This document shows positions 1 to 64,000 of a stretch of DNA of 64,000 nucleotides, piece by piece (within the stretch, counting starts at the first letter, position 1; the number at the start of each line of letters is the position of its first letter). The notes beneath the pieces are model-generated. The model did no database searches. It was not told where the DNA came from and saw only the letters and a program-made list of their open reading frames with translations. Made by a program: the position numbers and the translations under genes. Source of the DNA: Albidovulum marisflavi (lineage in GTDB: Bacteria; Pseudomonadota; Alphaproteobacteria; Rhodobacterales; Rhodobacteraceae); NCBI RefSeq assembly GCF_025751435.1, contig NZ_JAOWKY010000001.1, positions 124,001 to 188,000 of the forward strand, written 5' to 3'.

Positions 1-925
1 CCATCATGCCTTCGCGCAGCGTGTAGGTCCTGCCGTCCAGCGCCAGAAGTTCCTCGCCGCCCTTGGCGGGATGGATGCGCAGATCGCCCTTGACCTTGGC
101 GACGTCAAAGACGTGCAACGGGCGGTTCAGCCCGAAGGTGAAGAAGTTGGTGATGTCGACAAGGGCCGAGATCGGGCGCAAGCCGATGGCCTTGAGCCGC
201 GCCTGCAGCCAGGCGGGCGAGGGGCCGTTCCTGACGCCGCGGATCGTGCGGCCCGCAAACAGGGGGCAGCCCCTGGCCTTCAGCGCGTCGTCGATGACGA
301 CGCCCACGGGGCTGTCGAAGGCGCCCGCGACCGGCTCGACCGGCAGCGGCTTCAACGTGCCAAGTCCCCGCGCGGCCAGATCGCGGGCAATGCCGCGCAC
401 ACCAAGCGCATCGGGGCGGTTCGGCGTGATCTTGATGTGGATCATCGGATCCACCGCGCCGGGGCGGTTCGCCGCCAGCCAGTCCACGAACTTCTGACCC
501 ACATCGCCCGAAGGCAATTCGATGATGCCGTTATGTTCGTCCGACAGCTCAAGTTCGCGCTCCGAGGCCATCATGCCGTGGCTTTCGACGCCCCGGATCT
601 TGCCCACGCCCAAGGTCACGTCGATGCCGGGCACGTAGTCGCCGGGCTTGCACAGGACGACGGTGATCCCTTCGCGCGCGTTGGGCGCGCCGCAGACGAT
701 CTGCTTTTCGCCTTCGTCCGTCAGCACACGGCAGACCCGCAGCCGGTCGGCATCGGGATGCTGTTCGGCGTGCAGCACCTTGGCCAGGGTAAAGGTCGCA
801 AGCTTCGCGGCCGGGTTGACGATTTCCTCGACCTCCAGCCCCAGGTCGGTCAGCGCCTCGGCGATCGCCTCGACCGAGGCGTCGGTTTCCAGGTGGTCTT
901 TCAGCCAGGAGAGGGTGAATTTCAT
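1..925 (-). CDS. pheT: Phenylalanyl-tRNA synthetase beta subunit, N-terminal part (cut by window start)
   Basis: Large subunit of the class II alpha2beta2 synthetase that charges tRNA-Phe in the cytoplasm. About 308 codons are present, from the start codon; the rest lies outside the window. The protein opens [20 protein letters not shown], the usual PheT start, followed by the OB-fold tRNA-binding region (about residues 40-150) and the start of the B3/B4 editing region. The ATG at 923-925 overlaps the TGA of the upstream amidotransferase gene (ATGA), and an AGGAA Shine-Dalgarno lies at 932-936 inside that gene. The first 35 bases are repeated exactly at 1758-1792. Identity is clear; the odd feature is the set of genes separating it from pheS. 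Confidence 0.97.
891..925. repeat. 35-bp direct repeat, copy 1 (5' end of live pheT)
   Basis: These 35 bases are identical to 1758-1792. They run from the pheT ATG into codon 12. Beyond the perfect block the similarity continues in diverged form for about 18 more bases. It is one of two copies flanking the glutamine amidotransferase gene. Confidence 0.95.
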
Positions 926-1683
926 TTCGCTTTCCTATCTCTGACGAGCGCGAGCCAGTTTCTCAGCTCGGTCCTGTGAACTTCGTGCGACAATCCGGCC
1001 GGCGTGGTGCCGAACCGGGCCGCGGCCTCTGCGTCGGTGGTCGAGGCGCGCAGCGCGGCGCAATCGCCGGACGCGCGCCCCAGTCTTTCAAGCACGTCGG
1101 ACAGATGCTCCACCGTGTATTCGGGGTGATACTGGCAACCCCAGAAGGTGACGCCATCCTGTTCGTAGACCATCGCCTGCACCGGCGAATGCGCGTTGCC
1201 GGAGATCAGGACCGCGCCCGGCGGGAGATCCGAAACCTCGTCGCGGTGGATGCACAGCGCGGCATAGCCGTCCTGCCGGCCCGCCATCATCGGATGCGTG
1301 CGCCCGGCCTTCGTCAGCGCGATTGCCCGCGCGGTGCCCTCCTCGCGCCCGTTGGGCGAGGCTTCGACCCGGCCGCCCAGCACGACGGCGGCAAGCTGGA
1401 GCCCGTTGCACGATCCGTAGACCGGACGCCCCGCCGCGAAGGCCGCGCGCATCGCGACCCGGAGCGGCTCGGCCTCGGGTGCGGCGGTGCTCCACTCGAC
1501 GCTCGACCCGGTAAAGACGATCCCGTCGGCATCGCCAAAGGTTTCGGCCGCCGCGGCGCCCGCATAGGGTTCGACCACGCGGATCTGAAGCGCGGGGTCG
1601 ATGGCGAGCAGCGCCGCCGCGAACCCTTCGGACTGCGCGGGCAGATCGGGCGTGTTGCTTTCGACGATGGTGATCTTGGTCAT
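922..1683 (-). CDS. Class I glutamine amidotransferase-like protein
   Basis: 253 residues, a stand-alone GATase domain like the glutaminase half of GMP synthase. The nucleophile elbow is GSCNGLQ with Cys92, and the catalytic His-Glu pair lies in QYHPE (His186, Glu188). The triad is therefore complete, and hydrolysis of glutamine or a gamma-glutamyl compound is plausible, but the acceptor substrate is unknown. The gene lies between the pheT remnant and pheT, and its TGA (922-924) overlaps the pheT ATG. Its 3' end carries AGGAA, which serves pheT. I see no strong Shine-Dalgarno before its own ATG. It is flanked by 35-bp direct repeats of the pheT start, so it looks like an inserted cargo gene rather than part of tRNA charging. 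Confidence 0.85.
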
Positions 1684-1708
1684 GGGAGTCCGGGGGGATG
1701 GGGAGGCG

Positions 1709-1792
1709 TCAGGAGTGGGGGGTTGGCTGGCACGCCTCCACCGGGGCGGTGGTGTCGAGGTGGTCTTTCAGCCAGGAGAGGGTGAATTTCAT
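1709..1792 (-). pseudogene. Remnant of a second pheT 5' end
   Basis: Read on the minus strand from the ATG at 1790-1792, this gives [20 protein letters not shown], then diverges and stops at TGA 1709-1711 (27 codons). The live PheT starts [20 protein letters not shown], so 16 of 20 residues agree, with the first 12 codons nearly identical in DNA. The ATG overlaps the stop of the upstream SUKH gene exactly as the live pheT ATG overlaps the amidotransferase stop. A GAGGAG Shine-Dalgarno sits 8 bases upstream (1801-1806). I read this as the start of an earlier pheT, cut off when the amidotransferase gene entered. Confidence 0.85.
1758..1792. repeat. 35-bp direct repeat, copy 2 (5' end of pheT remnant)
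   Basis: Exact match to 891-925. It includes the remnant ATG and lies directly downstream of the SUKH-family gene. The interval between the two copies is 832 bp and contains only the remnant tail and the amidotransferase gene. Confidence 0.95.
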
Positions 1793-2229
1793 GCTTGTTG
1801 CTCCTCGGGAAACCACGCCATCTGCTCGGACTTTTCGAAAAAACCGGCTAGCGTTGAATCCACGGGCATGAAGTCATCTATGCCCGTGTTGACGTATTGG
1901 ATTAGGCCGAAACCGATACCTGGTTGGTAGGCAATATGCTCAGACGACCCGTTTGTACCGATGATTGTGAGTTCAGTTGGAATCGACTGTCTCACGGCCT
2001 CTAGGCTTGCAAGGTCCCATGACTCTCGTGGAGTAAAGAGTTCAAAGTACTCCCCGTTCAGATCCGCACCGGCAAAGCCTTTGAAACGACCGTACAAAGT
2101 CCAGAACTCGCGAAGGTCCTGTGGGCACTCAATGCTCCAAAATACCTCCCATTCCGCGATCTCTTTTTGCGATGCGGGTGCAGCCTCAACACTACTATTC
2201 GCAAGAACCCTCGCGATGACCTCGCTCAC
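1789..2229 (-). CDS. SMI1/KNR4 (SUKH) family protein, probable immunity-type protein
   Basis: 146 residues with a GTG start (2227-2229) overlapping the pheS stop (GTGA). The pattern is that of the SUKH fold: an N-terminal helix and a [18 protein letters not shown] segment like the family's LP-x-D/L-x-x-F-x-x-x-N/Y-G motif, a central strand ending [16 protein letters not shown], and a C-terminal TLAGFF helix. SUKH proteins often neutralise nuclease or deaminase toxins of polymorphic toxin systems; no toxin gene is adjacent, so an immunity role is inference. G+C is about 52% on the lines I counted, well below the neighbours at about 66%, suggesting recent transfer. Its stop overlaps the ATG of the pheT remnant. 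Confidence 0.8.
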
Positions 2230-3299
2230 CTGCTCAACCCCCCCGCCACCGTCGGCATGTCCAGCGCCGCGAAGCCGTAGTGGCGCAGCCAGCGCAGGTC
2301 GCTCTCAAAGAACGCCCGCAGGTCGGGGATGCCGTATTTCAGCATCGCCAGACGGTCGATGCCCATGCCGAAGGCGAAGCCCTGCCATTCGTTCGGGTCG
2401 ACGCCCGCCGCGGAAAGGACCTTGGGGTGGACCATGCCGCTCCCGAGGATCTCCATCCACTTGTCGCCCTCGCCGATCTTCAGCTGGCCGCCTTCCCAGG
2501 AACAGCGGATGTCGACCTCGGCCGAGGGTTCGGTGAAGGGGAAGTGGCTGGCGCGGAAGCGCAGCTCGACGCTGTCGACCTCGAAGAACGACCGGCAGAA
2601 CTCCTCCAGCACCCATTTCAGGTTCGCCATGGAGATGTCGCGGTCGATCGCCAGCCCCTCGACCTGGTGGAACATGGGCGTGTGGGTCTGGTCCATGTCC
2701 ATGCGGTAGACGCGTCCCGGCGCGATGACGCGGATCGGCGCGCCTTGCGCGGCCATGGCGCGGATCTGCACCGGCGAGGTGTGGGTGCGCAGCACGTGCG
2801 GCGGGCGGTCGTCGCCCTCCGCACGCGCCATGAAGAAGGTGTCGTGTTCCTGGCGCGCGGGGTGTTCCGGCGGGATGTTCAGCGCGTCGAAGTTGTGCCA
2901 GTCATCCTCGATCTGCGGCCCCTCGGCGACGGCGAAGCCCATGTCGGCGAAGATCGCGGTAACCTCCTCGGTCACCTGGCTGACGGGATGGATCGTGCCC
3001 TGCCGGCGCGGGCGGCCCGGCAGCGTGACGTCCAGCCATTCGCCCTTGAGCCTGGCGTCAAGCGCAGCATCGGCAAGCGCCGACTTCTTGGCGCGCAACG
3101 CCGCGTCGATTTCATCCTTCAGCCGGTTCAGCGCCGCGCCCGCCGCCTGGCGGGTGGCCGGGTCCATTTGCCCCAGTTCGCGCATCTTCAGGCTGATTTC
3201 GCCCTTCTTGCCAAGCGCGGCGACCCGAATCTCTTCCAGCGCGGCTTCGTCGCCGGCGCCGGCAATAGCGGTCAGATAGTTGTTTCTCAGATCGTCCAT
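2226..3299 (-). CDS. pheS: Phenylalanyl-tRNA synthetase alpha subunit
   Basis: 357 residues, the catalytic class II subunit that activates phenylalanine. An N-terminal coiled coil (about 1-85) precedes the synthetase core. Motif 2 is [20 protein letters not shown] (about 196-215) and motif 3 is [20 protein letters not shown]-like (about 309-328). I chose the ATG at 3297-3299 because GGGAG lies 7 bases upstream; a TTG two codons earlier is less likely. It is transcribed in the same direction as rplT but is separated from it by a terminator, so it probably has its own promoter in 3300-3520. The TGA overlaps the GTG of the SUKH gene. Confidence 0.97.
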
Positions 3300-3520
3300 G
3301 TCCAAGCTCCCATGCCCGCTGTCAGCTACCGGTCAACGGCCAGTGACGCAAGCGTCCGCATCCAATTCGGCGTGCAGTCCCCCGCCGTCCGGTCGGCGCG
3401 CGCGCCGGAAGCGGTTCGGGACGGTTCCCTGCATGGCGCGGGATCGAATTTGCCCGTCGCTTGCGCAGGGCGCGGTCGTGCGCGCCAGATCGAAAGCTTC
3501 CGCCATCCTTCGCCATCCGT
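3300..3520 (-). promoter_or_regulatory. pheS upstream region, no gene seen
   Basis: About 220 bases between pheS and the rplT terminator. I see no convincing gene or tRNA here. It must hold the pheS promoter because a terminator isolates it from rplT, but I cannot point to a clear -35/-10 pair, and I found no obvious attenuator peptide rich in phenylalanine. Confidence 0.4.
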
Positions 3521-3559
3521 AAGCAAAGAAGCCGCGAAACCCAAAGGCTCCGCGGCTTC
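3521..3559 (-). terminator. Rho-independent terminator after rplT
   Basis: Perfect 9-bp inverted repeat (3528-3536 with 3551-3559, GAAGCCGCG/CGCGGCTTC) with a 14-base loop. On the minus strand it is followed by TTTGCTT. Confidence 0.8.
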
Positions 3560-3583
3560 CGAAAACTTGACCCTGAAAGGGTG

Positions 3584-3946
3584 TTACGCGAGCGCGGCCT
3601 TCGCCTTTTCGACGATGGCCCCAAACGCCGCCGGCTCATGCACGGCCAGATCGGCCAGAACCTTGCGGTCGACCTCGATGCCGGCCTTGGACAGCGCGTT
3701 GATGAAGCGCGAATAGGTCAGCGATTCGTCGATCGCGCGAACAGCGGCGTTGATGCGCTGGATCCACAGGGCGCGGAAGTTGCGCTTGCGCGCCTTGCGG
3801 TCGCGGGTCGCGTACTGCTGCGCCTTGTCGACGGCCTGGGTAGCGGTGCGGAAGTTGCGCGAACGGGCCGAGTAGTAGCCTTTCGCCTTCTTGATGACCT
3901 TGCGGTGACGGGCGTGGGTGACGACGCCGGATTTAACGCGGGACAT
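3584..3946 (-). CDS. rplT: 50S ribosomal protein L20
   Basis: 120 residues, normal length for L20. It is very rich in Lys and Arg, starts [20 protein letters not shown] and holds the conserved segment [20 protein letters not shown]. It binds 23S rRNA early in large-subunit assembly. It lies 14 bases downstream of rpmI, the usual rpmI-rplT pair. infC is not in the window, as often in this group. In E. coli and Bacillus L20 represses its own operon through the leader; I cannot show that here. Confidence 0.98.
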
Positions 3947-3960
3947 GTGTCAGTCTCCTA

Positions 3961-4161
3961 TCAGCGATTGTACGGCATGTATTTCTTGACGATCTTCGCA
4001 TCCGAGTCGGACAGGAGCATCGTGCCCGTGGCCTTGCGGATAAAGTCCGTCGAACGCTTGATCATGCCGTGACGCTTGCCGGCGACACCTGCTTTCACAC
4101 GGCCCGTGGCCGTCATCTTGAACCGCTTCTTCGCGGCCGATTTGGTCTTCATCTTGGGCAT
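3961..4161 (-). CDS. rpmI: 50S ribosomal protein L35
   Basis: 66 residues, the standard L35 size. It begins [20 protein letters not shown] and contains KRHGMIKRS. It is the first gene of the rpmI-rplT operon. A good promoter lies at 4240-4268, giving a leader of roughly 70 bases. Confidence 0.98.
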
Positions 4162-4462
4162 GTTTCATCTCCATCTCAGACGTGAACGTGCGACTCGGCA
4201 ATGCCACTTGGCCGGCCGCACGGGGTATTCGAGAGGCGCCCTATAGCCGGGTGGGCCAGATATGGCAAGGGGGGCGGCCAACGCCGGGAACTACAGGGGG
4301 GGCCGCAAGGTGGCCGTCGCACAACCTATGCGCGAAAACGCGGGATCGCGATCTACTTTTTCCGCAGAGGAAACACTCTTGTTATAGAGGGCGCGGCGGA
4401 AATACGGCGAAACGTCGGCATCCGTGTGGCATTATTGTGGCACCTGTAAATGGGAGGTGTTT
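4162..4462. other. 300-base divergent intergenic region between rpmI and the small secreted protein
   Basis: It contains the rpmI promoter (4240-4268, minus). Rightward, a weaker candidate for the secreted-protein gene is TTTCCG about 18 bases before TATAGA near 4383-4389. G-rich runs occur at 4269-4310. I see no further gene. Confidence 0.6.
4240..4268 (-). promoter_or_regulatory. Sigma-70-type promoter for rpmI-rplT
   Basis: On the minus strand: TTGCCA (4263-4268), a 17-base spacer, then TATAGG (4240-4245). Start of transcription would be near 4233, about 70 bases before the rpmI ATG. Confidence 0.65.
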
Positions 4463-4699
4463 ATGTTCAAGACAATTCTTCTTTCTGCCTTCACGGTGGC
4501 CGCGCTTGCGACGACCGGCCTTGTGGCGACGTCGGCCGGTCCTGCCTTTGCCGAAGGTGACGTGGTTTGCAACGGAGGCGGTGGCGGCTGCCCGAGGAAG
4601 AAGGGCAACAACGGCTGGGGCAACGGCGACCAGCCGGCGCCGGGGGGATCCCTTCCGAACAATAACGCGGAGAACGGTCCCGGCGGCAACCCCGATTGA
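4463..4699 (+). CDS. Small secreted Gly/Asn-rich protein
   Basis: 78 residues from the ATG at 4463, chosen because GGGAGG lies 5 bases upstream; an in-frame ATG 13 codons earlier lacks such a site. Residues 1-30 form a clear signal peptide ending near GPAFA/EG. The mature part, about 48 residues, has two cysteines (VVCNGGGGGCP), a basic PRKKGNN stretch, then GWGNGDQPAPGGSLPNNNAE. Its Trp/Gly/Asn/Asp-rich motif has no catalytic look and I do not recognise a named family. The two Cys could form a disulfide in the periplasm. It has its own terminator, so it is a single-gene unit. Confidence 0.75.
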   Translation: MFKTILLSAFTVAALATTGLVATSAGPAFAEGDVVCNGGGGGCPRKKGNNGWGNGDQPAPGGSLPNNNAENGPGGNPD

Positions 4700-4730
4700 C
4701 AGTCGCGTGATCCATCAACCTTGATCCAGA

Positions 4731-4763
4731 AACTCCGCCCTTGGGGGCGGAGTTTTTCCTTTC
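4731..4763 (+). terminator. Rho-independent terminator after the small secreted protein
   Basis: Stem AACTCCGCCC (4731-4740) with GGGCGGAGTT (4744-4753), 3-base loop, then a T-rich tail. It lies just outside the end of convergent pyk and may work weakly for it too. Confidence 0.85.
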
Positions 4764-4769
4764 CAGGCC

Positions 4770-6218
4770 CTATTCCGGGTCGGTGCGGTAGATCAGCCGT
4801 TCGTCGCAGGGCGCCACGCGCAGGATGTTGGTGGTGCCCTTGACGTTGAAGGGGACGCCGGCGGTGACGACGATCTGGTCACGCTCGGTCGCGAAGCCAT
4901 ATTCGCGCGCGGCCTTGGCCGCGTTCACAACCGCCATCTTGAAGCGGTCGATCGGGTCATTCGTCAGTGCGCAATGAACGCCCCAGGTCAGGCACAGCCT
5001 GCGCGCCGTGGCCTGGATCGGCGTCAAGGCGATGATCGGTACGTTCGGGCGTTCCCGCGCGACAAGGCTTGCGGTGGTGCCGGACTGGGTGAAGCAGCAG
5101 ATTGCGTGGATGTCGGTCGCCTCGGCGATCTCGCGCGCGGCGGCGACGATGCCGTCGGCGATGGTCTTGCGATCCACCCTGCGGCTGGCCTCGATCACCT
5201 CGCGGTAAGTGGGGTCTGCCTCGACCGATTTCGCGACGCTGTCCATGGTGGCGACGGCCTCGACCGGGTACTGGCCCGCGGCCGATTCCGCCGACAACAT
5301 CACCGCGTCGGCACCCTCGTAGATCGCCGTCGCGACGTCGGACACTTCGGCCCGCGTCGGCATTGGGCTTTCGATCATGCTTTCCAGCATCTGGGTGGCG
5401 ACGATCACGGGCTTGGCCGCAGCGCGCGCGCCGCGCACCAGCCGCTTCTGGATCGGCGGCACCGAGTGCACGGGCAGCTCCACGCCCAGGTCGCCACGCG
5501 CCACCATGATCCCGTCCGAGGCGGACAGGATCGCGGCATAGGCCTTGACCGCCGCCGGTTTCTCGATCTTCGACAGGATCGCGGCGCGGCCCTTTGCAAG
5601 ACGGCGCGCCTCTTCCACGTCCTCCGGCCGCTGGACGAAGGACAGCGCCAGCCAATCCACGCCCAGACCGCAGGCGAACTCAAGGTCGGCCTTGTCCTTG
5701 TCCGACAGGGCCGCCACCGGCAGCACCACGTCGGGAACGTTCACGCCCTTGCGGTTCGAGATCGTTCCACCCGTCGTCACCGTGCAATCCGCGAAGTCCG
5801 CACCGCAGTCCTCCACGCGCAGCCTTATCTTGCCATCGTTGACCAGAAGCGTTGTTCCAGGCTCGAGCGCGTCGAAGATTTCCTTGTGCGGCAGGCAGAC
5901 TCGGATTGCGTCGCCCTCGGCCGGGTCAAGGTCGAAGCGGAACCTGGCGCCCTCTTCAAGCTCCTCGGAACCATTGGCGAAAACACCCACACGAAGCTTT
6001 GGCCCCTGAAGGTCCGCCAGGATGGCGATCGGGCGGCCGGTATCGGCCTCGATCTGCCGGATGATGTCGTGACGGGCCTTCTGTTCCTCGTGGCTGCCAT
6101 GGCTCATGTTCAATCGGAACACGTCGGCGCCGGCTTCGAACAGGGCACGGATCGTCTCGTAATCGCTGGACGCGGGGCCGAGCGTTGCCACGATCTTGAC
6201 ATTGCGCAGACGTCTCAT
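4770..6218 (-). CDS. pyk: Pyruvate kinase
   Basis: 482 residues; phosphoenolpyruvate plus ADP to pyruvate plus ATP, the last step of glycolysis. Landmarks in order: KIVATLGPAS (8-17), FRLNMSHGSHEE with the substrate Arg35, ILADLQGPKLRVG, the active-site Lys in SKIEKP, and the signature IMVARGDLGVELP followed by ATQMLESM and MLSAESAAG. A C-terminal allosteric-type domain is present. I start at the ATG 6216-6218, which has AGGGAGC about 6-8 bases upstream, not the TTG nine codons earlier. A promoter is visible upstream at 6254-6282. It converges on the small secreted protein gene. Confidence 0.97.
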   Translation of the reverse strand: MRRLRNVKIVATLGPASSDYETIRALFEAGADVFRLNMSHGSHEEQKARHDIIRQIEADTGRPIAILADLQGPKLRVGVFANGSEELEEGARFRFDLDPAEGDAIRVCLPHKEIFDALEPGTTLLVNDGKIRLRVEDCGADFADCTVTTGGTISNRKGVNVPDVVLPVAALSDKDKADLEFACGLGVDWLALSFVQRPEDVEEARRLAKGRAAILSKIEKPAAVKAYAAILSASDGIMVARGDLGVELPVHSVPPIQKRLVRGARAAAKPVIVATQMLESMIESPMPTRAEVSDVATAIYEGADAVMLSAESAAGQYPVEAVATMDSVAKSVEADPTYREVIEASRRVDRKTIADGIVAAAREIAEATDIHAICCFTQSGTTASLVARERPNVPIIALTPIQATARRLCLTWGVHCALTNDPIDRFKMAVVNAAKAAREYGFATERDQIVVTAGVPFNVKGTTNILRVAPCDERLIYRTDPE

Positions 6219-6253
6219 CCACTGGCTCCCTGTTTGCGGTAACATCGCGGGCT

Positions 6254-6282
6254 TCTATGACCTATTCCCCATTTCAGGGCAA
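6254..6282 (-). promoter_or_regulatory. Candidate promoter for pyk
   Basis: Minus strand: TTGCCC (6277-6282), 17-base spacer, CATAGA (6254-6259). Spacing is ideal and the position, about 40 bases before the start codon, fits. Confidence 0.5.
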
Positions 6283-6341
6283 CTGGTGCTTTGCTGCAAG
6301 AGGGTCTAAACCGGCAAAAACGAAGGTTCAGTGACAGGAAC

Positions 6342-7082
6342 ATGACATTTCAGCCGTTCGACATCCTGGGACGCGACCGTCCGTCACGCTGGCTGGTCAC
6401 CTGTGATCATGCAACCAACGCCGTGCCCGAATGGGTGGGCGGCGGATCGCTTGGCATCTGCGCAGCCGACATGGAGCGTCACATCGCCTATGATGTGGGC
6501 GCGGCCGGCCTGACGCGGGCCCTTGCCGAAAGCCTGGGCGCCCCCGCGATCCTGTCGACCTTTTCGCGCCTGGTGATCGACCCCAACCGGGGCGAGGATG
6601 ACCCGACCCTTCTGATGAAGCTTTACGACGGCACGATCATCCCCGCGAACCGCCACGCCGGGCCCGATGAGCTGGGGCGGCGGCTTGAAGCCTGCTACCG
6701 CCCCTACCATGCGGCCTATGCCGACCTGGCCGCGCGCCGACCCGACACCGTGATCTGCGCGGTCCACAGCTTCACCCCGCGCCTCAACGGCCGCGCATCC
6801 CGTCCGTGGGAGGTCGGGGTGCTGTATTCCCACCTGGACGACCGGCTCGCGCTGCCACTGATCGACCGCCTCAGGGCCGAAGGATACGTGACCGGCGACA
6901 ATGAACCCTACAGCGGGCATCTTGACGGGGACGCCATCGACCGCCATGCGCTGCGCCACGGCAGGCCGAACGTGCTGATCGAGGTCAGGAACGACCTGAT
7001 CCGCGATGCGGCGGGCCAAACCTTGTGGGCCGCCCGCCTTGCCCCCATTCTTGAAGAGGTACTGGCCGCATCCGGCCTGTGA
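6342..7082 (+). CDS. N-formylglutamate amidohydrolase family protein
   Basis: 246 residues from the ATG at 6342 (AGGA lies only 3 bases upstream; an in-frame TTG at 6291 is the alternative). The N-terminal half carries WLVTCDHATNAVPE, the family's metal-binding His segment, then FSRLVIDPNRGEDD. The centre has VHSFTPRLNG, and the end has NVLIEVRNDLI, all typical of the FGase (PF05013) fold. The family hydrolyses N-formyl-L-glutamate, often in histidine breakdown, but no hut genes are near, so the real substrate may differ. It is followed 9 bases later by a DUF1244 gene. Confidence 0.9.
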   Translation: MTFQPFDILGRDRPSRWLVTCDHATNAVPEWVGGGSLGICAADMERHIAYDVGAAGLTRALAESLGAPAILSTFSRLVIDPNRGEDDPTLLMKLYDGTIIPANRHAGPDELGRRLEACYRPYHAAYADLAARRPDTVICAVHSFTPRLNGRASRPWEVGVLYSHLDDRLALPLIDRLRAEGYVTGDNEPYSGHLDGDAIDRHALRHGRPNVLIEVRNDLIRDAAGQTLWAARLAPILEEVLAASGL

Positions 7083-7091
7083 GGATTGCCA

Positions 7092-7409
7092 ATGGACGAA
7101 CAGACACGCATCGAGATCGAGGCCGCCGCGTTCCGCACGCTCCGCCATCACCTGATGGAAAAGCGCGCGGACGTGCAGAATATCGACCTGATGAACCTGG
7201 CCGGGTTCTGCCGCAACTGCCTGGCGCGCTGGTATCAGGAGGCCGCCAACGAGCGCGGCATCGAGATGTCGAAGGACGAGGCGCGCGAAATCTACTACGG
7301 CATGCCCTACGACGACTGGAAGGCGCAGTCGCAGACCGAGGCGGACGAGGCCAAGAAGGCTGCGTTCGAGATAGCTTTCCGCGAAAACGTTGGTCCGAAG
7401 GACGGCTAG
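7092..7409 (+). CDS. DUF1244 family protein
   Basis: 105 residues, the normal size of this all-helical family. The signature is NLAGFCRNCLARWYQEAA (about residues 34-51), with two cysteines that in structures of relatives could bind metal. It also has EAREIYYGMPYDDWK. GAGG sits 7 bases before the ATG. It follows the N-formylglutamate amidohydrolase gene closely, so both are likely cotranscribed. Function is unknown for the family. Confidence 0.9.
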   Translation: MDEQTRIEIEAAAFRTLRHHLMEKRADVQNIDLMNLAGFCRNCLARWYQEAANERGIEMSKDEAREIYYGMPYDDWKAQSQTEADEAKKAAFEIAFRENVGPKDG

Positions 7410-7485
7410 GGCGCTCACCAGCAGGTTGGGCGGATGGAAGCTACCAGATAGTCTGCCCTTGGCTTCATACCCGGGATCATCGACC

Positions 7486-7806
7486 TTGGCTTTCATTCGC
7501 CGCTTCGGCCTCGCATTGACCCTTGGCCTTGCCGCATGCACGGCGGAAACCAGCCAGATCGGCACGGCTCCTGCGCCGGGCCAGACCGCCGGGTCTTCCG
7601 AGCAGACAGCGATCAAGGCCGAAAGCATCGCGTTCGAATACCAATGGATCGCAAGGCACAGGCCCGGCTGGAAGCCTGTCTCCCAGGGTTTGCTGATCAA
7701 TGACGCCGACGAGCCCTTTGATCTGATCACGATCGAAAAGGGTGGAAAGACCGAAGCGATCTACTTCGACATTTCAAGCTTCTTCGGGACTGGCTTCGGC
7801 TTCTGA
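7486..7806 (+). CDS. Small putative lipoprotein, function unknown
   Basis: 106 residues if the TTG at 7486 is used. This start puts a short basic-hydrophobic signal (LAFIRRFGLALTLGLAAC) right at the N-terminus, with lipobox LAAC. The mature part is about 90 residues, with an Ala/Thr/Ser/Gly-rich linker and then a compact domain ending TGFGF. The frame extends 96 bases further upstream, overlapping the DUF1244 stop, but has no ATG in the useful place. No strong Shine-Dalgarno is visible, which lowers confidence. The lipobox and good coding character argue that it is real. Confidence 0.55.
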   Translation: MAFIRRFGLALTLGLAACTAETSQIGTAPAPGQTAGSSEQTAIKAESIAFEYQWIARHRPGWKPVSQGLLINDADEPFDLITIEKGGKTEAIYFDISSFFGTGFGF

Positions 7807-7839
7807 GTCGGGCCAGACGTGATCAGGTGGCCCGCCGCT

Positions 7840-8703
7840 TCAGACAGCGGCCTTGCGGCTTTCTTCCAGATAGATCTCGCGCAGACGGGTCGCGACCGAA
7901 CCCGGCGTACCGGACCCGAGCTTCGCTCCATCGATTTCCACCACCGGCATGACGAAGGCCGAGGCGGAGGTGATGAAGGCTTCATCCGCCGCCTTCGCCT
8001 CTTCCAGCGTGAAGGCGCGTTCCTCGACCGTCATCTGTGCCTCGCGCGCGAAGCGCAGCACGGCGGCGCGGGTGATGCCGTGCAGGATGTCGCTCGACAG
8101 GTCGCGGGTGATGATGCGTCCGTCCTTGACGATGTAGGCATTGTTCGATGTGCCTTCGGTCACGACGCCGTCTTCCACCAGCCAGGCATCGTCGACGCCT
8201 GCCTTCTTGGCCATCATCTTGCCCATCGAGGGGTACAGCAGTTGCACCGTCTTGATGTCCCGCCGCCCCCAGCGGATGTCGGGGATCGAGATCACGCGCC
8301 ACCCGGTCTTCGCGGCCGGGCTGTCCGCCAGTCCCGGCTTGGACTGGGTGAACAGCACGATCCCCGGTTTGACCACGGTCGGATCGGGAAAAACGAAATC
8401 CCGGTCGCCCGGGTTGCCGCGCGTGACCTGAAGATAGACCAGCCCGTCCTCGATCCCGTTCCGCGCCACCAGCTCGCGGTGGATCGTCAGGAGTTCTGCG
8501 TCCGTCACCGGACATCCCATGTCCAGTTCCGAGAGCGAACGGTGCAGCCGCGCCGTGTGGCCCGGAAAATCCAGAAGCTTGCCGCCCAGAACGCTTGTCA
8601 CCTCGTAGACCGCGTCCGCCATCAGGAACCCGCGGTCGAAGACGGACACCTTCGCCTCTTCCTCCGGCACGTAGTCCCCGTTCACATAGACGATGCGGCT
8701 CAT
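7840..8703 (-). CDS. dat: Class IV aminotransferase, D-amino-acid transaminase type
   Basis: 287 residues, pyridoxal-phosphate fold type IV. It opens MSRIVYVNGDYVPEEEAKVS with VFDRGFLMADAVYE, the class IV N-terminal pattern. The PLP lysine lies in RRDIKTVQLL, and the signature EGTSNNAYIV binds the cofactor phosphate. It resembles D-alanine/D-amino-acid transaminase more than IlvE because of length and N-terminus. Branched-chain or aminodeoxychorismate activity is the alternative. The ATG at 8701-8703 fits family starts. It converges on the small lipoprotein gene. Confidence 0.88.
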   Translation of the reverse strand: MSRIVYVNGDYVPEEEAKVSVFDRGFLMADAVYEVTSVLGGKLLDFPGHTARLHRSLSELDMGCPVTDAELLTIHRELVARNGIEDGLVYLQVTRGNPGDRDFVFPDPTVVKPGIVLFTQSKPGLADSPAAKTGWRVISIPDIRWGRRDIKTVQLLYPSMGKMMAKKAGVDDAWLVEDGVVTEGTSNNAYIVKDGRIITRDLSSDILHGITRAAVLRFAREAQMTVEERAFTLEEAKAADEAFITSASAFVMPVVEIDGAKLGSGTPGSVATRLREIYLEESRKAAV

Positions 8704-8947
8704 GTCGCGACTCCATTGGCGTGTTTGCCGTGTCATCCGCCCAAGGCGGTGCAAGGTCAAGCCCACAGGTCGTCTTGCTGCGATCTTCTTCGGTATAGCA
8801 GGGGCCGCTGGCGGCCCTCGACTCCCTCGGCAACGGATCGCAGGGGTCTGCCGGCCACATGTCCCGCGCCGGCGGCGCTGTTAACGAAACTGGTTTTGCG
8901 TCCGCGGCGGCGAAGTGATCAAGTGCAAGAAAACGAGGAAGCGCATG

Positions 8948-10378
8948 ATGCCCCTGACAATTCATCCGGTCCTGCTTTGCGGAGGTTCCGGAACGCGGCT
9001 CTGGCCGATTTCACGCAGGGGCTATCCCAAGCAGTTCGCCGACATCCTGGGCGGGACCAGCCTGTTCCACCGGACGGTCGAACGCCTGCGCGGCCCGGGT
9101 TTCGCCGAACCGGTCGTGGTTACCGGGGAAGACCTGCGCTTCATCGTGACCGAGCAACTGGCCGAGGCCAGTCAGGCTGCGGGCGCGATCCTGATCGAAC
9201 CTGACAGCCGCAATACGGCACCCGCGGTTCTTGCCGCCGCGCTCTGGGTGGCCAAGACGGATCCCGACGCCTTGATCCTGGTGGCGCCGTCCGACCACGT
9301 GATTGCAGATGACGCGGCATTCCGCGCGGCCTTGGCAGCCGCCGCAGACGCGGCCGCCGGCGGCGCGCTGGTCACGTTCGGGATCGAGCCGACGCGCGCC
9401 GAGACGGGCTACGGTTGGCTTGAACTCCGCTCGCCCGATGACAAGGCCGCGCGTTGCCCCCGGCCCCTGGTCCGCTTCGTCGAAAAACCCGCGCGCCCGC
9501 TCGCCGAACAGATGCTTTCAAGCGGCAGGTTTCTCTGGAATGCCGGGATCTTCCTGTTCTCGGTCACGGCGATCCTGAATGCCTATCGGCGCCAGGTGCC
9601 CGAGATGGTCGCCTGTGTCGAGGCCGCGGTTGCAGGGGCAGAGCGCGATCTGGGCTTCCTTCGGCTTGCGCAAGCGCCTTGGAGCAGGGTGCAGCCGGAG
9701 TCGATCGACTACGCGATCATGGAGCGCGAAGAAAACCTGGTGGTCATGCCATTCGGCGCGGGCTGGTCGGATCTTGGCGACTGGAAGACCGTCTGGCAGG
9801 AATCGCAACCCGATAACGACGGCAATGCGGTGTCCGGCAACGCGATCGCGATCGACTGCAGGGGATCGCTTCTGCGCTCTGAAAGCGAAGGGCAGGAACT
9901 GGTGGGCATCGGCCTTGACAACATCATCGCCGTGACGATGCCGGACGCCGTTCTGGTCGCGAACATGGCAGACCACCAGCGCGTGAGAGAAGCCGTGGAG
10001 GCCCTGAAGGATCGCGGCAAGGCCCAGGCTCAAGACTATCCACGCGCCCACCGCCCATGGGGCTGGTATGAAAGCCTGGCGACGGGCGCACGCTTTCAGG
10101 TCAAGCGCATCGTCGTCAAGCCGGGTGGCGCGCTCAGCCTTCAAAGCCACGCCCACAGGTCCGAACACTGGATCGTGGTCGAAGGCACCGCGCGCGTCAC
10201 GGTCGGGGACGAAGTCAGGCTGATTCCCGAAAACCAGTCGGTCTATATTCCGGCCAACACTGTTCACCGTATGCAAAATCCCGGAAAGGAAGATATGGTG
10301 CTGATCGAGGTTCAGACAGGCACCTACCTGGGCGAGGACGACATCGTTCGCTACGAAGACATTTATGCCCGAAAGTGA
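8948..10378 (+). CDS. Mannose-1-phosphate guanylyltransferase / mannose-6-phosphate isomerase
   Basis: 476 residues, type II bifunctional enzyme (AlgA/ManC/CpsB family) making GDP-mannose. The N-terminal nucleotidyltransferase has LLCGGSGTRLWPISR (about 8-22), then VEKP and SDLGDWKTVW. The C-terminal cupin isomerase domain has RPWGWYESL, SLQSHAHRSEHWIVVEG and the conserved NTVHRMQNPG. Two ATGs occur in tandem (8945, 8948). The second is 7 bases from GAGGAA, so I chose it. The phosphomannomutase gene follows after 23 bases: together they convert fructose-6-P/mannose-6-P to GDP-mannose for surface polysaccharide. Confidence 0.95.
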   Translation: MPLTIHPVLLCGGSGTRLWPISRRGYPKQFADILGGTSLFHRTVERLRGPGFAEPVVVTGEDLRFIVTEQLAEASQAAGAILIEPDSRNTAPAVLAAALWVAKTDPDALILVAPSDHVIADDAAFRAALAAAADAAAGGALVTFGIEPTRAETGYGWLELRSPDDKAARCPRPLVRFVEKPARPLAEQMLSSGRFLWNAGIFLFSVTAILNAYRRQVPEMVACVEAAVAGAERDLGFLRLAQAPWSRVQPESIDYAIMEREENLVVMPFGAGWSDLGDWKTVWQESQPDNDGNAVSGNAIAIDCRGSLLRSESEGQELVGIGLDNIIAVTMPDAVLVANMADHQRVREAVEALKDRGKAQAQDYPRAHRPWGWYESLATGARFQVKRIVVKPGGALSLQSHAHRSEHWIVVEGTARVTVGDEVRLIPENQSVYIPANTVHRMQNPGKEDMVLIEVQTGTYLGEDDIVRYEDIYARK

Positions 10379-10401
10379 TGATTTGAGTTTGGGGGACTGA
10401 C

Positions 10402-11901
10402 ATGACTCGTCGACCGATGTCGACCGTTCGGCCGAATACCTGGGAATTCCTGCGCGACGCGATGGTCTATCCCGCGGGCTTTAGGGAATACGACGCGCGC
10501 TGGAAATACCCCGACCAGATCAACCTTCCGGGCGTGACCGCGCTTGGCCTGGGGCTGGGAACCCAGATCAAGCGCCGCGGGCTGGAACCCACAATCGCGG
10601 TCGGTAACGACTATCGCGACTATTCCCTTGCCATCAAGCAGGCGCTGATGCTGGGCCTGATGCGGGCGGGCATCCGGGTCATGGACATCGGCCCGGCGCT
10701 GTCCCCGATGACCTACTTCGCGCAAGGGCACCTCGGGACCTCGGCCGTCGCCATGGTCACCGCCAGCCACAATCCGAACGGCTGGACTGGTGTGAAGATG
10801 GGGCTGGACTATCCGGTCACGCACGGCCCCGACGAGATGTCGGAGCTGCGCAACATGGTGTTGGGCGGCACATGGGACGAGGCGCCGGGCGGCTCCTACG
10901 AATTCGTGCAGGGCGTCGAGCAGGCCTACATGGACGACCTCGTGGGCGACTTCCGGCTGACCCGCCGCCTGAGGGTCGTGTGCGCCTGCGGGAACGGGAC
11001 GGCGGGACGCTTCGCACCCGATCTGCTGAAACGGATCGGCGCAGAGGTCATCCCGCTTCACACCGATCTTGATTACGCGTTTCCCAACTACAACCCGAAC
11101 CCCGAGGACATGCACATGCTGCACGACATGTCGCTCGTCGTGAAGGAAAGCGGCGCCGACCTTGCGCTTGGCTTCGATGGCGACGGGGACCGCTGCGGCG
11201 TCGTCGATGACGAAGGCGACGAAATCTTTGCGGACAAGGTGGGCCTGATCCTCGCCCGCAAGTATGCCGCCGAATATCCCGGCGCGAAGTTCGTCGTCGA
11301 CGTGAAGTCCACGGGTCTGTTCAGCGCCGATCCGGTGCTGAAGGAACTGGGGGCCACGACCGAATACTGGAAGACCGGCCACAGCTACATGAAGCGGCGT
11401 GTTCGCGAAACGGGCGCGCTGGCGGGGTTCGAGAAGTCGGGCCACTACTTCATCGCACCGCCCGTCGGCCGGGGGTTCGACTGCGGCCTGCGCGTCGCGG
11501 TCGAGATCTGCAAGCTGATGGAGGCCAACCACGACGCCCGGTTTTCGGACCTGAAGAAGGCGCTTCCGACCAGTTTCATCACGCCGACCATGTCGCCGTT
11601 CTGCCCGGACGAGGAAAAGTACCGGGTGCTGGACCGGATCATCGAACGCCTTCAGTCGCTGCACGCGCAGGGCGGCGATCTGGCCGGGCACAGGATGACC
11701 GGCATCATCACCGTGAACGGCGCGCGGGTCATGCTGGAACATGGCGGCTTCGCGCTGGTGCGGGCGTCGTCCAACACCCCGAACCTCGTGGTCGTTTGCG
11801 AAAGCCCTGACAGCCGTGATGACATGAAGGCGATCTTTGCGGCCCTTGACGCGATCATCCGCGAGCAGCCGGAGATCGGGGAATACGACCAGTCTCTCTG
11901 A
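10402..11901 (+). CDS. manB: Phosphomannomutase/phosphoglucomutase
   Basis: 499 residues of the alpha-D-phosphohexomutase family. The phosphoserine loop is TASHNPNG (Ser122), the magnesium loop is GFDGDGDRCG, and the sugar-binding loop is GFEKSGHYF. The C-terminal phosphate-binding domain has RASSNTPN. It interconverts mannose-6-P and mannose-1-P, feeding the guanylyltransferase encoded just upstream, with which it forms an operon. The closest family type is the longer alphaproteobacterial/AlgC-like form. Sugar specificity (mannose versus glucose) is inferred from the neighbour. Confidence 0.93.
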   Translation: MTRRPMSTVRPNTWEFLRDAMVYPAGFREYDARWKYPDQINLPGVTALGLGLGTQIKRRGLEPTIAVGNDYRDYSLAIKQALMLGLMRAGIRVMDIGPALSPMTYFAQGHLGTSAVAMVTASHNPNGWTGVKMGLDYPVTHGPDEMSELRNMVLGGTWDEAPGGSYEFVQGVEQAYMDDLVGDFRLTRRLRVVCACGNGTAGRFAPDLLKRIGAEVIPLHTDLDYAFPNYNPNPEDMHMLHDMSLVVKESGADLALGFDGDGDRCGVVDDEGDEIFADKVGLILARKYAAEYPGAKFVVDVKSTGLFSADPVLKELGATTEYWKTGHSYMKRRVRETGALAGFEKSGHYFIAPPVGRGFDCGLRVAVEICKLMEANHDARFSDLKKALPTSFITPTMSPFCPDEEKYRVLDRIIERLQSLHAQGGDLAGHRMTGIITVNGARVMLEHGGFALVRASSNTPNLVVVCESPDSRDDMKAIFAALDAIIREQPEIGEYDQSL

Positions 11902-11960
11902 AACCGGCTGGCGCTGCCATGAACTTGGCTTGCGCAGGTTTTTCTGCACCTGCGAAAGCC

Positions 11961-11987
11961 TTCTTGCATGCTGCAGCGCAATATAAT
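11961..11987 (+). promoter_or_regulatory. Candidate promoter for the malyl-CoA lyase gene
   Basis: A perfect TATAAT lies at 11982-11987, rare in this GC-rich DNA, with TTCTTG 15 bases upstream (11961-11966). It is about 48 bases before the start codon. Just upstream, 11935-11954 forms a small hairpin (CGCAGGT/ACCTGCG) that could end manB transcripts. Confidence 0.45.
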
Positions 11988-12034
11988 ATCCCCCTTTCAA
12001 CCAATTGCGAAACATCCTTGCGAGGGGAACCAGC

Positions 12035-12991
12035 ATGAGCTTCCGTCTTCAGCCCGCAGCACCCGCCCGCCCGAACCGTTGCCAGCTATTCGGCCCCGGT
12101 TCCCGCCCCGCGCTGTTCGAGAAGATGGCGGCTTCTGCTGCGGACGTGATCAACCTTGACCTCGAGGATTCGGTTGCCCCCGGCGACAAGGCCGAGGCGC
12201 GCCGCAACATCATCCAGGCCATCGGCGACGTGGACTGGGGCAACAAGCACCTTTCGGTCCGCATCAACGGGCTCGACACGCCATACTGGTATCGCGATGT
12301 CGTGGACCTGCTGGAACAATCCTCGGACCGTCTGGACCAGATCATGATCCCCAAGGTCGGCTGCGCGGCGGATGTCTATGCCGTCGACGCGCTGGTCACG
12401 GCCGTCGAGGCCGCGAAGGGGCGCAAGAAGCGCATCGCGCTTGAAGTCATCATCGAAACCGCCGCCGGCATCGCCCATGTCGAGGAGATCGCCGCCTCTT
12501 CCCCCCGCCTGCAGGCCATGAGCCTGGGTGCGGCGGACTTCGCGGCATCGATGGGGATGCAGACCACCGGAATCGGCGGAACGCAGGAAAACTACTACAT
12601 GGTGCGCGAGGGCGTGAAACACTGGTCCGATCCCTGGCACTGGGCGCAGGCCGCGATCGTCGCCGCCTGCCGCACGCATGGCGTCCTGCCCGTGGATGGC
12701 CCCTTCGGCGACTTTTCGGACGATGAGGGCTTTCTCGCGCAGGCGCGCCGATCGGCCACGCTGGGCATGGTCGGCAAGTGGGCGATCCACCCCAAGCAGA
12801 TCGCGCTTGCCAATGAGGTCTTTACCCCCTCCGAGGCGCAGGTGAGCGAGGCGCGCGAGATCCTGGCGGCGATGGAGGCCGCCAAGTCCGCGGGGCAGGG
12901 CGCCGCGACCTACAAGGGCCGTCTGATCGACATCGCTTCGATGCGGCAGGCCGAGGTGATCGTGCGGCAGGCCGAAATCATAGCCGGCTGA
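12035..12991 (+). CDS. mcl1: L-malyl-CoA/beta-methylmalyl-CoA lyase
   Basis: 318 residues of the HpcH/HpaI (CitE-like) family. Motifs: NRCQLFGPGSRPALFEKM, DVINLDLEDSVAP with the magnesium-binding acidic residues, MIPKVG, ALEVIIETAAGI, LGAADFAASMGM and KWAIHPKQIALANEVF. Length and motifs match Rhodobacter Mcl1, which cleaves beta-methylmalyl-CoA to glyoxylate and propionyl-CoA in the ethylmalonyl-CoA pathway and forms L-malyl-CoA from acetyl-CoA and glyoxylate. The ATG is 7 bases after GAGGGG. It lies just upstream of accA but with a likely separate promoter there. Confidence 0.9.
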   Translation: MSFRLQPAAPARPNRCQLFGPGSRPALFEKMAASAADVINLDLEDSVAPGDKAEARRNIIQAIGDVDWGNKHLSVRINGLDTPYWYRDVVDLLEQSSDRLDQIMIPKVGCAADVYAVDALVTAVEAAKGRKKRIALEVIIETAAGIAHVEEIAASSPRLQAMSLGAADFAASMGMQTTGIGGTQENYYMVREGVKHWSDPWHWAQAAIVAACRTHGVLPVDGPFGDFSDDEGFLAQARRSATLGMVGKWAIHPKQIALANEVFTPSEAQVSEAREILAAMEAAKSAGQGAATYKGRLIDIASMRQAEVIVRQAEIIAG

Positions 12992-13011
12992 AGGCCCCCA
13001 CGCCTCACGAG

Positions 13012-13042
13012 TTGCATTTTCCGGGACCTCGCTTCATATATC
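13012..13042 (+). promoter_or_regulatory. Candidate promoter for accA
   Basis: TTGCAT (13012-13017) followed at 17-19 bases by CATATA/TATATC (13035-13042). The spacing is slightly long. It lies 24 bases before the accA start. Confidence 0.35.
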
Positions 13043-13065
13043 CGGGGTCCTGAACGGAGTGTGAC

Positions 13066-14025
13066 ATGAACTATCTCGAGTTCGAAAAACCCCTGGCCGA
13101 GATCGAAGGCAAGGCCGAGGAATTGCGTGCGCTTGCCCGCAAGAACGAGGAGATGAATGTCGACAAGGAGGCCGCCGCCCTTGACAAGAAGGCGGCAGAG
13201 ATCCTGAAGGACCTGTACAAGAACCTTGACCCCTGGCGGAAATGTCAGGTCGCGCGCCATCCCGACCGCCCGCATTGCAAGGACTACATCGAGGCGCTCT
13301 TCACCGAGTTCACGACCCTTGCGGGCGACCGCAACTTTGCCGACGACCACGCGGTCATGGGCGGCATCGCGCGGTTCAACGACCAGCCCGTGGTCGTGAT
13401 CGGCCACGAAAAGGGCCACGACACCAAGACGCGCATCGAGCGCAACTTTGGCATGGCGCGACCCGAGGGGTATCGCAAGGCGATCCGGCTGATGGACATC
13501 GCACATCGCTTCGGCCTGCCGGTGGTGACGCTGGTCGACACGCCGGGCGCCTATCCCGGAAAGGGCGCCGAGGAACGCGGCCAGTCCGAGGCAATCGCCC
13601 GCGCCACGCAGAAATGCCTTGAAATCGGCGTGCCGCTGATCTCGATCATCATCGGCGAGGGCGGATCGGGTGGCGCCGTCGCCTTCGCGACCGCCAACCG
13701 CCTGGCGATGCTGGAACATTCCATTTATTCCGTGATCTCGCCCGAGGGCTGCGCCTCGATCCTGTGGAAGGACGCCGAGAAGATGCGCGAAGCCGCCGAG
13801 GCGCTGCGCCTGACGGCACAGGACCTTCTGAAGCTCGGCGTCATCGACCGGATCGTTCCCGAACCGCTTGGCGGTGCGCAGCGCGGCCGGCAGGAGGCGA
13901 TCGCGGCGGTCGGCAAGGCCATTGACTCGATGCTGAAAGAGCTGTCCGGCAAGAAACCCGCCGAACTGATCAAGGACCGGCGGCAGAAGTTCCTGGAAAT
14001 GGGCATGAAAAGCCTGGCGGCCTAG
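13066..14025 (+). CDS. accA: Acetyl-CoA carboxylase carboxyltransferase subunit alpha
   Basis: 319 residues, normal for AccA. With AccD it transfers CO2 from biotin-BCCP to acetyl-CoA, the first step of fatty-acid synthesis. It shows [20 protein letters not shown], an N-terminal helical region, [38 protein letters not shown] and the crotonase-fold glycine loop [12 protein letters not shown]. It ends KFLEMGMK. accD and accBC are not in the window. Confidence 0.97.
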
Positions 14026-14042
14026 CCCGTCGGGCTGAACGG

Positions 14043-14780
14043 TCAGCCGGGCAAGCTGAAGCCGGCTTCCTCCATCAGGCGGTTTGACGCGTCCTCGACC
14101 ACCGGTTCGATTTCGTTCATGAAGGCTTCGACACGCTTGCCTGCCGGGATGCGCGGCAGGAATTCCACGACCGCCAGTCCCGGCTTGCGCAGCAGGCCAT
14201 GCCGCGGCCAGAACACGCCGACATTGGTGGCCGCCGGCACGCAATCACGTTTCAGCTGCGCGTAGAGCACGCCGACCCCGACCTTGTAGGGCTTGTGCGC
14301 ACCGGCCGCGACGCGTGTGCCCTGCGGGTAGATGATCAGCTGGCCCGGAACGTCGGTGCGCGCGGCCTTGACCTCGGCCACCATCTTGCGCATCGCTTCG
14401 CCTCCACGACCGCGATCGACGGGGATGCAACCCAGACGTTTGGCGTACCAGCCCACGATCGGCGCCCAGAGAAGTTCCTTCTTCATGATGAACTTCGGCC
14501 GCGGCACCACCGAAATGATCAGGATGATGTCGAAAAAGCTCTGATGCTTTGCCGCGATCACGACTTCGTCCCGGGGGACCTCACCGCGGATTTCCGAACG
14601 CAGGCCCACGATCGCCGCCGCCGACCATCGGACCCATTTCGTGTAGCCATGAACCGCGCGGACCGCATTTTCCTTGCGCCAGATGACCGCCGGCAGCCAG
14701 GCCAGCGCGTAGACGGCCATCGCCAGGTACATCTGAAGGATGAAGATCAGGGAAAGCAGGTATTGCAGGGCAAGTCTCAT
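14043..14780 (-). CDS. plsC: 1-acyl-sn-glycerol-3-phosphate acyltransferase family protein
   Basis: 245 residues. An N-terminal membrane segment (about 8-34) is followed by the acyltransferase motif I HQSFFD (His79, Asp84), the substrate motif GCIPVDRGRGG and motif III YPQGTR. The enzyme acylates lysophosphatidic acid to phosphatidic acid, or a related lysolipid acceptor such as lyso-ornithine lipid (OlsA type). Context cannot decide between these. It lies 10 bases downstream of ftsX on the same strand, so it is probably cotranscribed with ftsE-ftsX, as is common in the order. Confidence 0.88.
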   Translation of the reverse strand: MRLALQYLLSLIFILQMYLAMAVYALAWLPAVIWRKENAVRAVHGYTKWVRWSAAAIVGLRSEIRGEVPRDEVVIAAKHQSFFDIILIISVVPRPKFIMKKELLWAPIVGWYAKRLGCIPVDRGRGGEAMRKMVAEVKAARTDVPGQLIIYPQGTRVAAGAHKPYKVGVGVLYAQLKRDCVPAATNVGVFWPRHGLLRKPGLAVVEFLPRIPAGKRVEAFMNEIEPVVEDASNRLMEEAGFSLPG

Positions 14781-14790
14781 GGTCGGCGCC

Positions 14791-15693
14791 TCATGCTTCG
14801 CTTTTCAACCGGCTGAGCGCGGCGGCGCGGGTCGCAAGCAGCGCCGTCACGGCCGCGACCGCGGGAACGCACAGCGGCCAGAGCCATTCGCGGCCGGAAA
14901 ATCCGAGATGGGCCAACACCTCGCCGTCCGCCACGACCGGCAGAAAGGCGACGGCCAGGGCTGCCAGGGCGGTTCCGGCCAGCGCGCCAGCCAGCGTGCG
15001 CAGCGTGAAGCGCCGAACGAACGCACGCGCGATCGTCACGTCCCGCGCGCCAATCAGGTGCAGCACGCGGATCACCTGGCCATTCGCCGCCAACGCCGCC
15101 TGAGCCGCGAGCGTCACCATCGCCGCGGTCGCCCCCCCGATCAGCGCCAGCGACACGATGGCAAGGCGTCTCAGGCCGATCGCGGTTTCGACCAGCGGCC
15201 TGCGCCAGCGCAGGTGGTCGTCAAGCTTCGCACCGGGCGCTTCCGCCTGCAGGCGCAGGGCCAGCCCCTCGGCGTCGAAGCCGTCGCGGGTAGTCGAAAC
15301 CTCGATCAGCCGCGGGATCGGCAGGGATGCAACCGGCAGATCGGGGCCGAACCAGGGAGCGAGAAGCGCCTGCGTCTCTTCCGCCGGGATCGCGCGCGCC
15401 TGCGTGACGCCCGGCGTCGTCGCCAGCACCTCAAGCACGCGCTTTACCTGCGTCTCCGCCTGCTCGGGCGCAGCCGAAACTCGCACGGTGGCTGTGTCCA
15501 GGAAAGCGGCCGACCAACTGTCGGCAAGCCGGTTGGCCGAAAAGGCCAGCGCAAGCGCAAAGACCGCCAAGAAGGCCATCGCCGCCGCCGTCATGAGCGT
15601 CAACTGCGCGCTTTGCCCCGCAGGGGGCACGATGCGGTCGATCCAGAGCGAAAGCACGGGGCGCTGCGCCAGCTGGACTAGAAACTGCTTCAC
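14791..15693 (-). CDS. ftsX: Cell division protein FtsX
   Basis: 300 residues, ABC-type permease partner of FtsE that signals to periplasmic peptidoglycan hydrolases at the septum. There is one N-terminal membrane span (about 31-53), then a periplasmic domain with the proline-rich FGPDLPVASLPIPRLIEV. Three C-terminal spans follow (near 175-200, 225-255 and 270-292), the usual four-span topology. The start is GTG at 15691-15693, overlapping the ftsE TGA as GTGA. Coupled translation with ftsE is therefore likely. Confidence 0.9.
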   Translation of the reverse strand: MKQFLVQLAQRPVLSLWIDRIVPPAGQSAQLTLMTAAAMAFLAVFALALAFSANRLADSWSAAFLDTATVRVSAAPEQAETQVKRVLEVLATTPGVTQARAIPAEETQALLAPWFGPDLPVASLPIPRLIEVSTTRDGFDAEGLALRLQAEAPGAKLDDHLRWRRPLVETAIGLRRLAIVSLALIGGATAAMVTLAAQAALAANGQVIRVLHLIGARDVTIARAFVRRFTLRTLAGALAGTALAALAVAFLPVVADGEVLAHLGFSGREWLWPLCVPAVAAVTALLATRAAALSRLKSEA

Positions 15694-16361
15694 AGGTCCG
15701 CCCCCGCAAGCTGAAGCTGCCTGTCCTTGATCCTAAGGACGCGCGCCGCGACCTGGGCCTTGGCGGTGCGAATCAGGTTCAGGTCGTGGGTTGCGATCAG
15801 GATCGTCTTTCCCATTCGGTTCAGCTCGATCAGCAGGGACAGGAGCCGCTGAGACATCTCCCAGTCAAGATTTCCGGTCGGCTCGTCGGCAAGGATGATT
15901 TCGGGGGATGTCACGATCGCTCGGGCCAGGGCGCCGCGCTGCCGTTCGCCGCCGGAAAGCTCGGGCGGCATGGCGTCGGCGCGCGACCGCAGCCCGACCC
16001 ATGCCAGAAGCTCGCGCAGTTCGTCGTCGACCACCGGCCGGCCCGCGACAACCAGTGGAAGCGCGAGGTTTTCCGAAAGCGGAAGATGGTCCAGGAACTC
16101 GCAGTCCTGGTGGACGATCCCGATCCGGCGGCGCATCCGCGCCAGCCCGTCACGCGAAAGCCTGGCCAGGTCCTCGCCGAAGGCGGAAAGGTGACCCGAA
16201 ACAGGACGAAGCTCTCCGTAGCAGAGCTTGAGGAAAGTCGTCTTCCCGGCGCCGGACGGGCCGGTCAGGAAGTGGAACGAACCGGGCGGCAACGTCAAGG
16301 TCATGCCGGAAAGCAGCATTCTGCCGGCATAACCATAGCTTGCGTCGCGCAATTCGATCAC
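15690..16361 (-). CDS. ftsE: Cell division ATP-binding protein FtsE
   Basis: 223 residues. Walker A GPSGAGKTT (34-42), Q-loop HQD, signature LSGGERQRGALARA, Walker B IILADEPTGNLD and switch ATHD are all present. I chose GTG 16359-16361 because FtsE proteins start with M-I-E-L and GGGGGA lies 5 bases upstream; the frame runs 30 codons further but lacks family similarity there. It works with FtsX at the division site. Confidence 0.93.
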   Translation of the reverse strand: MIELRDASYGYAGRMLLSGMTLTLPPGSFHFLTGPSGAGKTTFLKLCYGELRPVSGHLSAFGEDLARLSRDGLARMRRRIGIVHQDCEFLDHLPLSENLALPLVVAGRPVVDDELRELLAWVGLRSRADAMPPELSGGERQRGALARAIVTSPEIILADEPTGNLDWEMSQRLLSLLIELNRMGKTILIATHDLNLIRTAKAQVAARVLRIKDRQLQLAGADL

Positions 16362-16528
16362 CGTGTTCCCCCTGTCGCGGCGTGGCATTCCAGTCCCGGT
16401 GCCCGCCCGTTTGGCCGCCGCGCGTCGCAAATGCTTGGAACGCGGCGCCATGCTTGCTACAACAGGCCAACAACAAAGGCCAGAATGGCATTTTGAGTTC
16501 AGGTTTCGGCAGGTGATCGGGTGACAAG

Positions 16529-17467
16529 ATGCGGCTGATATGCCCCAATTGCGGCGCGCAGTACGAGATTGACGATAACCTCATACCCGCGGCGGGCCGA
16601 GATGTTCAGTGTTCGGACTGCGGCACAGCCTGGTTCCAGAAGGGCGCAGCCCAGATTGCGGCAGAGGAAGAGGCGCGACGCGCCGAAACCGCGAGCCGCG
16701 CGCAGGAGATGAGTTGGGCCGAGACGTCCCAGCTTGCCGGCGAAACCGAACGTGAGGAAGCCGCGCAAGCACCTGCGGCGCCCCCTGAGCCGGAGCAGAT
16801 TACGGACATCCAGCCCGAGCCCGAGCCCGAACCCGAACCCGAACCCGAACCCGCCGTATCTCAGGTTCCGCCGACGCCAGAGTCCCGCACGGCTGAAGAA
16901 GCTGAGCCGGAACCGGAGCCCGAGACGCAACTGACCTTCAAGCGCCGCGTCATCGACGAGACGACGCTGTCCGTCCTCAGAGAGGAAGCGGAACGCGAAA
17001 CACAAGCGCGGATCGCCGAGGGCACCGCGACCGAACAGATCCAGCCGCAGGAAGAACAGGCGCCCGAGCGCAGCCTCCAGGTGCGCAGCTCCGATGAGCC
17101 CGCATCCGCGCCAGAAGCGGTGACGCAGGACGATGACCGTTCTTCCCGCAAGGAACTTTTGCCGGATATCGAGCAGATCAATTCGACCCTGCGCCCGACG
17201 TCCAGCCGCGGGGATGAGGCGGTTTCGCGCGACGCGCCGCAGAATCTTCGTCGCTACCGTGCGTCCTTCCGCTTCGGCTTCATCACGGCGATCGCGGCGA
17301 TCGGGACGCTTGTGCTGCTTTATGCTTTCGCGCCGGAAATCGTCACGCTTTTCCCCGGGAGCGAGGCCGCGATGTCCTCGTATTTGCAAGCCACCGACGG
17401 ACTGCGCACATGGCTTGAGACCATGGTCCTGGCAGCGGCCGAAGGTCTGGGCGGTCCCAACCATTAG
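16529..17467 (+). CDS. MJ0042-type zinc-ribbon protein with Pro-Glu linker and one membrane span
   Basis: 312 residues. The N-terminus has a zinc ribbon, CPNCGAQYEIDDNLIP then CSDCGTAWF (two CxxC pairs). It is followed by a long acidic, low-complexity region with an uninterrupted Pro-Glu dipeptide run (about residues 96-109), then a basic stretch. One membrane span lies near 246-268, with about 45 residues after it. This layout (cytoplasmic ribbon, disordered linker, C-terminal anchor) is recurrent beside ftsEX in alphaproteobacteria, hinting at an envelope or division role. No function is proven. The gene is divergent from ftsE with 167 bases between. Confidence 0.85.
   Translation: MRLICPNCGAQYEIDDNLIPAAGRDVQCSDCGTAWFQKGAAQIAAEEEARRAETASRAQEMSWAETSQLAGETEREEAAQAPAAPPEPEQITDIQPEPEPEPEPEPEPAVSQVPPTPESRTAEEAEPEPEPETQLTFKRRVIDETTLSVLREEAERETQARIAEGTATEQIQPQEEQAPERSLQVRSSDEPASAPEAVTQDDDRSSRKELLPDIEQINSTLRPTSSRGDEAVSRDAPQNLRRYRASFRFGFITAIAAIGTLVLLYAFAPEIVTLFPGSEAAMSSYLQATDGLRTWLETMVLAAAEGLGGPNH
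16814..16852. repeat. Hexanucleotide tandem repeat CCCGAR x6 inside the zinc-ribbon gene
   Basis: Six consecutive CCCGAG/CCCGAA units plus a partial unit, encoding the Pro-Glu run. Unit changes keep the frame. Confidence 0.9.
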
Positions 17468-17485
17468 GATCACGCCGGCCTTGGC

Positions 17486-20080
17486 CTAGAAGCGGTCCAG
17501 AAGCCGTCTCAGGTAGTCCAGCTCAAGCTGCGGGCGGGTCCGATCATTGGACCGGCGCCGAAGTTCGTCCAGAAGGTCGATGGCACGGCGGTAGACATCC
17601 CTTCCCTGCAGCATGTTCCGGTCAGAATCTATGCCGCCGAGATTTCCGGCCGTGCGGCCCAACGGATCGCGCGGGACCTCGCGTGTTCCGTCGGCCTGCG
17701 CCTGGCCCTGGTTGCCGGGTTGATCCTGCCGGTTCTGCGCCAGCGCCTCGCCCAGGTTGCGCAGTCCTTCGCGCAGGTTGCGGATCGCTTCGGCCTGCCG
17801 GTCAAGAGCGGTGGCCATGTCACCGTCACGCAGCGCGCCTTCGGCATCCTGCATGGCGCGGCCCGCGTCGCGCAGTGCCTGCCGCGCCGCTTCATCCAGG
17901 TCGCCACCGCCCGTGTCGGGCAGGCGGCCTTCCTGCTGGGCAAGCTGGTCGCGCAACGCCTGCTGGCGCTCCGCAAGGCTGGGCTGATCGCCATTGCCCT
18001 GCCCGATGCCGTCCTGGGCTTCGCCCTCTCCGGGTTGGTTCTGGCTGAGTCCGCTGCCATCGCCGCTTCCGCCCGGCTGTCCCGGCTCGCCTTCCTGCTG
18101 TTCGCTTCCGCCTCGGCCGCCCTGCTGAAGCCTGCGGAATGCCTCATCCGAAAGCTGCTGCTGGCCGCGCAGCGTCTGCTGAAGATCTCGCATCGCCTGG
18201 CCGCCGGGCGACTGTTCGCCGCTACCGCCCTCGCCTTGGGTCACACGAAGGTTTTCCATCATCCGGCTGAGCTGGTCCAGAAGCTCCTGCGCCTCGGCCA
18301 TGCGGCCTTCTTCCATCAGGCGCTGGATTTCATCCATCATCTGCTGAAGCTGATCGCCCGTCATCGTCTGGCCGTTCTCGGCGCGGCGATCGGGCTCATC
18401 CGTCCCGCCCTCGCGTTGCGCGTTCTCTGCAAGTTCCCGGATATAGTCGTTGGTCGCCTGCTTGAGGTCGTCCATCAGCTTCTGGATTTCCTCGGGGCTT
18501 GCGCCGTTGCGGATCGCCTCGGCCAGCCGTTCCTGCGCCTGGCGCATCTTTTCCAGCGCATCGGCCAGACCGCCATCCTCGATCAGGATCGCGACCTCCC
18601 ACAGCGCCTCGGCGACCTCGTCGCGCAAATCGGGGTCCAGCGATCCGGACTCCAGCCCTCCGTCCAGACGCCGCATCGCCACGCGCAGCATGAGATAGGC
18701 GCGTTCGTTGCGAATGAAGCCCTCGGGCCGGTGCGTGATGGCGCGCAGGATCTGCGCCGTGCGCTTGCCGTTGTCGCGCGACCACAGAAGATCGCGGCGC
18801 ATCTCGGCGACGGCGGCGGCAAGCGGGTCGAAGAAACGGCGGCCCGGCAGGATGATGTCGCGCTGCTCGCTCTGGCCGAACTGGCCCCGCGCGTCCTCGA
18901 CGAAAAGCCTTATCTTCACCGGAAGGTTGGACCAGACGTGCTTCGACGCGTCCTCGACCAGGGTCTCGGTGAAGTCGGCGCGGCTGCCGGCGAAGGGCAG
19001 AGGCAGATCGTAGACCAGCGTTTCCTGCGGCTCGGGCTCGGCCGCCAGCCCGTGGCGTCTTTGCAGCCGACTGGCATCCAGCCTCACCTCCGCGCGGCCC
19101 CGCAGCACGGCGTAGTCATCGCGCGCCGTGAACGGCTGTGACATCACGCCGTCCGCCTGTCTGCTGATCGTGCCCGCGAATTCCACTGCTGGAGCGGCAT
19201 CGGGTTGCACGGTAATCAGCCATTCGCGCCCGCCCGCCCCCTCGATCGTCAGGGTGCCCGACCGCGCCGCCTCGAAGTCCATTGCCCGCACCGGCGCGTC
19301 CCCGGATGCGGCGGGGCTTTCTGCAAGCTGATCGCCGGACACGCTTTCATAGAACGACAGCTCCGATGCCGGCGCGTAAAGACGGATGGTCACTCGGGTG
19401 CCCTCGGGCACCGTGACCGCGTCGTCTTCGAGCGTGTTCAGATAGAGGCTTGGCTTGCCGGTGTAACGGGGCGGCTCAAGCCAGGCCTCCCACGACGGAC
19501 CGACGGGTGCGGCCGAGGCTCCGGCGCCCGGCATGTCGGTCGCGACCGTCCCGACCTTCCAGACCGATCCGAACAGCAGCGCCATGACCAGCGCCGTCAG
19601 CGCGGCATAGCGCAGGGCGTAGGGATCGCGCGTGGCAAGCCGAAGGTCGGGGGCGACGGGCTGTGCGCCGGCCAGGCGTGTGGCCATGCGCTCAAGATGG
19701 GCGCGCCAGACAAGGGCGCTTGCCGGATCTTTGCCGCCCACGGCCTGCTGGTCTGTCAGCGTGGCGATGGGGCGGCCCGGAAGCGAGGCGTCCAGCCGCG
19801 CCATCGCATCTTGCCGGCTTGGCACGCGGAAGCGGCGGATGCCGATCGCAAGACCGCCCACAAGCACGGACAGCGACAGGACCAACCCGATCCAGAAAAC
19901 CTCGACCGAGAGGCTTTCCTGCAGGCCAAACGACAGCGCGGCGATCAGTGCCGACAGCATGGTCCAAACCGGCCAGAAGCCCCGTGTGACACGCTCAGCC
20001 ACCATGCCCGCCCACGTTATGCGGAGTGGCCAGCGGATGTCCCGTAGCGCCGGGGCTGTGGTCGGTGTCTTCTGCGTCAT
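17486..20080 (-). CDS. TIGR02302/DUF4175 family large membrane-anchored protein
   Basis: 864 residues. Two membrane spans lie near the N-terminus (about 39-80) and a third near 155-177. Then comes a periplasmic Ig-like region with WEAWLEPPRYTGKPSLYLNT. The C-terminal half is predicted coiled coil and very Gln/Glu/Gly-rich, with many MMD/LMEEGRM-type heptads and a GQPGGSGDGSG linker. The end, DVYRRAIDLLDELRRRS and LELDYLRRLLDRF, is the family's conserved tail. Function is unknown. It lies 37 bases downstream of lysA, and this gene order is typical of alphaproteobacteria. Confidence 0.88.
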   Translation of the reverse strand: MTQKTPTTAPALRDIRWPLRITWAGMVAERVTRGFWPVWTMLSALIAALSFGLQESLSVEVFWIGLVLSLSVLVGGLAIGIRRFRVPSRQDAMARLDASLPGRPIATLTDQQAVGGKDPASALVWRAHLERMATRLAGAQPVAPDLRLATRDPYALRYAALTALVMALLFGSVWKVGTVATDMPGAGASAAPVGPSWEAWLEPPRYTGKPSLYLNTLEDDAVTVPEGTRVTIRLYAPASELSFYESVSGDQLAESPAASGDAPVRAMDFEAARSGTLTIEGAGGREWLITVQPDAAPAVEFAGTISRQADGVMSQPFTARDDYAVLRGRAEVRLDASRLQRRHGLAAEPEPQETLVYDLPLPFAGSRADFTETLVEDASKHVWSNLPVKIRLFVEDARGQFGQSEQRDIILPGRRFFDPLAAAVAEMRRDLLWSRDNGKRTAQILRAITHRPEGFIRNERAYLMLRVAMRRLDGGLESGSLDPDLRDEVAEALWEVAILIEDGGLADALEKMRQAQERLAEAIRNGASPEEIQKLMDDLKQATNDYIRELAENAQREGGTDEPDRRAENGQTMTGDQLQQMMDEIQRLMEEGRMAEAQELLDQLSRMMENLRVTQGEGGSGEQSPGGQAMRDLQQTLRGQQQLSDEAFRRLQQGGRGGSEQQEGEPGQPGGSGDGSGLSQNQPGEGEAQDGIGQGNGDQPSLAERQQALRDQLAQQEGRLPDTGGGDLDEAARQALRDAGRAMQDAEGALRDGDMATALDRQAEAIRNLREGLRNLGEALAQNRQDQPGNQGQAQADGTREVPRDPLGRTAGNLGGIDSDRNMLQGRDVYRRAIDLLDELRRRSNDRTRPQLELDYLRRLLDRF

Positions 20081-20117
20081 GCTCCCTGCCCGCGGCCCGA
20101 TCGCGCGGGCATGCGCG

Positions 20118-21383
20118 TCAGAGCCACGACGGGATGGTATCGCGGTTTATGATCTCGTCAAAGGTCGGACGGGCGCGGATGACAGCGAATTGATCCCCGC
20201 TCACAAGAACCTCGGGCACCAGCGGCCGGGTGTTGTATTCCGATGCCATGACCGCGCCATAGGCGCCGGCCGAGCGGAACGCGACCAGGTCTTCGGGTCC
20301 AAGCGGAGGCAGCGGCCGGGCCTTTGCGAAGGTGTCGCCGGTTTCGCAGACGGGGCCCACGATGTCGTAGGGCTGAGGCTCCAGCCCCGGCGTGGGTTCC
20401 TGCACCGGGATGATGTCATGATGCGCCCCGTACATCGAAGGGCGCACGAGATCGTTCATCGCCGCATCCAGGATCAGAAAGTCCCGCCCTTCGCCATGCT
20501 TGAGGTAGATGACCGACGCGACCAGCAAGCCTGCGTTGCCCGAGATCAGCCGCCCGGGCTCGATCTCGACCTCACAACCCAGATCGCCGACGGTGCGCTT
20601 GATCAGCGCGCCGTATTCCACCGGCAGCGGCGGGGCGCTGTTTGAACGCTCATAGGGGATGCCCAGCCCGCCGCCCAGGTCCAAGCGGGTGATCGTGTGC
20701 CCGTCGGCACGCAGCGCACGTGTCAGTTCGGCCACCTTGGCATAGGCCAGCTCGAACGGCTCCAGGTCCGTCAGCTGGCTGCCGATGTGCACGTCGATGC
20801 CCACGACCTCGATCCCAGGCAGGCGGGCGGCCTCGGCATAGACTTCGCGGGCACGCGCGATCGGGATGCCGAACTTGTTTTCCTTCTTTCCGGTCGCGAT
20901 CTTCTCGTGGGTCTTGGCGTCCACGTCCGGGTTGACGCGGATGGCGATGGGCGCGCGCAGGCCAAGGCCCGCAGCGACCTCGGACAGGGCCAGAAGCTCG
21001 GGTTCGCTTTCCACGTTGAACTGGCGGATGCCGCCTTCCAGCGCCTGGCGCATCTCGGCCCGGGTCTTGCCGACACCGGAAAAGACGATGCGCTCACCCG
21101 GCACGCCTGCGGCCTTGGCGCGCAGGTATTCGCCCCCCGATACCACGTCCATGCCCGCGCCCAGCTTGGCCAGTGTCTTGAGCACGGCGACGTTGCCGTT
21201 CGATTTCACCGCGAAACAGACAAGGTGCGGCAGCGGCGACAGCGCCTCTTCGAACAGGCGATAGTGTCTTTCGAGCGTGGCGGTGGAGTAGACATAGAAC
21301 GGCGTGCCAACCGCGGCGGCGATATCGCTGATCGCCACATCCTCGGCGTGAAGCGTTCCGTCGCGGTAAAGGAAATGATCCAT
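20118..21383 (-). CDS. lysA: Diaminopimelate decarboxylase
   Basis: 421 residues, PLP-dependent fold type III: meso-diaminopimelate to L-lysine plus CO2. The PLP lysine is Lys60 in FAVKSN, the glycine-rich phosphate loop is LDLGGGLGI, and the active-site Cys is in GPVCETGDTF. SAGAYGAVMASEYN completes the signature. It is transcribed with the TIGR02302 gene. In many relatives argH and a small lipoprotein gene lie directly upstream. Here they are about 3.8 kb away, separated by an oppositely oriented efflux block. Confidence 0.96.
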   Translation of the reverse strand: MDHFLYRDGTLHAEDVAISDIAAAVGTPFYVYSTATLERHYRLFEEALSPLPHLVCFAVKSNGNVAVLKTLAKLGAGMDVVSGGEYLRAKAAGVPGERIVFSGVGKTRAEMRQALEGGIRQFNVESEPELLALSEVAAGLGLRAPIAIRVNPDVDAKTHEKIATGKKENKFGIPIARAREVYAEAARLPGIEVVGIDVHIGSQLTDLEPFELAYAKVAELTRALRADGHTITRLDLGGGLGIPYERSNSAPPLPVEYGALIKRTVGDLGCEVEIEPGRLISGNAGLLVASVIYLKHGEGRDFLILDAAMNDLVRPSMYGAHHDIIPVQEPTPGLEPQPYDIVGPVCETGDTFAKARPLPPLGPEDLVAFRSAGAYGAVMASEYNTRPLVPEVLVSGDQFAVIRARPTFDEIINRDTIPSWL

Positions 21384-21464
21384 GGATGCGCGCCCTTCTC
21401 TCCCGTTCAGGGGCGACGCTTAGTCGATCCGCGTTGCGAAGAAAAGCGCCCTGCCGCAGCTTGA

Positions 21465-21488
21465 TTTCAATCAAACGATTGATTAAAA
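21465..21488. promoter_or_regulatory. Candidate operator of the CecR-like regulator
   Basis: Near-perfect inverted repeat TTTCAATCAA / TTGATTAAAA (9 of 10 pairs) around ACGA, 18 bases before the TetR-family start codon. A further TTGATT at 21461-21466 makes a second overlapping palindrome (TTGATT-TC-AATCAA, 21461-21474), so three half-sites lie in 24 bases. The site lies between the divergent lysA and efflux genes. Confidence 0.6.
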
Positions 21489-21506
21489 TCCGAGTCGGAG
21501 GTCCGC

Positions 21507-22142
21507 ATGGAAAACGACGCCCCACAGGGAACCCAGGCCGCACTGATCGCCGCCGGCCTGCATCTTTTCGGCCAGCACGGTTTTGCCGCCACATCGACCC
21601 GAGACCTTGCGGCACGCGCCGGAACCAACGTCGCCTCGATCGCCTATCACTTCGGCGGCAAGGAAGGGCTGCGCCGCGCCTGCCTGCGCGAGGTCGCGCG
21701 GCGGATGCAGAGCGTGCTATCCGGCGCCGACAGGGTTCCGGACACGCCCGAGGCTGCGGCGCGCCAGCTGGAGACCATGCTGCGCGCGCTCGTCTTCTTC
21801 CTGACGACAGCCCGGGAAGCAGCCGATCTCGTGGGCTTCATGTTGCGCGAGATCGGCGAGGACGGGCCCGCGCTGGACGAGATCTACCAGACCCTGATCG
21901 AACCCCGTCATCGCGCCGTCTGCACGCTCTGGGCCAGGGCGACCGGCCAGGACCCGGACAGCGAAGAGGTTCGCATTTCCGTCTTCGCCTTCATCGGCCA
22001 GGCGATCTATTTCCGGATCGGACGCCCGATCGTCGAGCGCCGCATGGGCTGGGCCGCCATTGGCCCGGCCGAGGCGCAGAAGATCGTGGACCGACTGACC
22101 CAGCACCTGCGGGCCATCCTTGCCGAAAGACACGCGCCATGA
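21507..22142 (+). CDS. TetR/AcrR transcriptional regulator, CecR-like
   Basis: 211 residues. The N-terminal helix-turn-helix spans about 29-52 (AATSTRDLAARAGTNVASIAYHFGGKEGL). The C-terminal ligand domain with REIGEDGPALDEIYQTLI resembles the CecR (YbiH)/DUF1956 group. In E. coli CecR controls the ybhGFSR efflux operon, and here the next three genes are the same set in shorter form. GGAGG lies 5 bases before the ATG. Its TGA overlaps the ATG of the adaptor gene (ATGA). A palindromic site just upstream suggests autoregulation. Confidence 0.88.
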   Translation: MENDAPQGTQAALIAAGLHLFGQHGFAATSTRDLAARAGTNVASIAYHFGGKEGLRRACLREVARRMQSVLSGADRVPDTPEAAARQLETMLRALVFFLTTAREAADLVGFMLREIGEDGPALDEIYQTLIEPRHRAVCTLWARATGQDPDSEEVRISVFAFIGQAIYFRIGRPIVERRMGWAAIGPAEAQKIVDRLTQHLRAILAERHAP

Positions 22143-23086
22143 TCCTGTGCTCCATCCCCCTGATCGCATCCCTGTTCACCGCCTGCACGCCTGCGCCACC
22201 CTTTGCGACCGGTTATGTCGAAGGCGACTACGTGCTGGTCGCGCCGGTCGCCACAGCCGAGATCGCGGCGATCCCGGTCCAGCGCGGCGATCGGGTGCAG
22301 GCAGGCGCCCTGCTGGCCGAGATGGAGCGCGAGGATGCCGCAATCGCGCTGACCGAGGCCCGCGCGGCACTGGCGCGCGCCGAAAGTGAACTTGCGAACC
22401 TGAAGCAAGGCCGCCGGCCAGAGGAAATTCGCGTGCTTGAGGCCGCGCTTGCTTCGGCCCTCGCGGAATCGGCCGAGCGCGATCGCGCGGCCGAGCGGCT
22501 GGCGAGCCTTGCCGAGCGCGGAGCCGCGACCGAGGCGCAGCGCGACGACGCCGCGACCGCCGCCGAGGTCGCGCGCGCCCGCGTGGCCCAGGCCGAGGCC
22601 GACCTGGCCGTCGCCCGCTTGCCCGCCCGCCCACAGGTGATCGCGGCCGCGGAGGCGACCGTCGAGGGCGCGCGCGCCGCCCTGTCGCGCGCCGAGTGGA
22701 CGCTTGCGAAACGCAGGCTGACCGCACCGGCGGCGGGTCTTGTCGCCGATGTCATCCGCACTCCGGGCGAGATCGCCGGCCCCGCCGCCCCGATCCTGTC
22801 GCTCTTGCCAGACGGGGCTGTGAAGCTGCGCCTTTACGTGCCCGAGACGGACGTATCGCGGATCCATCCCGGCGACCGGCTTGAGATTCGCTGCGACGGG
22901 TGCCCCGATACGTCCTCGGCAACGATCACCTATGTCTCGGACGAGGCGGAGTTCACCCCGCCGGTGATCTATTCCCGCGAAAACCGCCAGAAGCTTGTCT
23001 ATCTGATCGAGGCCGCGCCGGACGTAGGTTCGGGACTGAAGCCCGGCCAGATCGTCGACGTCCGCCTGCCCGGAGTGCGGCAGTGA
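22139..23086 (+). CDS. HlyD-family periplasmic adaptor lipoprotein of an ABC efflux system
   Basis: 315 residues. A lipoprotein signal with lipobox LFTAC ends at Cys16. It is followed by a biotinyl-lipoyl-like half domain (VATAEIAAIPVQRGDRVQAG), a long alpha-helical hairpin very rich in Ala/Glu/Arg (about 60-170), and the second half (RRLTAPAAGLVADVIRTPGE) with a barrel domain. It resembles YbhG. It joins the inner-membrane ABC transporter to an outer-membrane channel. Overlaps on both sides (ATGA with the regulator, GTGA with the ATPase) show one operon. Confidence 0.88.
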   Translation: MILCSIPLIASLFTACTPAPPFATGYVEGDYVLVAPVATAEIAAIPVQRGDRVQAGALLAEMEREDAAIALTEARAALARAESELANLKQGRRPEEIRVLEAALASALAESAERDRAAERLASLAERGAATEAQRDDAATAAEVARARVAQAEADLAVARLPARPQVIAAAEATVEGARAALSRAEWTLAKRRLTAPAAGLVADVIRTPGEIAGPAAPILSLLPDGAVKLRLYVPETDVSRIHPGDRLEIRCDGCPDTSSATITYVSDEAEFTPPVIYSRENRQKLVYLIEAAPDVGSGLKPGQIVDVRLPGVRQ

Positions 23087-24009
23087 CCGACGAACCTGCA
23101 ATCGAGGTCCGGGGCCTGGTCAAGCGCTTTGGCGGACGTGCGGTGGTCGACGACGTGTCGCTGACGGTGGCCAAGGGTGAGATTGCGGGTTTCCTGGGGC
23201 CGAACGGATCGGGCAAGACCACGACGATCCGGCTGATGTGCGGGCTGCTCACACCCGACGCGGGCGAGGGACGCGTCCTTGGCCACGACATCCTGACCGA
23301 AGGCCGTGCCATCAAACGCGAAGTCGGCTACATGACCCAGCGGTTTTCATTCTACGAAGACCTCACGATCGAGGAAAACCTGCGCTTCGTCGCCGGCCTT
23401 TACGGGCTTGACGACGCGCGCCGGGCCGTGTCCGGCACGCTGGCAGACCTCGGGCTGACGTCCCGCCGCGGACAGCTTGCCGGATCGCTGTCGGGCGGCT
23501 GGAAACAAAGGCTGGCGTTGGCAGCGTGCATCATGCACCGCCCGCAACTGCTGCTTCTAGACGAACCGACCGCCGGCGTCGATCCCAAGGCGCGGCGCGA
23601 CTTCTGGAACGAGATCCACCAGCTGGCGTCGGGGGGGCTGACCGTCCTGGTCTCGACCCACTACATGGACGAGGCGGAGCGCTGCCACCGCATCAACTAC
23701 ATCTCTTACGGAAAGCTGGTGGCGAAGGGCACGGTGTCCGAGGTGGTGCGCGATGCGGGGCTGACGACCTTCGTCCTGTCGGGCAGGAACGTCACCCGGG
23801 CCGCCGAGCGTCTGGAAGGCATGGACGGCGTCGACCAGGTTGCGCCCTTCGGCAACACGCTGCATGTCGTCGGCAAGAATGCGGACTTGCTGCGCGCCGC
23901 GGCGGAACGCGTCGCGAAGGAGACCGGCTGCGATCTCAGCCCAAGCGAAACCAGCCTAGAGGATGTCTTCATCCAGCTCATGGGCAAGGCGCGGGACAAC
24001 ATGCAATGA
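23083..24009 (+). CDS. ABC transporter ATP-binding protein (efflux, YbhF/CcmA type)
   Basis: 308 residues with a GTG start overlapping the adaptor stop. One nucleotide-binding domain: Walker A GPNGSGKTT (39-47), Q-loop MTQRFSFYEDLTIEEN, signature SLSGGWKQRLALA, Walker B LLLLDEPTAGVDP, switch STHYMDEAERC. A C-terminal accessory domain of about 80 residues follows. E. coli YbhF has two fused domains; this one has a single domain and would dimerise. The ATG of the permease overlaps its stop. Confidence 0.93.
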   Translation: MTDEPAIEVRGLVKRFGGRAVVDDVSLTVAKGEIAGFLGPNGSGKTTTIRLMCGLLTPDAGEGRVLGHDILTEGRAIKREVGYMTQRFSFYEDLTIEENLRFVAGLYGLDDARRAVSGTLADLGLTSRRGQLAGSLSGGWKQRLALAACIMHRPQLLLLDEPTAGVDPKARRDFWNEIHQLASGGLTVLVSTHYMDEAERCHRINYISYGKLVAKGTVSEVVRDAGLTTFVLSGRNVTRAAERLEGMDGVDQVAPFGNTLHVVGKNADLLRAAAERVAKETGCDLSPSETSLEDVFIQLMGKARDNMQ

Positions 24010-25142
24010 GCCGTTTCTTCTCGTTCACCCGACTGCGCGCGCTTCTGTCGAAGGAGCTGATCCAGATGCGGCGCGACAGGATCACCTTCGCGATGATGCT
24101 GGGCGTTCCGCTGATGCAGCTGATGCTTTTCGGCTTCGCGATCAACAATGACCCCAAGGGGCTACCGGCGGCATTGGTCGCGCCCACGCAGGACCGCTAC
24201 AGCCGCGCGATCGTCACCGCGCTGGAGCTGACGGGCTACTACCGCTTCACCCATCCGCACGCATCCGCAGCGGAGGCCGAGGCGCTGATCGCGCGGGGCG
24301 ACGTGTCATTTGTCGTGACCCTGCCTTCCGACTTCGGGCGCAGGGTTGACCGGGGCGACCACCCGGCCCTGCTGATCGAAGCGGACGCGACGGATCCATC
24401 CGTCGCCTCGGGCGCGGTTTCCACCCTCTCGACCGTCGCGGCAGAGGCGCTATTGCGGGAAAAGGGAATCGAGGCGCAGGCGCGGGAAAGCGCGGCCCAA
24501 TCGCTCGAGGTCGTGGTGCATCGGCGCTACAACCCCGAAGGCGTCACGCAATACAACATCGTTCCCGGCCTTCTTGGCGTGATCCTGCAGATGACGATGG
24601 TGATGATGACCGCCATGGCGCTGACGCGAGAACTTGAGCGGGGGACGATGGAAAACCTGCTGTCGATGCCTGCCACGCCGCTGGAGATCATGCTGGGCAA
24701 GGTGCTGCCGTTTCTGGGCGTGGGCGCGGTTCAGGTCGTCGTGGTGCTGGTCGCGGCCCGGGCGATCTTCGGCGTGCCGTTCCTTGGTCCGCTGCCGCTT
24801 CTGCTGCTTGGTGTCTTCGTCTTCGTGTCGTCGCTCGTGATCCTCGGATACCTCTTCTCGACCGTCGCGCGCACGCAGATGCAGGCCATGCAACTGACGT
24901 TCTTCTACTTCCTGCCGTCGCTGCTTCTTTCGGGGTTCATGTTCCCGTTCCGGGGAATGCCGGGTTGGGCACAGGCCCTGGGCGAGCTGTTTCCGCTGAC
25001 CCATTTCCTGCGGATCGTTCGCGCCGTGATGCTGAAGGGGGCCGATACGGCCGCGGTGGCGCAGCCGATGGCGGCGCTCACGCTTTTCGCGATCGGGTTC
25101 GCGGCCTTCGCGCTGCTTCGGTTCCGCCGCACCCTGGACTGA
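24006..25142 (+). CDS. ABC transporter permease (ABC-2 type, YbhS/YbhR-like)
   Basis: 378 residues. It has an N-terminal span (about 27-45), a large extracytoplasmic domain (about 50-170), then five spans between about 175 and 375. ERGTMENLLSMP and FPLTHFLRIVRAVMLKG are typical of ABC-2 drug and multidrug permeases. Only one permease gene is present, where E. coli has two (YbhS, YbhR), so a homodimer is inferred. Last gene of the TetR-HlyD-ATPase-permease operon; it ends 20 bases from the convergent lipoprotein gene. Confidence 0.9.
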   Translation: MSRFFSFTRLRALLSKELIQMRRDRITFAMMLGVPLMQLMLFGFAINNDPKGLPAALVAPTQDRYSRAIVTALELTGYYRFTHPHASAAEAEALIARGDVSFVVTLPSDFGRRVDRGDHPALLIEADATDPSVASGAVSTLSTVAAEALLREKGIEAQARESAAQSLEVVVHRRYNPEGVTQYNIVPGLLGVILQMTMVMMTAMALTRELERGTMENLLSMPATPLEIMLGKVLPFLGVGAVQVVVVLVAARAIFGVPFLGPLPLLLLGVFVFVSSLVILGYLFSTVARTQMQAMQLTFFYFLPSLLLSGFMFPFRGMPGWAQALGELFPLTHFLRIVRAVMLKGADTAAVAQPMAALTLFAIGFAAFALLRFRRTLD

Positions 25143-25162
25143 GATGGGCGGAAGGGCGACGC

Positions 25163-25294
25163 CTATATCCCGATCTGGACCTGGCCCGAAACCGTCAGAT
25201 CCGGATCAAACGTCGACGCAGGCGCGCGCGGGGGACCGTCAGCACCGCAGGAGGCAAGGGCCGCAAGAGCCGCAAGGGCGAAAACGATCTTCAT
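25163..25294 (-). CDS. 43-residue LptM-like lipoprotein
   Basis: Very short gene directly after argH, its ATG (25292-25294) overlapping the argH TGA (ATGA), with AAGGAGG upstream. The peptide starts [20 protein letters not shown]: a lipoprotein signal with lipobox LASC, Cys at residue 16. Then GADGPPRAP and a short tail ending QVQIGI. The C-G-x-x-G-P pattern after the lipidated Cys recalls LptM (YifL), whose CGLKGP motif assists the LptD/LptE translocon, and yifL too sits beside lysA/dapF in E. coli. The LptM role is inference from this motif and the argH-lysA context. Confidence 0.75.
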
Positions 25295-26688
25295 TTCAGC
25301 GCCTCCTTCCAGCGGGCGACCTGCGCGCGGACCTGGTCCGGCGCGGTGCCGCCGTAGCTTTGCCGGCTGGCGACCGAGTTGTGGACGCCCAACACGGAAT
25401 AGACCGCCTGGGTGATGCCTTCATGGGCGGACTGCATGTCCTCGAGCGTCAGCTCCGGCAGGTCGCAGCCTTTCTTTTCGGCCAGCGCCACCAGCGCGCC
25501 TGTAACGTGGTGCGCCTCGCGGAAGGGCAGGCCCAGCTCGCGCACCAGCCAGTCCGCCAGGTCCGTTGCGGTCGAAAAGCCCGAGGCCGCCGCGCGTTCC
25601 AGGTTGGCGCGGTTCGCGCTCATGTCGCGCACCATGCCCTCCATCGCGGCCAGCGCCAGCATCAGGTTGTCGGCGGCGTCGAAGACCTGTTCCTTGTCTT
25701 CCTGCATGTCCTTGGAATAGGCCAGCGGCAGCCCCTTCATCACCATCATCAACGCGACATTGGCGCCCATGATCCGCCCGATCTTGGCCCGGATCAGTTC
25801 TGCCGCGTCGGGGTTCTTCTTCTGCGGCATGATCGAAGAGCCGGTGGAAAAGCGGTCCGACAGCGCCACGAAGCGGAACTGCGCCGAGGACCAGATCACC
25901 AACTCCTCGGCGAAGCGCGACAGGTGCATCGCGCAGATCGAAGCCGCGGCCAGGAATTCCAGCGCGAAGTCGCGGTCGGACACGGCGTCAAGCGAGTTTG
26001 CCATCGGCCGGTCGAAGCCTAGCGCCGCCGCCGTCGCGTGACGGTCGATGGGGAAAGACGTGCCGGCCAGCGCGGCCGCGCCCAGAGGGCATTCGTTCAT
26101 GCGCGCGCGGGCGTCGGTAAAGCGGCCGATGTCGCGGGCGAACATCTCGACATAGGCCATCATGTGGTGGCCCCAGGTGACCGGCTGCGCGGTTTGCAGG
26201 TGGGTGAAGCCTGGCATCACCCAATCCGCCCCAGCCTCCGCCTGCGCCAGCAGCGCGCGCACCAGCGCCCCCAGCCCGGCAATGGCCGCATCCGCCTGAT
26301 CGCGCACCCAAAGCCGGAAGTCGGTGGCCACCTGGTCATTGCGCGACCGTGCGGTATGCACGCGGCCAGCGGGTTCCCCGATCACCTCTTTCAACCGCGC
26401 CTCGACATTCATATGGATGTCCTCGAGCGCGGTGGAAAAAGCAAAGCTTCCACCCTCGATCTCTGACAAGACCGTGAGCAGCCCTTCCCCAATCGCCTCG
26501 GCATCCTTAGAGGTAATGATACCCTGCGCCGCAAGCATCGCCGCGTGGGCCCGGCTGCCCCGGATATCCTGGGCGTAAAGCCGCTGGTCGAAGCCGATCG
26601 AGGCGTTGATCGCCTCCATGATCGCGTCCGGTCCGGCGGCGAAGCGCCCGCCCCACATGGCGTTTGAGGATTTCGTGCTGTCGGTCAT
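25291..26688 (-). CDS. argH: Argininosuccinate lyase
   Basis: 465 residues; splits argininosuccinate to arginine and fumarate. Landmarks: MWGGRF near the start, [37 protein letters not shown], and the fumarase/lyase superfamily signature [11 protein letters not shown] with the catalytic serine loop. I start at the ATG 26686-26688 (MTDSTKSS); the frame runs 11 codons further into the upstream region. The start lies only 25 bases from the divergent tlpA start. Confidence 0.96.
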
Positions 26689-26713
26689 CGTCAACGGGCC
26701 TTTCGGAGGCAAC

Positions 26714-27283
26714 ATGCGCAAGCTTTTCTCCGCCGTCCTCTACACGGCGCTGGCCTTCGGTGCAAATGCCCAGACGGCTGACATGCCGTCGCCGGACCGG
26801 GCCGCGCTTGAGGCGCTGCGGTCGGGCGACATGCAGAAGCTCGTGTTCTCGGAAGAGCCCCAACCCGTCCCCAAGGCCATCCTGCTGGATGCCGAGGGTG
26901 CGGAGCACGACCTATCCGAATATGCCGGACGCTATGTGCTTTTGAACTTCTGGGCGACATGGTGCGCGCCCTGCCGGGCTGAACTCGGCTCGCTCGACCG
27001 GCTGGAGGCGGCACATGGCGGCGATCGCTTCGCGGTCGTGACCGTCGCGACCGGTCCCAACCCCGTTCCCGCGATTCGAAAGCTCTTCGAGGAAGAGGGG
27101 ATCACGCGCCTGCCGATCCTGCGCGATACCCGTCAGCAGTTCGCCCGCTCGATGGGCGTTCTCGGGTTGCCGATCTCGGTCATCCTCGACCCCGAGGGTC
27201 GGGAGATCGGGCGGCTGATCGGGGACGCGGTCTGGGATTCCCCCGAGGCGCAGGCGATCATCGCGGCGCTGATCGGGGGCTAG
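26714..27283 (+). CDS. tlpA: TlpA-family thioredoxin-like protein
   Basis: 189 residues. Signal peptide about 1-20 (ending GANAQ), then a periplasmic thioredoxin fold with active site WCAPC (Cys84, Cys87) in [14 protein letters not shown] and the cis-Pro region [12 protein letters not shown]. Such proteins reduce disulfides in the periplasm, for example for cytochrome c or oxidase copper-centre maturation. GGAGG lies 4-5 bases before the ATG. The gene is divergent from argH and its stop is 3 bases from the convergent tag stop. Start chosen for the signal peptide. Confidence 0.92.
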
Positions 27284-27286
27284 GGA

Positions 27287-27850
27287 TCAGCGGCACAGGT
27301 CCGCATGGCGATGGCAGGTCACGACGTGGTCGTTGACCATGCCCACCGCCTGCATGAAGGCATAGACGATGGTCGGGCCGGCGAAACGGAAGCCCGCTTT
27401 CTTCAGATCCTTCGACAACCGCTCTGACAGCGGTGTGGCGGCGGGGACATCGGCCATCGAGCGGAAGTTGTTCTGAAGCGGCGCGCCATCGACGTAACGC
27501 CAGAGCCACTGGTCGAAGCCTTCGATTTCGGAGATCTTCAGGTAGGCGCGGGCGTTGCCGATCGTCGCCTCGATCTTGGCGCGCGACCGCACGATTCCGG
27601 GGTCGGCCAGCAGGCGTGCGACATCCGCCGCCCCCCAATGCGCGATGACCTCGGGCTCGAACCCCTGAAAAGCGGCGCGAAAGGCGTCGCGCTTCCTCAG
27701 GATCGTGATCCAGGCCAGCCCTGCCTGAAAACCGTCAAGGATCAGTTTTTCCCACAACGCGCGCGGGTCCCACTCGGGCACGCCCCATTCGGTGTCGTGG
27801 TACTCCACGTAGATCGGGTCGGTGCCGCACCAGGCGCAACGGTCGGTCAT
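27287..27850 (-). CDS. tag: DNA-3-methyladenine glycosylase I
   Basis: 187 residues, identical in length to E. coli Tag. It starts MTDRCAWCGTDPIYVEYHD with the zinc-binding Cys5 and His18, and the C-terminus carries further His/Cys (CHRHADLC) that complete the zinc site. Between them are LDGFQAGLAWITILRKRDAF and NFRSMADVPA, typical of the family. It removes 3-methyladenine from alkylated DNA. Confidence 0.95.
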   Translation of the reverse strand: MTDRCAWCGTDPIYVEYHDTEWGVPEWDPRALWEKLILDGFQAGLAWITILRKRDAFRAAFQGFEPEVIAHWGAADVARLLADPGIVRSRAKIEATIGNARAYLKISEIEGFDQWLWRYVDGAPLQNNFRSMADVPAATPLSERLSKDLKKAGFRFAGPTIVYAFMQAVGMVNDHVVTCHRHADLCR

Positions 27851-27931
27851 TTCGCGCTCCTATTATCCGATGATCCTTTTACCGCTTCTTAGCCGCTTGT
27901 GTCGATGCTGGCCCAGAAGCGGAGGGCTGGC

Positions 27932-28771
27932 ATGACAAAAGGCAGGAAGACTCGTTTGGGCATGGACCCCTCGGACGAAAGCCCGCTGAACGCCGCGGTC
28001 GCGGCGCGGGACCGGGACGCGGTTCTGATGGTTCAGGCAGCGGTCGACCGGAGGGAGGTGATGCTGGCGTTTCAGCCGATCGTCCCGGCCGCGGCCCCCG
28101 CGCGACCCGCCTTCCATGAGGCGCTGATCCGCGTCCTTGACGATACCGGCCGGATCATACCCGCGCGCGACTTCATCGATGCGATCGAAACCACCGAGTT
28201 GGGCCGCAGGATAGACTGCCTGGCGCTGGAACTGGGCCTGGCAGAGCTGCGATCCGTGCCTGAACTTCGGCTTTCCGTGAACATGTCGGCGCGCTCCATC
28301 GGCTACCCGCAATGGATGCAGACCCTCATGCGGGGCCTGGCGGCCGACCCGACGGTCGGGGAACGACTGATCCTCGAGATCACCGAAGCCTCCGCTATGG
28401 TCATGCCCGACACGGTCATGGTGTTCATGCGCGAACTGCAAAACCGCGGGCTGGCCTTCGCGCTTGACGACTTCGGCGCGGGTTTCACCTCATTCCGCTA
28501 CCTCAAGAACTTCTACTTCGACATCGTGAAGATCGATGGCCAGTTCGTCAGTGGCATCGCCGACAACGCCGACAACCAGTGTCTGGCCAAGGCCCTGCTG
28601 TCGATCGCGCATCATTTCGACATGTTCGCGGTCGCGGAATGCGTGGAAAGCGCGCATGACGCGGCCTACCTGGCGCAGATCGGAATGGACTGCCTTCAGG
28701 GCTTCCACTTCGGCGCGCCGGTCGTGCATCCCCCATGGCGCAAGGCATCGACCGACCGCCGGCGGGCCTGA
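27932..28771 (+). CDS. Stand-alone EAL-domain protein, probable cyclic-di-GMP phosphodiesterase
   Basis: 279 residues, a single EAL domain with about 30 extra N-terminal residues; there is no GGDEF, PAS or receiver domain and no membrane span. Catalytic motifs look intact: EALIR (Glu63), NMSARS, LEITE, DDFGAGF, KIDGQFV, AECVE and QGFHFG. So hydrolysis of c-di-GMP to pGpG is likely, though not proven. GGAGG lies 6 bases before the ATG at 27932; an in-frame GTG 11 codons earlier is the alternative. It is a single gene upstream of the PHB genes. Confidence 0.9.
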   Translation: MTKGRKTRLGMDPSDESPLNAAVAARDRDAVLMVQAAVDRREVMLAFQPIVPAAAPARPAFHEALIRVLDDTGRIIPARDFIDAIETTELGRRIDCLALELGLAELRSVPELRLSVNMSARSIGYPQWMQTLMRGLAADPTVGERLILEITEASAMVMPDTVMVFMRELQNRGLAFALDDFGAGFTSFRYLKNFYFDIVKIDGQFVSGIADNADNQCLAKALLSIAHHFDMFAVAECVESAHDAAYLAQIGMDCLQGFHFGAPVVHPPWRKASTDRRRA

Positions 28772-28806
28772 CGATCCGCGGATGGCCGGGTGTTAGCGCC
28801 TTTTGC

Positions 28807-28836
28807 TTGACGCTGGCGCAGCATTGGTCATGCTGC
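28807..28836 (+). promoter_or_regulatory. Candidate promoter with overlapping palindrome upstream of phbA
   Basis: TTGACG (28807-28812) is a good -35; the -10 is weak (ATGCTG at 28830-28835, spacing 17). A perfect inverted repeat GCAGCAT-TGGTC-ATGCTGC (28818-28836) covers the spacer and -10, a position suited to a repressor. PhaR-type PHB regulators bind CTGC/GCAG motifs, so PhaR is one candidate, by inference only. Confidence 0.4.
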
Positions 28837-28900
28837 ACTGCGACGCGGAGACCCATCCGGGCCGACCGCATGCGGATCACGCCATGAGAGGGGACCCATC

Positions 28901-30076
28901 ATGACCAACGTCGTCATCGTTTCGGCTGCGCGCACAGCCGTCGGTAGTTTCAACGGCTCTTTCGCCAACACACCTGCCCACGACCTGGGCGCCGCCGTGC
29001 TTGACGCGGTCGTGGCGCGCGCCGGAATCGACAAGGCGGAAGTGTCCGAAACCATTCTGGGCCAGGTACTGACCGCAGGGCAGGGCCAGAACCCGGCGCG
29101 CCAGGCCCACATCAAGGCCGGTCTGCCGCAGGAAAGCGCGGCCTGGTCGATCAATCAGGTCTGCGGATCGGGCCTGCGTTCCGTCGCACTTGCCGCGCAG
29201 CACGTTCAGCTTGGCGATGCGGCGATTGTCGCGGCCGGTGGGCAGGAAAGCATGTCGCTGTCGCCCCATGTCGCGCATCTGCGGGCGGGCCAGAAGATGG
29301 GCGACCTGAACTTCGTCGACTCGATGATCAAGGACGGCTTGTGGGATGCCTTCAACGGCTACCACATGGGAACCACGGCGGAAAACGTCGCAACCCGCTG
29401 GCAGATCAGCCGCGAGACGCAGGACGAATTCGCGCTGGCCAGCCAGAACAAGGCCGAGGCGGCGCAGAAGGCCGGCAAGTTCAAGGACGAGATCATCCCC
29501 TTCATCGTGAAGACCCGCAAGGGCGACATCGCGGTCGACCAGGACGAATACATCCGCCACGGCGCGACGATCGAGGCGATGCAAAAGCTGCGCCCGGCGT
29601 TTTCTAAGGACGGGACGGTGACGGCGGGCAACGCCTCGGGTCTGAACGACGGCGCGGCGGCGGTCCTTGTGATGAGCGAGGAAGAGGCCGCCAGGCGCGG
29701 TCTGAAGCCGATCGCCCGCATCGCATCCTACGCGACCGCAGGCCTTGACCCAGCCATCATGGGCGTGGGACCGATCCATGCCAGCCGCAGGGCGCTTGAG
29801 AAGGCCGGCTGGAAGGCCGCCGACCTGGACCTGGTCGAAGCGAACGAGGCTTTTGCCGCGCAGGCCTGCGCGGTGAACAAGGACATGGGCTGGGATCCGG
29901 CCCGGGTCAACGTGAACGGCGGCGCCATCGCGATCGGGCACCCGATCGGCGCCTCTGGCGCACGCATCCTGAACACGCTGCTCTTCGAAATGCAGCGGTC
30001 GGGGGCGGCCAAGGGTCTTGCCACGCTGTGCATCGGCGGCGGCATGGGCGTCGCGATGTGCCTTGAGCGGGCCTGA
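28901..30076 (+). CDS. phbA: Acetyl-CoA C-acetyltransferase (beta-ketothiolase)
   Basis: 391 residues, normal biosynthetic thiolase length. The acyl-enzyme Cys88 lies in [14 protein letters not shown], the central signature is [19 protein letters not shown] with the catalytic His, and the C-terminal Cys is in LCIGGGMG. It condenses two acetyl-CoA to acetoacetyl-CoA, the first step of polyhydroxybutyrate synthesis and the entry to the ethylmalonyl-CoA pathway. phbB follows after 117 bases containing a terminator-like hairpin. A Shine-Dalgarno AGGGGA precedes the ATG. Confidence 0.96.
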
Positions 30077-30114
30077 TCGCCACGCCGCAGCGAAATCTTT
30101 CTGCAAAAGCGAAA

Positions 30115-30150
30115 AAACGGGCGCAATAATGTTGCGCCCGTTTGTTCATT
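30115..30150 (+). terminator. Hairpin terminator between phbA and phbB
   Basis: Perfect 12-bp stem AAACGGGCGCAA (30115-30126) with TTGCGCCCGTTT (30132-30143), 5-base loop, followed by a T-rich stretch. It should end or attenuate phbA transcripts before phbB. Confidence 0.8.
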
Positions 30151-30193
30151 TGGCTAACAGGATTTCAACGTAACGCATTTTGCAGGAGGAATC

Positions 30194-30919
30194 ATGGCTA
30201 GAGTTGCACTGGTTACCGGTGGGTCCCGCGGGATCGGGGCCGCCATTTCGGTGGCGCTGAAAGCCGCGGGCTACTCGGTTGCCGCCAACTACGCGGGCAA
30301 TGACGAGGCCGCAGCCGCCTTCACCAAGGAAACCGGCATCCCGACCTACAAGTGGTCGGTCGCCGACTACGAGGCCTGCAAGGAGGGCATCGCCAAGGTC
30401 GAGGCCGACCTCGGCCCCGTGGACGTGCTGGTCAACAACGCCGGCATCACCCGCGACGCGATGTTCCACAAGATGACACCCGCGCAGTGGAAGGAAGTCA
30501 TCGACACCAACCTGTCGGGCGTCTTCAACATGACCCACCCGGTATGGTCCGGGATGCGCGACCGCAAGTTCGGGCGCGTCATCAACATTTCCTCGGTCAA
30601 TGGCCAAAAGGGGCAGGCGGGGCAGGCGAACTACTCCGCGGCCAAGGCGGGCGACATCGGCATCACCCGCGCGCTGGCGCAGGAAGGCGCGCGCGCCGGG
30701 ATCACCGTGAACGCGATCTGCCCGGGCTACATCGGCACCGACATGGTCAAGGCCATCGACGAAAAGGTGCTGGCCGAGCGCATCATCCCGCAGATCCCTG
30801 TCGGCCGCCTGGGCGAACCGGAAGAGATCGCGCGCTGCGTGGTCTTCCTGGCCTCGGACAACGCGGGCTTCATCACCGGCTCGACGATTTCCGCAAACGG
30901 CGGTCAGTTCTTCTCCTGA
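30194..30919 (+). CDS. phbB: Acetoacetyl-CoA reductase
   Basis: 241 residues, short-chain dehydrogenase. Cofactor loop GGSRGIG (about 8-14), NNAGITRD, catalytic Ser in NISSVNGQKGQ and YSAAKAG (Tyr-x-x-x-Lys), then PGYIGTDMV. It reduces acetoacetyl-CoA to (R)-3-hydroxybutyryl-CoA with NADPH for PHB or for the ethylmalonyl-CoA route. GCAGGAGGAA lies just before the ATG. A strong terminator follows. Because a hairpin also precedes it, it may have its own promoter in 30150-30185. Confidence 0.96.
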   Translation: MARVALVTGGSRGIGAAISVALKAAGYSVAANYAGNDEAAAAFTKETGIPTYKWSVADYEACKEGIAKVEADLGPVDVLVNNAGITRDAMFHKMTPAQWKEVIDTNLSGVFNMTHPVWSGMRDRKFGRVINISSVNGQKGQAGQANYSAAKAGDIGITRALAQEGARAGITVNAICPGYIGTDMVKAIDEKVLAERIIPQIPVGRLGEPEEIARCVVFLASDNAGFITGSTISANGGQFFS

Positions 30920-30936
30920 TCGCGGCAAGCCGATAT

Positions 30937-30969
30937 AAGGGGCCGGTCTCAGGGGGCCGGCCCCTTTTT
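30937..30969 (+). terminator. Rho-independent terminator after phbB
   Basis: Stem AAGGGGCCGG (30937-30946) with CCGGCCCCTT (30957-30966), then TTTC. The loop is about 10 bases. Confidence 0.8.
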
Positions 30970-30983
30970 CGTGGGAGAAGTCG

Positions 30984-31865
30984 ATGACGCGCGGACAGGC
31001 GACTGCGACCGGGTTCGTCGCGGTTCTTCTTTGGGCGCTGCTTGCCGTGCTGACGGTCGGCACCGTGCCGACGCCGCCGCTTCTGCTGACCGCGATCACT
31101 TTTGCGATCGGTGGGGCCATGGGCTTTGCCTGGATCGCGGTGACGGGCAGCTGGGCCGACCTGCGGCGTGTTCCGGCGCGCGTCTACCTGTTCGGGACCG
31201 CCGGACTTTTCGGCTACCATTTCCTTTACTTTTCGGCGCTGCGGCTGGCGCCCCCGGCCGAGGCGAGCCTGATCGCCTATCTCTGGCCTCTGTTCATCGT
31301 GCTGCTGTCCGGGCTTCTTCCGGGTGAACGACTGACCGGCGGCCATGTCGGAGGCGCGATCATGGCCTTTGGCGGCGCCGCGCTGATCCTAGCGCGCGGG
31401 GCCGGCGGCGACCTGCCCGCTGGCGCGATGGCGGGTCTTGGCCTGGCATTCCTTTGCGCGCTGACCTGGTCAACCTATTCGGTCGGATCGCGACTGGTCG
31501 GACACGCGCCCACGGCTTCCGTGGCGGTGTTCTGCGCTGCGACCGCGGTGCTTTCATCCTTTGCACACGTTTTGACAGAGGACACCGTCTGGCCCGTGGG
31601 CCTGTGGGGCTGGGTCAGTTGCGCGGCGCTTGGCATCGGGCCGGTCGGTTTGGCGTTCTACGTCTGGGACGTGGGCGTCAAGCGCGGAAACATCCAGCTG
31701 CTGGGTGTCGCATCTTATGCGGCGCCACTTCTTTCAACGCTGGTTCTGATTGCGGCCAACAAAGCCGAAGCGACCCCGCGGATCGCGATCTCTGCCGTGC
31801 TGATTACGTTGGGCGCCGCCCTGGCTGCCAGGGCTGGCGCCCGGAAAAGCCCCGTTCAGACCTGA
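30984..31865 (+). CDS. EamA/DMT-family exporter
   Basis: 293 residues with about ten membrane spans and two EamA repeats. The first repeat ends near YLWPLFIVLLSGLLPGERL, the second near YAAPLLSTLVLI. The pattern (YFSALRLAPPAEASLIAYLWP) is closest to the YddG-like aromatic amino-acid exporter group; the substrate is not certain. It starts 15 bases after the phbB terminator. Its last 10 bases overlap the end of the convergent YdcH gene. Confidence 0.88.
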   Translation: MTRGQATATGFVAVLLWALLAVLTVGTVPTPPLLLTAITFAIGGAMGFAWIAVTGSWADLRRVPARVYLFGTAGLFGYHFLYFSALRLAPPAEASLIAYLWPLFIVLLSGLLPGERLTGGHVGGAIMAFGGAALILARGAGGDLPAGAMAGLGLAFLCALTWSTYSVGSRLVGHAPTASVAVFCAATAVLSSFAHVLTEDTVWPVGLWGWVSCAALGIGPVGLAFYVWDVGVKRGNIQLLGVASYAAPLLSTLVLIAANKAEATPRIAISAVLITLGAALAARAGARKSPVQT

Positions 31866-32023
31866 CTGAGACGGGCGATCTCTTCCTTGAGTCGCAATTT
31901 CTGCTTCTTCATCTCCGCAATTTCCAGATCGTCATAAGCGGGATGGCGTAGCGCCTCTTCTACCGCTTCAGACAGATGCTGGTGCTTCTTGCGAAGTTCC
32001 TGCAGGTGCGAACCCATCGACAT
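31856..32023 (-). CDS. YdcH/DUF465 family small protein
   Basis: 55 residues from the ATG at 32021-32023, chosen because GGAGAGGAG lies upstream. The protein is one helical hairpin, charged and Lys/Glu-rich: HLQELRKKHQHLSEAVEEA, then AYDDLEIAEMKKQKLRLKEE. This is the DUF465 pattern. Role unknown; relatives are cytoplasmic. The frame extends upstream but without similarity. It overlaps the 3' end of the EamA gene by 10 bases. Confidence 0.88.
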   Translation of the reverse strand: MSMGSHLQELRKKHQHLSEAVEEALRHPAYDDLEIAEMKKQKLRLKEEIARLSQV

Positions 32024-32151
32024 CGGCGTCTCCTCTCCTGTGAACTCTGTCATGATTCCATCACATATGGTGAGTCGTGTCACGCGGAACCAGAGCCGGA
32101 GCCACGATGAGACAGGATGACGCGCCAAAGTTTGCTGATCGCTTAAGAGGC

Positions 32152-32901
32152 TTAGAACTCCAGCCTCGATCCGTGGCGCAGGATCGACTGTGCCGCGGGG
32201 GTAAAGCTGTCGCCGTCACGCGCGTGATGCCCACCCTCGTGCAGGATGAACGGCGCCAGAATCCGCAAAGGCGCGCGGCCGCCCTTGCGGGCTCTCAGGA
32301 TAACGCGACTCGCATCGCGCCCGGCTCGCGGCGCTATGGGAAGGATCGCGAAGCTGCCCGCGCCCTTCACCGCCAGCATGTCGGCCAGCCGGTCGGCGGA
32401 CTGGATCATGGTCAGCCAGCCGCCGGGGCGCAGACGCCGGAGGGCAACCTCCAGCCATAGCGCAAGCGGCGTTTCTTCGCGCATCGCGCGTTCGCGGCCA
32501 CCGTCACGCGCGGGCGTGCCGCCGCTTGCGGGGTAGTAGGGCGGATTTGCGATGACATGATCGAAGGCGCTGCCGCGAAGGTCTGCAGGCAGACGGGCCA
32601 GATCGCCTTCGATCACCTTGAACGCGACGCGGTTTTCCGCCGCATTCCGCCGGGCAAGGTCCGCGTAGCCCGGCTGAAGCTCCAGCCCCGTGACGGACAC
32701 ACCGGGCAACCGCGCGGCCAGACACAGGGACGCGGTGCCCGCCCCGCAGCCAAGCTCAAGCACGTTTGCACCTTCAGTCGCCGGGCAAGCCGCCGCCAGA
32801 AGAACCGGGTCCATCGCCGCGCGGTAGCCAGATTTCGGTTGCCAGATGCGCAGCCGGCCACCCAGGAAGCCGTCGCACGTCAGGTCAGGGTCGGCGAACA
32901 T
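32152..32901 (-). CDS. TrmN6-like class I SAM-dependent methyltransferase
   Basis: 249 residues. SAM-binding motif I VLELGCGAGTASLCLA, the N6-adenine-type catalytic motif NPPYY (in VIANPPYYPASGG), then RRLRPGGWLTMIQ. The N-terminal KSGYRAAMDPVLLAA is typical of the tRNA1(Val) adenine-37 N6-methyltransferase family (YfiC). The RNA target is inferred from the family. Its ATG shares one base with the TGA of the upstream DUF2007 gene (TGATG), so the two are cotranslated. Confidence 0.88.
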   Translation of the reverse strand: MFADPDLTCDGFLGGRLRIWQPKSGYRAAMDPVLLAAACPATEGANVLELGCGAGTASLCLAARLPGVSVTGLELQPGYADLARRNAAENRVAFKVIEGDLARLPADLRGSAFDHVIANPPYYPASGGTPARDGGRERAMREETPLALWLEVALRRLRPGGWLTMIQSADRLADMLAVKGAGSFAILPIAPRAGRDASRVILRARKGGRAPLRILAPFILHEGGHHARDGDSFTPAAQSILRHGSRLEF

Positions 32902-33116
32902 CAGCCTTCCGGTCCGATTCCATGGTCGCGCAGGATCGCATTCGCCATGAAGTGATCCTTCTCGCGCACCATAAGACGTTTCGGCAGCATGCCGATGGAA
33001 CCTTCCAGCACGCTCATGTGGACGTCCAGTTGAAACACCGCTATATCCTCCGCCTCAAGCAGGGCGGTTGCGAGCGCGATCACAGTCGGGTCGTTGGTGC
33101 GCACAAGCTCTTTCAT
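32901..33116 (-). CDS. DUF2007 family protein (putative signal-transducing protein)
   Basis: 71 residues from the ATG 33114-33116. MKELVRTNDPTVIALATALL, then a segment DIAVFQLDVHMSVLEGSIG and the end RLMVREKDHFMANAIL. This is the short alpha/beta DUF2007 (PF09413) fold, often found beside methyltransferases in this order. Function unknown. Divergent from the polyprenyl synthase gene, with 54 bases between starts. Confidence 0.85.
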   Translation of the reverse strand: MKELVRTNDPTVIALATALLEAEDIAVFQLDVHMSVLEGSIGMLPKRLMVREKDHFMANAILRDHGIGPEG

Positions 33117-33170
33117 GATCCGAGACTTAAGGACAAGCCCAGGGGTTTGTCGAGTGCAGACAGGACCGGG

Positions 33171-34172
33171 ATGAGTTTGGACGAAACCGTGATGAAACCG
33201 CATGACCGGCTCAGCGCGCATCTGGCGGGCGATATGGAGCGTGTCAACGTCCTTATCCGGGAACGGATGGCGTCAGAGCACGCGCCGCGCATCCCCGAGG
33301 TGACCGCTCATCTGGTCGAGGCCGGGGGCAAGCGCCTGCGGCCGCTCCTGACACTGGCGGCTGCGCGCATGTGCGGCTACGACGGCCCCTATCACGTGCA
33401 TCTGGCGGCGACGGTCGAGTTCATTCATACCGCCACGCTTCTGCATGATGACGTGGTGGACGAAAGCAAGCAGCGGCGCGGCCGTCCGACGGCGAATCTC
33501 CTGTGGGACAACAAGTCATCGGTCCTGGTCGGCGACTACCTGTTTTCCCGGTCCTTCCAGCTGATGGTCGAAACCGGGTCTTTGCGCGTGCTCGACATCC
33601 TTGCCAACGCCTCTGCGACGATCGCCGAGGGCGAGGTGCTGCAGCTGACGGCGGCGCAGGACCTGCGGACGGACGAGGACATCTATCTCAAGGTCGTTCG
33701 CGGCAAGACTGCGGCGTTGTTCTCGGCCGCGACCGAGGTCGGCGGTGTGATCGCCGGCGCGCCCGAGGATCAGGTCCGCGCGTTGTTCACCTATGGCGAC
33801 GCCCTGGGCATCGCGTTCCAAATCGTGGACGATCTTCTGGACTATGGCGGCGCGACCGAAACCATCGGCAAGAACGTGGGCGACGACTTCCGCGAACGGA
33901 AGCTGACCCTGCCCGTGATCAAGGCGGTCGCCAAGGCATCGGACGAAGAACGCGCGTTCTGGCGCCGCGTGATCGAAAAAGGCGACCAGCGCGAGGGCGA
34001 CCTGGAACACGCGATGGAATTGCTGGCGCGGCACGGGGCCATGGAGGGCGCGCGCGCCGATGCCCTGCGCTGGTCGGCGCATGCGAAGGACGCGCTTTCG
34101 GCGCTGCCAGACCATCCGCTGCGCACGATGCTTTCGGACCTGGCCGATTTCGTGGTCGCGCGCGTCAGCTGA
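33171..34172 (+). CDS. All-trans polyprenyl diphosphate synthase (ubiquinone side chain)
   Basis: 333 residues of the IspB/DdsA family. First aspartate-rich motif LLHDDVVDE (Asp93, Asp94, Asp97), GGKRLRPLL before it, second motif IVDDLLDYGG (Asp220, Asp221, Asp224). It extends farnesyl diphosphate with isopentenyl diphosphate to the long tail of ubiquinone. In Rhodobacterales this is usually C50 (decaprenyl), which I infer. The ATG at 33171 follows AGGA by 5 bases. It converges on ispE with an 8-base overlap. ubiA, its user, is at 61.4 kb. Confidence 0.93.
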   Translation: MSLDETVMKPHDRLSAHLAGDMERVNVLIRERMASEHAPRIPEVTAHLVEAGGKRLRPLLTLAAARMCGYDGPYHVHLAATVEFIHTATLLHDDVVDESKQRRGRPTANLLWDNKSSVLVGDYLFSRSFQLMVETGSLRVLDILANASATIAEGEVLQLTAAQDLRTDEDIYLKVVRGKTAALFSAATEVGGVIAGAPEDQVRALFTYGDALGIAFQIVDDLLDYGGATETIGKNVGDDFRERKLTLPVIKAVAKASDEERAFWRRVIEKGDQREGDLEHAMELLARHGAMEGARADALRWSAHAKDALSALPDHPLRTMLSDLADFVVARVS

Positions 34173-34998
34173 GGGCAGGCGCCGCAACCACCCACCAACC
34201 GGGCCGCGCCGCGCTGAGCTGTGCAGCGGCAGCGTCGGCAGAAGCCCGGTCGGGGAAGATGCCGAAACACGTGGCGCCAGAGCCTGACATCCGCGCCAGT
34301 AGACAGCCGGGCCGTGCGGCAAGCGCATCGATGACATCGCCGATCGCGGGAACCAGTTCGCGGGCCGCCTTCTCCAGATCGTTCCGGCAAACAGACAGGT
34401 AGCCGGACAGATCGCCGACCGAAGCCAACCCGGACAGCGCCGGAAGCGGAGCATTGTCGCGCTGATCGAGCGCGCGGAACACCTCGGGTGTGGAAACCGA
34501 GACGCCGGGATTGGCAAGGACCATGTGAAAGGGCGGCAGGTCCGGAACCGGGTCCAGGATCTCGCCCGTGCCGCGCATCCGCGCCGGCCTTCCGATCAAG
34601 CAGACCGGCACGTCCGCCCCCAGAACGGCGGTGGTCGTCGCATCGGGAACCGAGCGGCCGGTCATCCGGCAGATCGCGCGCAAGGTGGCGGCGGCATCGG
34701 CCGACCCGCCTCCGATCCCCGAGGCGACGGGCAGGCGCTTGGTCAGGGTGATGGCGGACTCCGCCGCCCCGACGAAGCGGGCCGCGCGCATCACGAGGTT
34801 GTCGTCGGAGGGATCAAGCCCGGCCCCCATCGGCCCGTCGATCGCAAGCGTAAGGCCACGGCCCTGCGCGACACGCACGGTGTCACCGACCCCGGCAAAG
34901 ATGACCAGGCTGTCCAGAAGGTGATAGCCGTCCGGGCGCCGACCCGTCACATGCAGCGCGAGGTTGACCTTCGCCGGCGCGAATTCCTCAGTCGTCAT
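34165..34998 (-). CDS. ispE: 4-diphosphocytidyl-2-C-methyl-D-erythritol kinase
   Basis: 277 residues, GHMP kinase of the MEP isoprenoid pathway. N-terminal FAPAKVNLALHVTGRRPDGYH, the ATP loop LPVASGIGGGSADAAATLRA, and the C-terminal MSGSGATCFGIF. Its ATG (34996-34998) lies inside the end of the TPR gene (11-base overlap), so translation is probably coupled. It faces the polyprenyl synthase gene, another isoprenoid gene. Confidence 0.94.
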   Translation of the reverse strand: MTTEEFAPAKVNLALHVTGRRPDGYHLLDSLVIFAGVGDTVRVAQGRGLTLAIDGPMGAGLDPSDDNLVMRAARFVGAAESAITLTKRLPVASGIGGGSADAAATLRAICRMTGRSVPDATTTAVLGADVPVCLIGRPARMRGTGEILDPVPDLPPFHMVLANPGVSVSTPEVFRALDQRDNAPLPALSGLASVGDLSGYLSVCRNDLEKAARELVPAIGDVIDALAARPGCLLARMSGSGATCFGIFPDRASADAAAAQLSAARPGWWVVAAPALS

Positions 34999-36691
34999 TC
35001 TTGCTGACGGCCAACGGCTCTGCGCCTTCCTCGGCCAAGACCACGTCCAGCCCGACCTCGAGCTTGCGGCGGATGCGGGCGGCTTCTTCCTCGGTTTCGG
35101 GTTCGAATGAAAGCGCGCGCTTCCACTGGAATTCCGCCTCGCGCTTGCGGCCGACGGCCCAGTAGACGTCGCCCAGATGATCGTTGACGATGCTGTCGAC
35201 CGGCATGAGGCCGACCGCCTTTTCCATGTGCGCGACTGCGTCCTCGTAGCGGCCAAGCCGGTAGAGCGCCCAACCAAGGCTGTCCACGATGTAACCGTCG
35301 TCTGGCTTCGCCGCCACGGCCTTTTCGATCATCGCCAGCGCCTCGTCCAGGTTCGTCTTCATCTCGAGGAAGGAATAGCCCATGTAGTTCAGCACCTGCG
35401 GCTGATCCGGGCTAAGCTCCAGCGCCTTGCGGAAATCGGGCTCTGCCGCCTCCCAGTCCTTCTCGCGCTCAAGGCAGATGCCACGGGTATAATACACGAC
35501 CCACTGGCCAGGCTGCTCTGCCGGAAGCACGGCGATCGCCTTGTCGTAGGCCGACGCGGCCTCTGCGTAACGTTCCTGGCGACGCAGGATATCCCCCAGC
35601 GTGGACCAGACGACGGGAACCTCTGGCATGGACTTCGCCAACTGCTCCAGCGCCTCGATCGCTGCATCGACGCGGTCAGAGGCGACGAGGGCGTCCACAC
35701 GCCCCAATTCGGCGGTCAGGTAGGAGGGATCGTCGTGCCCGATCCGGTTGTAGGCGGCAGTGGCAAGCTCGTATTGCTTTTGGCGTTCAAGGATGCCCGC
35801 GCTCATCAGGATCGCGTCGACGTAGTCCGGCTTCATGAATTCCGCGAGACGCGTGAACGTCAGGGCGTCCAGCGCGCCGGTCTCGGCGTTCAGAACGCCA
35901 GCGACCGTTGCAAAGACCTCGGCTATTCCGTCGGCGGGCGTGGCGATCAGGTCGAATGGCACGCTTTCACCGGCAACCAGACGGTCGCGAAGGGCCTCAA
36001 GCTCGGGGTCGGACGCATTGCCTGCGACCAGCGTGATCAACTCGACAGCCGCCGGGTTACGTTCGAGCTGGCTGAGAACCTGGGCGTGGGCGATGATGCC
36101 CCGACGCGTGGCCCTGAGCGGCCCCCCCGCATCGCCCGAAAAGATTTCGTCCGCGCCCTCGAAGTCACCGACCGAGGCCAGCGCAAGCGCCTTGTGGTAT
36201 AGGCCGAAGCTTTTCAGACCGGACTGATCCGCAACCTTGTCGAAAACCGTCAGGGCGTCGGACATCTGGCCCTGCCCCACCAGCGCCCAGGCCCGGAACA
36301 GATCGTCGACAAGCGGACCCGCACTGTGTCCCGCGTCCAGGTCTGCGATTGCCCCGGCGTAGTCCCCGCGCTGCGCGAGGTCGGCCAGCGTCACCAATGT
36401 CACGATCTGGCTGTCCGCGCCCCCGTCCCGCTGCTTCTGGGCGATCGCCACTGCCTTTGCCGGCTGGCCGCGCGCGATCTGGGCGAGCATCGCGGTTTCG
36501 GCCACCGCCTGGTTTTCAGGATCCTGTTGCAGGGCCAATGCAAGATAGATCGCCGCCTGGTCGTAGTCGGCCATCGAGAATGCCTGCCGGCCGGCCAGAT
36601 ACGGCCCGGCCAGCCCTTCGGCCGCTTCGGCCACCGTCCCGTGGACAAGCAGACCAAGGGCAAGAGCGAGTGAAAGGCGGGCGGCGGTCAA
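34988..36691 (-). CDS. Tetratricopeptide-repeat protein, exported
   Basis: 567 residues from a TTG (36689-36691) that has AGGGAG 8 bases upstream; no ATG is available nearby. The start gives a signal peptide (TAARLSLALALGLLVHGTVA-type). The rest is about a dozen TPR units, clearest in the C-terminal half (for example EPDFRKALELSPDQPQVLNY and RYEDAVAHMEKAVGLMPVDS). A periplasmic or membrane-bound scaffold is likely; partners unknown. It lies between ETF-QO and ispE, and this order recurs in Rhodobacterales. Confidence 0.85.
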   Translation of the reverse strand: MTAARLSLALALGLLVHGTVAEAAEGLAGPYLAGRQAFSMADYDQAAIYLALALQQDPENQAVAETAMLAQIARGQPAKAVAIAQKQRDGGADSQIVTLVTLADLAQRGDYAGAIADLDAGHSAGPLVDDLFRAWALVGQGQMSDALTVFDKVADQSGLKSFGLYHKALALASVGDFEGADEIFSGDAGGPLRATRRGIIAHAQVLSQLERNPAAVELITLVAGNASDPELEALRDRLVAGESVPFDLIATPADGIAEVFATVAGVLNAETGALDALTFTRLAEFMKPDYVDAILMSAGILERQKQYELATAAYNRIGHDDPSYLTAELGRVDALVASDRVDAAIEALEQLAKSMPEVPVVWSTLGDILRRQERYAEAASAYDKAIAVLPAEQPGQWVVYYTRGICLEREKDWEAAEPDFRKALELSPDQPQVLNYMGYSFLEMKTNLDEALAMIEKAVAAKPDDGYIVDSLGWALYRLGRYEDAVAHMEKAVGLMPVDSIVNDHLGDVYWAVGRKREAEFQWKRALSFEPETEEEAARIRRKLEVGLDVVLAEEGAEPLAVSKNDD

Positions 36692-36752
36692 CTTCGGGCT
36701 CCCTCTCGAAAGGTTCGCGGCCAGCCTAGTGCGCCCTGCCCCCCAACGCAAT

Positions 36753-36779
36753 GCGGGGCCGCTTGCCGAGCGGCCCCGC
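36753..36779 (-). terminator. Strong hairpin between ETF-QO and the TPR gene
   Basis: Perfect 11-bp stem GCGGGGCCGCT/AGCGGCCCCGC with a 5-base loop. It has no clean T-run on the minus strand (ATTGCGTT follows), so it may be an attenuator or mRNA-stabilising stem instead. Confidence 0.55.
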
Positions 36780-36805
36780 AGCCAAGAACAGGCCGATTTT
36801 GGCGA

Positions 36806-38455
36806 TCACATGTTCGGGTAGTTCGGCCCGTCGCCACCCTGGGGTGTCGTCCAGTTGATATTCTGGCTCGGATCCTTGATGTCGCAGGTCTTGCAGTGGA
36901 CGCAGTTCTGGAAGTTGATCTGGAACCGCGGACCCTCCTCGCCCTCGATCACTTCGTAGACGCCGGCCGGACAATAACGCTGCGCGGGCTCATCGAATTT
37001 CGGCAGGTTGACCGAAACCGGCACCGACGGGTCCTTCAGCTTCAGGTGGCAGGGCTGGCTTTCCTCGTGATTCGTGGCCGAGAAGGCGACGTTGGTCAGC
37101 CGGTCGAAAGACAGCACGCCATCGGGCTTGGGGTAGTCGATCTTGGGAAACTTCGACGCCTCTCCGGTCGCGGCGGCGTCGGACTTGCCATGGCGCAGGG
37201 TGCCAAACAGCGACAGGCCGAACAGGTGGTTGGTCCACATGTCGAACCCGCCGAAGGCGAGCGATGCAAGCATGCCCCAGCGCGACCACATCGGCTTGAC
37301 GTTGCGCACGCGCTTGAGATCCTTGGCAATCGGGCCCGAGCGCAGGGCGGTCTCGTACGCGGACAGTTCGTCGCTGGCGCGACCTTCCTGGATCGCCGCG
37401 TATGCGGCTTCGGCGGCGTGGATGCCCGACCACATCGCGTTGTGGTTGCCCTTGATGCGCGGCACGTTCACGAGGCCCGCCGAACAACCCAAGAGCGCGA
37501 CGCCCGGCGCCACGACCTTGGGGATCGACTGCCATCCGCCTTCGGAAATCGCGCGCGCCCCATAGGCCACGCGCTTTCCGCCCTTCAGAAGCTCGGCGAC
37601 CATCGGGTGATGCTTGAAGCGCTGGAACTCCATGTAGGGGTAAAGGTGCGGGTTCTGGTAGTTCAGGTGGACGACGAAGCCGACGTAGACCTGTTTGTTT
37701 TCCAGGTGATAGATGAAGGACCCGCCGCCCGCGTTCGAGCCCAGGGGCCAGCCCATGGTGTGGGTCACGGTGCCCTCGCGGTGCTTGGCGGGGTCGATTT
37801 CCCAGATTTCCTTCATGCCAAGGCCGAACTTCTGCGGGCAATGTCCCTTGGACAGCTCGTACTTCGCCATCACTTCCTTCGACAGCGATCCGCGCACGCC
37901 TTCCGACAGGAAGACATACTTGCCGTGCAGTTCCATCCCCGGCTCGTACTGCGGGCCGGGCGTGCCGTCCGCCTGCAGGCCCATCTCGCCCGCGACGACA
38001 CCCTTTACCTCGCCGTTGTCGCCGTAGACGACCTGCGAACAGGCCATCCCCGGAAAGATCTCGACGCCAAGCGCTTCGGCCTGTTCGGCCATCCAGCGGC
38101 AGACGTTGCCCATCGACACGATGTACTTGCCGTGGTTGTTCATGAAGGGCGGCATCGGCCAGTTCGGGATGCGCATGTGCCCGGCCTCGCCCAGCACATA
38201 GAAGTTGTCCTTCGTCACCTCGGTCTTGATCGGTGCGCCCTTCGCCTTCCAGTCCGGAATCAGCGCGTCAAGGCCGGCGGTGTCCAGCACCGCGCCCGAC
38301 AGGATATGCGCGCCAACCTCGGAGCCCTTTTCCAGCACGACCACGTTCAGGTCGGCATCAAGCTGCTTCAGGCGGATCGCAGCCGAAAGGCCTGCAGGCC
38401 CGGCGCCCACGATCACAACGTCATATTCCATCGCTTCGCGCGTCACGTCGGTCAT
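36806..38455 (-). CDS. Electron transfer flavoprotein-ubiquinone oxidoreductase
   Basis: 549 residues, membrane-peripheral iron-sulfur flavoprotein that passes electrons from ETF (fatty-acid and amino-acid dehydrogenases) to ubiquinone. FAD loop VIVGAGPAGLSAAIRL (about 13-28), ubiquinone-binding middle region with GGGSFIYHLENKQVYVGFVV, and the C-terminal ferredoxin-like cluster site: CPAGVY, then CVHCKTCDIKDP. I start at ATG 38453-38455, with GAAGGG upstream; the frame continues 11 codons further. It could serve the acyl-CoA dehydrogenase at 43.6-45.3 kb. Confidence 0.96.
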   Translation of the reverse strand: MTDVTREAMEYDVVIVGAGPAGLSAAIRLKQLDADLNVVVLEKGSEVGAHILSGAVLDTAGLDALIPDWKAKGAPIKTEVTKDNFYVLGEAGHMRIPNWPMPPFMNNHGKYIVSMGNVCRWMAEQAEALGVEIFPGMACSQVVYGDNGEVKGVVAGEMGLQADGTPGPQYEPGMELHGKYVFLSEGVRGSLSKEVMAKYELSKGHCPQKFGLGMKEIWEIDPAKHREGTVTHTMGWPLGSNAGGGSFIYHLENKQVYVGFVVHLNYQNPHLYPYMEFQRFKHHPMVAELLKGGKRVAYGARAISEGGWQSIPKVVAPGVALLGCSAGLVNVPRIKGNHNAMWSGIHAAEAAYAAIQEGRASDELSAYETALRSGPIAKDLKRVRNVKPMWSRWGMLASLAFGGFDMWTNHLFGLSLFGTLRHGKSDAAATGEASKFPKIDYPKPDGVLSFDRLTNVAFSATNHEESQPCHLKLKDPSVPVSVNLPKFDEPAQRYCPAGVYEVIEGEEGPRFQINFQNCVHCKTCDIKDPSQNINWTTPQGGDGPNYPNM

Positions 38456-38579
38456 TCCCTTATCCCTTCGGCTGGCACACGGGCCCAAAGTCCCGCAGTT
38501 CCTAGCTTACCGGATGGGCCGAAGCAATCACGACACGACATGATAGGGCCCAATCGCGGCAGCACGAGACAGTTTGTGT

Positions 38580-39560
38580 TCAGCTTTTATGAACGCTTCG
38601 TGACAGCGGCCATATCTGCCGCCGCTTCCCAGGGGAAACAAGCGCCCACGCACCCACCATAGCCGCGATAGATACGTACCCATCTACAGCATAGTGATAT
38701 CCTGTATAGACTGAGAGAATCTGGATCAGCGCCACGAACGCGATCGCCGGCGGTGCAGCGATCGGGACACGCTCGATGACATAAAGCGCCACAAGTGTCG
38801 TGGAGCCGACGTGCACACTTGGAAAGGCTGAAATGCCCGAACCCACGACCAAGCCGCCTTCGATGTAGTTTTTCCAAAGATTTTCCTGAAGGGCGCCGAC
38901 TGTTGTCTGCGCGACACCAGATACCGCAAGAGCGCGGTGAAGGTCTGCAAATCGATCGTCCCCAAGCAATGCATAGTAGAAAACTGGACCGACCGAAGCA
39001 CCGAGCGCTGCCAACACGTTGCCAAGACCCAGCCAACAGAAAAGATACAAGATGACGTATCTGCGAAACCTCAAATCGTCGGCTTCAATCAAGACGAGGA
39101 TGAATACGAAAGCTAATGCGGGAAATGCCCAGATCGTCGTGTAGAGCGTGGCGATAAGACTTGCGGGCATCCAGTCGAGGATCCGGTGCGCGAGCACCCA
39201 AGGATCTTGACCTCCATGAAGCCAGCGATCGAAGTCTGCCAGCCAAGGGTCAGCGTAGAAAGGCACTACCAGCGGAATACTCGATTTGACGATGTAGAAA
39301 GCCGTCTGAAAAAGCACGCAGGAAACAAGCGCGATAAACAGAAGTGGTAGCCTAGCAGGCGCACGACTGAGCCCGAAAGTCAGCACTGCCGCCAATGGCA
39401 GTGCGACACCCCATTGAAAGCTGCCTGCCAGCCATTTTAGAAACAGCATGATCAAAGCAAGGCTTCGGACTACGAAGTCCCGGTCGATCGACTGCAAATG
39501 GGCGACTATGAGGAGCGCGACGATTGCGTAGACCAGCGTAGCTCGAAAAAAGATCGCCAT
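38580..39560 (-). CDS. PAP2-superfamily membrane phosphatase
   Basis: 326 residues, about eight membrane spans. The two catalytic segments of the PAP2/Aur1-like group are present: SAFPSVHVGSTT and GYHYAVDGYVS, with the nucleophile-type His residues, preceded by a long membrane N-terminus. It may act on lipid phosphates or as an inositol-phosphoryl transferase; substrate unknown. Counted lines of this gene have 47-60% G+C against about 65% next door, and codon use is more A/T at third positions. This suggests acquisition from elsewhere. It is divergent from greA and follows no operon. Confidence 0.82.
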   Translation of the reverse strand: MAIFFRATLVYAIVALLIVAHLQSIDRDFVVRSLALIMLFLKWLAGSFQWGVALPLAAVLTFGLSRAPARLPLLFIALVSCVLFQTAFYIVKSSIPLVVPFYADPWLADFDRWLHGGQDPWVLAHRILDWMPASLIATLYTTIWAFPALAFVFILVLIEADDLRFRRYVILYLFCWLGLGNVLAALGASVGPVFYYALLGDDRFADLHRALAVSGVAQTTVGALQENLWKNYIEGGLVVGSGISAFPSVHVGSTTLVALYVIERVPIAAPPAIAFVALIQILSVYTGYHYAVDGYVSIAAMVGAWALVSPGKRRQIWPLSRSVHKS

Positions 39561-39699
39561 ACTATCGCAGTACCCCGGCCATTGATCGGACTGATCGTAA
39601 GCTTGCCCGTCGCGTCTTGACCTCACAACGCATACCAGCTTTACAGCCGTCTGTCGGTTGGAAATGATCGGACAGAGGCAGGCCGGGAAACAGACGCGA

Positions 39700-40170
39700 A
39701 TGGAAAAGATACCGATGACCCGCGCGGGCCATACCGCGCTTGACCAGGAATTGAGGGCGCTCAAGACGGTGGAGCGACCCGCCGTCATCAAGGCGATCGC
39801 CGAGGCGCGCGAACATGGCGACCTTTCGGAAAACGCCGAATATCACGCCGCGCGTGAGCGCCAGAGCTTTGTCGAAGGCCGCATCAAGGAACTGGAAGCG
39901 ATCCTTTCGCTTGCCGAGGTCATCGACCCGACCCGGCTTTCCGGCAGCGTCAAGTTCGGCGCCACCGTGACGCTGGTCGACGAGGACACCGACGAGGAAC
40001 GCACCTACCAGATCGTGGGCGAGGCCGAGGCCGACATCGAACGCGGGCTGCTCAACATCAAGTCGCCGCTGGCGCGTGCCCTGATCGGCAAGGACGAGGG
40101 CGACAGCGTCGAGGTTCGCACGCCCGGCGGCGAGAAAAGCTACGAAGTCGTCGCGGTCAGGTTCATCTGA
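39700..40170 (+). CDS. greA: Transcription elongation factor GreA
   Basis: 156 residues, normal length. Starts [20 protein letters not shown], then the coiled-coil signature [20 protein letters not shown], which carries the acidic tip residues that stimulate RNA cleavage by stalled polymerase, and the C-terminal domain [20 protein letters not shown]. The ATG at 39700 matches family starts; the Shine-Dalgarno is weak. The next gene starts 20 bases later on the same strand. Confidence 0.96.
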
Positions 40171-40190
40171 AGAAAAGGCAGGGCAGGGCC

Positions 40191-41210
40191 ATGCCGAACA
40201 AGACGCCGCAGCATCCCCAAGAGGCCGGCTCCTTTCCCGTTCTGCCTCGGCGATCCCGGCCAAAGGGCGGGTTTGGCGCGTCCGAGATGATCTCGCTGGG
40301 GCTTGGCGCGGTCTGGCTGGCGGTCTTCGGCTGGCTGTTCTGGCATTCGGGTGCCGGCGGCGGCGGCGTGGCGCAGGTCGTCATGGTTCTTGTCGCGCTT
40401 TTCCTGCCAGTGGCGCTGATCCTGCTTGCGGCTCTGATGTTCCGGTCGCTCCGGTCAATGCGGAGCGAGGCCGAGCACCTGCATGAGATGCTGGACACCA
40501 TGCGTCAAGCCTATCTGTCCCACGCGCAGATGAGCAATGCCGGTACCGCCTTCGAGAAGCGCCTGGACGAAATCGCCGCCACGGCGCGCAGGGCCGAGCA
40601 AGCGGTGGCGTCGATCGCTTCGCGCCGGGACGGCGCCGCTGCGCCGGTTGCCGCCCAGGATCCGGCCGCGCCGGCAGCGACGGAGTCGGCCGATCAGCCC
40701 GGTCTCGCCCTGGGCGCGCCGCCTGACGCGGCCACCCAATTCCTTTCCAACGCCGAGGTCATCAGGGCGCTGAACTTCCCCGATGGTCCCGATGACCGTG
40801 AAGGGTTCCGCGCCCTGCGCCATGCGCTGCAGGACCACCGGCTGTCAAAAAGCGTGCGCGCCGCTCAGGATATCCTGACCCTGCTCAGCCAGGACGGCAT
40901 CTACATGGACGATCTGACCCCGGATCGGGCGCGGCCAGAGCTGTGGCGGCGTTTCGCACAGGGAGAGCGCGGCAGGACCCTGTCCGGATTGGGTGGGATA
41001 CATGACAGGTCAAGCCTTGCGCTCAGCGCCGACCGGATGCGGCAGGACACGATCTTTCGCGATACCGCGCACCATTTCCTGCGTCAGTTCGACAGGACAC
41101 TGGCCGATTTCGAGAAGTCGGCGACCGACGCCGAGCTTGCCGAACTGTCGTGCACGCGCAGTGCACGGGCCTTCATGCTGCTTGGCAGGGTCGCGGGCGT
41201 CTTCGACTGA
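40191..41210 (+). CDS. Unrecognised protein with two membrane spans
   Basis: 339 residues. A Pro/Arg/Lys-rich cytoplasmic start (about 1-32) is followed by two adjacent spans (about 33-55 and 60-85) and a coiled-coil stretch (RSMRSEAEHLHEMLDTMRQA). An Ala/Pro-rich linker (about 145-180) leads to a C-terminal helical domain of about 150 residues beginning TQFLSNAEVIRALNFPDG. I do not recognise a named family. Closely follows greA (20 bases), so probably cotranscribed. The C-terminal domain likely faces the cytoplasm. Confidence 0.8.
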   Translation: MPNKTPQHPQEAGSFPVLPRRSRPKGGFGASEMISLGLGAVWLAVFGWLFWHSGAGGGGVAQVVMVLVALFLPVALILLAALMFRSLRSMRSEAEHLHEMLDTMRQAYLSHAQMSNAGTAFEKRLDEIAATARRAEQAVASIASRRDGAAAPVAAQDPAAPAATESADQPGLALGAPPDAATQFLSNAEVIRALNFPDGPDDREGFRALRHALQDHRLSKSVRAAQDILTLLSQDGIYMDDLTPDRARPELWRRFAQGERGRTLSGLGGIHDRSSLALSADRMRQDTIFRDTAHHFLRQFDRTLADFEKSATDAELAELSCTRSARAFMLLGRVAGVFD

Positions 41211-41240
41211 TCCGGGCGGCATGTCGCGCCGCCCGCCGGG

Positions 41241-41861
41241 TCAATTTTCCGCTTCGGGAATCTGGGCGTCCTTCTGGATCAGAAGGATGCCGTGATTGTT
41301 GTCGGGGTCGCCGTCGTGATGGATCTTCTCCGTCACGCCGGGAAGCGCGCCGAAGCGCTTCATGATCTTCGTCGGGAAGAAGCTTCTCGGGATCGAGTCG
41401 AAGCCCGGAAGCCCCTTGAGGATGTCACTGACGGAGTTGCCGCAGAACGCCTTGTTGACTGCGCCGTAAGCCTGGGCCTTGCGGATCGCAAGCTCGGCAA
41501 CTTCGGCGCTGACGGGAACGCGCTGTTCGACCACGTCATAGGTTTCGCGCGCGTGGTAGTCGATGTAGAACGCCTTCATCCGCGGCGTGATGCCGTAGAA
41601 AAGGTCATTGCGCTCCGGCACCAGCGCATGGTGCCAGGTTCCCGCCGGGTCGAACAGGACGCGTTGGCTGCCATTGATCATCAGGCCAGAGTGTTCACCC
41701 TCGCCCCCCTTCTTCCGTATCACGGTAAAGAGGGTGATCGAAGGTTCTTCGTCCGACACGTAACGCGCACGCGCGACCGCTTCGTCGGGGGCCCACACGC
41801 TTTCCGCGCCGCAGGCCGCCAGGAAAATCGGCAGGATCAGTGCGATGATATGACGGCGCAT
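41241..41861 (-). CDS. Putative lipoprotein with possible Cys/His hydrolase site
   Basis: 206 residues. Lipobox FLAAC, Cys17 after a short signal. The mature part shows GEHSGLMINGSQRVLFDPAG (His57) and later NKAFCGNSVSDILKGLPGF (Cys140). This His...Cys pattern with the HSG-L motif recalls permuted papain-like (NlpC/P60-related) or DUF4105-type periplasmic proteins. That is a resemblance only; I cannot confirm a family. It is followed upstream, 18 bases away, by the small cytochrome oxidase subunit gene on the same strand. Confidence 0.75.
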   Translation of the reverse strand: MRRHIIALILPIFLAACGAESVWAPDEAVARARYVSDEEPSITLFTVIRKKGGEGEHSGLMINGSQRVLFDPAGTWHHALVPERNDLFYGITPRMKAFYIDYHARETYDVVEQRVPVSAEVAELAIRKAQAYGAVNKAFCGNSVSDILKGLPGFDSIPRSFFPTKIMKRFGALPGVTEKIHHDGDPDNNHGILLIQKDAQIPEAEN

Positions 41862-41879
41862 CTTGCGTCCAGGCCGGGA

Positions 41880-42014
41880 TCAGGCGTTGGCAAGAGCCAT
41901 GAAGATGAGGATGCCGATAGAGATACCGCCAACCCATATCGAAAAGCGGATGAAGCCCTCGAAGGTCTTCTCGTGTTCCTTAATGTCCATGCTGCCGTGC
42001 TTGTGTTCGGCCAT
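41880..42014 (-). CDS. aa3-type cytochrome c oxidase subunit IV
   Basis: 44 residues, too short for most gene finders. MAEHKHGSMDIKEHEKTFEG, then one membrane span (FIRFSIWVGGISIGILIFMA) and ALANA. This is the alphaproteobacterial COX4 small subunit known from the Paracoccus and Rhodobacter aa3 oxidase structures, where it is one helix at the edge of the complex. AGGAGG sits 9 bases before the ATG (42012-42014). The catalytic oxidase genes are not in the window. Confidence 0.9.
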   Translation of the reverse strand: MAEHKHGSMDIKEHEKTFEGFIRFSIWVGGISIGILIFMALANA

Positions 42015-42071
42015 GTTCGTATTCCTCCTAGCATTTCGGCCCGAATAGCCGATTCAAAAGCCTCTGTCACG

Positions 42072-42095
42072 CCTGCGCGGCTAATTTCGCGCAGG
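42072..42095 (-). terminator. Hairpin downstream of the 42098-42574 gene
   Basis: Perfect 8-bp stem CCTGCGCG/CGCGCAGG with an 8-base loop, 2 bases after the stop codon. No T-run, so it is a possible rather than clear terminator; it would insulate the cytochrome oxidase subunit gene. Confidence 0.45.
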
Positions 42096-42097
42096 TG

Positions 42098-42574
42098 TTA
42101 CTTGCGGTCCAGATCCGCGGCAAGGCGGAACCCGATCCGGCGCGGTTGCTCGACCTCACGCGCCTTGGGAAGCGCGCGCAGCATGACGTTCAACTGGCTG
42201 ACGTGCTGGATGAGCTGGGTGCGCGCCTCGTCGTCGTCGCGTCCGTAGAATGTCACGATGTCGGGGGCAAAGAACCCGATCCCCTCGATCCGCATGACGC
42301 CGACGTCGCTGCCGGCAAAGCCCATCGCGACCTCGTGTTCGTCGTCCAACTGCTCCTCGAAGTTCTTGATGTAGAGGATCAGGCGCTCATAGGCCCATTG
42401 CGCGGGGCTCTTTTCCTCGACCGGTTCTCCGGCCAGCGCGTCCGGAAGCGGCTGAAGCTCTGCCGTCATGGGCGCGTCGGGCGCGGTGTGGACGACGCGC
42501 GCGCACGGCAGGGCCGAGGCTTCGTGCGCCTCGGCGGCGGTCTGGATTTCGTCGCTTATCCGATTCGGTTCCAT
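42098..42574 (-). CDS. Conserved protein of unknown function (DUF6173-like)
   Basis: 158 residues. A variable N-terminal third leads to a conserved core with SPAQWAYERLILYIKNFEEQ, LDDEHEVAMGFAGSDVGVM and FFAPDIVTFYGRDDDEARTQ, ending in a basic tail. The core resembles a small alpha/beta family I associate with DUF6173; I am not certain of the number. No signal or membrane span. Its ATG lies 19 bases inside the end of the MBL-fold gene, so the two are coupled. Confidence 0.75.
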   Translation of the reverse strand: MEPNRISDEIQTAAEAHEASALPCARVVHTAPDAPMTAELQPLPDALAGEPVEEKSPAQWAYERLILYIKNFEEQLDDEHEVAMGFAGSDVGVMRIEGIGFFAPDIVTFYGRDDDEARTQLIQHVSQLNVMLRALPKAREVEQPRRIGFRLAADLDRK

Positions 42575-43605
42575 CGCCAGATGCCTTCCTGGTCCAGCGA
42601 CCGCGTGGCGCGGCCCGCCTTCAGAAGATGGTTCAGATGCGCGACGGCTTCAACCAGCGCAAGGCCGTATTCGCCTTCTCCGATATCGCGCTTGAACAGC
42701 GGCGGAAAACATTCGGCGGCGGTGCGGGGCGTCGCAAGATGCGCCTCAAGTCGCGCAAGCGCGCCGATGTGGTTGTCGATCATCTGGGTCAGGCGCAGCG
42801 GCAGCCCCGTGAACGGCAGCTTGTGACCGGGCAGCACCAGGTGATCGGGCCTTGCGAAGGGCATGAAACGCCGGGCGCTGGCAATCCACTCGGCCACGGG
42901 ATCGGCCTCGGGTTCGGATGCGTAAACCCCGAGATTTGCCGAGATCGAGGGCAGCAGCTGATCGCCGCCAAGGACGAGCGGGTCGGACAGGCTCCAAAAT
43001 GTCGCGTGCTCCGGCGCGTGGCCGTCGCCGGTGCGCACGATCCAGTCCCGCCCACCCATCGTGATCCGGTCGCCATCGCGCAACCGGGTGTAGCCCAAAG
43101 GCAGCGGCGCCACGACATCGCAGAAGTTGAAGGGCCGCTCGGTCGCCCGCCGCGCCAGAAGATCCGGCGCCATGCCCGCAGCCTTCCAGAAGGCGAGCGT
43201 TTCGGGGACCGGCAGAGACTGCTCGTCCAGCGTCAGCATCCGCGCGAAAAGCCACGATGTCCGTGTCGTCACCAGCTCTGCGCCCCGTGCCTGGAACCAG
43301 CCGGCAAGGCCCACGTGATCCGGATGGTAGTGGGTCACGACGACTCGGCGGACGGGCCGGCCCGCCAGGGGCCCCTCGATCAGCCGCTCCCAGATGGCGC
43401 GGGCGCGGCGGGTGTTCAGCCCGGTGTCGACGAGCGTCCAGCCATCTCCGTCGTCCAGCGCGTAGACGTTCACGTGGTCAAGCGCCATCGGAAGCGGCAG
43501 GCGCAGCCACAGGATCCCCGGTGCGATCTCATGTGCGCCACCCTCGGCGGGGGGTGCCTCGATCGGGTAACGAATTCCTCCGGCGGCGGTGCTGGCGACG
43601 GTCAT
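42556..43605 (-). CDS. MBL-fold metallo-hydrolase
   Basis: 349 residues. The metallo-beta-lactamase metal motif is THYHPDHVGL (His92, His94, Asp96, His97), further ligands lie in TGDGHAPEH and LPGHKLPF, and a C-terminal helical domain (about 265-349) resembles the winged-helix tail of LACTB2-like hydrolases. Substrate unknown; hydrolysis of a thioester is plausible because it overlaps the acyl-CoA dehydrogenase gene (ATGA at 43602-43605). Confidence 0.9.
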   Translation of the reverse strand: MTVASTAAGGIRYPIEAPPAEGGAHEIAPGILWLRLPLPMALDHVNVYALDDGDGWTLVDTGLNTRRARAIWERLIEGPLAGRPVRRVVVTHYHPDHVGLAGWFQARGAELVTTRTSWLFARMLTLDEQSLPVPETLAFWKAAGMAPDLLARRATERPFNFCDVVAPLPLGYTRLRDGDRITMGGRDWIVRTGDGHAPEHATFWSLSDPLVLGGDQLLPSISANLGVYASEPEADPVAEWIASARRFMPFARPDHLVLPGHKLPFTGLPLRLTQMIDNHIGALARLEAHLATPRTAAECFPPLFKRDIGEGEYGLALVEAVAHLNHLLKAGRATRSLDQEGIWRWNRIG

Positions 43606-45287
43606 TCCGCCACGAGGTCCGTGTCGGTCAGCGCGTAAAGCTGCGCGGCGCCTTCGCGCGCCTCGGCCAGAAGGGCGGCGTGCTGCGGCAGGATGCGGCG
43701 GATGAAGACCTCGGCCAGGGCGGCACGCGCTCCGCCGGAAAGCGCGGCCTTCAGGTGGTAGTGCGCCCCCAGAACCAGCGCGAAGGCGCGCAGGTAGGGA
43801 ACGGCGCCGGCGAAGCGGTCGCGCGGCTCATGCGACAGCATCCACTCGGTCGCTTCGCGCAGGGTTTCGGCGGCAGACCAGACGGCTTCGGTCAGTTCGG
43901 GGCAGGCGGCCCGCGTTTCTTCCGCGCCCTTCTCGATTTCCTCGAGAATGCGGAAGGCCGCTTCGCCGCCATCGGCCAGCTTGCGGCCGACCAGGTCCAT
44001 CGCCTGGATCCCGTTGGTGCCTTCGTAGATCGCCGTGATACGCACGTCGCGGTAATATTGCGCCGCCCCGGTTTCCTCGATGAAGCCCATGCCGCCGTGG
44101 ATCTGCACGCCGGTTTCGGCCGTGCGGATCCCGGTATCGGTCCCGAAGGACTTGGCGATCGGGGTCAGGAAGGCCGCGCGGTCGGCCCATTCCTTCGCGC
44201 CGGTCGCGGCCGCCATGTCCAGCGACACCGCGCAGGCCAGCGCGATCGCGCGCGCGGCAAAGATTTCGGCCCGCATGGTGACCAGCATCCGCCGCACGTC
44301 GGCGTGACCCAGGATCGGCCCCATCTGGGACCGGTCGCGGGCGTATTCGGCGGCCTTCTGGTACGCGGCCTCGGCGATCCCGATCCCCTGCATGCCGACG
44401 CCGAGGCGTGCGTTGTTCATCATCGTGAACATCGCCGCCATTCCCTTGTTAGGCTCTCCGACCATCCATCCGGTGGCCCCTTCGAAGGCCATCACGCAGG
44501 TGGGCGAGCCGTGAATGCCCAGCTTGTGTTCCAGGCTGACGACACGCAGCGCGTTGGCCGCGCCGGGGTCGCCCTGCGCGTCAGGCAGGAACTTGGGCAC
44601 CATGAACAGGCTGATGCCGCGCGTGCCCGACGGCGCGTCCGGCAGGCGCGCCAGCACAAGATGGCAGACGTTCCCGACGAAATCGCAATCGCCCCAGGTG
44701 ATGAAGATCTTCTGCCCCGTGATCGCATAGGTTCCGTCGTCCAGCGGCTCGGCCTTGGTTCGCACGGCGCCCACTTCCGACCCGGCCTGCGGCTCGGTCA
44801 GGTTCATCGTGCCCGACCATTCGCCCGAAATGAGTCTGGGCAGATAAAGGTCGCGGATCGCGTCGCTGGCGTGATGCTCAAGCGCCTCGATCTGGCCTTG
44901 TGTCAGCAGCGGACACAGCTGAAGCGAGATGCAGGCGCCCGACATCATCTCCTGCACACCCATGTTCAGCGTCTGCGGCAAGCCCATTCCGCCGTAGTCG
45001 ACCGCGGCAGAGGTGCCGATCCATCCGCCCTCGGCGATCTTGGCGTAGGCATCCGCGAAGCCCGGCGTGCTGCGGACCACACCGTTTTCAAGGCGCGCCG
45101 GGGTCAGGTCGCCAGGACGCTGCAGCGGTGCGATGACCTCGTCGCACAGCCGCGCCGCTTCGCCCAACATGGCGTCGATCAGATCGGGTGTTGCCTCGGC
45201 AAACCGCTCGGTCGCGGCAACGGGCGCGATCGGCACGATCTGGTCCAGAATAAAGCGGATCTCGTCCGCGGGCGCGCGATAGGGCAT
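43602..45287 (-). CDS. Acyl-CoA dehydrogenase (large form)
   Basis: 561 residues from ATG 45285-45287, which has GGAGG 5 bases upstream. N-terminal ACAD domain, then MNLTEPQAGSEVGAVRTKAE and KIFITWGDCDF (FAD and substrate loops). The C-terminal half includes IHGGMGFIEET and YEGTNGIQAMDLVGRKL with the catalytic Glu. An extra C-terminal domain is typical of the about 590-residue FadE12/DmdC-like group. It oxidises an acyl-CoA to an enoyl-CoA, passing electrons to ETF. Substrate (including methylmercaptopropionyl-CoA in marine relatives) cannot be decided from sequence alone. Confidence 0.9.
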   Translation of the reverse strand: MPYRAPADEIRFILDQIVPIAPVAATERFAEATPDLIDAMLGEAARLCDEVIAPLQRPGDLTPARLENGVVRSTPGFADAYAKIAEGGWIGTSAAVDYGGMGLPQTLNMGVQEMMSGACISLQLCPLLTQGQIEALEHHASDAIRDLYLPRLISGEWSGTMNLTEPQAGSEVGAVRTKAEPLDDGTYAITGQKIFITWGDCDFVGNVCHLVLARLPDAPSGTRGISLFMVPKFLPDAQGDPGAANALRVVSLEHKLGIHGSPTCVMAFEGATGWMVGEPNKGMAAMFTMMNNARLGVGMQGIGIAEAAYQKAAEYARDRSQMGPILGHADVRRMLVTMRAEIFAARAIALACAVSLDMAAATGAKEWADRAAFLTPIAKSFGTDTGIRTAETGVQIHGGMGFIEETGAAQYYRDVRITAIYEGTNGIQAMDLVGRKLADGGEAAFRILEEIEKGAEETRAACPELTEAVWSAAETLREATEWMLSHEPRDRFAGAVPYLRAFALVLGAHYHLKAALSGGARAALAEVFIRRILPQHAALLAEAREGAAQLYALTDTDLVAE

Positions 45288-45415
45288 CAGGTCCTCCGGC
45301 GCGGCTTGGCAAGGCGTGCCGCCGCGCGTATGTGTGTTGGGCTTGAGACATGGTGACGTCACGTCAGGTTGCGGGCAACCTGAACGCTGCGTCACGGCGC
45401 AAGGCGGAGTGTCCG

Positions 45416-46363
45416 GTGACGCAAGTTCTGACCCCCGATGCCCAGGGACTGACCACGGCGGCCGAACTGCTGCGGGGTGGCGGGCTTGTCGCCTTTCCGA
45501 CCGAAACGGTCTACGGCCTTGGCGGCGACGCCCGGTCGGATCAGGCCGTCGCGCGGATATTCGAGGCGAAAGGCAGGCCCCGGTTCAACCCTCTGATCGT
45601 GCATGTCCCCGACCTCGAAACCGCCCGCCTGTTCGCGGATTTCGACGACCGCGCGGAACGGGTGGCATCGGCCTTCTGGCCCGGCCCCCTGACCCTGGTT
45701 CTTCCGCTGAAGGCAGAAGCAGGCCTGTCGCCGCTGGTCACCGCCGGGCTCGACAGCGTTGCCATCAGGGTGCCCGCGCATCCCGTGGCGCGCGCGCTCC
45801 TGGCGGCCTTTGGCGGACCCGTCGCGGCGCCTTCGGCCAACCCGTCCGGCAAGGTCAGCCCGACCCGCGCCCGGCATGTCATCGACGGATTGTCGGGTCG
45901 CATCGCTGCCGTCGTCGACGGCGGGGCCTGCGCCGTCGGCGTCGAATCCACGATCCTCGGGCTGATCGATGGCGCAAAGCTTCTGCGGCCAGGCGGCGTT
46001 CCGGCCGAAGTGCTGGAAGCCTGTCTGGGCCACTCGCTTTCCAGCGGCGGCGACGCCGAGCGGCCCAATGCGCCCGGACAGCTTCTGTCGCATTATGCCC
46101 CAAGCTCGGCAGTACGCCTGAACCAAACCGCGCCCTTGTCAGGGGATTTCTGGCTGGGCTTCGGCCCCGAGGCGGCGCGGTCCGACCTGAACCTGTCTGC
46201 CTCGGGCGACCTGATCGAGGCCGCGGCGAACCTGTTTCACTACCTCAGGCAAGCCGACGACGCGGCTGGCGGCCGGCCCATCGCGGTGTCCCCAATCCCG
46301 GAAACCGGCCTGGGACGCGCGATCAACGACCGCCTGCGCCGGGCCGCGGCACCGCGACAATGA
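45416..46363 (+). CDS. L-threonylcarbamoyladenylate synthase (Sua5 type)
   Basis: 315 residues from a GTG at 45416 (MTQVLTPDAQG), with GGCGGAG upstream. It has the YrdC domain GGGLVAFPTETVYGLGGDA, KGRPRFNPLIVHV, then APSANPSGKVSPT, and a C-terminal Sua5 domain (about 215-315) containing LSHYAPSS. It makes the intermediate for t6A37 in tRNAs reading ANN codons. The frame runs 22 codons further upstream without similarity. Its TGA overlaps the ATG of the ACT-domain gene. Confidence 0.93.
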   Translation: MTQVLTPDAQGLTTAAELLRGGGLVAFPTETVYGLGGDARSDQAVARIFEAKGRPRFNPLIVHVPDLETARLFADFDDRAERVASAFWPGPLTLVLPLKAEAGLSPLVTAGLDSVAIRVPAHPVARALLAAFGGPVAAPSANPSGKVSPTRARHVIDGLSGRIAAVVDGGACAVGVESTILGLIDGAKLLRPGGVPAEVLEACLGHSLSSGGDAERPNAPGQLLSHYAPSSAVRLNQTAPLSGDFWLGFGPEAARSDLNLSASGDLIEAAANLFHYLRQADDAAGGRPIAVSPIPETGLGRAINDRLRRAAAPRQ

Positions 46364-46767
46364 GGGGCGAAACCGATCTTGCGCGGATGCTCGCCGGGAT
46401 GGAGCCAAGGCTTCATCCCGACGAGTTCGGCTATGGCCTGATCCCCGGACGCGGCGGGATCCCGCCAGGACTGGTGCCCTTCGCCACCGTCCTTGAAGCC
46501 GAGGGGCTGACCATCGTCGCACCAAGATCCGCGCTGATCCGGCACGGAATCGCGCACCGGGCGGGCTTTGCATGCATCACGCTGACGGTTCATTCCGATC
46601 TTGAGGCCGTGGGCCTTACCGCCGCATTCGCGCGGGCACTGGCCGAAGCCGGCCTGGGCGCCAACGTGATCGCGGGCCTGCATCACGACCACATCCTGAC
46701 CAACTGGGATCGCCGCTCAGAGGCGGTTGATCGCCTGCTTGCGCTCGCGCGCCGTGATCAGGCGTGA
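46360..46767 (+). CDS. ACT-domain-containing small protein
   Basis: 135 residues. Start overlaps the tsaC-type stop (ATGA). Two ACT-like halves: [20 protein letters not shown] and [20 protein letters not shown], then [19 protein letters not shown], the pattern of the DUF/ACT_7 group. Such domains bind amino acids or act as small regulators; no enzyme part is present. Its last 10 bases overlap the convergent yqgE gene. Confidence 0.82.
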
Positions 46768-47312
46768 CCGGCCGCCGCTGACAGCAGCAGCGGGTCGATC
46801 CCCAGCGACCGCAGCGCGGTTTCCCACTTGGTGGAATTGTCGTCGGAAAACAGAAGCTCCGGCGTCGCCTCGCAGGTCAGCCAGCCGTTCTGAAGGATCT
46901 CGTCCTCAAGCTGACCGGGACCCCAGCCGGAATAGCCGAAGGCCAGGATCGACTGGCGCGGCCCTTCGCCCTTGGCAAAGGCCTCAAGTATGTCGAGGGT
47001 CGCAGTCATCCCGAACCGGTCGTCGACGTTCAGCGTCGCTGTGTCGCTGCGATAATCGTCGGAATGCAGGACGAAACCCCGGCTGTTTTCCACCGGCCCG
47101 CCGAAATGCACGCGTATGTCGCGCGACTGCGACGACATGGGGATGTCCAGTTGTTGAAGCAGGTCCGCGAAGCGCAGGTCGCGTGCGGGCTTGTTCACGA
47201 TCAGTCCCATCGCGCCTTCGCCCGAATGGGCGCACATGAAGACGACGCTGCGATCAAAGCGGGGATCGCCCATGCCGGGCATCGCGATTAGCATCTTGCC
47301 GCTCAGGTTCAT
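46758..47312 (-). CDS. YqgE/AlgH family protein
   Basis: 184 residues from ATG 47310-47312: [20 protein letters not shown], then [35 protein letters not shown] and [15 protein letters not shown], all conserved in UPF0301. AlgH influences alginate genes in Pseudomonas, but the biochemical role is unknown. Divergent from the DsbD-domain gene. Confidence 0.93.
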
Positions 47313-47433
47313 CTTGGCCTCCTGTGCTAAAGATTGCGCTCGAACCGCCCGGTGACAAGGCTGCATCGGGAATCTGGCGCCCGATTGGCGGAAAGTTGAC
47401 TTCTCCTTCCGCGCGAGGATGCCTAGATTGGTC

Positions 47434-48243
47434 ATGATGAACAGCATTCGCAGATATCTTGCGGCCTCGGCCGCGTTGGCCATTCTGGCGAGCCCGGCCT
47501 GCGCCCAGTCCTTGCCCGATGACCTGTACCGGGCCGAGCTTCTGCCCGGATGGCAGACGCCCGAGGGCACGCGGATGGCCGCACTTCGCCTTTCGATGGC
47601 CAAGGGCTGGAAGACATACTGGCGCGCGCCGGGCGAGGCCGGGATCCCCCCCGTATTCGATTGGTCCGGCTCGAAGAACGTCGCCTCGGTCACCTATCAC
47701 TGGCCGGCGCCGGAGGTGTTCGAGCTTAGCGGCTACACGACCTTCGGGTTTCACGACGAGTTGGTGCTGCCGATCGAGATCCGGCCGCAGGACGCCAGCC
47801 AGCCGATCACGGCCTCGGCCGAAGTGGAACTCGGCATCTGCGAGGATATCTGCGTTCCGGTGGCCTTCACGATATCCGCAGAACTGTCGGGCAGCGAAGC
47901 GGATACGAGAATCCGTCAGGCGCTGGCAAGCATGCCTGAAGACGCCCGGGATGCGGGCCTGACCGGCTTTCGCTGCACGGTCGAACCGATTCGCGACGGA
48001 TTGCGGCTGACCGCAACGCTGACCATGCCGCCGCTGGGCCGGGAAGAGGTGGCGGTGCTTGAGGCGGGCGCGGGCGACATCTGGGTCTCGCCTGCCGAAA
48101 CGCGGCGCGAGGGCGGAACGCTCGTCTCCGTCGCCGACCTGGTGCCACCGACGGCCCGCCCCTTCGCGCTTGACCGCTCATCCGTGGTGGTGACGGTTCT
48201 CGCCCCAGGACGCGCCGTGCAAGAGATCGGCTGCACCGGCTAG
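47434..48243 (+). CDS. DsbD N-terminal-domain (ScsB-like) periplasmic protein
   Basis: 269 residues. A signal peptide ([20 protein letters not shown], then PACA) precedes a single immunoglobulin-like disulfide-corrector domain as in the N-terminal part of DsbD/Scs[15 protein letters not shown] holds the CxxxC pair that in DsbD-alpha exchanges disulfides. There is no membrane or C-terminal thioredoxin part, so an integral partner must be encoded elsewhere. Two in-frame ATGs precede the chosen one (47419) or follow it (47437); the start is uncertain by a few codons. Its TAG shares CTAG with the convergent RND gene stop. Confidence 0.85.
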
Positions 48244-51200
48244 CTCCGGCGGCGCCCCGCAAACGCCAGCGCAACTGCAAGCCCCGCCGCCACGATCAGG
48301 GCGGCGGCCGCGATGCCAAGCGCAATCTCTCCGAGATCCCCGCCCGTCGGCGCGAACGCGATCAGCGCGGCCACACCCGCAGCCACGGCAATGGCCAGGG
48401 AAGACACCAGAACGCGCAGTCGCCCGGCGCGCCCGGCAAAGGCGCGGCGCAGCGCGCGGATCTGTTGCGCCACATCGGCCTGGATTACCAGAAAGACCGG
48501 CACCACGATCAGGACCAGCACCATCCCGAAGCCCAAGCCGTAGCACAGGGTTATGACCGTGGGCTTGAGAAACTGCGCCTGCTTGGACGATTCATAAAGC
48601 AGCGGGGCAAGGCCCGCGACGGTTGTCGCGGTGGTCAGAAACACCGCACGCAGGCGACCCGCGACGGCGTCGACGATGGCCGGGATCAGCGCGCGTTTTC
48701 GCGCCTCTTCGCCCACCGCAACGACAAGCACGATCGCATCGTTGACGATGATGCCGGCCATGCCGATCATCCCCACGACCGAGAACATGGACAGCGGCAC
48801 ATCCCAGACCCAGTGGCCGTGCAACGCGCCGATCAGGCCGAAGGGAATGACCGCCATGACCACGACGGGTCGCCACCAGCTTGCGAAGATCCAGGCCAGC
48901 ACGGCGAATATGCCCGCAAGCGCGGCGGCCAGCCCCACGAGCGCGTCGGACAGAAAGCGGCCCTCGTCCTCGCTCAGACCGGAAAGTTTGTAGCTCAGGT
49001 CGAATTCCTGGGCGAGTTCGGGCAGCAGGATCGTCCGGACCTCGTCCAGGATCGCGGCGGCCCGCGCGGGATCGTCGTCGGCCAGATCGCCGGTCACTTC
49101 GACCACGGCGCGGCCATCCTCGCGCCGGATCGCGGAAAAGCCCCCCCGGACCGAGGCAGTGACGATGTCGGCCAGCGGGACATAGGCGCCGGCTGGGGTG
49201 CGAAGCAGGGTATGGTCCAGGAAATCGGCGCGAACGTCTTCGGGCGGCATTTCCACCCGGATCGAGGCCGATCTGGCGCCCGCAGGGAATGTCGCCGCCT
49301 CGATCCCGGACAGGCGGGCGCGCAGCTCGCGGCCGACATCTTCGGTCCGGAAGCCCAGTGCCTGCCCCTGCGGCGTCAGGTCCAGAACCAGTTCGTCCTT
49401 GTCATAGGGCAGGCTGTCTTCCAGCGCCGAAACCTCGGGGTAGCGCGAAAGTCGCGTCTTGAGGGTTTCGGCGGCCGATTTCAGTGCCTGTGCGGATGCG
49501 CCCGATAGCTGGACCGTCAGCGCGTCGGCGGCCGGACCGAATCGCGCGCCCCGGAACGACAGCTCCTCCAGCAGCGGATGTGCCGGCGCGGCCTCCTGCA
49601 GGTCCGCCAGGAACTGGAAACTGGACCATGTCCGCAGGTCGGCGTCGATCAGCTCGATCGAGATGCCACCGACCAGGTCGGGATCGCGGGTGTCGCTGGC
49701 GCCGAAGTAGCGGCCCGTGCTGCCCCCCACCTCGGCCAGGACATGGCGGAGCGGGTAGGTGCCATACCTTTCCTCGTAATCGCGCGCGACCTTTTCGGTC
49801 GCCTCCTGCAGCGCGTAGGCGAAGGCCAGCGTATCGTCGCGCCGCGCCCCCGACAGCATCGAGAAATTGCCCGTCACCGCGCCCTGTTCCGGCGAGTTGA
49901 AGAAGCGCCAGGTGATGTCGCCTCTGAGAAACAGCCCAACCTCGAACGCCAGAAGCGCGATGGCGCCCGCCAGCACGGCATAGCGCATCGCCAGGGCGGC
50001 CCGCGTCAGGGGGCGCACCACCCGGTCACGCAGCCAGGCGAAGCCGCGGTTGACCTGGCGGCTGGGCCAGTCATACCAGCGCCCGGCGCCCACATGCGCC
50101 AGCGCCTTGGCCATGTGGTTGGGAAGGATCAGGAACGCCTCGAGCAGCGAGGCCGCAAGCACCGCCGTCACGGTCAGAGGGATGTCCGAGATCAGTCGTC
50201 CGAAGGTGCCGCTGATCGCGGTCAGGCCCAAGAAGGCTATGATCGTCGTGACGGTCGACGAAAACACGGGCGCGGCCATGCGGGTCACCGCCGTTTCCGC
50301 CGCGACCAGGGGCGGCTCCGCCAGCCTGCGCGCGCGGAAATCGGCGTGTTCGCCGACGACGATGGCATCGTCGACGACAATGCCAAGGGTCAGGATCAGC
50401 GCGAAGAGCGATATCATGTTCAGCGTCAGGCCCGCCGCGTACATGAAGGCGACGGCTGCCAGCATCGCGGCGGGAATGCCCGCCGCGACCCAGAACGCGG
50501 TGCGGGCGTTCAGGAACAGGAACAGGAAGATCAGCACCAGCCCCAGCCCCAGCGCCCCGTTTTCGACAAGGATCGACAGGCGCGCGGAAATGTCGGCGGA
50601 CCGGGTCCTGACAAGGTCGATCGAAACGCCTTGCGGCAGGGTCGGGCGCATCTCGGCGGCGACCTGCTCGACCTTGGCCTGAATGCCGATGGCGTCGCCG
50701 GCAGCCGAGCGGTCGACGCGGACCACGACCGCCGGATTGGTGCCGGCGAAATAGGCGCGGGACCGGTCGGCCGGCTGCTGGGATATGCGGGCGGCGTCGC
50801 CCAGCCGCAGCGTCGTGCCGTCCGCGTCACTCCGCAGCACGATCCGCGCCAGCGCGTCGGGCGCGCGACGCTCGGTTCCGGTCCGCAGCCGCGTGTTGGC
50901 GCCCTCGACCTCGCCCGCCGGGTTCGTCCCGGTTTCCGCGCCGATCGCATCCGCGATCTCGGCAAGGGTCAGATCGTGCCGCAGGAGCGACGCCATCGAG
51001 ACCTCGACCGTGATCTCGGGATCGGCAAGGCCCTGGATCGTCGCCCGCGTGACACCCTGGGCGAACAGTTCGGTCACGAAGTCATCGGCAAAGCGCCCCA
51101 GCTGATCGACCGTGACGGGACCCGAGATGACGACGTCGGTCACGCGGTCGCGCCACGAGCTTCGCCGCACCTCGGGTGTTTCGGTATCGTCCGGAAGCGT

Positions 51201-51575
51201 CGTGATGCCTGCCAGCGCTGTTTCCACATCCGCCAGCCCGCGCGAAAGGTCCCAGCCCGGCTCGAACTCAAGCTCGATGCTGGCCCTGCCTTCGCTGGCC
51301 ACCGAGCTTGCGCGCTCGACACCTTCGACCGCGCGCAGAGCGGGTTCCATCACCTCGATGATACCGCGGTCCACATCGGCGGCCCCGGCGCCGGGCCAGA
51401 CGACGGTGACATCGACCTCGGGCACCACAACGTCGGGAAAATATTGTGTTCGCATGTTCGGGATGGCGGCCAGGCCGGCCATCATCACCACGACCAGAAC
51501 CAGGTTCGCGGCCGTCGCGTGGCGCGTGAAATAGGACAGGATGCCCGCCACCAGCCCGTCGCCGCGCCGCGCCAT
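48240..51575 (-). CDS. RND efflux transporter, HAE1-type inner-membrane pump
   Basis: 1111 residues, proton-driven pump with twelve spans in two repeats, each with a large periplasmic loop. N-terminal NLVLVVVMMAGLAAIPNMRT, then TQYFPDVVVPEVDVTVVWPG. The central segment LTLGIVVDDAIVVGEH holds the acidic residues of span 4, and VGMIGMAGIIVNDAIVLV the second copy. Closest to the VexK/YdhJ-like RND branch with long N-terminal half. The adaptor gene directly upstream overlaps the start region (stop at 51577). No outer-membrane channel gene is nearby, so it must use one elsewhere. Substrate unknown. Confidence 0.92.
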   Translation of the reverse strand: MARRGDGLVAGILSYFTRHATAANLVLVVVMMAGLAAIPNMRTQYFPDVVVPEVDVTVVWPGAGAADVDRGIIEVMEPALRAVEGVERASSVASEGRASIELEFEPGWDLSRGLADVETALAGITTLPDDTETPEVRRSSWRDRVTDVVISGPVTVDQLGRFADDFVTELFAQGVTRATIQGLADPEITVEVSMASLLRHDLTLAEIADAIGAETGTNPAGEVEGANTRLRTGTERRAPDALARIVLRSDADGTTLRLGDAARISQQPADRSRAYFAGTNPAVVVRVDRSAAGDAIGIQAKVEQVAAEMRPTLPQGVSIDLVRTRSADISARLSILVENGALGLGLVLIFLFLFLNARTAFWVAAGIPAAMLAAVAFMYAAGLTLNMISLFALILTLGIVVDDAIVVGEHADFRARRLAEPPLVAAETAVTRMAAPVFSSTVTTIIAFLGLTAISGTFGRLISDIPLTVTAVLAASLLEAFLILPNHMAKALAHVGAGRWYDWPSRQVNRGFAWLRDRVVRPLTRAALAMRYAVLAGAIALLAFEVGLFLRGDITWRFFNSPEQGAVTGNFSMLSGARRDDTLAFAYALQEATEKVARDYEERYGTYPLRHVLAEVGGSTGRYFGASDTRDPDLVGGISIELIDADLRTWSSFQFLADLQEAAPAHPLLEELSFRGARFGPAADALTVQLSGASAQALKSAAETLKTRLSRYPEVSALEDSLPYDKDELVLDLTPQGQALGFRTEDVGRELRARLSGIEAATFPAGARSASIRVEMPPEDVRADFLDHTLLRTPAGAYVPLADIVTASVRGGFSAIRREDGRAVVEVTGDLADDDPARAAAILDEVRTILLPELAQEFDLSYKLSGLSEDEGRFLSDALVGLAAALAGIFAVLAWIFASWWRPVVVMAVIPFGLIGALHGHWVWDVPLSMFSVVGMIGMAGIIVNDAIVLVVAVGEEARKRALIPAIVDAVAGRLRAVFLTTATTVAGLAPLLYESSKQAQFLKPTVITLCYGLGFGMVLVLIVVPVFLVIQADVAQQIRALRRAFAGRAGRLRVLVSSLAIAVAAGVAALIAFAPTGGDLGEIALGIAAAALIVAAGLAVALAFAGRRRS

Positions 51576-51576
51576 C

Positions 51577-53013
51577 CTAACCTCCGCTGCGGGCTTCGAT
51601 GCGCCGCACCGTATCGGCCGGCACGAAGTCCCTGCCCAGTTCGGCCAGCACCCGCGCCTTGGCCCCGGCGGACAGTCCCTCGTTGGCCTCGACCAGCGCG
51701 ACAAGCGCCGCGCGGCGTTCCGGCGCCAGCGGGATCAGAGCAGCTTCGTCAGGCTCGCCCTCGCGGACGGGGCGGATGCGGATCCCCGGCCCCAGAAGCG
51801 GCGACCGGCCCGCAACGATTTCGCGCCCGGCAAGGTCGCCCGGCGCGACGATCGCCTTGTCGCCCTGACGGCGCAGCAGCGTCACCTGAGCCGCCTCGAG
51901 CCTGTCCCCTGCCGCAACCAGAAGCACAGAGCCGTCCGGCCCAAGCGCGGCGGCGGGAATTTCCGCGACCGCGTGAAGTTCCGGTTCGGTCACTTCGACG
52001 CTGACGAAATCGCCGGGTCTGAGACCATCGGCCCGATCCAGCGCGGCGAACAGCAGCCGCCCGCTTTCGCCTGCGGCCACGGCCGCTCCCGCGCGGGTCA
52101 GCTGGCCTGACGCCTCCGCAAGGCCCGAGGTCGCCGCGACGGGAAGCGGCAGAAGCGCGCCGTTCCCGTCAAGAAGCCGCGAAAATTCGGCCGTGGAAAG
52201 GCGGAACGCCACTTCAAGTGCGGCGGGATCGATCAGCACCCCCAGCTTTTCGTTGCGGCTGACAAGCCCGCCCCGGACCGCGGCGACTTCGGACAGGACA
52301 CCGGAAAACCCGGCCTCAAGCACCGTGTCGGCCACGCGCCGCTCGGCCTCGGCCAGCGCGATTTCGGCACGCGAAACGGCCGATATCGCACGGTCAAGCC
52401 GCGCCTCGGCCTCGGCCAGCGCCTGCCTGCGGGTGAGGACGCCCTGCACCGCCGCCGAGGCGGCCAGCGCCGCCGCTTCGCGGTCGGCGGCTGTCCCCAG
52501 TCCCCTGGTCGCAAGATCCTCAAGCCGCCCCAGTGCCTTGTCGCGCAGTTCCGCCTGGACGTCCGCGGCGGCCAGATCGTCGCGGGCAAGACCCAGCGCG
52601 TTCTCTGCCTCTTGCCGCTCAAGCCGGGCGGAGGTCAGGTCCGCCGCCGCCAGGTCGCGCGCCGCCTCTGCATCGCGCGGGTCGAGCCGCAGAAGCACCT
52701 CGCCCGCCCCGACCGCGCCGCCTTCCAGGAAGTTCGGATGGATCTCGACGATCGTTCCTTCGGCTGCGGCACGCAATTCCAGGGTGCGGCTGCTGCGCAC
52801 CGTGCCATAGGCGGTCAGAACCGGCGCGATCGTATCTGGTTCAAGCCGGATGACATTCGCGGCGAAGACCCGTTCGCGCGCGCCCTCGGACGGCGCGGGA
52901 CCAGCCTGCCGCGTTTCGATCGAGTCGCGCAGCCACAGACCGGCAAGCGCCAGCAGCGCGACGGCTGCGGCAAGATGCACCAGTCCCAGAAGGCTGCGAA
53001 ATAGGAAACGCAT
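51577..53013 (-). CDS. RND efflux periplasmic adaptor subunit
   Basis: 478 residues. N-terminal membrane anchor (about 9-30), lipoyl half domain LRAAAEGTIVEIHPNFLEGG, a long alpha-helical hairpin (about 100-215, very Ala/Arg-rich), second half DTVLEAGFSGVLSEVAAVRG and a beta-barrel/membrane-proximal region. It has an unusual extension of about 60 residues at the C-terminus (LIPLAPERRAALVALVEANE onward). It precedes the RND pump gene with 1 base between stop and next ATG, so the pair is one operon. Start at ATG 53011-53013 with GGAAG 7 bases upstream. Confidence 0.9.
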   Translation of the reverse strand: MRFLFRSLLGLVHLAAAVALLALAGLWLRDSIETRQAGPAPSEGARERVFAANVIRLEPDTIAPVLTAYGTVRSSRTLELRAAAEGTIVEIHPNFLEGGAVGAGEVLLRLDPRDAEAARDLAAADLTSARLERQEAENALGLARDDLAAADVQAELRDKALGRLEDLATRGLGTAADREAAALAASAAVQGVLTRRQALAEAEARLDRAISAVSRAEIALAEAERRVADTVLEAGFSGVLSEVAAVRGGLVSRNEKLGVLIDPAALEVAFRLSTAEFSRLLDGNGALLPLPVAATSGLAEASGQLTRAGAAVAAGESGRLLFAALDRADGLRPGDFVSVEVTEPELHAVAEIPAAALGPDGSVLLVAAGDRLEAAQVTLLRRQGDKAIVAPGDLAGREIVAGRSPLLGPGIRIRPVREGEPDEAALIPLAPERRAALVALVEANEGLSAGAKARVLAELGRDFVPADTVRRIEARSGG

Positions 53014-53108
53014 GGTCTTTCTTCCGTGCAGAACGGACAAAGCCTATAGCCGCGCCCGCGCGCCTCCAAGCTCAAAGCGTTCAGCGCACGCGGGCGTGAC
53101 CTGCGGCG

Positions 53109-53651
53109 CTACTTGCGACGCAGGTGCTCATCCAGGCGCGGCATGATCTCGACGAAGTTGCAGGGCCGGTGACGGTAGTCGAGTTGCCACTTGAGGATTT
53201 CGTCCCAGGCATCCTTGCAGGCGCCGGGGCTGCCCGGCAGCGCGAACAGGTAGGTGCCGTTCGCCACCCCGCCCGTCGCCCGGCTTTGCACGGCAGAGGT
53301 GCCGATCTTCTGCATGGACACGATGGTGAAGACCGTGGCGAAGGCCTCGATCTCCTTCTCGTAGACGTCGCGATGCGCCTCGACCGTCACGTCGCGGCCC
53401 GTCAGGCCCGTGCCGCCGGTCGATATGATCACGTCGATCCCGGGATCCGCGCACCAGTCACGCAGCCGTGCCGCGATGTCGGCGCGTTCGTCGCGCACGA
53501 TGTCGCGCGCCGCCAGCACGTGTCCGGCTTCGGCGATCCGCGCGACCAACGCCTCGCCCGATCTGTCCTCTGCAAGTCCGCGGCTGTCGGACACGGTCAG
53601 GATGGCGATCCGGACCGGGATGAAGTCCTTGGTTTCGTCGATGCGGCTCAT
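53109..53651 (-). CDS. moaB: Molybdenum cofactor biosynthesis protein B
   Basis: 180 residues, MoaB/MogA fold. ILTVSDSRGLAEDRSGE near the start, the MPT-binding STGGTGLTGRD (about 96-106) and LPGSPGACKDAW. It adenylylates molybdopterin or binds it before molybdenum insertion. The ATG overlaps the uracil-DNA glycosylase stop (53648-53651), giving a coupled pair. Enzymes using Moco are not in the window. Confidence 0.94.
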   Translation of the reverse strand: MSRIDETKDFIPVRIAILTVSDSRGLAEDRSGEALVARIAEAGHVLAARDIVRDERADIAARLRDWCADPGIDVIISTGGTGLTGRDVTVEAHRDVYEKEIEAFATVFTIVSMQKIGTSAVQSRATGGVANGTYLFALPGSPGACKDAWDEILKWQLDYRHRPCNFVEIMPRLDEHLRRK

Positions 53652-54442
53652 GCGGGATCCTCAAGCCTTGCCTTGATCTCAAGCAGATCCGCCCAGGCCT
53701 CGCGCTTGGCGGCGGGATTGCGCAGGAGATAGGCGGGGTGGGTCATCGGAAGCGCGGGCTTGCCGAAGGCGGCGGTCCAGTTCCCCCGCAGGCGCAGGAT
53801 CCCGCGCTGGCCCAAGGCGGCGGCGCAGGGCGTGTTGCCCATCAGAATGACCAGCTTCGGATTCACAAGCTCCACATGCCGTTTCAGGAAAGGCAGCATC
53901 ATCGCGATCTCGGCAGGCTCGGGGTCCCGGTTCTGCGGCGGGCGCCATGGCATGACATTGGTGATGTAGATCGCCTCCACGGGATGGTGCGCGGTCCGGG
54001 CAAGACCGATCGCCGCGAACATCCGGTCCAGAAGCTGCCCCGCCCGCCCGACGAAAGGCCGACCCTCGATATCCTCGTCCCGGCCCGGAGCCTCGCCGAT
54101 GATCATCACCCGCGCTTCGGGGTTGCCGTCGGCGAAGACGAAATTGCGCGCGCCCTTCTTCAGGTCGCACAGGTCGTAGGCCGACTGCGCCGTGGCGAGC
54201 TGTTCCAGGGATGCGGCACGCGCCGCCGCAGCAGCAGCGGCCTCAACCGGATCGGCCGCCGCAGGCTGCGGCGCGGGATTCGGGGCGCCGGGCGCGGATC
54301 TGGAGGCTTTCACCGCGGGCTGCTCCTGCTCGTAGCGGTTCACCGGCAGGTCGCCCACCGCCTCGTCAGCGCCAAGCTCCACCTGCCACTCATAGAGCGC
54401 GCGGGCGGTTGCGAAATCCATCTGGGCAAGGGTCATGTCCAT
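53648..54442 (-). CDS. Family 4-type uracil-DNA glycosylase lacking three Fe-S cysteines
   Basis: 264 residues. About 85 N-terminal residues are poorly conserved and Ala/Pro-rich. The catalytic domain then shows GEAPGRDEDIEGRPFVG (motif A, 116 onward), RPPQNRDPEP and THPAYLLRNP. It removes uracil from DNA. In canonical family 4 enzymes four cysteines hold a 4Fe-4S cluster; aligned by eye, here they are Tyr89, Cys92, Trp166 and Met182, so the cluster is very likely absent. Such cluster-less relatives occur in alphaproteobacteria. The start ATG 54440-54442 is chosen; a second ATG is two codons later. Overlaps moaB. Confidence 0.85.
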   Translation of the reverse strand: MDMTLAQMDFATARALYEWQVELGADEAVGDLPVNRYEQEQPAVKASRSAPGAPNPAPQPAAADPVEAAAAAAARAASLEQLATAQSAYDLCDLKKGARNFVFADGNPEARVMIIGEAPGRDEDIEGRPFVGRAGQLLDRMFAAIGLARTAHHPVEAIYITNVMPWRPPQNRDPEPAEIAMMLPFLKRHVELVNPKLVILMGNTPCAAALGQRGILRLRGNWTAAFGKPALPMTHPAYLLRNPAAKREAWADLLEIKARLEDPA

Positions 54443-54547
54443 GCCCGCCAAGCTAGGCTGGCGCCAAGGCGACCACAAGGCGCGTATTCGCCGTTGCCCG
54501 AACCGCGTCCTTTTGCCATAAGCCCCTGAAATGGACCGGAGGCCCTG

Positions 54548-55510
54548 ATGACATTCCGCGCGCGGCATCTTCTGGGGATCGAGCACCTTGCCCCGGAAGA
54601 GATTCGCACCGTCCTTGACCTGGCAGAGACCTATGTCGACCTGAACCGGCGCACGGTGAAGCATTCCGACGCGCTTGCAGGCATGACGCAGATCAACATG
54701 TTCTTCGAAGCGTCGACGCGCACCCAGGCGTCGTTCGAGCTCGCGGGCAAGCGGCTGGGGGCGGACGTGATGAACATGTCGGTCGCCCATTCCAGCGTGA
54801 AGAAGGGGGAAACCCTTATCGACACGGCGATGACCTTGAACGCCATGCACCCCGACCTCCTGGTCGTGCGCCACCCGGCCTCGGGCGCGGTGGACCTTCT
54901 GGCGCAGAAGGTCAATTGCGCGGTGCTGAACGCGGGCGACGGGCGGCACGAACACCCGACACAGGCGCTTCTGGACGCGCTGACGATTCGGCGCGCCAAG
55001 GGCCGGATCCAGCGCCTGACCGTCGCCATCTGCGGCGACATCGCCCACAGCCGGGTCGCCCGGTCGAACCTGATTCTGCTGGGCAAGATGGAAAACCGGG
55101 TGCGCCTGATCGGCCCGCCGACGCTGATGCCCTCGGGCGTGGGTGACCTGGGCTGCGAGGTCTACCAGGACATGCGCGAAGGGCTGAAGGACTGCGACGT
55201 GGTGATGATGCTTCGCCTGCAACGCGAACGGATGGACGGCGGCTTCATCCCGTCGGAACGCGAATACTACCACCGTTTCGGACTGGACGCGGAAAAGCTG
55301 GCCTTCGCGAAGGAAGACGCGATCGTCATGCATCCGGGCCCCATGAACCGAGGGGTCGAGATCGACGGCGAACTGGCCGATGACATCAACCGCAGTGTCA
55401 TCCAGCACCAGGTCGAGATGGGCGTCGCCGTCCGGATGGCCTGCATGGACCTGCTGGCGCGCAACCTGAGGGCCGAGCGCGGGGCCAGGGCTGCGGGGGT
55501 GATGGTATGA
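54548..55510 (+). CDS. pyrB: Aspartate carbamoyltransferase catalytic subunit
   Basis: 320 residues; carbamoyl phosphate plus aspartate to carbamoyl-aspartate in pyrimidine synthesis. The carbamoyl-phosphate motif is [20 protein letters not shown] (Ser56-Thr57-Arg58-Thr59), then HPTQALLDA and the late domain motif [16 protein letters not shown] lies upstream of the ATG. Its last four bases overlap the pyrC-like gene (ATGA), as in the pyrB-pyrC' pair of Pseudomonas, suggesting a joint complex. No pyrI regulatory gene is present. Confidence 0.96.
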
Positions 55511-56781
55511 CCCTGCACCTGATCAATGCCCGCCTGATCGACCCCGAAGGGCTGACCCAGTCCGAAGGCTCGGTCACTATCGAAGACGGCGTGATTTCCG
55601 CGCTGAACGGCGATGCCCCGAAGGGCGCGAACGTCTTCGACTGCGAGGGTCGCTGCCTGGCGCCCGGCATCGTCGACCTGGGCGTCAAGATCGGCGAGCC
55701 GGGCGAGCGGCACAAGGAGTCGTTCCGCTCCGCCGGCCTTGCAGCCGCCGCGGGCGGCGTCACGACGATCATCGCCCGCCCCGACACGCACCCGGCCATC
55801 GACAACCCAGAAACGCTGGAGTTCGTCACCCGCCGCGCGGCCGAAGCCTCGCCCGTCCGTATCCGCCACATGGCCGCCCTGACCAAGGGCCGCGAAGGGC
55901 GCGAGATGACCGAGATCGGGTTTCTTCTGGACGCGGGCGCCATCGCTTTTACCGACTGCGATCATGTCGTGACCGACACCAAGGTCCTGTCCCGCGCGCT
56001 GACCTACGCCAAGTCGCTGGGCGCGCTGGTGATGGGGCACCCGCAGGAGCCGGGCCTTTCGAAGGGCGCGGCCACGACTTCGGGCAAGTTCGCCAGCCTG
56101 CGCGGCCTTCCCGGCGTGTCGCCGATGGCCGAGCGCATCGGTTTCGACCGCGACATGGGCCTGGTCGAGATGACCGGGGTCAGGTACCACTTTGACCAGA
56201 TCACCACGGCAAGGGCGCTGCCGCCGCTGGAGCGGGCGAAGAGAAACGGCTTCGACGTGACCGCCGGCACCTCGATCCACCACCTGACGCTGAACGAATT
56301 CGACGTCGGCGACTACCGCACCTTCTTCAAGGTCAAGCCGCCGCTGAGAAGCGAGGATGACAGGCTGGCCACCGTCGAGGCGGTGGCCTCGGGCGTGATC
56401 GACATCATATCGTCGATGCACACGCCGCAGGACGAGGAATCGAAACGCCTGCCCTATGAGGACGCGGCGGCCGGCGCGGTGGCGCTGGAAACCTTCCTGC
56501 CGGCGGCGCTGCGGCTTTACCATGCCGGGCATCTGACGCTGCCGCAGCTGTTCCGGGCGATGGCGCTGAACCCCGCGGGCCGTCTGGGCCTGCCGCAGGG
56601 GCGGCTGGCCCAGGGCGCGCCAGCGGACCTCGTGCTTTTCGATCCCGACACGCCCTTCGTGCTGGATCGCTTCAAGCTCAGGTCAAAGTCGAAGAACACG
56701 CCCTTTGACGGGCAGAGGATGGAAGGCCGTGTGCTGGCGACATGGGTCGCCGGAAGACAGGTCTTCGGCGCGGAGGCGTAA
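55507..56781 (+). CDS. Dihydroorotase-like PyrC' protein, probably non-catalytic
   Basis: 424 residues, amidohydrolase fold of type I dihydroorotase. Key metal and catalytic residues are missing. The D-x-H-x-H motif reads DLGVK (Gly59, Lys61 where His is expected), and the segment that normally carries the catalytic Asp (D-H-A-P-H) reads MHTPQ with Met304. The surrounding framework ([43 protein letters not shown]) is well kept, so the protein is folded and selected. In Pseudomonas a similar inactive PyrC' stabilises the PyrB complex; the same role is inferred. A true dihydroorotase must be elsewhere. Confidence 0.85.
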
Positions 56782-56782
56782 G

Positions 56783-57388
56783 ATGCCGGAACTGACAAGC
56801 GGGGCGACGGTCCTGATCCTGACGGCGCTTCTGGGCTATCTGCTTGGCTCCGTTCCCTTCGGCCTTGTGATCACCAGGGCGTTGGGCCTGGGCGACGTGC
56901 GCAAGATCGGGTCCGGCAACATCGGTGCGACGAACGTGCTGCGCACCGGCAGCAAGCCAGCCGCGTTTGCCACGCTGATCCTCGACGGCGGCAAGGGCGC
57001 GGTCGCGGTGCTGATCGCGCGCGCGCTGGCGGGCGGGGACGCGGCCCAGATCGCCGGGCTTGCCGCCTTTCTGGGCCACCTCTACCCGGTCTGGCTGAGA
57101 TTCAAGGGCGGCAAGGGTGTTGCGACCTTTCTGGGCACGGTGCTTGCCCTTGCCTGGCCCGTGGGACTTGCAGCCTGTGGCACCTGGCTGGTCGCGGCGT
57201 TGCTGACGCGGCGCTCATCCCTGGGCGCGCTGGTGTCGGCGGCGCTGTCGGCGGCCTGGGCGGTGGTCCTGGGGCATGGCGACATGGTGGTGCTGATCGT
57301 GATCCTTGCCGCGCTTGTCTTCTGGCGGCACCGGTCCAACATCGCCCGGATCATCGCCGGAGAGGAGCCCCGGATCGGGGGCAAGTGA
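56783..57388 (+). CDS. plsY: Acyl-phosphate glycerol-3-phosphate acyltransferase PlsY
   Basis: 201 residues, five membrane spans. The three PlsY motifs are visible: GYLLGSVPFGLVI, IGSGNIGATNVLR and FKGGKGVATFLG. It transfers the acyl group from acyl-phosphate to glycerol-3-phosphate, first step of phospholipid synthesis. Start at 56783, one base after the pyrC' TAA, with GGAGG upstream. Its TGA lies inside a 14-bp tandem duplication. Confidence 0.94.
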   Translation: MPELTSGATVLILTALLGYLLGSVPFGLVITRALGLGDVRKIGSGNIGATNVLRTGSKPAAFATLILDGGKGAVAVLIARALAGGDAAQIAGLAAFLGHLYPVWLRFKGGKGVATFLGTVLALAWPVGLAACGTWLVAALLTRRSSLGALVSAALSAAWAVVLGHGDMVVLIVILAALVFWRHRSNIARIIAGEEPRIGGK

Positions 57389-57400
57389 TCGGGGGCAAGT
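57373..57400. repeat. 14-bp tandem duplication across the plsY stop
   Basis: GATCGGGGGCAAGT occurs twice head to tail (57373-57386, 57387-57400), with a third partial GATCGGGG. The plsY stop TGA spans the junction, so gain of a unit adds sequence only after the stop. Confidence 0.9.
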
Positions 57401-57529
57401 GATCGGGGAAATCTCGCCGGCGCGGGGCAACGGGCGCGGCGCCGAAAGCGGCTGGAAGGGTGCGCCGACACCCTTGCGCTGCCAATGCGTCTGCCAGACA
57501 CTCGGCGCAGCGGAAACGAGGAGGGCGCG

Positions 57530-57937
57530 ATGGATTTCTGGACTGCGGTCAAGACCTGCTTCAACAAATACGCAACCTTCAGGGGGCGCGCCACGCGGCC
57601 CGAGTACTGGTGGTTCGTCCTGTTCCTGTTCATTGCGAACATCGTTCTGAGCGTGCTGGACTTCGCGCTTTTCGGCATGCATGCGCAGTCCATGCAGCCG
57701 ATTTCGACGATCTTCTCTCTGGTGACGATCCTGCCCAGCCTGGCCGCCGCCGTCCGGCGCCTGCATGACACGGGCCGCAGCGGCTGGTGGCTGCTGCTGA
57801 TCTTCATCCCCATCCTGGGCTTCCTTGTCCTGATCTGGTTCCTTGCCCAGCCCAGCGAGGAAGGGGAAAACGACTTTGGCCCCGCCCCGGGCGAAGCCGG
57901 CGCGGGAACGTCTATCCCAAGGGTGAACCGTCAGTAG
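57530..57937 (+). CDS. DUF805 family membrane protein
   Basis: 135 residues: KYATFRGRATRPEYWWFVLF at the start, a first span (about 26-46), another near 60-77 containing the conserved RRLHDTGRSGWWLL, then a span ending LIWFLAQPSEEGENDFGP. This is the DUF805 (inner-membrane YhaH) pattern. Function unknown. GAGGAGG lies upstream of the ATG at 57530. It overlaps the convergent gshA end by 7 bases. Confidence 0.93.
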   Translation: MDFWTAVKTCFNKYATFRGRATRPEYWWFVLFLFIANIVLSVLDFALFGMHAQSMQPISTIFSLVTILPSLAAAVRRLHDTGRSGWWLLLIFIPILGFLVLIWFLAQPSEEGENDFGPAPGEAGAGTSIPRVNRQ

Positions 57938-59301
57938 CTGTATTCGGCGTAGACGCGGGACAGGTCGCCCGCCCATTCGCCGTGATACTTTTCCAGAAGT
58001 TCATCGGCGGGCACCTTGCCCGTTTCGACGCTTTCCTGAAGCGCGTTCAGGAAGTGCGTCTCATTCGGTACCATGCCGCCTGCGCCGGGCTTCGCCCGCG
58101 CCTTGAGTCCGGCTTCGGCGATCGCGACGACGTCCCGTGCAAGATCCAGCATCCGAACGCCGCCCGCTTCCGCCTGAAGCGCGTCGACGGAGGCCGCGAC
58201 GCGCAGCGCCTCTCTCGTCTCATCGTTCCAGTTCTTGCAGAGGTCCCAGGCGGCATCCAGAGCAGACTGGTCGTAAAGCAGGCCGACCCACAGCGCGGGC
58301 AGCGCGCAAAGGCGGCGCCAGGGGCCGCCGTCCGCGCCGCGCATCTCGATATACTTCTTGACGCGCGCCTCCGGGAAGACTGTCGTCATGTGGTCTGCCC
58401 AGTCCGACAGGGTGGGCTTTTCACCCGGCAGCGCGGGCAGTTCGCCCTTCAGGAAGTCGCGGAACGACTGGCCAAGCGCATTGATGTACTTGCCGTCGCG
58501 GTAGACGAAATACATCGGCACGTCGAGAACGTAGTCCACATAGCGCTGATAGCCCATGCCGTCCTCGAACACGAAGGGCAGCATGCCCGTGCGCGCCCCG
58601 TCCAGGTCGCGCCAGATCCGGCTGCGCCAGGACTTGTGGCCGTTGGGCTTGCCCTCGAAGAACGGGGAATTCGCGAACAGCGCGGTCGCGACGGGCTGAA
58701 GGCTCAGCGCCACGCGAAGTTTCTTGACCATGTCTGCCTCGGACGCGAAGTCGAGGTTCACCTGCACCGTGCAGGTCCGGTACATCATCTGCGTGCCATG
58801 GGTACCGACCCGGCCCATGTAGTCGGTCATCAGCCGGTAGCGCCCCTTCGGCATCATCGGCATCTGGTCATGCGTCCATTCCGGCGCCGCGCCCAGCCCG
58901 ATGAACCGGGCGCCGATGCGGTCGGCGATCTCGTGCACCTCGCGCAGGTGTTCGTTCACCTCGTCGCAGGTCTGGTGAATCGTTTCGAGCGGCGCGCCCG
59001 AAAGCTCAAGCTGCCCGCCGGGTTCAAGCGAGACATTGGCGCCGTCCTTGGTCAGGCCGATGATGTTGTCCTGTTCGTAGACGGGATCCCAACCGAAACG
59101 GTCGCGCAGCCCTTCCAGCATGGCCTTGATCGAGCGCGGCCCGTCGTAGGGCAAGGGCGCCAGCGTGTCCTTGCAGTAGCCGAACTTCTCGTGCTCGGTC
59201 CCGATGCGCCAGTCATCCTTGGGCTTTTCGCCCGAGGCCATGTATTCGGCCAGTTGCTCGAAGCGTTCGATCGGACCGCCGCCGGACTGAGGAATGGACA
59301 T
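57931..59301 (-). CDS. gshA: Glutamate-cysteine ligase (plant type)
   Basis: 456 residues, the GCS2/plant-alphaproteobacterial class. WRIGTEHEKFGYCKDTLAPL, LEPGGQLELSGAPLETIH (glutamate site), MYRTCTVQVNLDF, and EMRGADGGPWRRLCALPALW. It forms gamma-glutamyl-cysteine, the committed step of glutathione synthesis. I start at ATG 59299-59301, with GGAG upstream; an ATG ten codons earlier is possible. Last gene of a minus-strand run from rsmE. Confidence 0.95.
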   Translation of the reverse strand: MSIPQSGGGPIERFEQLAEYMASGEKPKDDWRIGTEHEKFGYCKDTLAPLPYDGPRSIKAMLEGLRDRFGWDPVYEQDNIIGLTKDGANVSLEPGGQLELSGAPLETIHQTCDEVNEHLREVHEIADRIGARFIGLGAAPEWTHDQMPMMPKGRYRLMTDYMGRVGTHGTQMMYRTCTVQVNLDFASEADMVKKLRVALSLQPVATALFANSPFFEGKPNGHKSWRSRIWRDLDGARTGMLPFVFEDGMGYQRYVDYVLDVPMYFVYRDGKYINALGQSFRDFLKGELPALPGEKPTLSDWADHMTTVFPEARVKKYIEMRGADGGPWRRLCALPALWVGLLYDQSALDAAWDLCKNWNDETREALRVAASVDALQAEAGGVRMLDLARDVVAIAEAGLKARAKPGAGGMVPNETHFLNALQESVETGKVPADELLEKYHGEWAGDLSRVYAEYSY

Positions 59302-59358
59302 CTGGTGGGCTCCGCCTGATTGCGCACTCAAGGCGCATAGAGGGGCGAGTTGGCAGGG

Positions 59359-59871
59359 TCAAGTCAAGGCCGCATGCGCGGATCTCTGCCAGAGAATCTC
59401 TGTGCCCTCGCGCGCATCGAGTGCGCGCGAAAGCGCACCCAGATCAATGCCGGGAAGCGCGGCAAAGGCATCGTGCAGCCGATCCGCCCCGGCGGCGGCA
59501 ATCGGGATCAACAGAACCTGTCCATCCGCCTGCCTGAGCCGCCAGTGGCGCTTGCCGTGGATGTCGATCAGCCGGATCTCGGTCAGTTCGCGCAGCGCGA
59601 CATAGCCGCCGAAGGTCGGTCCCAGATAGCCGATCTGGCCTTCGTCGATCTCGACCATGCCGGGCGCATCGACGGTTCGCGCGAAACGCAGCCGGCGCAC
59701 GGCGACCGCGCCCCAGCCAAGGCCAAGCGCACCCAGCACAAGCCCGAGCGGGATAAAGACATAGCCACCCAGCCGGGTGATCCAGAGCGCGACGGCCACC
59801 AGGCCCGCGGCAAACAGGACCTCGCGCCAGCGCCACAGGCCCTTTTGCAGTTCGGGCCGTATGAAGCTCAT
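59359..59871 (-). CDS. Unrecognised protein with two membrane spans and a PH-like tail
   Basis: 170 residues. Two close spans (about 19-36 and 40-58) lead to a cytoplasmic beta-rich part of about 110 residues starting VRRLRFARTVDAPGMVEIDE. GYLGPTFGGYVALRELTEIR and ILLIP-like strands suggest a bacterial PH-type domain, by eye only. The ATG overlaps the stop of the upstream unknown gene, so it is in the rsmE-gshA operon. Confidence 0.8.
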   Translation of the reverse strand: MSFIRPELQKGLWRWREVLFAAGLVAVALWITRLGGYVFIPLGLVLGALGLGWGAVAVRRLRFARTVDAPGMVEIDEGQIGYLGPTFGGYVALRELTEIRLIDIHGKRHWRLRQADGQVLLIPIAAAGADRLHDAFAALPGIDLGALSRALDAREGTEILWQRSAHAALT

Positions 59872-60665
59872 CGCGACACTCCCTGATAGGGTGCCTGCCG
59901 GCGCGCCGGGGCCATGTCATCGAACGCCCGGATGAGCCGGGCCGCCCCGTCCGGTCCCCTCTCCCACAGGGCACCGCCTTGGGCGTAGTGCAGGCGGTCT
60001 TGCCAGATGTCGGCCCATTCCCAGCGGGTTTCCACCCGCGCGCCATCAGAGCCGATCAGGGCGTAGCGGTTGGAAACGATCGCGCGCCGCGGTTCGCCCA
60101 GGGCGAAGGACAGCTCTAACCGCCCGCCTCCCGGGACATCGCGGGCCAGTATTGCGGCGTAGCCCGCGCCGTCCAGCCGGCGCCAGCCGCGGGCCTGCAT
60201 CAGCGCCGCATAGGTGTCCCCCATGTGAAAGCCGTCCGTCGAATGGGGAAAGGCGTTTGCGGGCGCTTGGTGCAGTTCACGGGTCGGCAGGGACTCGGCC
60301 GGTCCAACTCCGTTCAGCCAGAGCTGCCCGGATTCAGGAAAGCCGCCGCCGCCGCCCCAGGTGCTGTCCTGCGGCATGTGCGCGATCGAGGTGAGCCAGG
60401 GCGCCCGCGAAACAGCGGTCCACCAACGCGTCCCGCCCTTGCCCGCGAAGCAGACCAGGTGCCGCCCGTCCGGCGACAGGTCACAGCGGTGTTCGTAGAT
60501 GCGACCGTGAAACCATTGACCAAGCTCGAAGCTATCGTCGTCGCGGTTCCAGCCGATGCTGGCGACCCAGCGGCTTGGCCCGCGCCTGAGGACAATCGCG
60601 GCGGCGCAGTCGCGCGCAGTGATGACGTGAAGACGCGGCGGGGTCATCTGCGCCGGGCCGCTCAT
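59868..60665 (-). CDS. Unrecognised Trp-rich protein in the rsmE-gshA operon
   Basis: 265 residues, no signal or span. The composition is striking: many Trp, Gly and His, with WVASIGWNRDDDSFELGQWF, CDLSPDGRHLVCFAGKGG, STWGGGGGFPESGQLWLNG and WEWADIWQDRLHYA. The S-P-D-G-x-x-L-V pattern recalls a blade of a beta-propeller, so a WD/NHL-like fold is possible. The ATG overlaps the rsmE stop and the stop overlaps the next ATG. Function unknown. Confidence 0.78.
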   Translation of the reverse strand: MSGPAQMTPPRLHVITARDCAAAIVLRRGPSRWVASIGWNRDDDSFELGQWFHGRIYEHRCDLSPDGRHLVCFAGKGGTRWWTAVSRAPWLTSIAHMPQDSTWGGGGGFPESGQLWLNGVGPAESLPTRELHQAPANAFPHSTDGFHMGDTYAALMQARGWRRLDGAGYAAILARDVPGGGRLELSFALGEPRRAIVSNRYALIGSDGARVETRWEWADIWQDRLHYAQGGALWERGPDGAARLIRAFDDMAPARRQAPYQGVSR

Positions 60666-61402
60666 TCCTGCCGCCAGTCGCCAAGCGCCGCCTGCCAGAG
60701 CACCAGCGCGGCAAGCGCTGCCGTTTCCGCGCGCAGTATCCTGGGACCAAGCGGCACCGGCCGCACGAAGGGCAAGGCGCGAAGCCGAGTGCGCTCGGCG
60801 CCGGAAAACCCGCCCTCGGGCCCGATCAGGATTGCCCAAGGTCCCGGCATTTCGTTCAGCAGGGCCTGAAGCGCCGACGACCGGCCCGCCGCGTCCTCGT
60901 CAGCCCAGAGGATCCGGCGCGCGGGGTCCCAACGCGCAAGCACCTTGGCCAAAGGTGCGATGTCGTCGACCTCGGGCAGGTGAAGCGCGCCGCACTGTTC
61001 GGCCGCCTCACGCACATGGGCTTCGGCCTTGTCGCGCCGCAGGCGTTCCGCGTTTGTGAAATCCGTCGCAACCGGCACGATCCGCGCAGCGCCAAGCTCC
61101 ACCGCCTTTTCCACGATGAAGTCGGTCCGGGCCTTCTTGACCGGCGCGAACAGAAGCCAAAGGTCAGGCGCCTGCGTCTGTGCCGCCGTCTGCGCCATGC
61201 AGGACAGCGCACCCTTGCGCTTTCCCGCCTCTGCGACTTCGGCCAGCCATTCGCCGTCGCGGCCGTTGAAGACCAGGACCTGACCGCCAACGCCCTGCCG
61301 CATCACACCGAAAAGGTAATGCGCCTGCGCCTCGTCCAGGGGAACCGATTGCCCCGGGCCAAGCGGATGGTCTACACAAAGTCTGATCTTAGCTGACGAC
61401 AT
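60662..61402 (-). CDS. rsmE: 16S rRNA (uracil-1498-N3)-methyltransferase
   Basis: 246 residues, SPOUT fold. N-terminal PUA-like domain with AHYLFGVMRQGVGGQVLVFN, then KKARTDFIVEKAVELGAARI. The knot motifs follow: ILIGPEGGFSGAE (about 191-203) and LGPRILRAETAALAAL. The start ATG (61400-61402) lies only 12 bases from the divergent ubiA ATG. First gene of the rsmE-unknown-unknown-gshA run. Confidence 0.95.
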   Translation of the reverse strand: MSSAKIRLCVDHPLGPGQSVPLDEAQAHYLFGVMRQGVGGQVLVFNGRDGEWLAEVAEAGKRKGALSCMAQTAAQTQAPDLWLLFAPVKKARTDFIVEKAVELGAARIVPVATDFTNAERLRRDKAEAHVREAAEQCGALHLPEVDDIAPLAKVLARWDPARRILWADEDAAGRSSALQALLNEMPGPWAILIGPEGGFSGAERTRLRALPFVRPVPLGPRILRAETAALAALVLWQAALGDWRQE

Positions 61403-61414
61403 GAGGCCGAACTT

Positions 61415-62383
61415 ATGACCCCGACCGAGCAAAAGCCAGAGCCCGGCGGGCAGGTCTCTGATGCGGTTCGGGGAAACTGGGTCGACCGGTTCGCCCCGGA
61501 GTTCAGCCGGCCCTACCTGAGGCTCAGCCGGGCCGACCGCCCGATCGGGACATGGCTGCTGCTGCTTCCCTGTCTTTGGGGGCTGGCACTTGCTGCCGCG
61601 GTGGACGGCTGGCGGCTTTTCGACCTGTGGATCGCGATCGGCTGCGGGCTTGGCGCCTGGCTCATGCGCGGGGCGGGCTGCACCTGGAACGACATCACCG
61701 ACCGCGACTTCGACGCGGCCGTGGCGCGCACGCGGTCGCGCCCGATTCCATCGGGTCAGGTCACGGTGAAACAGGCCGTGGCCTGGATGTTCGCGCAGAT
61801 GGCGCTGGCCGGGCTGATCCTTCTGACCTTCGACTGGACCGCGGTTCTGCTGGGGGTATCGTCGCTGGGCATCGTGGCGCTTTATCCCTTTGCCAAGCGC
61901 TTCACCTGGTGGCCGCAGGCGGTCCTGGGGCTGGCCTTCAACTGGGGCGTTCCGGTTGCCTGGGCCGCGCATTCGGGCGACTGGCCCGGCCTTCCCGCCT
62001 GGCTGCTCTATGCCTCGGGGATCGCGTGGACGCTTTTCTACGATACGATCTACGCACATCAGGACAAGGAGGACGACGTGCTGATCGGCGTGAAGTCCAC
62101 GGCCCGGCTTTTCGGCGCGGACACCGGCAAGTGGCTGGCGCGATTCCTGGTCGCCGCGGTGACGCTGATGGGCCTTGCGGTGCTGCTGGCGCTTGGTCCG
62201 GGATCGGGCGTGCTGGCGCTGATCGTCGCCCTGGCGGCGCCCTGGGCGCTTGGATGGCACCTGTTCTGGCAGATTTCGCGCCTTGACATCGATGATCCCG
62301 AAAACTGTCTCAGGCTGTTTCGAACGAACCGGAATGCCGGACTGCTGCCTGCGCTGTTTCTTGCCTGTGCCGGGTTCCTCTGA
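61415..62383 (+). CDS. ubiA: 4-hydroxybenzoate polyprenyltransferase
   Basis: 322 residues, nine membrane spans. First Asp-rich motif CTWNDITDRDFD and second DTIYAHQDKEDD bind the Mg-diphosphate. It attaches the polyprenyl tail (made by the synthase at 33.2 kb) to 4-hydroxybenzoate in ubiquinone synthesis. GAGG 8 bases before the ATG overlaps the rsmE start codon on the other strand, since the two starts are 12 bases apart. Confidence 0.95.
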   Translation: MTPTEQKPEPGGQVSDAVRGNWVDRFAPEFSRPYLRLSRADRPIGTWLLLLPCLWGLALAAAVDGWRLFDLWIAIGCGLGAWLMRGAGCTWNDITDRDFDAAVARTRSRPIPSGQVTVKQAVAWMFAQMALAGLILLTFDWTAVLLGVSSLGIVALYPFAKRFTWWPQAVLGLAFNWGVPVAWAAHSGDWPGLPAWLLYASGIAWTLFYDTIYAHQDKEDDVLIGVKSTARLFGADTGKWLARFLVAAVTLMGLAVLLALGPGSGVLALIVALAAPWALGWHLFWQISRLDIDDPENCLRLFRTNRNAGLLPALFLACAGFL

Positions 62384-62447
62384 TTGATCCGCCCCCCGAC
62401 GGGCCGTAAGAGAGAGCGTTCAATTACCCAGCGAGGTTTTCCGCCGG

Positions 62448-64000
62448 ATGAAGTTGTCCCCCAAAACGATCGGCGCGGGCGTATTCGCAGCGGCGGCGGC
62501 CCTGTCGATTCTTGCCGCGGTCTGGGCGGCCTTCGCGATCGAGCACCGTGCGGCGCGGGCCGTGCGCACGGCGCTGGACGACGGCGGCTACGACTGGGCC
62601 GAGGTGTCCGTGGACGGTCTGCAGGTGACCCTGTCCGGAATGGCGCCAAGCGAGGCCCTGCGCTTCCGCGCCCTGTCAGCGGCGGGAACCGTGGTCGACG
62701 GCCGCAGCATCGTGGACAGGATGGACGTAGTCGACCCCTCGGCGCTCGGGCTTCCGGAGTTTACGCTCGAGATCCTGCGCAACGGCGACGGGATTTCGCT
62801 GATCGGCCTTGTGCCCTCCGAAGCGGCGCACGGCGCCATCGTCGAGCGGCTGTCGGACATGGCGGGCGATGGCCAGGTGACCGACATGCTTGAAACCTCG
62901 GAACATCCGGAACCCGAGGGCTGGCAGGCCGCCGTCGATTTCGGGCTGCGCGCGATGGAGTCGCTTTCGCGCTCAAAGATCTCGGTCACGGCCGACAACG
63001 TGTCGGTGATGGCGATCTCGACCAGCGCGGTGGAAAAGGCGCGGATCGAAGCCGAACTGCGCCGCGCCAAGCCGGCAGCGCTGCAACTGAGCCTTGATAT
63101 CTCGGCGCCGCGGCCGGTGATCGCGCCCTTCACGCTGCGCTTCGTCGCAGACGAGGCCGGGGCGCGCTTCGATGCCTGTTCGGCCAACAGCGAAAGGGCG
63201 CGCGATCGCATCATCGCCGCGGCGACCAGGGCCGGGATCAACGACAAGGTCACCTGCACCATCGGTCTGGGGGTACCCAGCCCCGACTGGGCGCAGGCGG
63301 TGGCGATGGGGATCGACGCGACGGCAAAGCTTGGCAAGGCCGTCATCACCTTTTCGGACGCCGACGTTTCGCTGGTCGCGGACGCTGCGGTCGCGCAGGA
63401 GCTGTTCGATCGCGTCGTTGGTGAACTGGAATCCAACCTTCCCGAAGTGTTTTCACTTCACGCCGTGCTGGCCGAGGGTGACGCCGCCAGCTCTCAGAGC
63501 GAGGGGGTGCAGGAATTCTCTGCGATCCTGAGCGAAGACGGCGGCGTCGAACTGCGCGGGCGCGTCACCGACCAGCTGGCACGCGAAGCTGTGGAAAGCT
63601 ACGCGCGTTCAAGGTTCGGCGCTGCCGAGGTCTATGCTGCGACCCGGCTTGACCCGGGCTTGCCCAAAGGGTGGTCGATCCGCGTCCTTGCCGCGCTTGA
63701 GGCGCTTGGCCATCTGCAGTCCGGTCAGGTCCGGGTGCGCGCCGATCGGGTCTTCATTTCCGGCACGACGGACCAGCCCGATGCCCGCGACGACGTCGCG
63801 CGCATCCTCTCGGACAAGCTGGGCGAGGCGCAGAAGTTCCAGATCGACATCTCCTACGTGCCCGTCGTGGTGCCCGAGGTCACCCTGCCTTCACCCGAGG
63901 AATGCGTGGCGGCCATCAATTCGGCCCTGAGCGAACAGAAGATCGACTTCGAACCGGGTTCGGCCCGGATCGCGGCGTCGGCGAACGACACGCTCGACAC
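62448..64000 (+). CDS. OmpA/BON-domain envelope protein, C-terminus cut by window end
   Basis: At least 517 residues. N-terminal membrane anchor (about 8-30, GAGVFAAAAALSILAAVWAA), then a series of BON-like repeats (for example GGYDWAEVSVDGLQVTLSGM and DGGVELRGRVTDQLAREAVE). The visible end enters PSPEECVAAINSALSEQKID, EPGSARIA, which is how an OmpA-type peptidoglycan-binding domain begins (I-x-F-x-P-G-S). It would tether the membrane to peptidoglycan. The stop is outside the window. 64 bases after ubiA. Confidence 0.85.
   Translation, partial: MKLSPKTIGAGVFAAAAALSILAAVWAAFAIEHRAARAVRTALDDGGYDWAEVSVDGLQVTLSGMAPSEALRFRALSAAGTVVDGRSIVDRMDVVDPSALGLPEFTLEILRNGDGISLIGLVPSEAAHGAIVERLSDMAGDGQVTDMLETSEHPEPEGWQAAVDFGLRAMESLSRSKISVTADNVSVMAISTSAVEKARIEAELRRAKPAALQLSLDISAPRPVIAPFTLRFVADEAGARFDACSANSERARDRIIAAATRAGINDKVTCTIGLGVPSPDWAQAVAMGIDATAKLGKAVITFSDADVSLVADAAVAQELFDRVVGELESNLPEVFSLHAVLAEGDAASSQSEGVQEFSAILSEDGGVELRGRVTDQLAREAVESYARSRFGAAEVYAATRLDPGLPKGWSIRVLAALEALGHLQSGQVRVRADRVFISGTTDQPDARDDVARILSDKLGEAQKFQIDISYVPVVVPEVTLPSPEECVAAINSALSEQKIDFEPGSARIAASANDTLD

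Follow-up and report, generated by a model that had tools for sequence, protein, structure and literature searches.

A probable single-gene exchange slot between pheS and pheT of the Rhodobacteraceae, with one arrival probably caught in Albidovulum marisflavi

The interval between pheS and pheT, within an essential operon, is probably a slot for the exchange of single genes throughout the family Rhodobacteraceae. The locus that led us to it probably caught one such arrival, and lies in a stretch of 64,000 nucleotides of Albidovulum marisflavi (contig NZ_JAOWKY010000001.1, positions 124,001 to 188,000), which as a whole is referred to here as the window. The original prediction for this locus described a cargo site within the essential operon; that site is supported by the comparisons below, which find different cargo in close relatives, and the phenomenon is real and more general than first stated. 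The explanation that we favour, and consider reasonably likely, is that genes are exchanged without a dedicated recombinase, by homologous recombination at the ends of the core genes, and that in the window a fragment carrying a glutamine amidotransferase (GATase) gene entered via the start of pheT.

On the minus strand of the window the gene order is pheS, a SUKH-like open reading frame (ORF), a dead 60-bp pheT start, the GATase gene and live pheT. The features are as follows.

2226..3305, minus strand: pheS, left border of the slot; stop TGA within GTGA; Pfam tRNA-synt_2d, 336 bits
1789..2229, minus strand: cargo 1, SUKH-like ORF, 146 aa; begins with a GTG overlapping the pheS stop and ends with a TGA within the ATGA of the dead pheT start
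1801..1806, minus strand: GAGGAG, Shine-Dalgarno-like, ahead of the dead pheT start (from sequence)
1733..1792, minus strand: dead copy of the pheT start, 60 bp; its initial 35 bp equal the live copy
1709..1792, minus strand: remnant frame opened by the dead start, 27 codons and then TGA (from sequence)
922..1683, minus strand: cargo 2, class-I glutamine amidotransferase (GATase), 253 aa; TGA in the ATGA of live pheT
932..936, minus strand: AGGAA, Shine-Dalgarno-like, inside the GATase gene ahead of live pheT (from sequence)
866..925, minus strand: live pheT start, counterpart of the dead copy; probably donor-derived (sequence comparison)
1..925, minus strand: live pheT, 5' part; the whole gene encodes 802 aa and extends beyond the window; Pfam B3_4 and tRNA_bind

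This layout agrees closely with what had been predicted. Both cargo ORFs were confirmed in series from pheS to pheT, and each (2229-1789 and 1683-922) ends in an ATGA in which its TGA overlaps a pheT ATG. The Shine-Dalgarno-like stretches before the two pheT starts were found as described, and the first ATG opens the 27-codon remnant while the second opens the live gene. The SUKH call for cargo 1 falls just under the Pfam cut-off, as its match to SMI1_KNR4 (E 3.3e-5) narrowly misses the curated threshold of SUKH-1 (PF09346; 24.9 versus 25.4 bits), and single-sequence structure prediction gave a poor model (mean pLDDT 49.9). The GATase clears the cut-off of PF00117 (50.8 versus 22.8 bits) and contains what we take to be its motif residues, the Cys of GSCNGLQ and the His and Glu of YHPEY. 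The GC content of the SUKH-like ORF is 52%, compared with 67% for pheS, and that of the window GATase is 69%. Just one of the 22 genomes of the genus has the SUKH-like gene, and a plasmid search for it returned no match. An Rfam scan of window positions 600-4300, in and near the remnant, matched no RNA element, folding of the remnant region was ordinary (z -0.91), and a tRNA search over window positions 1-8000 detected none.

The repeat joining the two pheT starts had been described as a perfect 35 bp (891-925 and 1758-1792) with diverged flanks; this was borne out, with similarity extending to 60 bp at 90% identity (866-925 versus 1733-1792; 54/60 identical). When the 60-bp stretch was used as a query against the 3.8-Mb genome, good matches were obtained at these two places only, and six others covered 14-35 bp. 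Assembly error is considered unlikely: the copies mismatch at 6 of 60 positions, which a plain duplication during assembly would not produce, and other genera show this layout as well. The first 35 bp are conserved in the genus, to which the exactness of the repeat over this stretch is partly owed.

A further claim was that the live 5' end of pheT arrived together with the GATase. This is favoured by comparison with the sister species G007, whose pheT start is the top BLAST match of the dead copy (98% over 56 bp) and, within the variable stretch, has 21 of 25 bases in common with the remnant versus 17 of 25 with the live start. The claim is nevertheless unproven, as the start at locus L117, from another genus, fits the remnant about as well as that of G007 (57 versus 56 of 60). 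Judged from these sequences, the native start probably survives as the remnant and the donor probably supplied the live start, an assignment that, with so few informative bases, is a lean and not a proof. The final mismatch between the window copies lies 6 bp from the end of the remnant, which is short for a homologous crossover there. A close donor of the GATase was sought in 290 genomes and none was found, the best matches being 56% identical over part of the protein and 54% over nearly all of it.

Within the genus the slot is variable between close relatives. The genome sets searched contained one genome per species. Of 22 genus genomes, 19 yielded pheT; 18 regions besides the window were examined, 17 of them with both genes. 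The resulting 18 intervals (17 relatives and the window) span 106 to 1300 bp, 17 of them contain an ORF of at least 75 aa, and BLAST clustering returned 14 same-strand sequence families. Overlaps of 4 bp with both neighbours, the pheS stop and the pheT start, are present in 8 of the 18 intervals; this count includes the window, whose two overlaps come from separate genes. Three genomes whose PheS proteins are 97-98% identical carry three genes that do not cluster together: a DUF2513-type gene in G005, a membrane-type gene in G001 and a HIRAN-like gene in G020 (names of single ORFs were taken from a pooled profile scan, a DUF2513 search for G003 and reading of the sequences). Among the 18 intervals a dead pheT start was found in the window only, and in the 17 other genus members read neither cargo gene nor the remnant occurs at this place. 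The pattern that would have counted against the original prediction, both genes and the remnant shared by all relatives, was therefore not observed. Cargo genes had been expected to accumulate. They are stacked in the window, whereas the norm in the genus is one cargo at a time; genus cargo therefore seems to be mostly replaced rather than accumulated.

The same variability was observed across the family. From 119 Rhodobacteraceae loci tested, 24 without pheS in the stretch were dropped and 4 same-genome duplicates were removed from the remaining 95, leaving 91. In these loci the core genes are conserved on both sides and the gene content between them shows high turnover: the pheS-pheT gap measures at least 200 bp in 76 of the 91, and 112 ORFs of at least 75 aa, some of which may be spurious, fall into 64 clusters. 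ORFs of at least 100 aa lie in the direction of the operon in 71 of 92 cases, and some loci hold two to four ORFs. An overlap of exactly 4 bp joins the first ORF to the pheS stop in 32 of the 76 loci and the last ORF to pheT in 26; both overlaps occur in 19, of which 16 have a single ORF. The base rate of 4-bp overlap among adjacent same-strand ORF pairs of the same loci was 35 of 270, a conservative control since the slot pairs were left in. To assign cargo starts, the search began 8 bp ahead of the pheS stop and took the first start codon met from there on; control pairs were treated alike.

Outside the family the slot is mostly empty in the loci examined. Comparison loci were 40 stretches, mostly the closer ones, from 83 matches in other alphaproteobacterial families, and one stretch without pheT was removed. 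Of the remaining 39 loci, 27 have a 4-bp overlap of pheS and pheT, in the form ATGA at 26 loci and GTGA at one; the two genes are separated by at least 200 bp in just 2 of the 39. As a control within the same Rhodobacteraceae loci, the rpmI-rplT gap reached 300 bp or more in none of 51.

Dead pheT starts were found at further loci of the family. Of 394 family genomes, 320 gave a pheT start in a pattern scan permitting up to two mismatches, and only the genome of the window and G395 gave two copies. A more sensitive comparison, covering 152 distinct pheT starts, identified an earlier dead start in five, four of them clear and one probable.

Window: dead pheT start of 60 bp; clear
G395: dead pheT start of 99 bp; clear
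G160: dead pheT start of 69 bp, 81% identity; clear
L079: dead pheT start of about 38 bp, with a deletion; clear
G107 (locus L125): dead pheT start with 14 exact bp and 77% identity over 44 bp, E 0.005; probable

At all five loci the dead ATG takes the stop of the preceding cargo as ATGA. The cargo ahead of the dead start is split over two frames in G395. At the G107 locus a 24-mer resembling the end of pheS stands exactly at the beginning of the older cargo (20/24; reached in 0 of 200 shuffles), which would fit an entry of new DNA to either side of the old slot. The idea that every cargo brings a copy of the pheT start thus holds for a minority (5 of 152 pheT starts) and fails for the others, a second pheT start being seen in none of the remaining 147 of the 152 loci. 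Ten matches of 12-18 bp did not start where pheT starts and were dismissed as chance hits. Internal matches at two loci without pheS, L099 (40 bp, E 8.7e-6) and L054 (27 bp), and a weak pheS-side match at L033 (30 bp, E 3e-4) were left out as well. The L099 match scores above the G107 remnant, which was kept for its position.

Three cargo families were then searched for in Rhodobacteraceae genomes, almost every one of which was the sole representative of its genus. Of 295 genomes, 26 contain DUF2513, at 27 places in all, and 21 of these places adjoin pheS or pheT; above the Pfam cut-off, 19 of 24 are at the slot. The membrane-type family, named for its hydrophobic N-terminus as read from the sequence and predicted to be all-helical (pLDDT 76), occurs at 18 places in 18 of 290 genomes, 13 of them at the slot. 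For the GATase, the search of 290 family genomes (E up to 1e-20) returned 26 homologues besides that of the window, and 24 of these are at the slot. After subtraction of previously known loci the counts are 17/23 for DUF2513, 10/15 for the membrane-type family and 23/25 for the GATase.

Cargo distances were next compared with those of PheS, at loci with both pheS and pheT and with repeats left out, so that 16 of 34 GATase and 14 of 30 DUF2513 loci were used. DUF2513 distances are uncorrelated with those of PheS (r 0.09, p 0.20, 14 loci), compared with r 0.58 between PheS and PheT. GATase distances correlate with PheS (r 0.42, 16 loci), matching PheT (r 0.38), which suggests that elsewhere the GATase is largely an old resident. 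The membrane-type family gave r 0.07 (p 0.20) against PheS; with a mean difference of 79% over 20 loci, including one duplicate pair, it is near saturation and its lack of correlation has little power. By these sequence distances the slot holds one or more old residents, together with one or more families that appear to move between lineages.

Cargo with a GTGA start averages 52.4% GC, compared with 65.5% in pheS (n 31). For function, 100 of the 112 ORFs were scanned (85 on the same strand and 15 of the 27 on the opposite strand). Pfam matches include DUF2513, YrhK, TM2, ASCH, PemK, HepT-like, HIRAN, SMI1_KNR4 and exonuclease, and DUF2513 relatives are present in 8 phage records; DUF2513 was not found in the open-licence literature searched. 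Many ORFs have no assignment, and many cargo families either lack a characterised function or resemble toxins, antitoxins or immunity proteins. Defence models match little, with PADLOC assigning seven models to one ORF apiece; a putative defence-type role of the cargo is plausible. No annotated integrase, recombinase or transposase was matched in the 100 of 112 ORFs among 18 PHROGs families (3 named), nor any among the Pfam and NCBIfam matches listed (25 of 27 and 25 of 37 families, respectively).

In most other alphaproteobacterial families examined, the pheS stop and the pheT start overlap by 4 bp. In the Rhodobacteraceae a foreign gene often sits between two overlaps, its start on the pheS stop (GTGA) and its stop in the pheT ATG (ATGA). 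With starts and stops meshed in this way, the cargo would be readable from the pheS operon and pheT reachable by coupled re-initiation; we infer translational coupling across the cargo overlaps. We propose that cargo is swapped between lineages without a cargo-borne recombinase, using the pheS end and the conserved pheT start as anchors, which would explain why cargo families are largely confined to the slot. The usual replacement of a single gene would need crossovers only in pheS and pheT, a route also suggested for mobile-element-free hotspots (PMC5635113). In the window, a donor fragment with the GATase and a pheT start probably joined the pheT start of the recipient, most likely by single crossover of a recircularised fragment or by homology-facilitated illegitimate recombination. 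The outcome would be a truncated native start (the 27-codon remnant), the GATase and an intact pheT with the first codons of the donor. The DNA may have been delivered by transformation or by a gene transfer agent; the genes of such agents are well conserved in the Rhodobacterales (PMC9836097), and they are a natural candidate for the vector.

Traces of exchange in the flanks were sought. In 14 close pairs, which are non-independent, the 200 bp adjoining the slot have a lower identity than the 200 bp beyond them on the pheS side in 8 and on the pheT side in 7, with differences of at most 7 points and no steady trend. The import of long donor flanks was rejected on these grounds. Synonymous divergence near the slot was not below that of empty loci (59 versus 14 loci), and flanks lacking clear import imply either that the exchanged tracts are very short or that the exchanges are old. 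A mosaic N-domain of PheT was found in 5 of 138. Homogenisation of the pheT start across genera as an attachment site was likewise discarded, because empty loci are also low in synonymous variation over the first codons.

A related view gives the pheT start a larger role: cassettes would attach there without any recombinase, and the slot would be a common platform for the expression of small defence-like genes across the family. Cargo and a short pheT start would loop out as a small circle between the direct repeats, which lie 867 bp apart in the window, and the circle could then integrate into any related genome through a single crossover within the pheT start, always with pheT left whole and the cargo under the pheST promoter. 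We regard this view as improbable.

We also find it unlikely that genes insert at random anywhere, with selection for a translated pheT, such that pheS-pheT would be one of many gene-collecting junctions. Exactly overlapping cargo could indeed be the survivors of such selection, and variability is not confined to the pheS-pheT slot, as shown by rplT-pheS gaps of at least 500 bp in 24 of 58 Rhodobacteraceae loci. Other genes are sometimes present upstream of glyS too (examined in the best 30 of 277 matching genomes, with glyQ taken by size and recurrence), but there a single ORF family recurs in 18 of the 30 loci. Moreover, random insertion leaves unexplained why DUF2513 and membrane-type homologues cluster at one place across genera.

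A vertical history, in which an ancestral multi-gene pheS-pheT operon underwent differential loss and the remnant is an internal duplication, is rather unlikely. It would account for the residence of the GATase at the slot in 24 of 26 homologues other than the window's own, with distances tracking PheS, and for the loci with two to four ORFs. However, the 64 clusters from 112 ORFs (some possibly spurious) are too many to be ancestral, and 16 loci have one gene with 4-bp overlaps on both sides. DUF2513 distances do not track PheS, the empty overlap prevails in most other alphaproteobacterial families examined (27/39), and the SUKH-like cargo, rich in AT, occurs in just one of the 22 genomes of the genus.

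Least likely, and quite doubtful, is a family of site-specific mobile elements using the pheT start as attachment site with a recombinase acting in trans: a direct repeat of the gene start does flank the insert in 5 of 152 loci, with one place of insertion and the target gene intact, but the scanned cargo has no annotated recombinase match, the remnants vary in length (about 38, 60, 69 and 99 bp and one degraded), so that a fixed att core is lacking, 147 of the 152 loci have no second pheT start and, as a weak point, no free pheT-start cassette was recognised on plasmids among the matches listed (15 of 26 records, 5 with annotated pheT).

Known elements offer partial parallels. SXT at prfC is an integrating element that rebuilds the 5' end of its target gene, and such elements are large and carry an integrase. 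In the slot, too, incoming DNA would give the target gene a new start, but the cargo scanned shows no integrase. Integron cassettes carry single genes that lack promoters and are expressed from a host promoter at one slot; pheS-pheT cargo likewise consists of single genes at one slot, with no integron integrase seen among the cargo scanned.

Closer to the exchange by homologous recombination that we favour are laboratory events in E. coli, described in passages of PMC3240628, in which single crossover of recircularised fragments duplicates the homology (56 of 60 clones by PCR, 14 sequenced; duplications of 109-950 bp); homology-facilitated illegitimate recombination is presented there as a related route. 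As in those passages, the slot combines a partial duplication of a homologous gene with adjoining foreign DNA, whereas its remnants are shorter and what is duplicated is the start of a gene, by which an essential gene stays functional. In Pseudomonas aeruginosa, core defence hotspot 1 lies near pheST, spans 1-224 kb and is bounded by merR and a DUF4011 gene, according to passages of PMC10250203. It resembles the slot in having core genes around pheST, and those passages suggest movement by recombination in conserved flanks; it differs, as far as described there, in that the slot lies between pheS and pheT and has few matches to defence models. Hotspots flanked by core genes and free of mobile elements, with turnover by recombination in the flanking core genes, are described in passages of Oliveira et al. 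2017 (PMC5635113), and the pheS-pheT slot is best filed with these as a new variant. Unlike those hotspots, it lies inside an essential operon with overlapping genes, its cargo is often a single gene overlapping its neighbours, and fossil starts record separate arrivals. No description of the pheS-pheT slot was met in the open-licence literature searched, which does not prove its absence.

Operons of essential genes are usually thought to be closed to foreign genes; here one seemingly offers a ready-made expression site whose gene has been swapped repeatedly. The slot is a defined place at which to ask how single genes lacking mobility functions spread, whether they travel by gene transfer agents or transformation, and what selection favours. 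It may also reveal new small defence genes by their position.

The N-terminal tRNA-binding region of PheT (codons ~35–155) was strongly diverged in 5 of the 138 PheT sequences, while both ends of the protein were more conserved.

Carriers of the diverged PheT N-terminal region
L026–L029: genomes G009, G006, G015 and G002, members of the genus of the window genome
L124: genome G376, from another genus

Across the five carriers this region matched G009 at 86–100%, versus 54–56% for G007, the sister species of the window genome. Despite this divergence, PheS of G009, G006, G015 and G002 was 83–96% identical to that of the remaining genus members. The pheT gene is thus a mosaic whose N-domain occurs as two alleles.

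In five members of the genus a palindrome with a GTAGGGCGGG-type arm lies immediately 5' of the pheT start, where it stands instead of the 4-bp ATGA overlap of upstream stop and pheT start codon.

Palindromic element ahead of pheT
Final 100 bp ahead of pheT: palindromic element, in loci L014, L015, L017, L018 and L021

Two loci carry cargo downstream of a dead pheT start, which at L125 is a probable one. At L079 (560–1100 past the pheS stop) these are opposite-strand ORFs, which by eye read like a RelE/Phd-type toxin-antitoxin pair. At L125 (G107; interval positions 1091–1734), a nucleotidyltransferase-like and HepT-like pair, recognised by eye, sits between a degraded pheT start and the live pheT. 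A profile scan of the pooled slot cargo ORFs returned one HepT-like match.

In Ruegeria TM1040 and Tritonibacter mobilis (L322–L324), pheT is carried by a megaplasmid or large plasmid; TM1040, the sole annotated record among these loci, has no annotated pheS within 5 kb upstream of pheT.

Among the glyS comparison loci (L262–L291, the best 30 of 277 matching genomes), a single small ORF family lies ahead of glyS in 18, and other ORFs in some. With glyQ putative there, assigned by size and recurrence, glyQ-glyS seems to be a second aminoacyl-tRNA synthetase pair that is likewise split.
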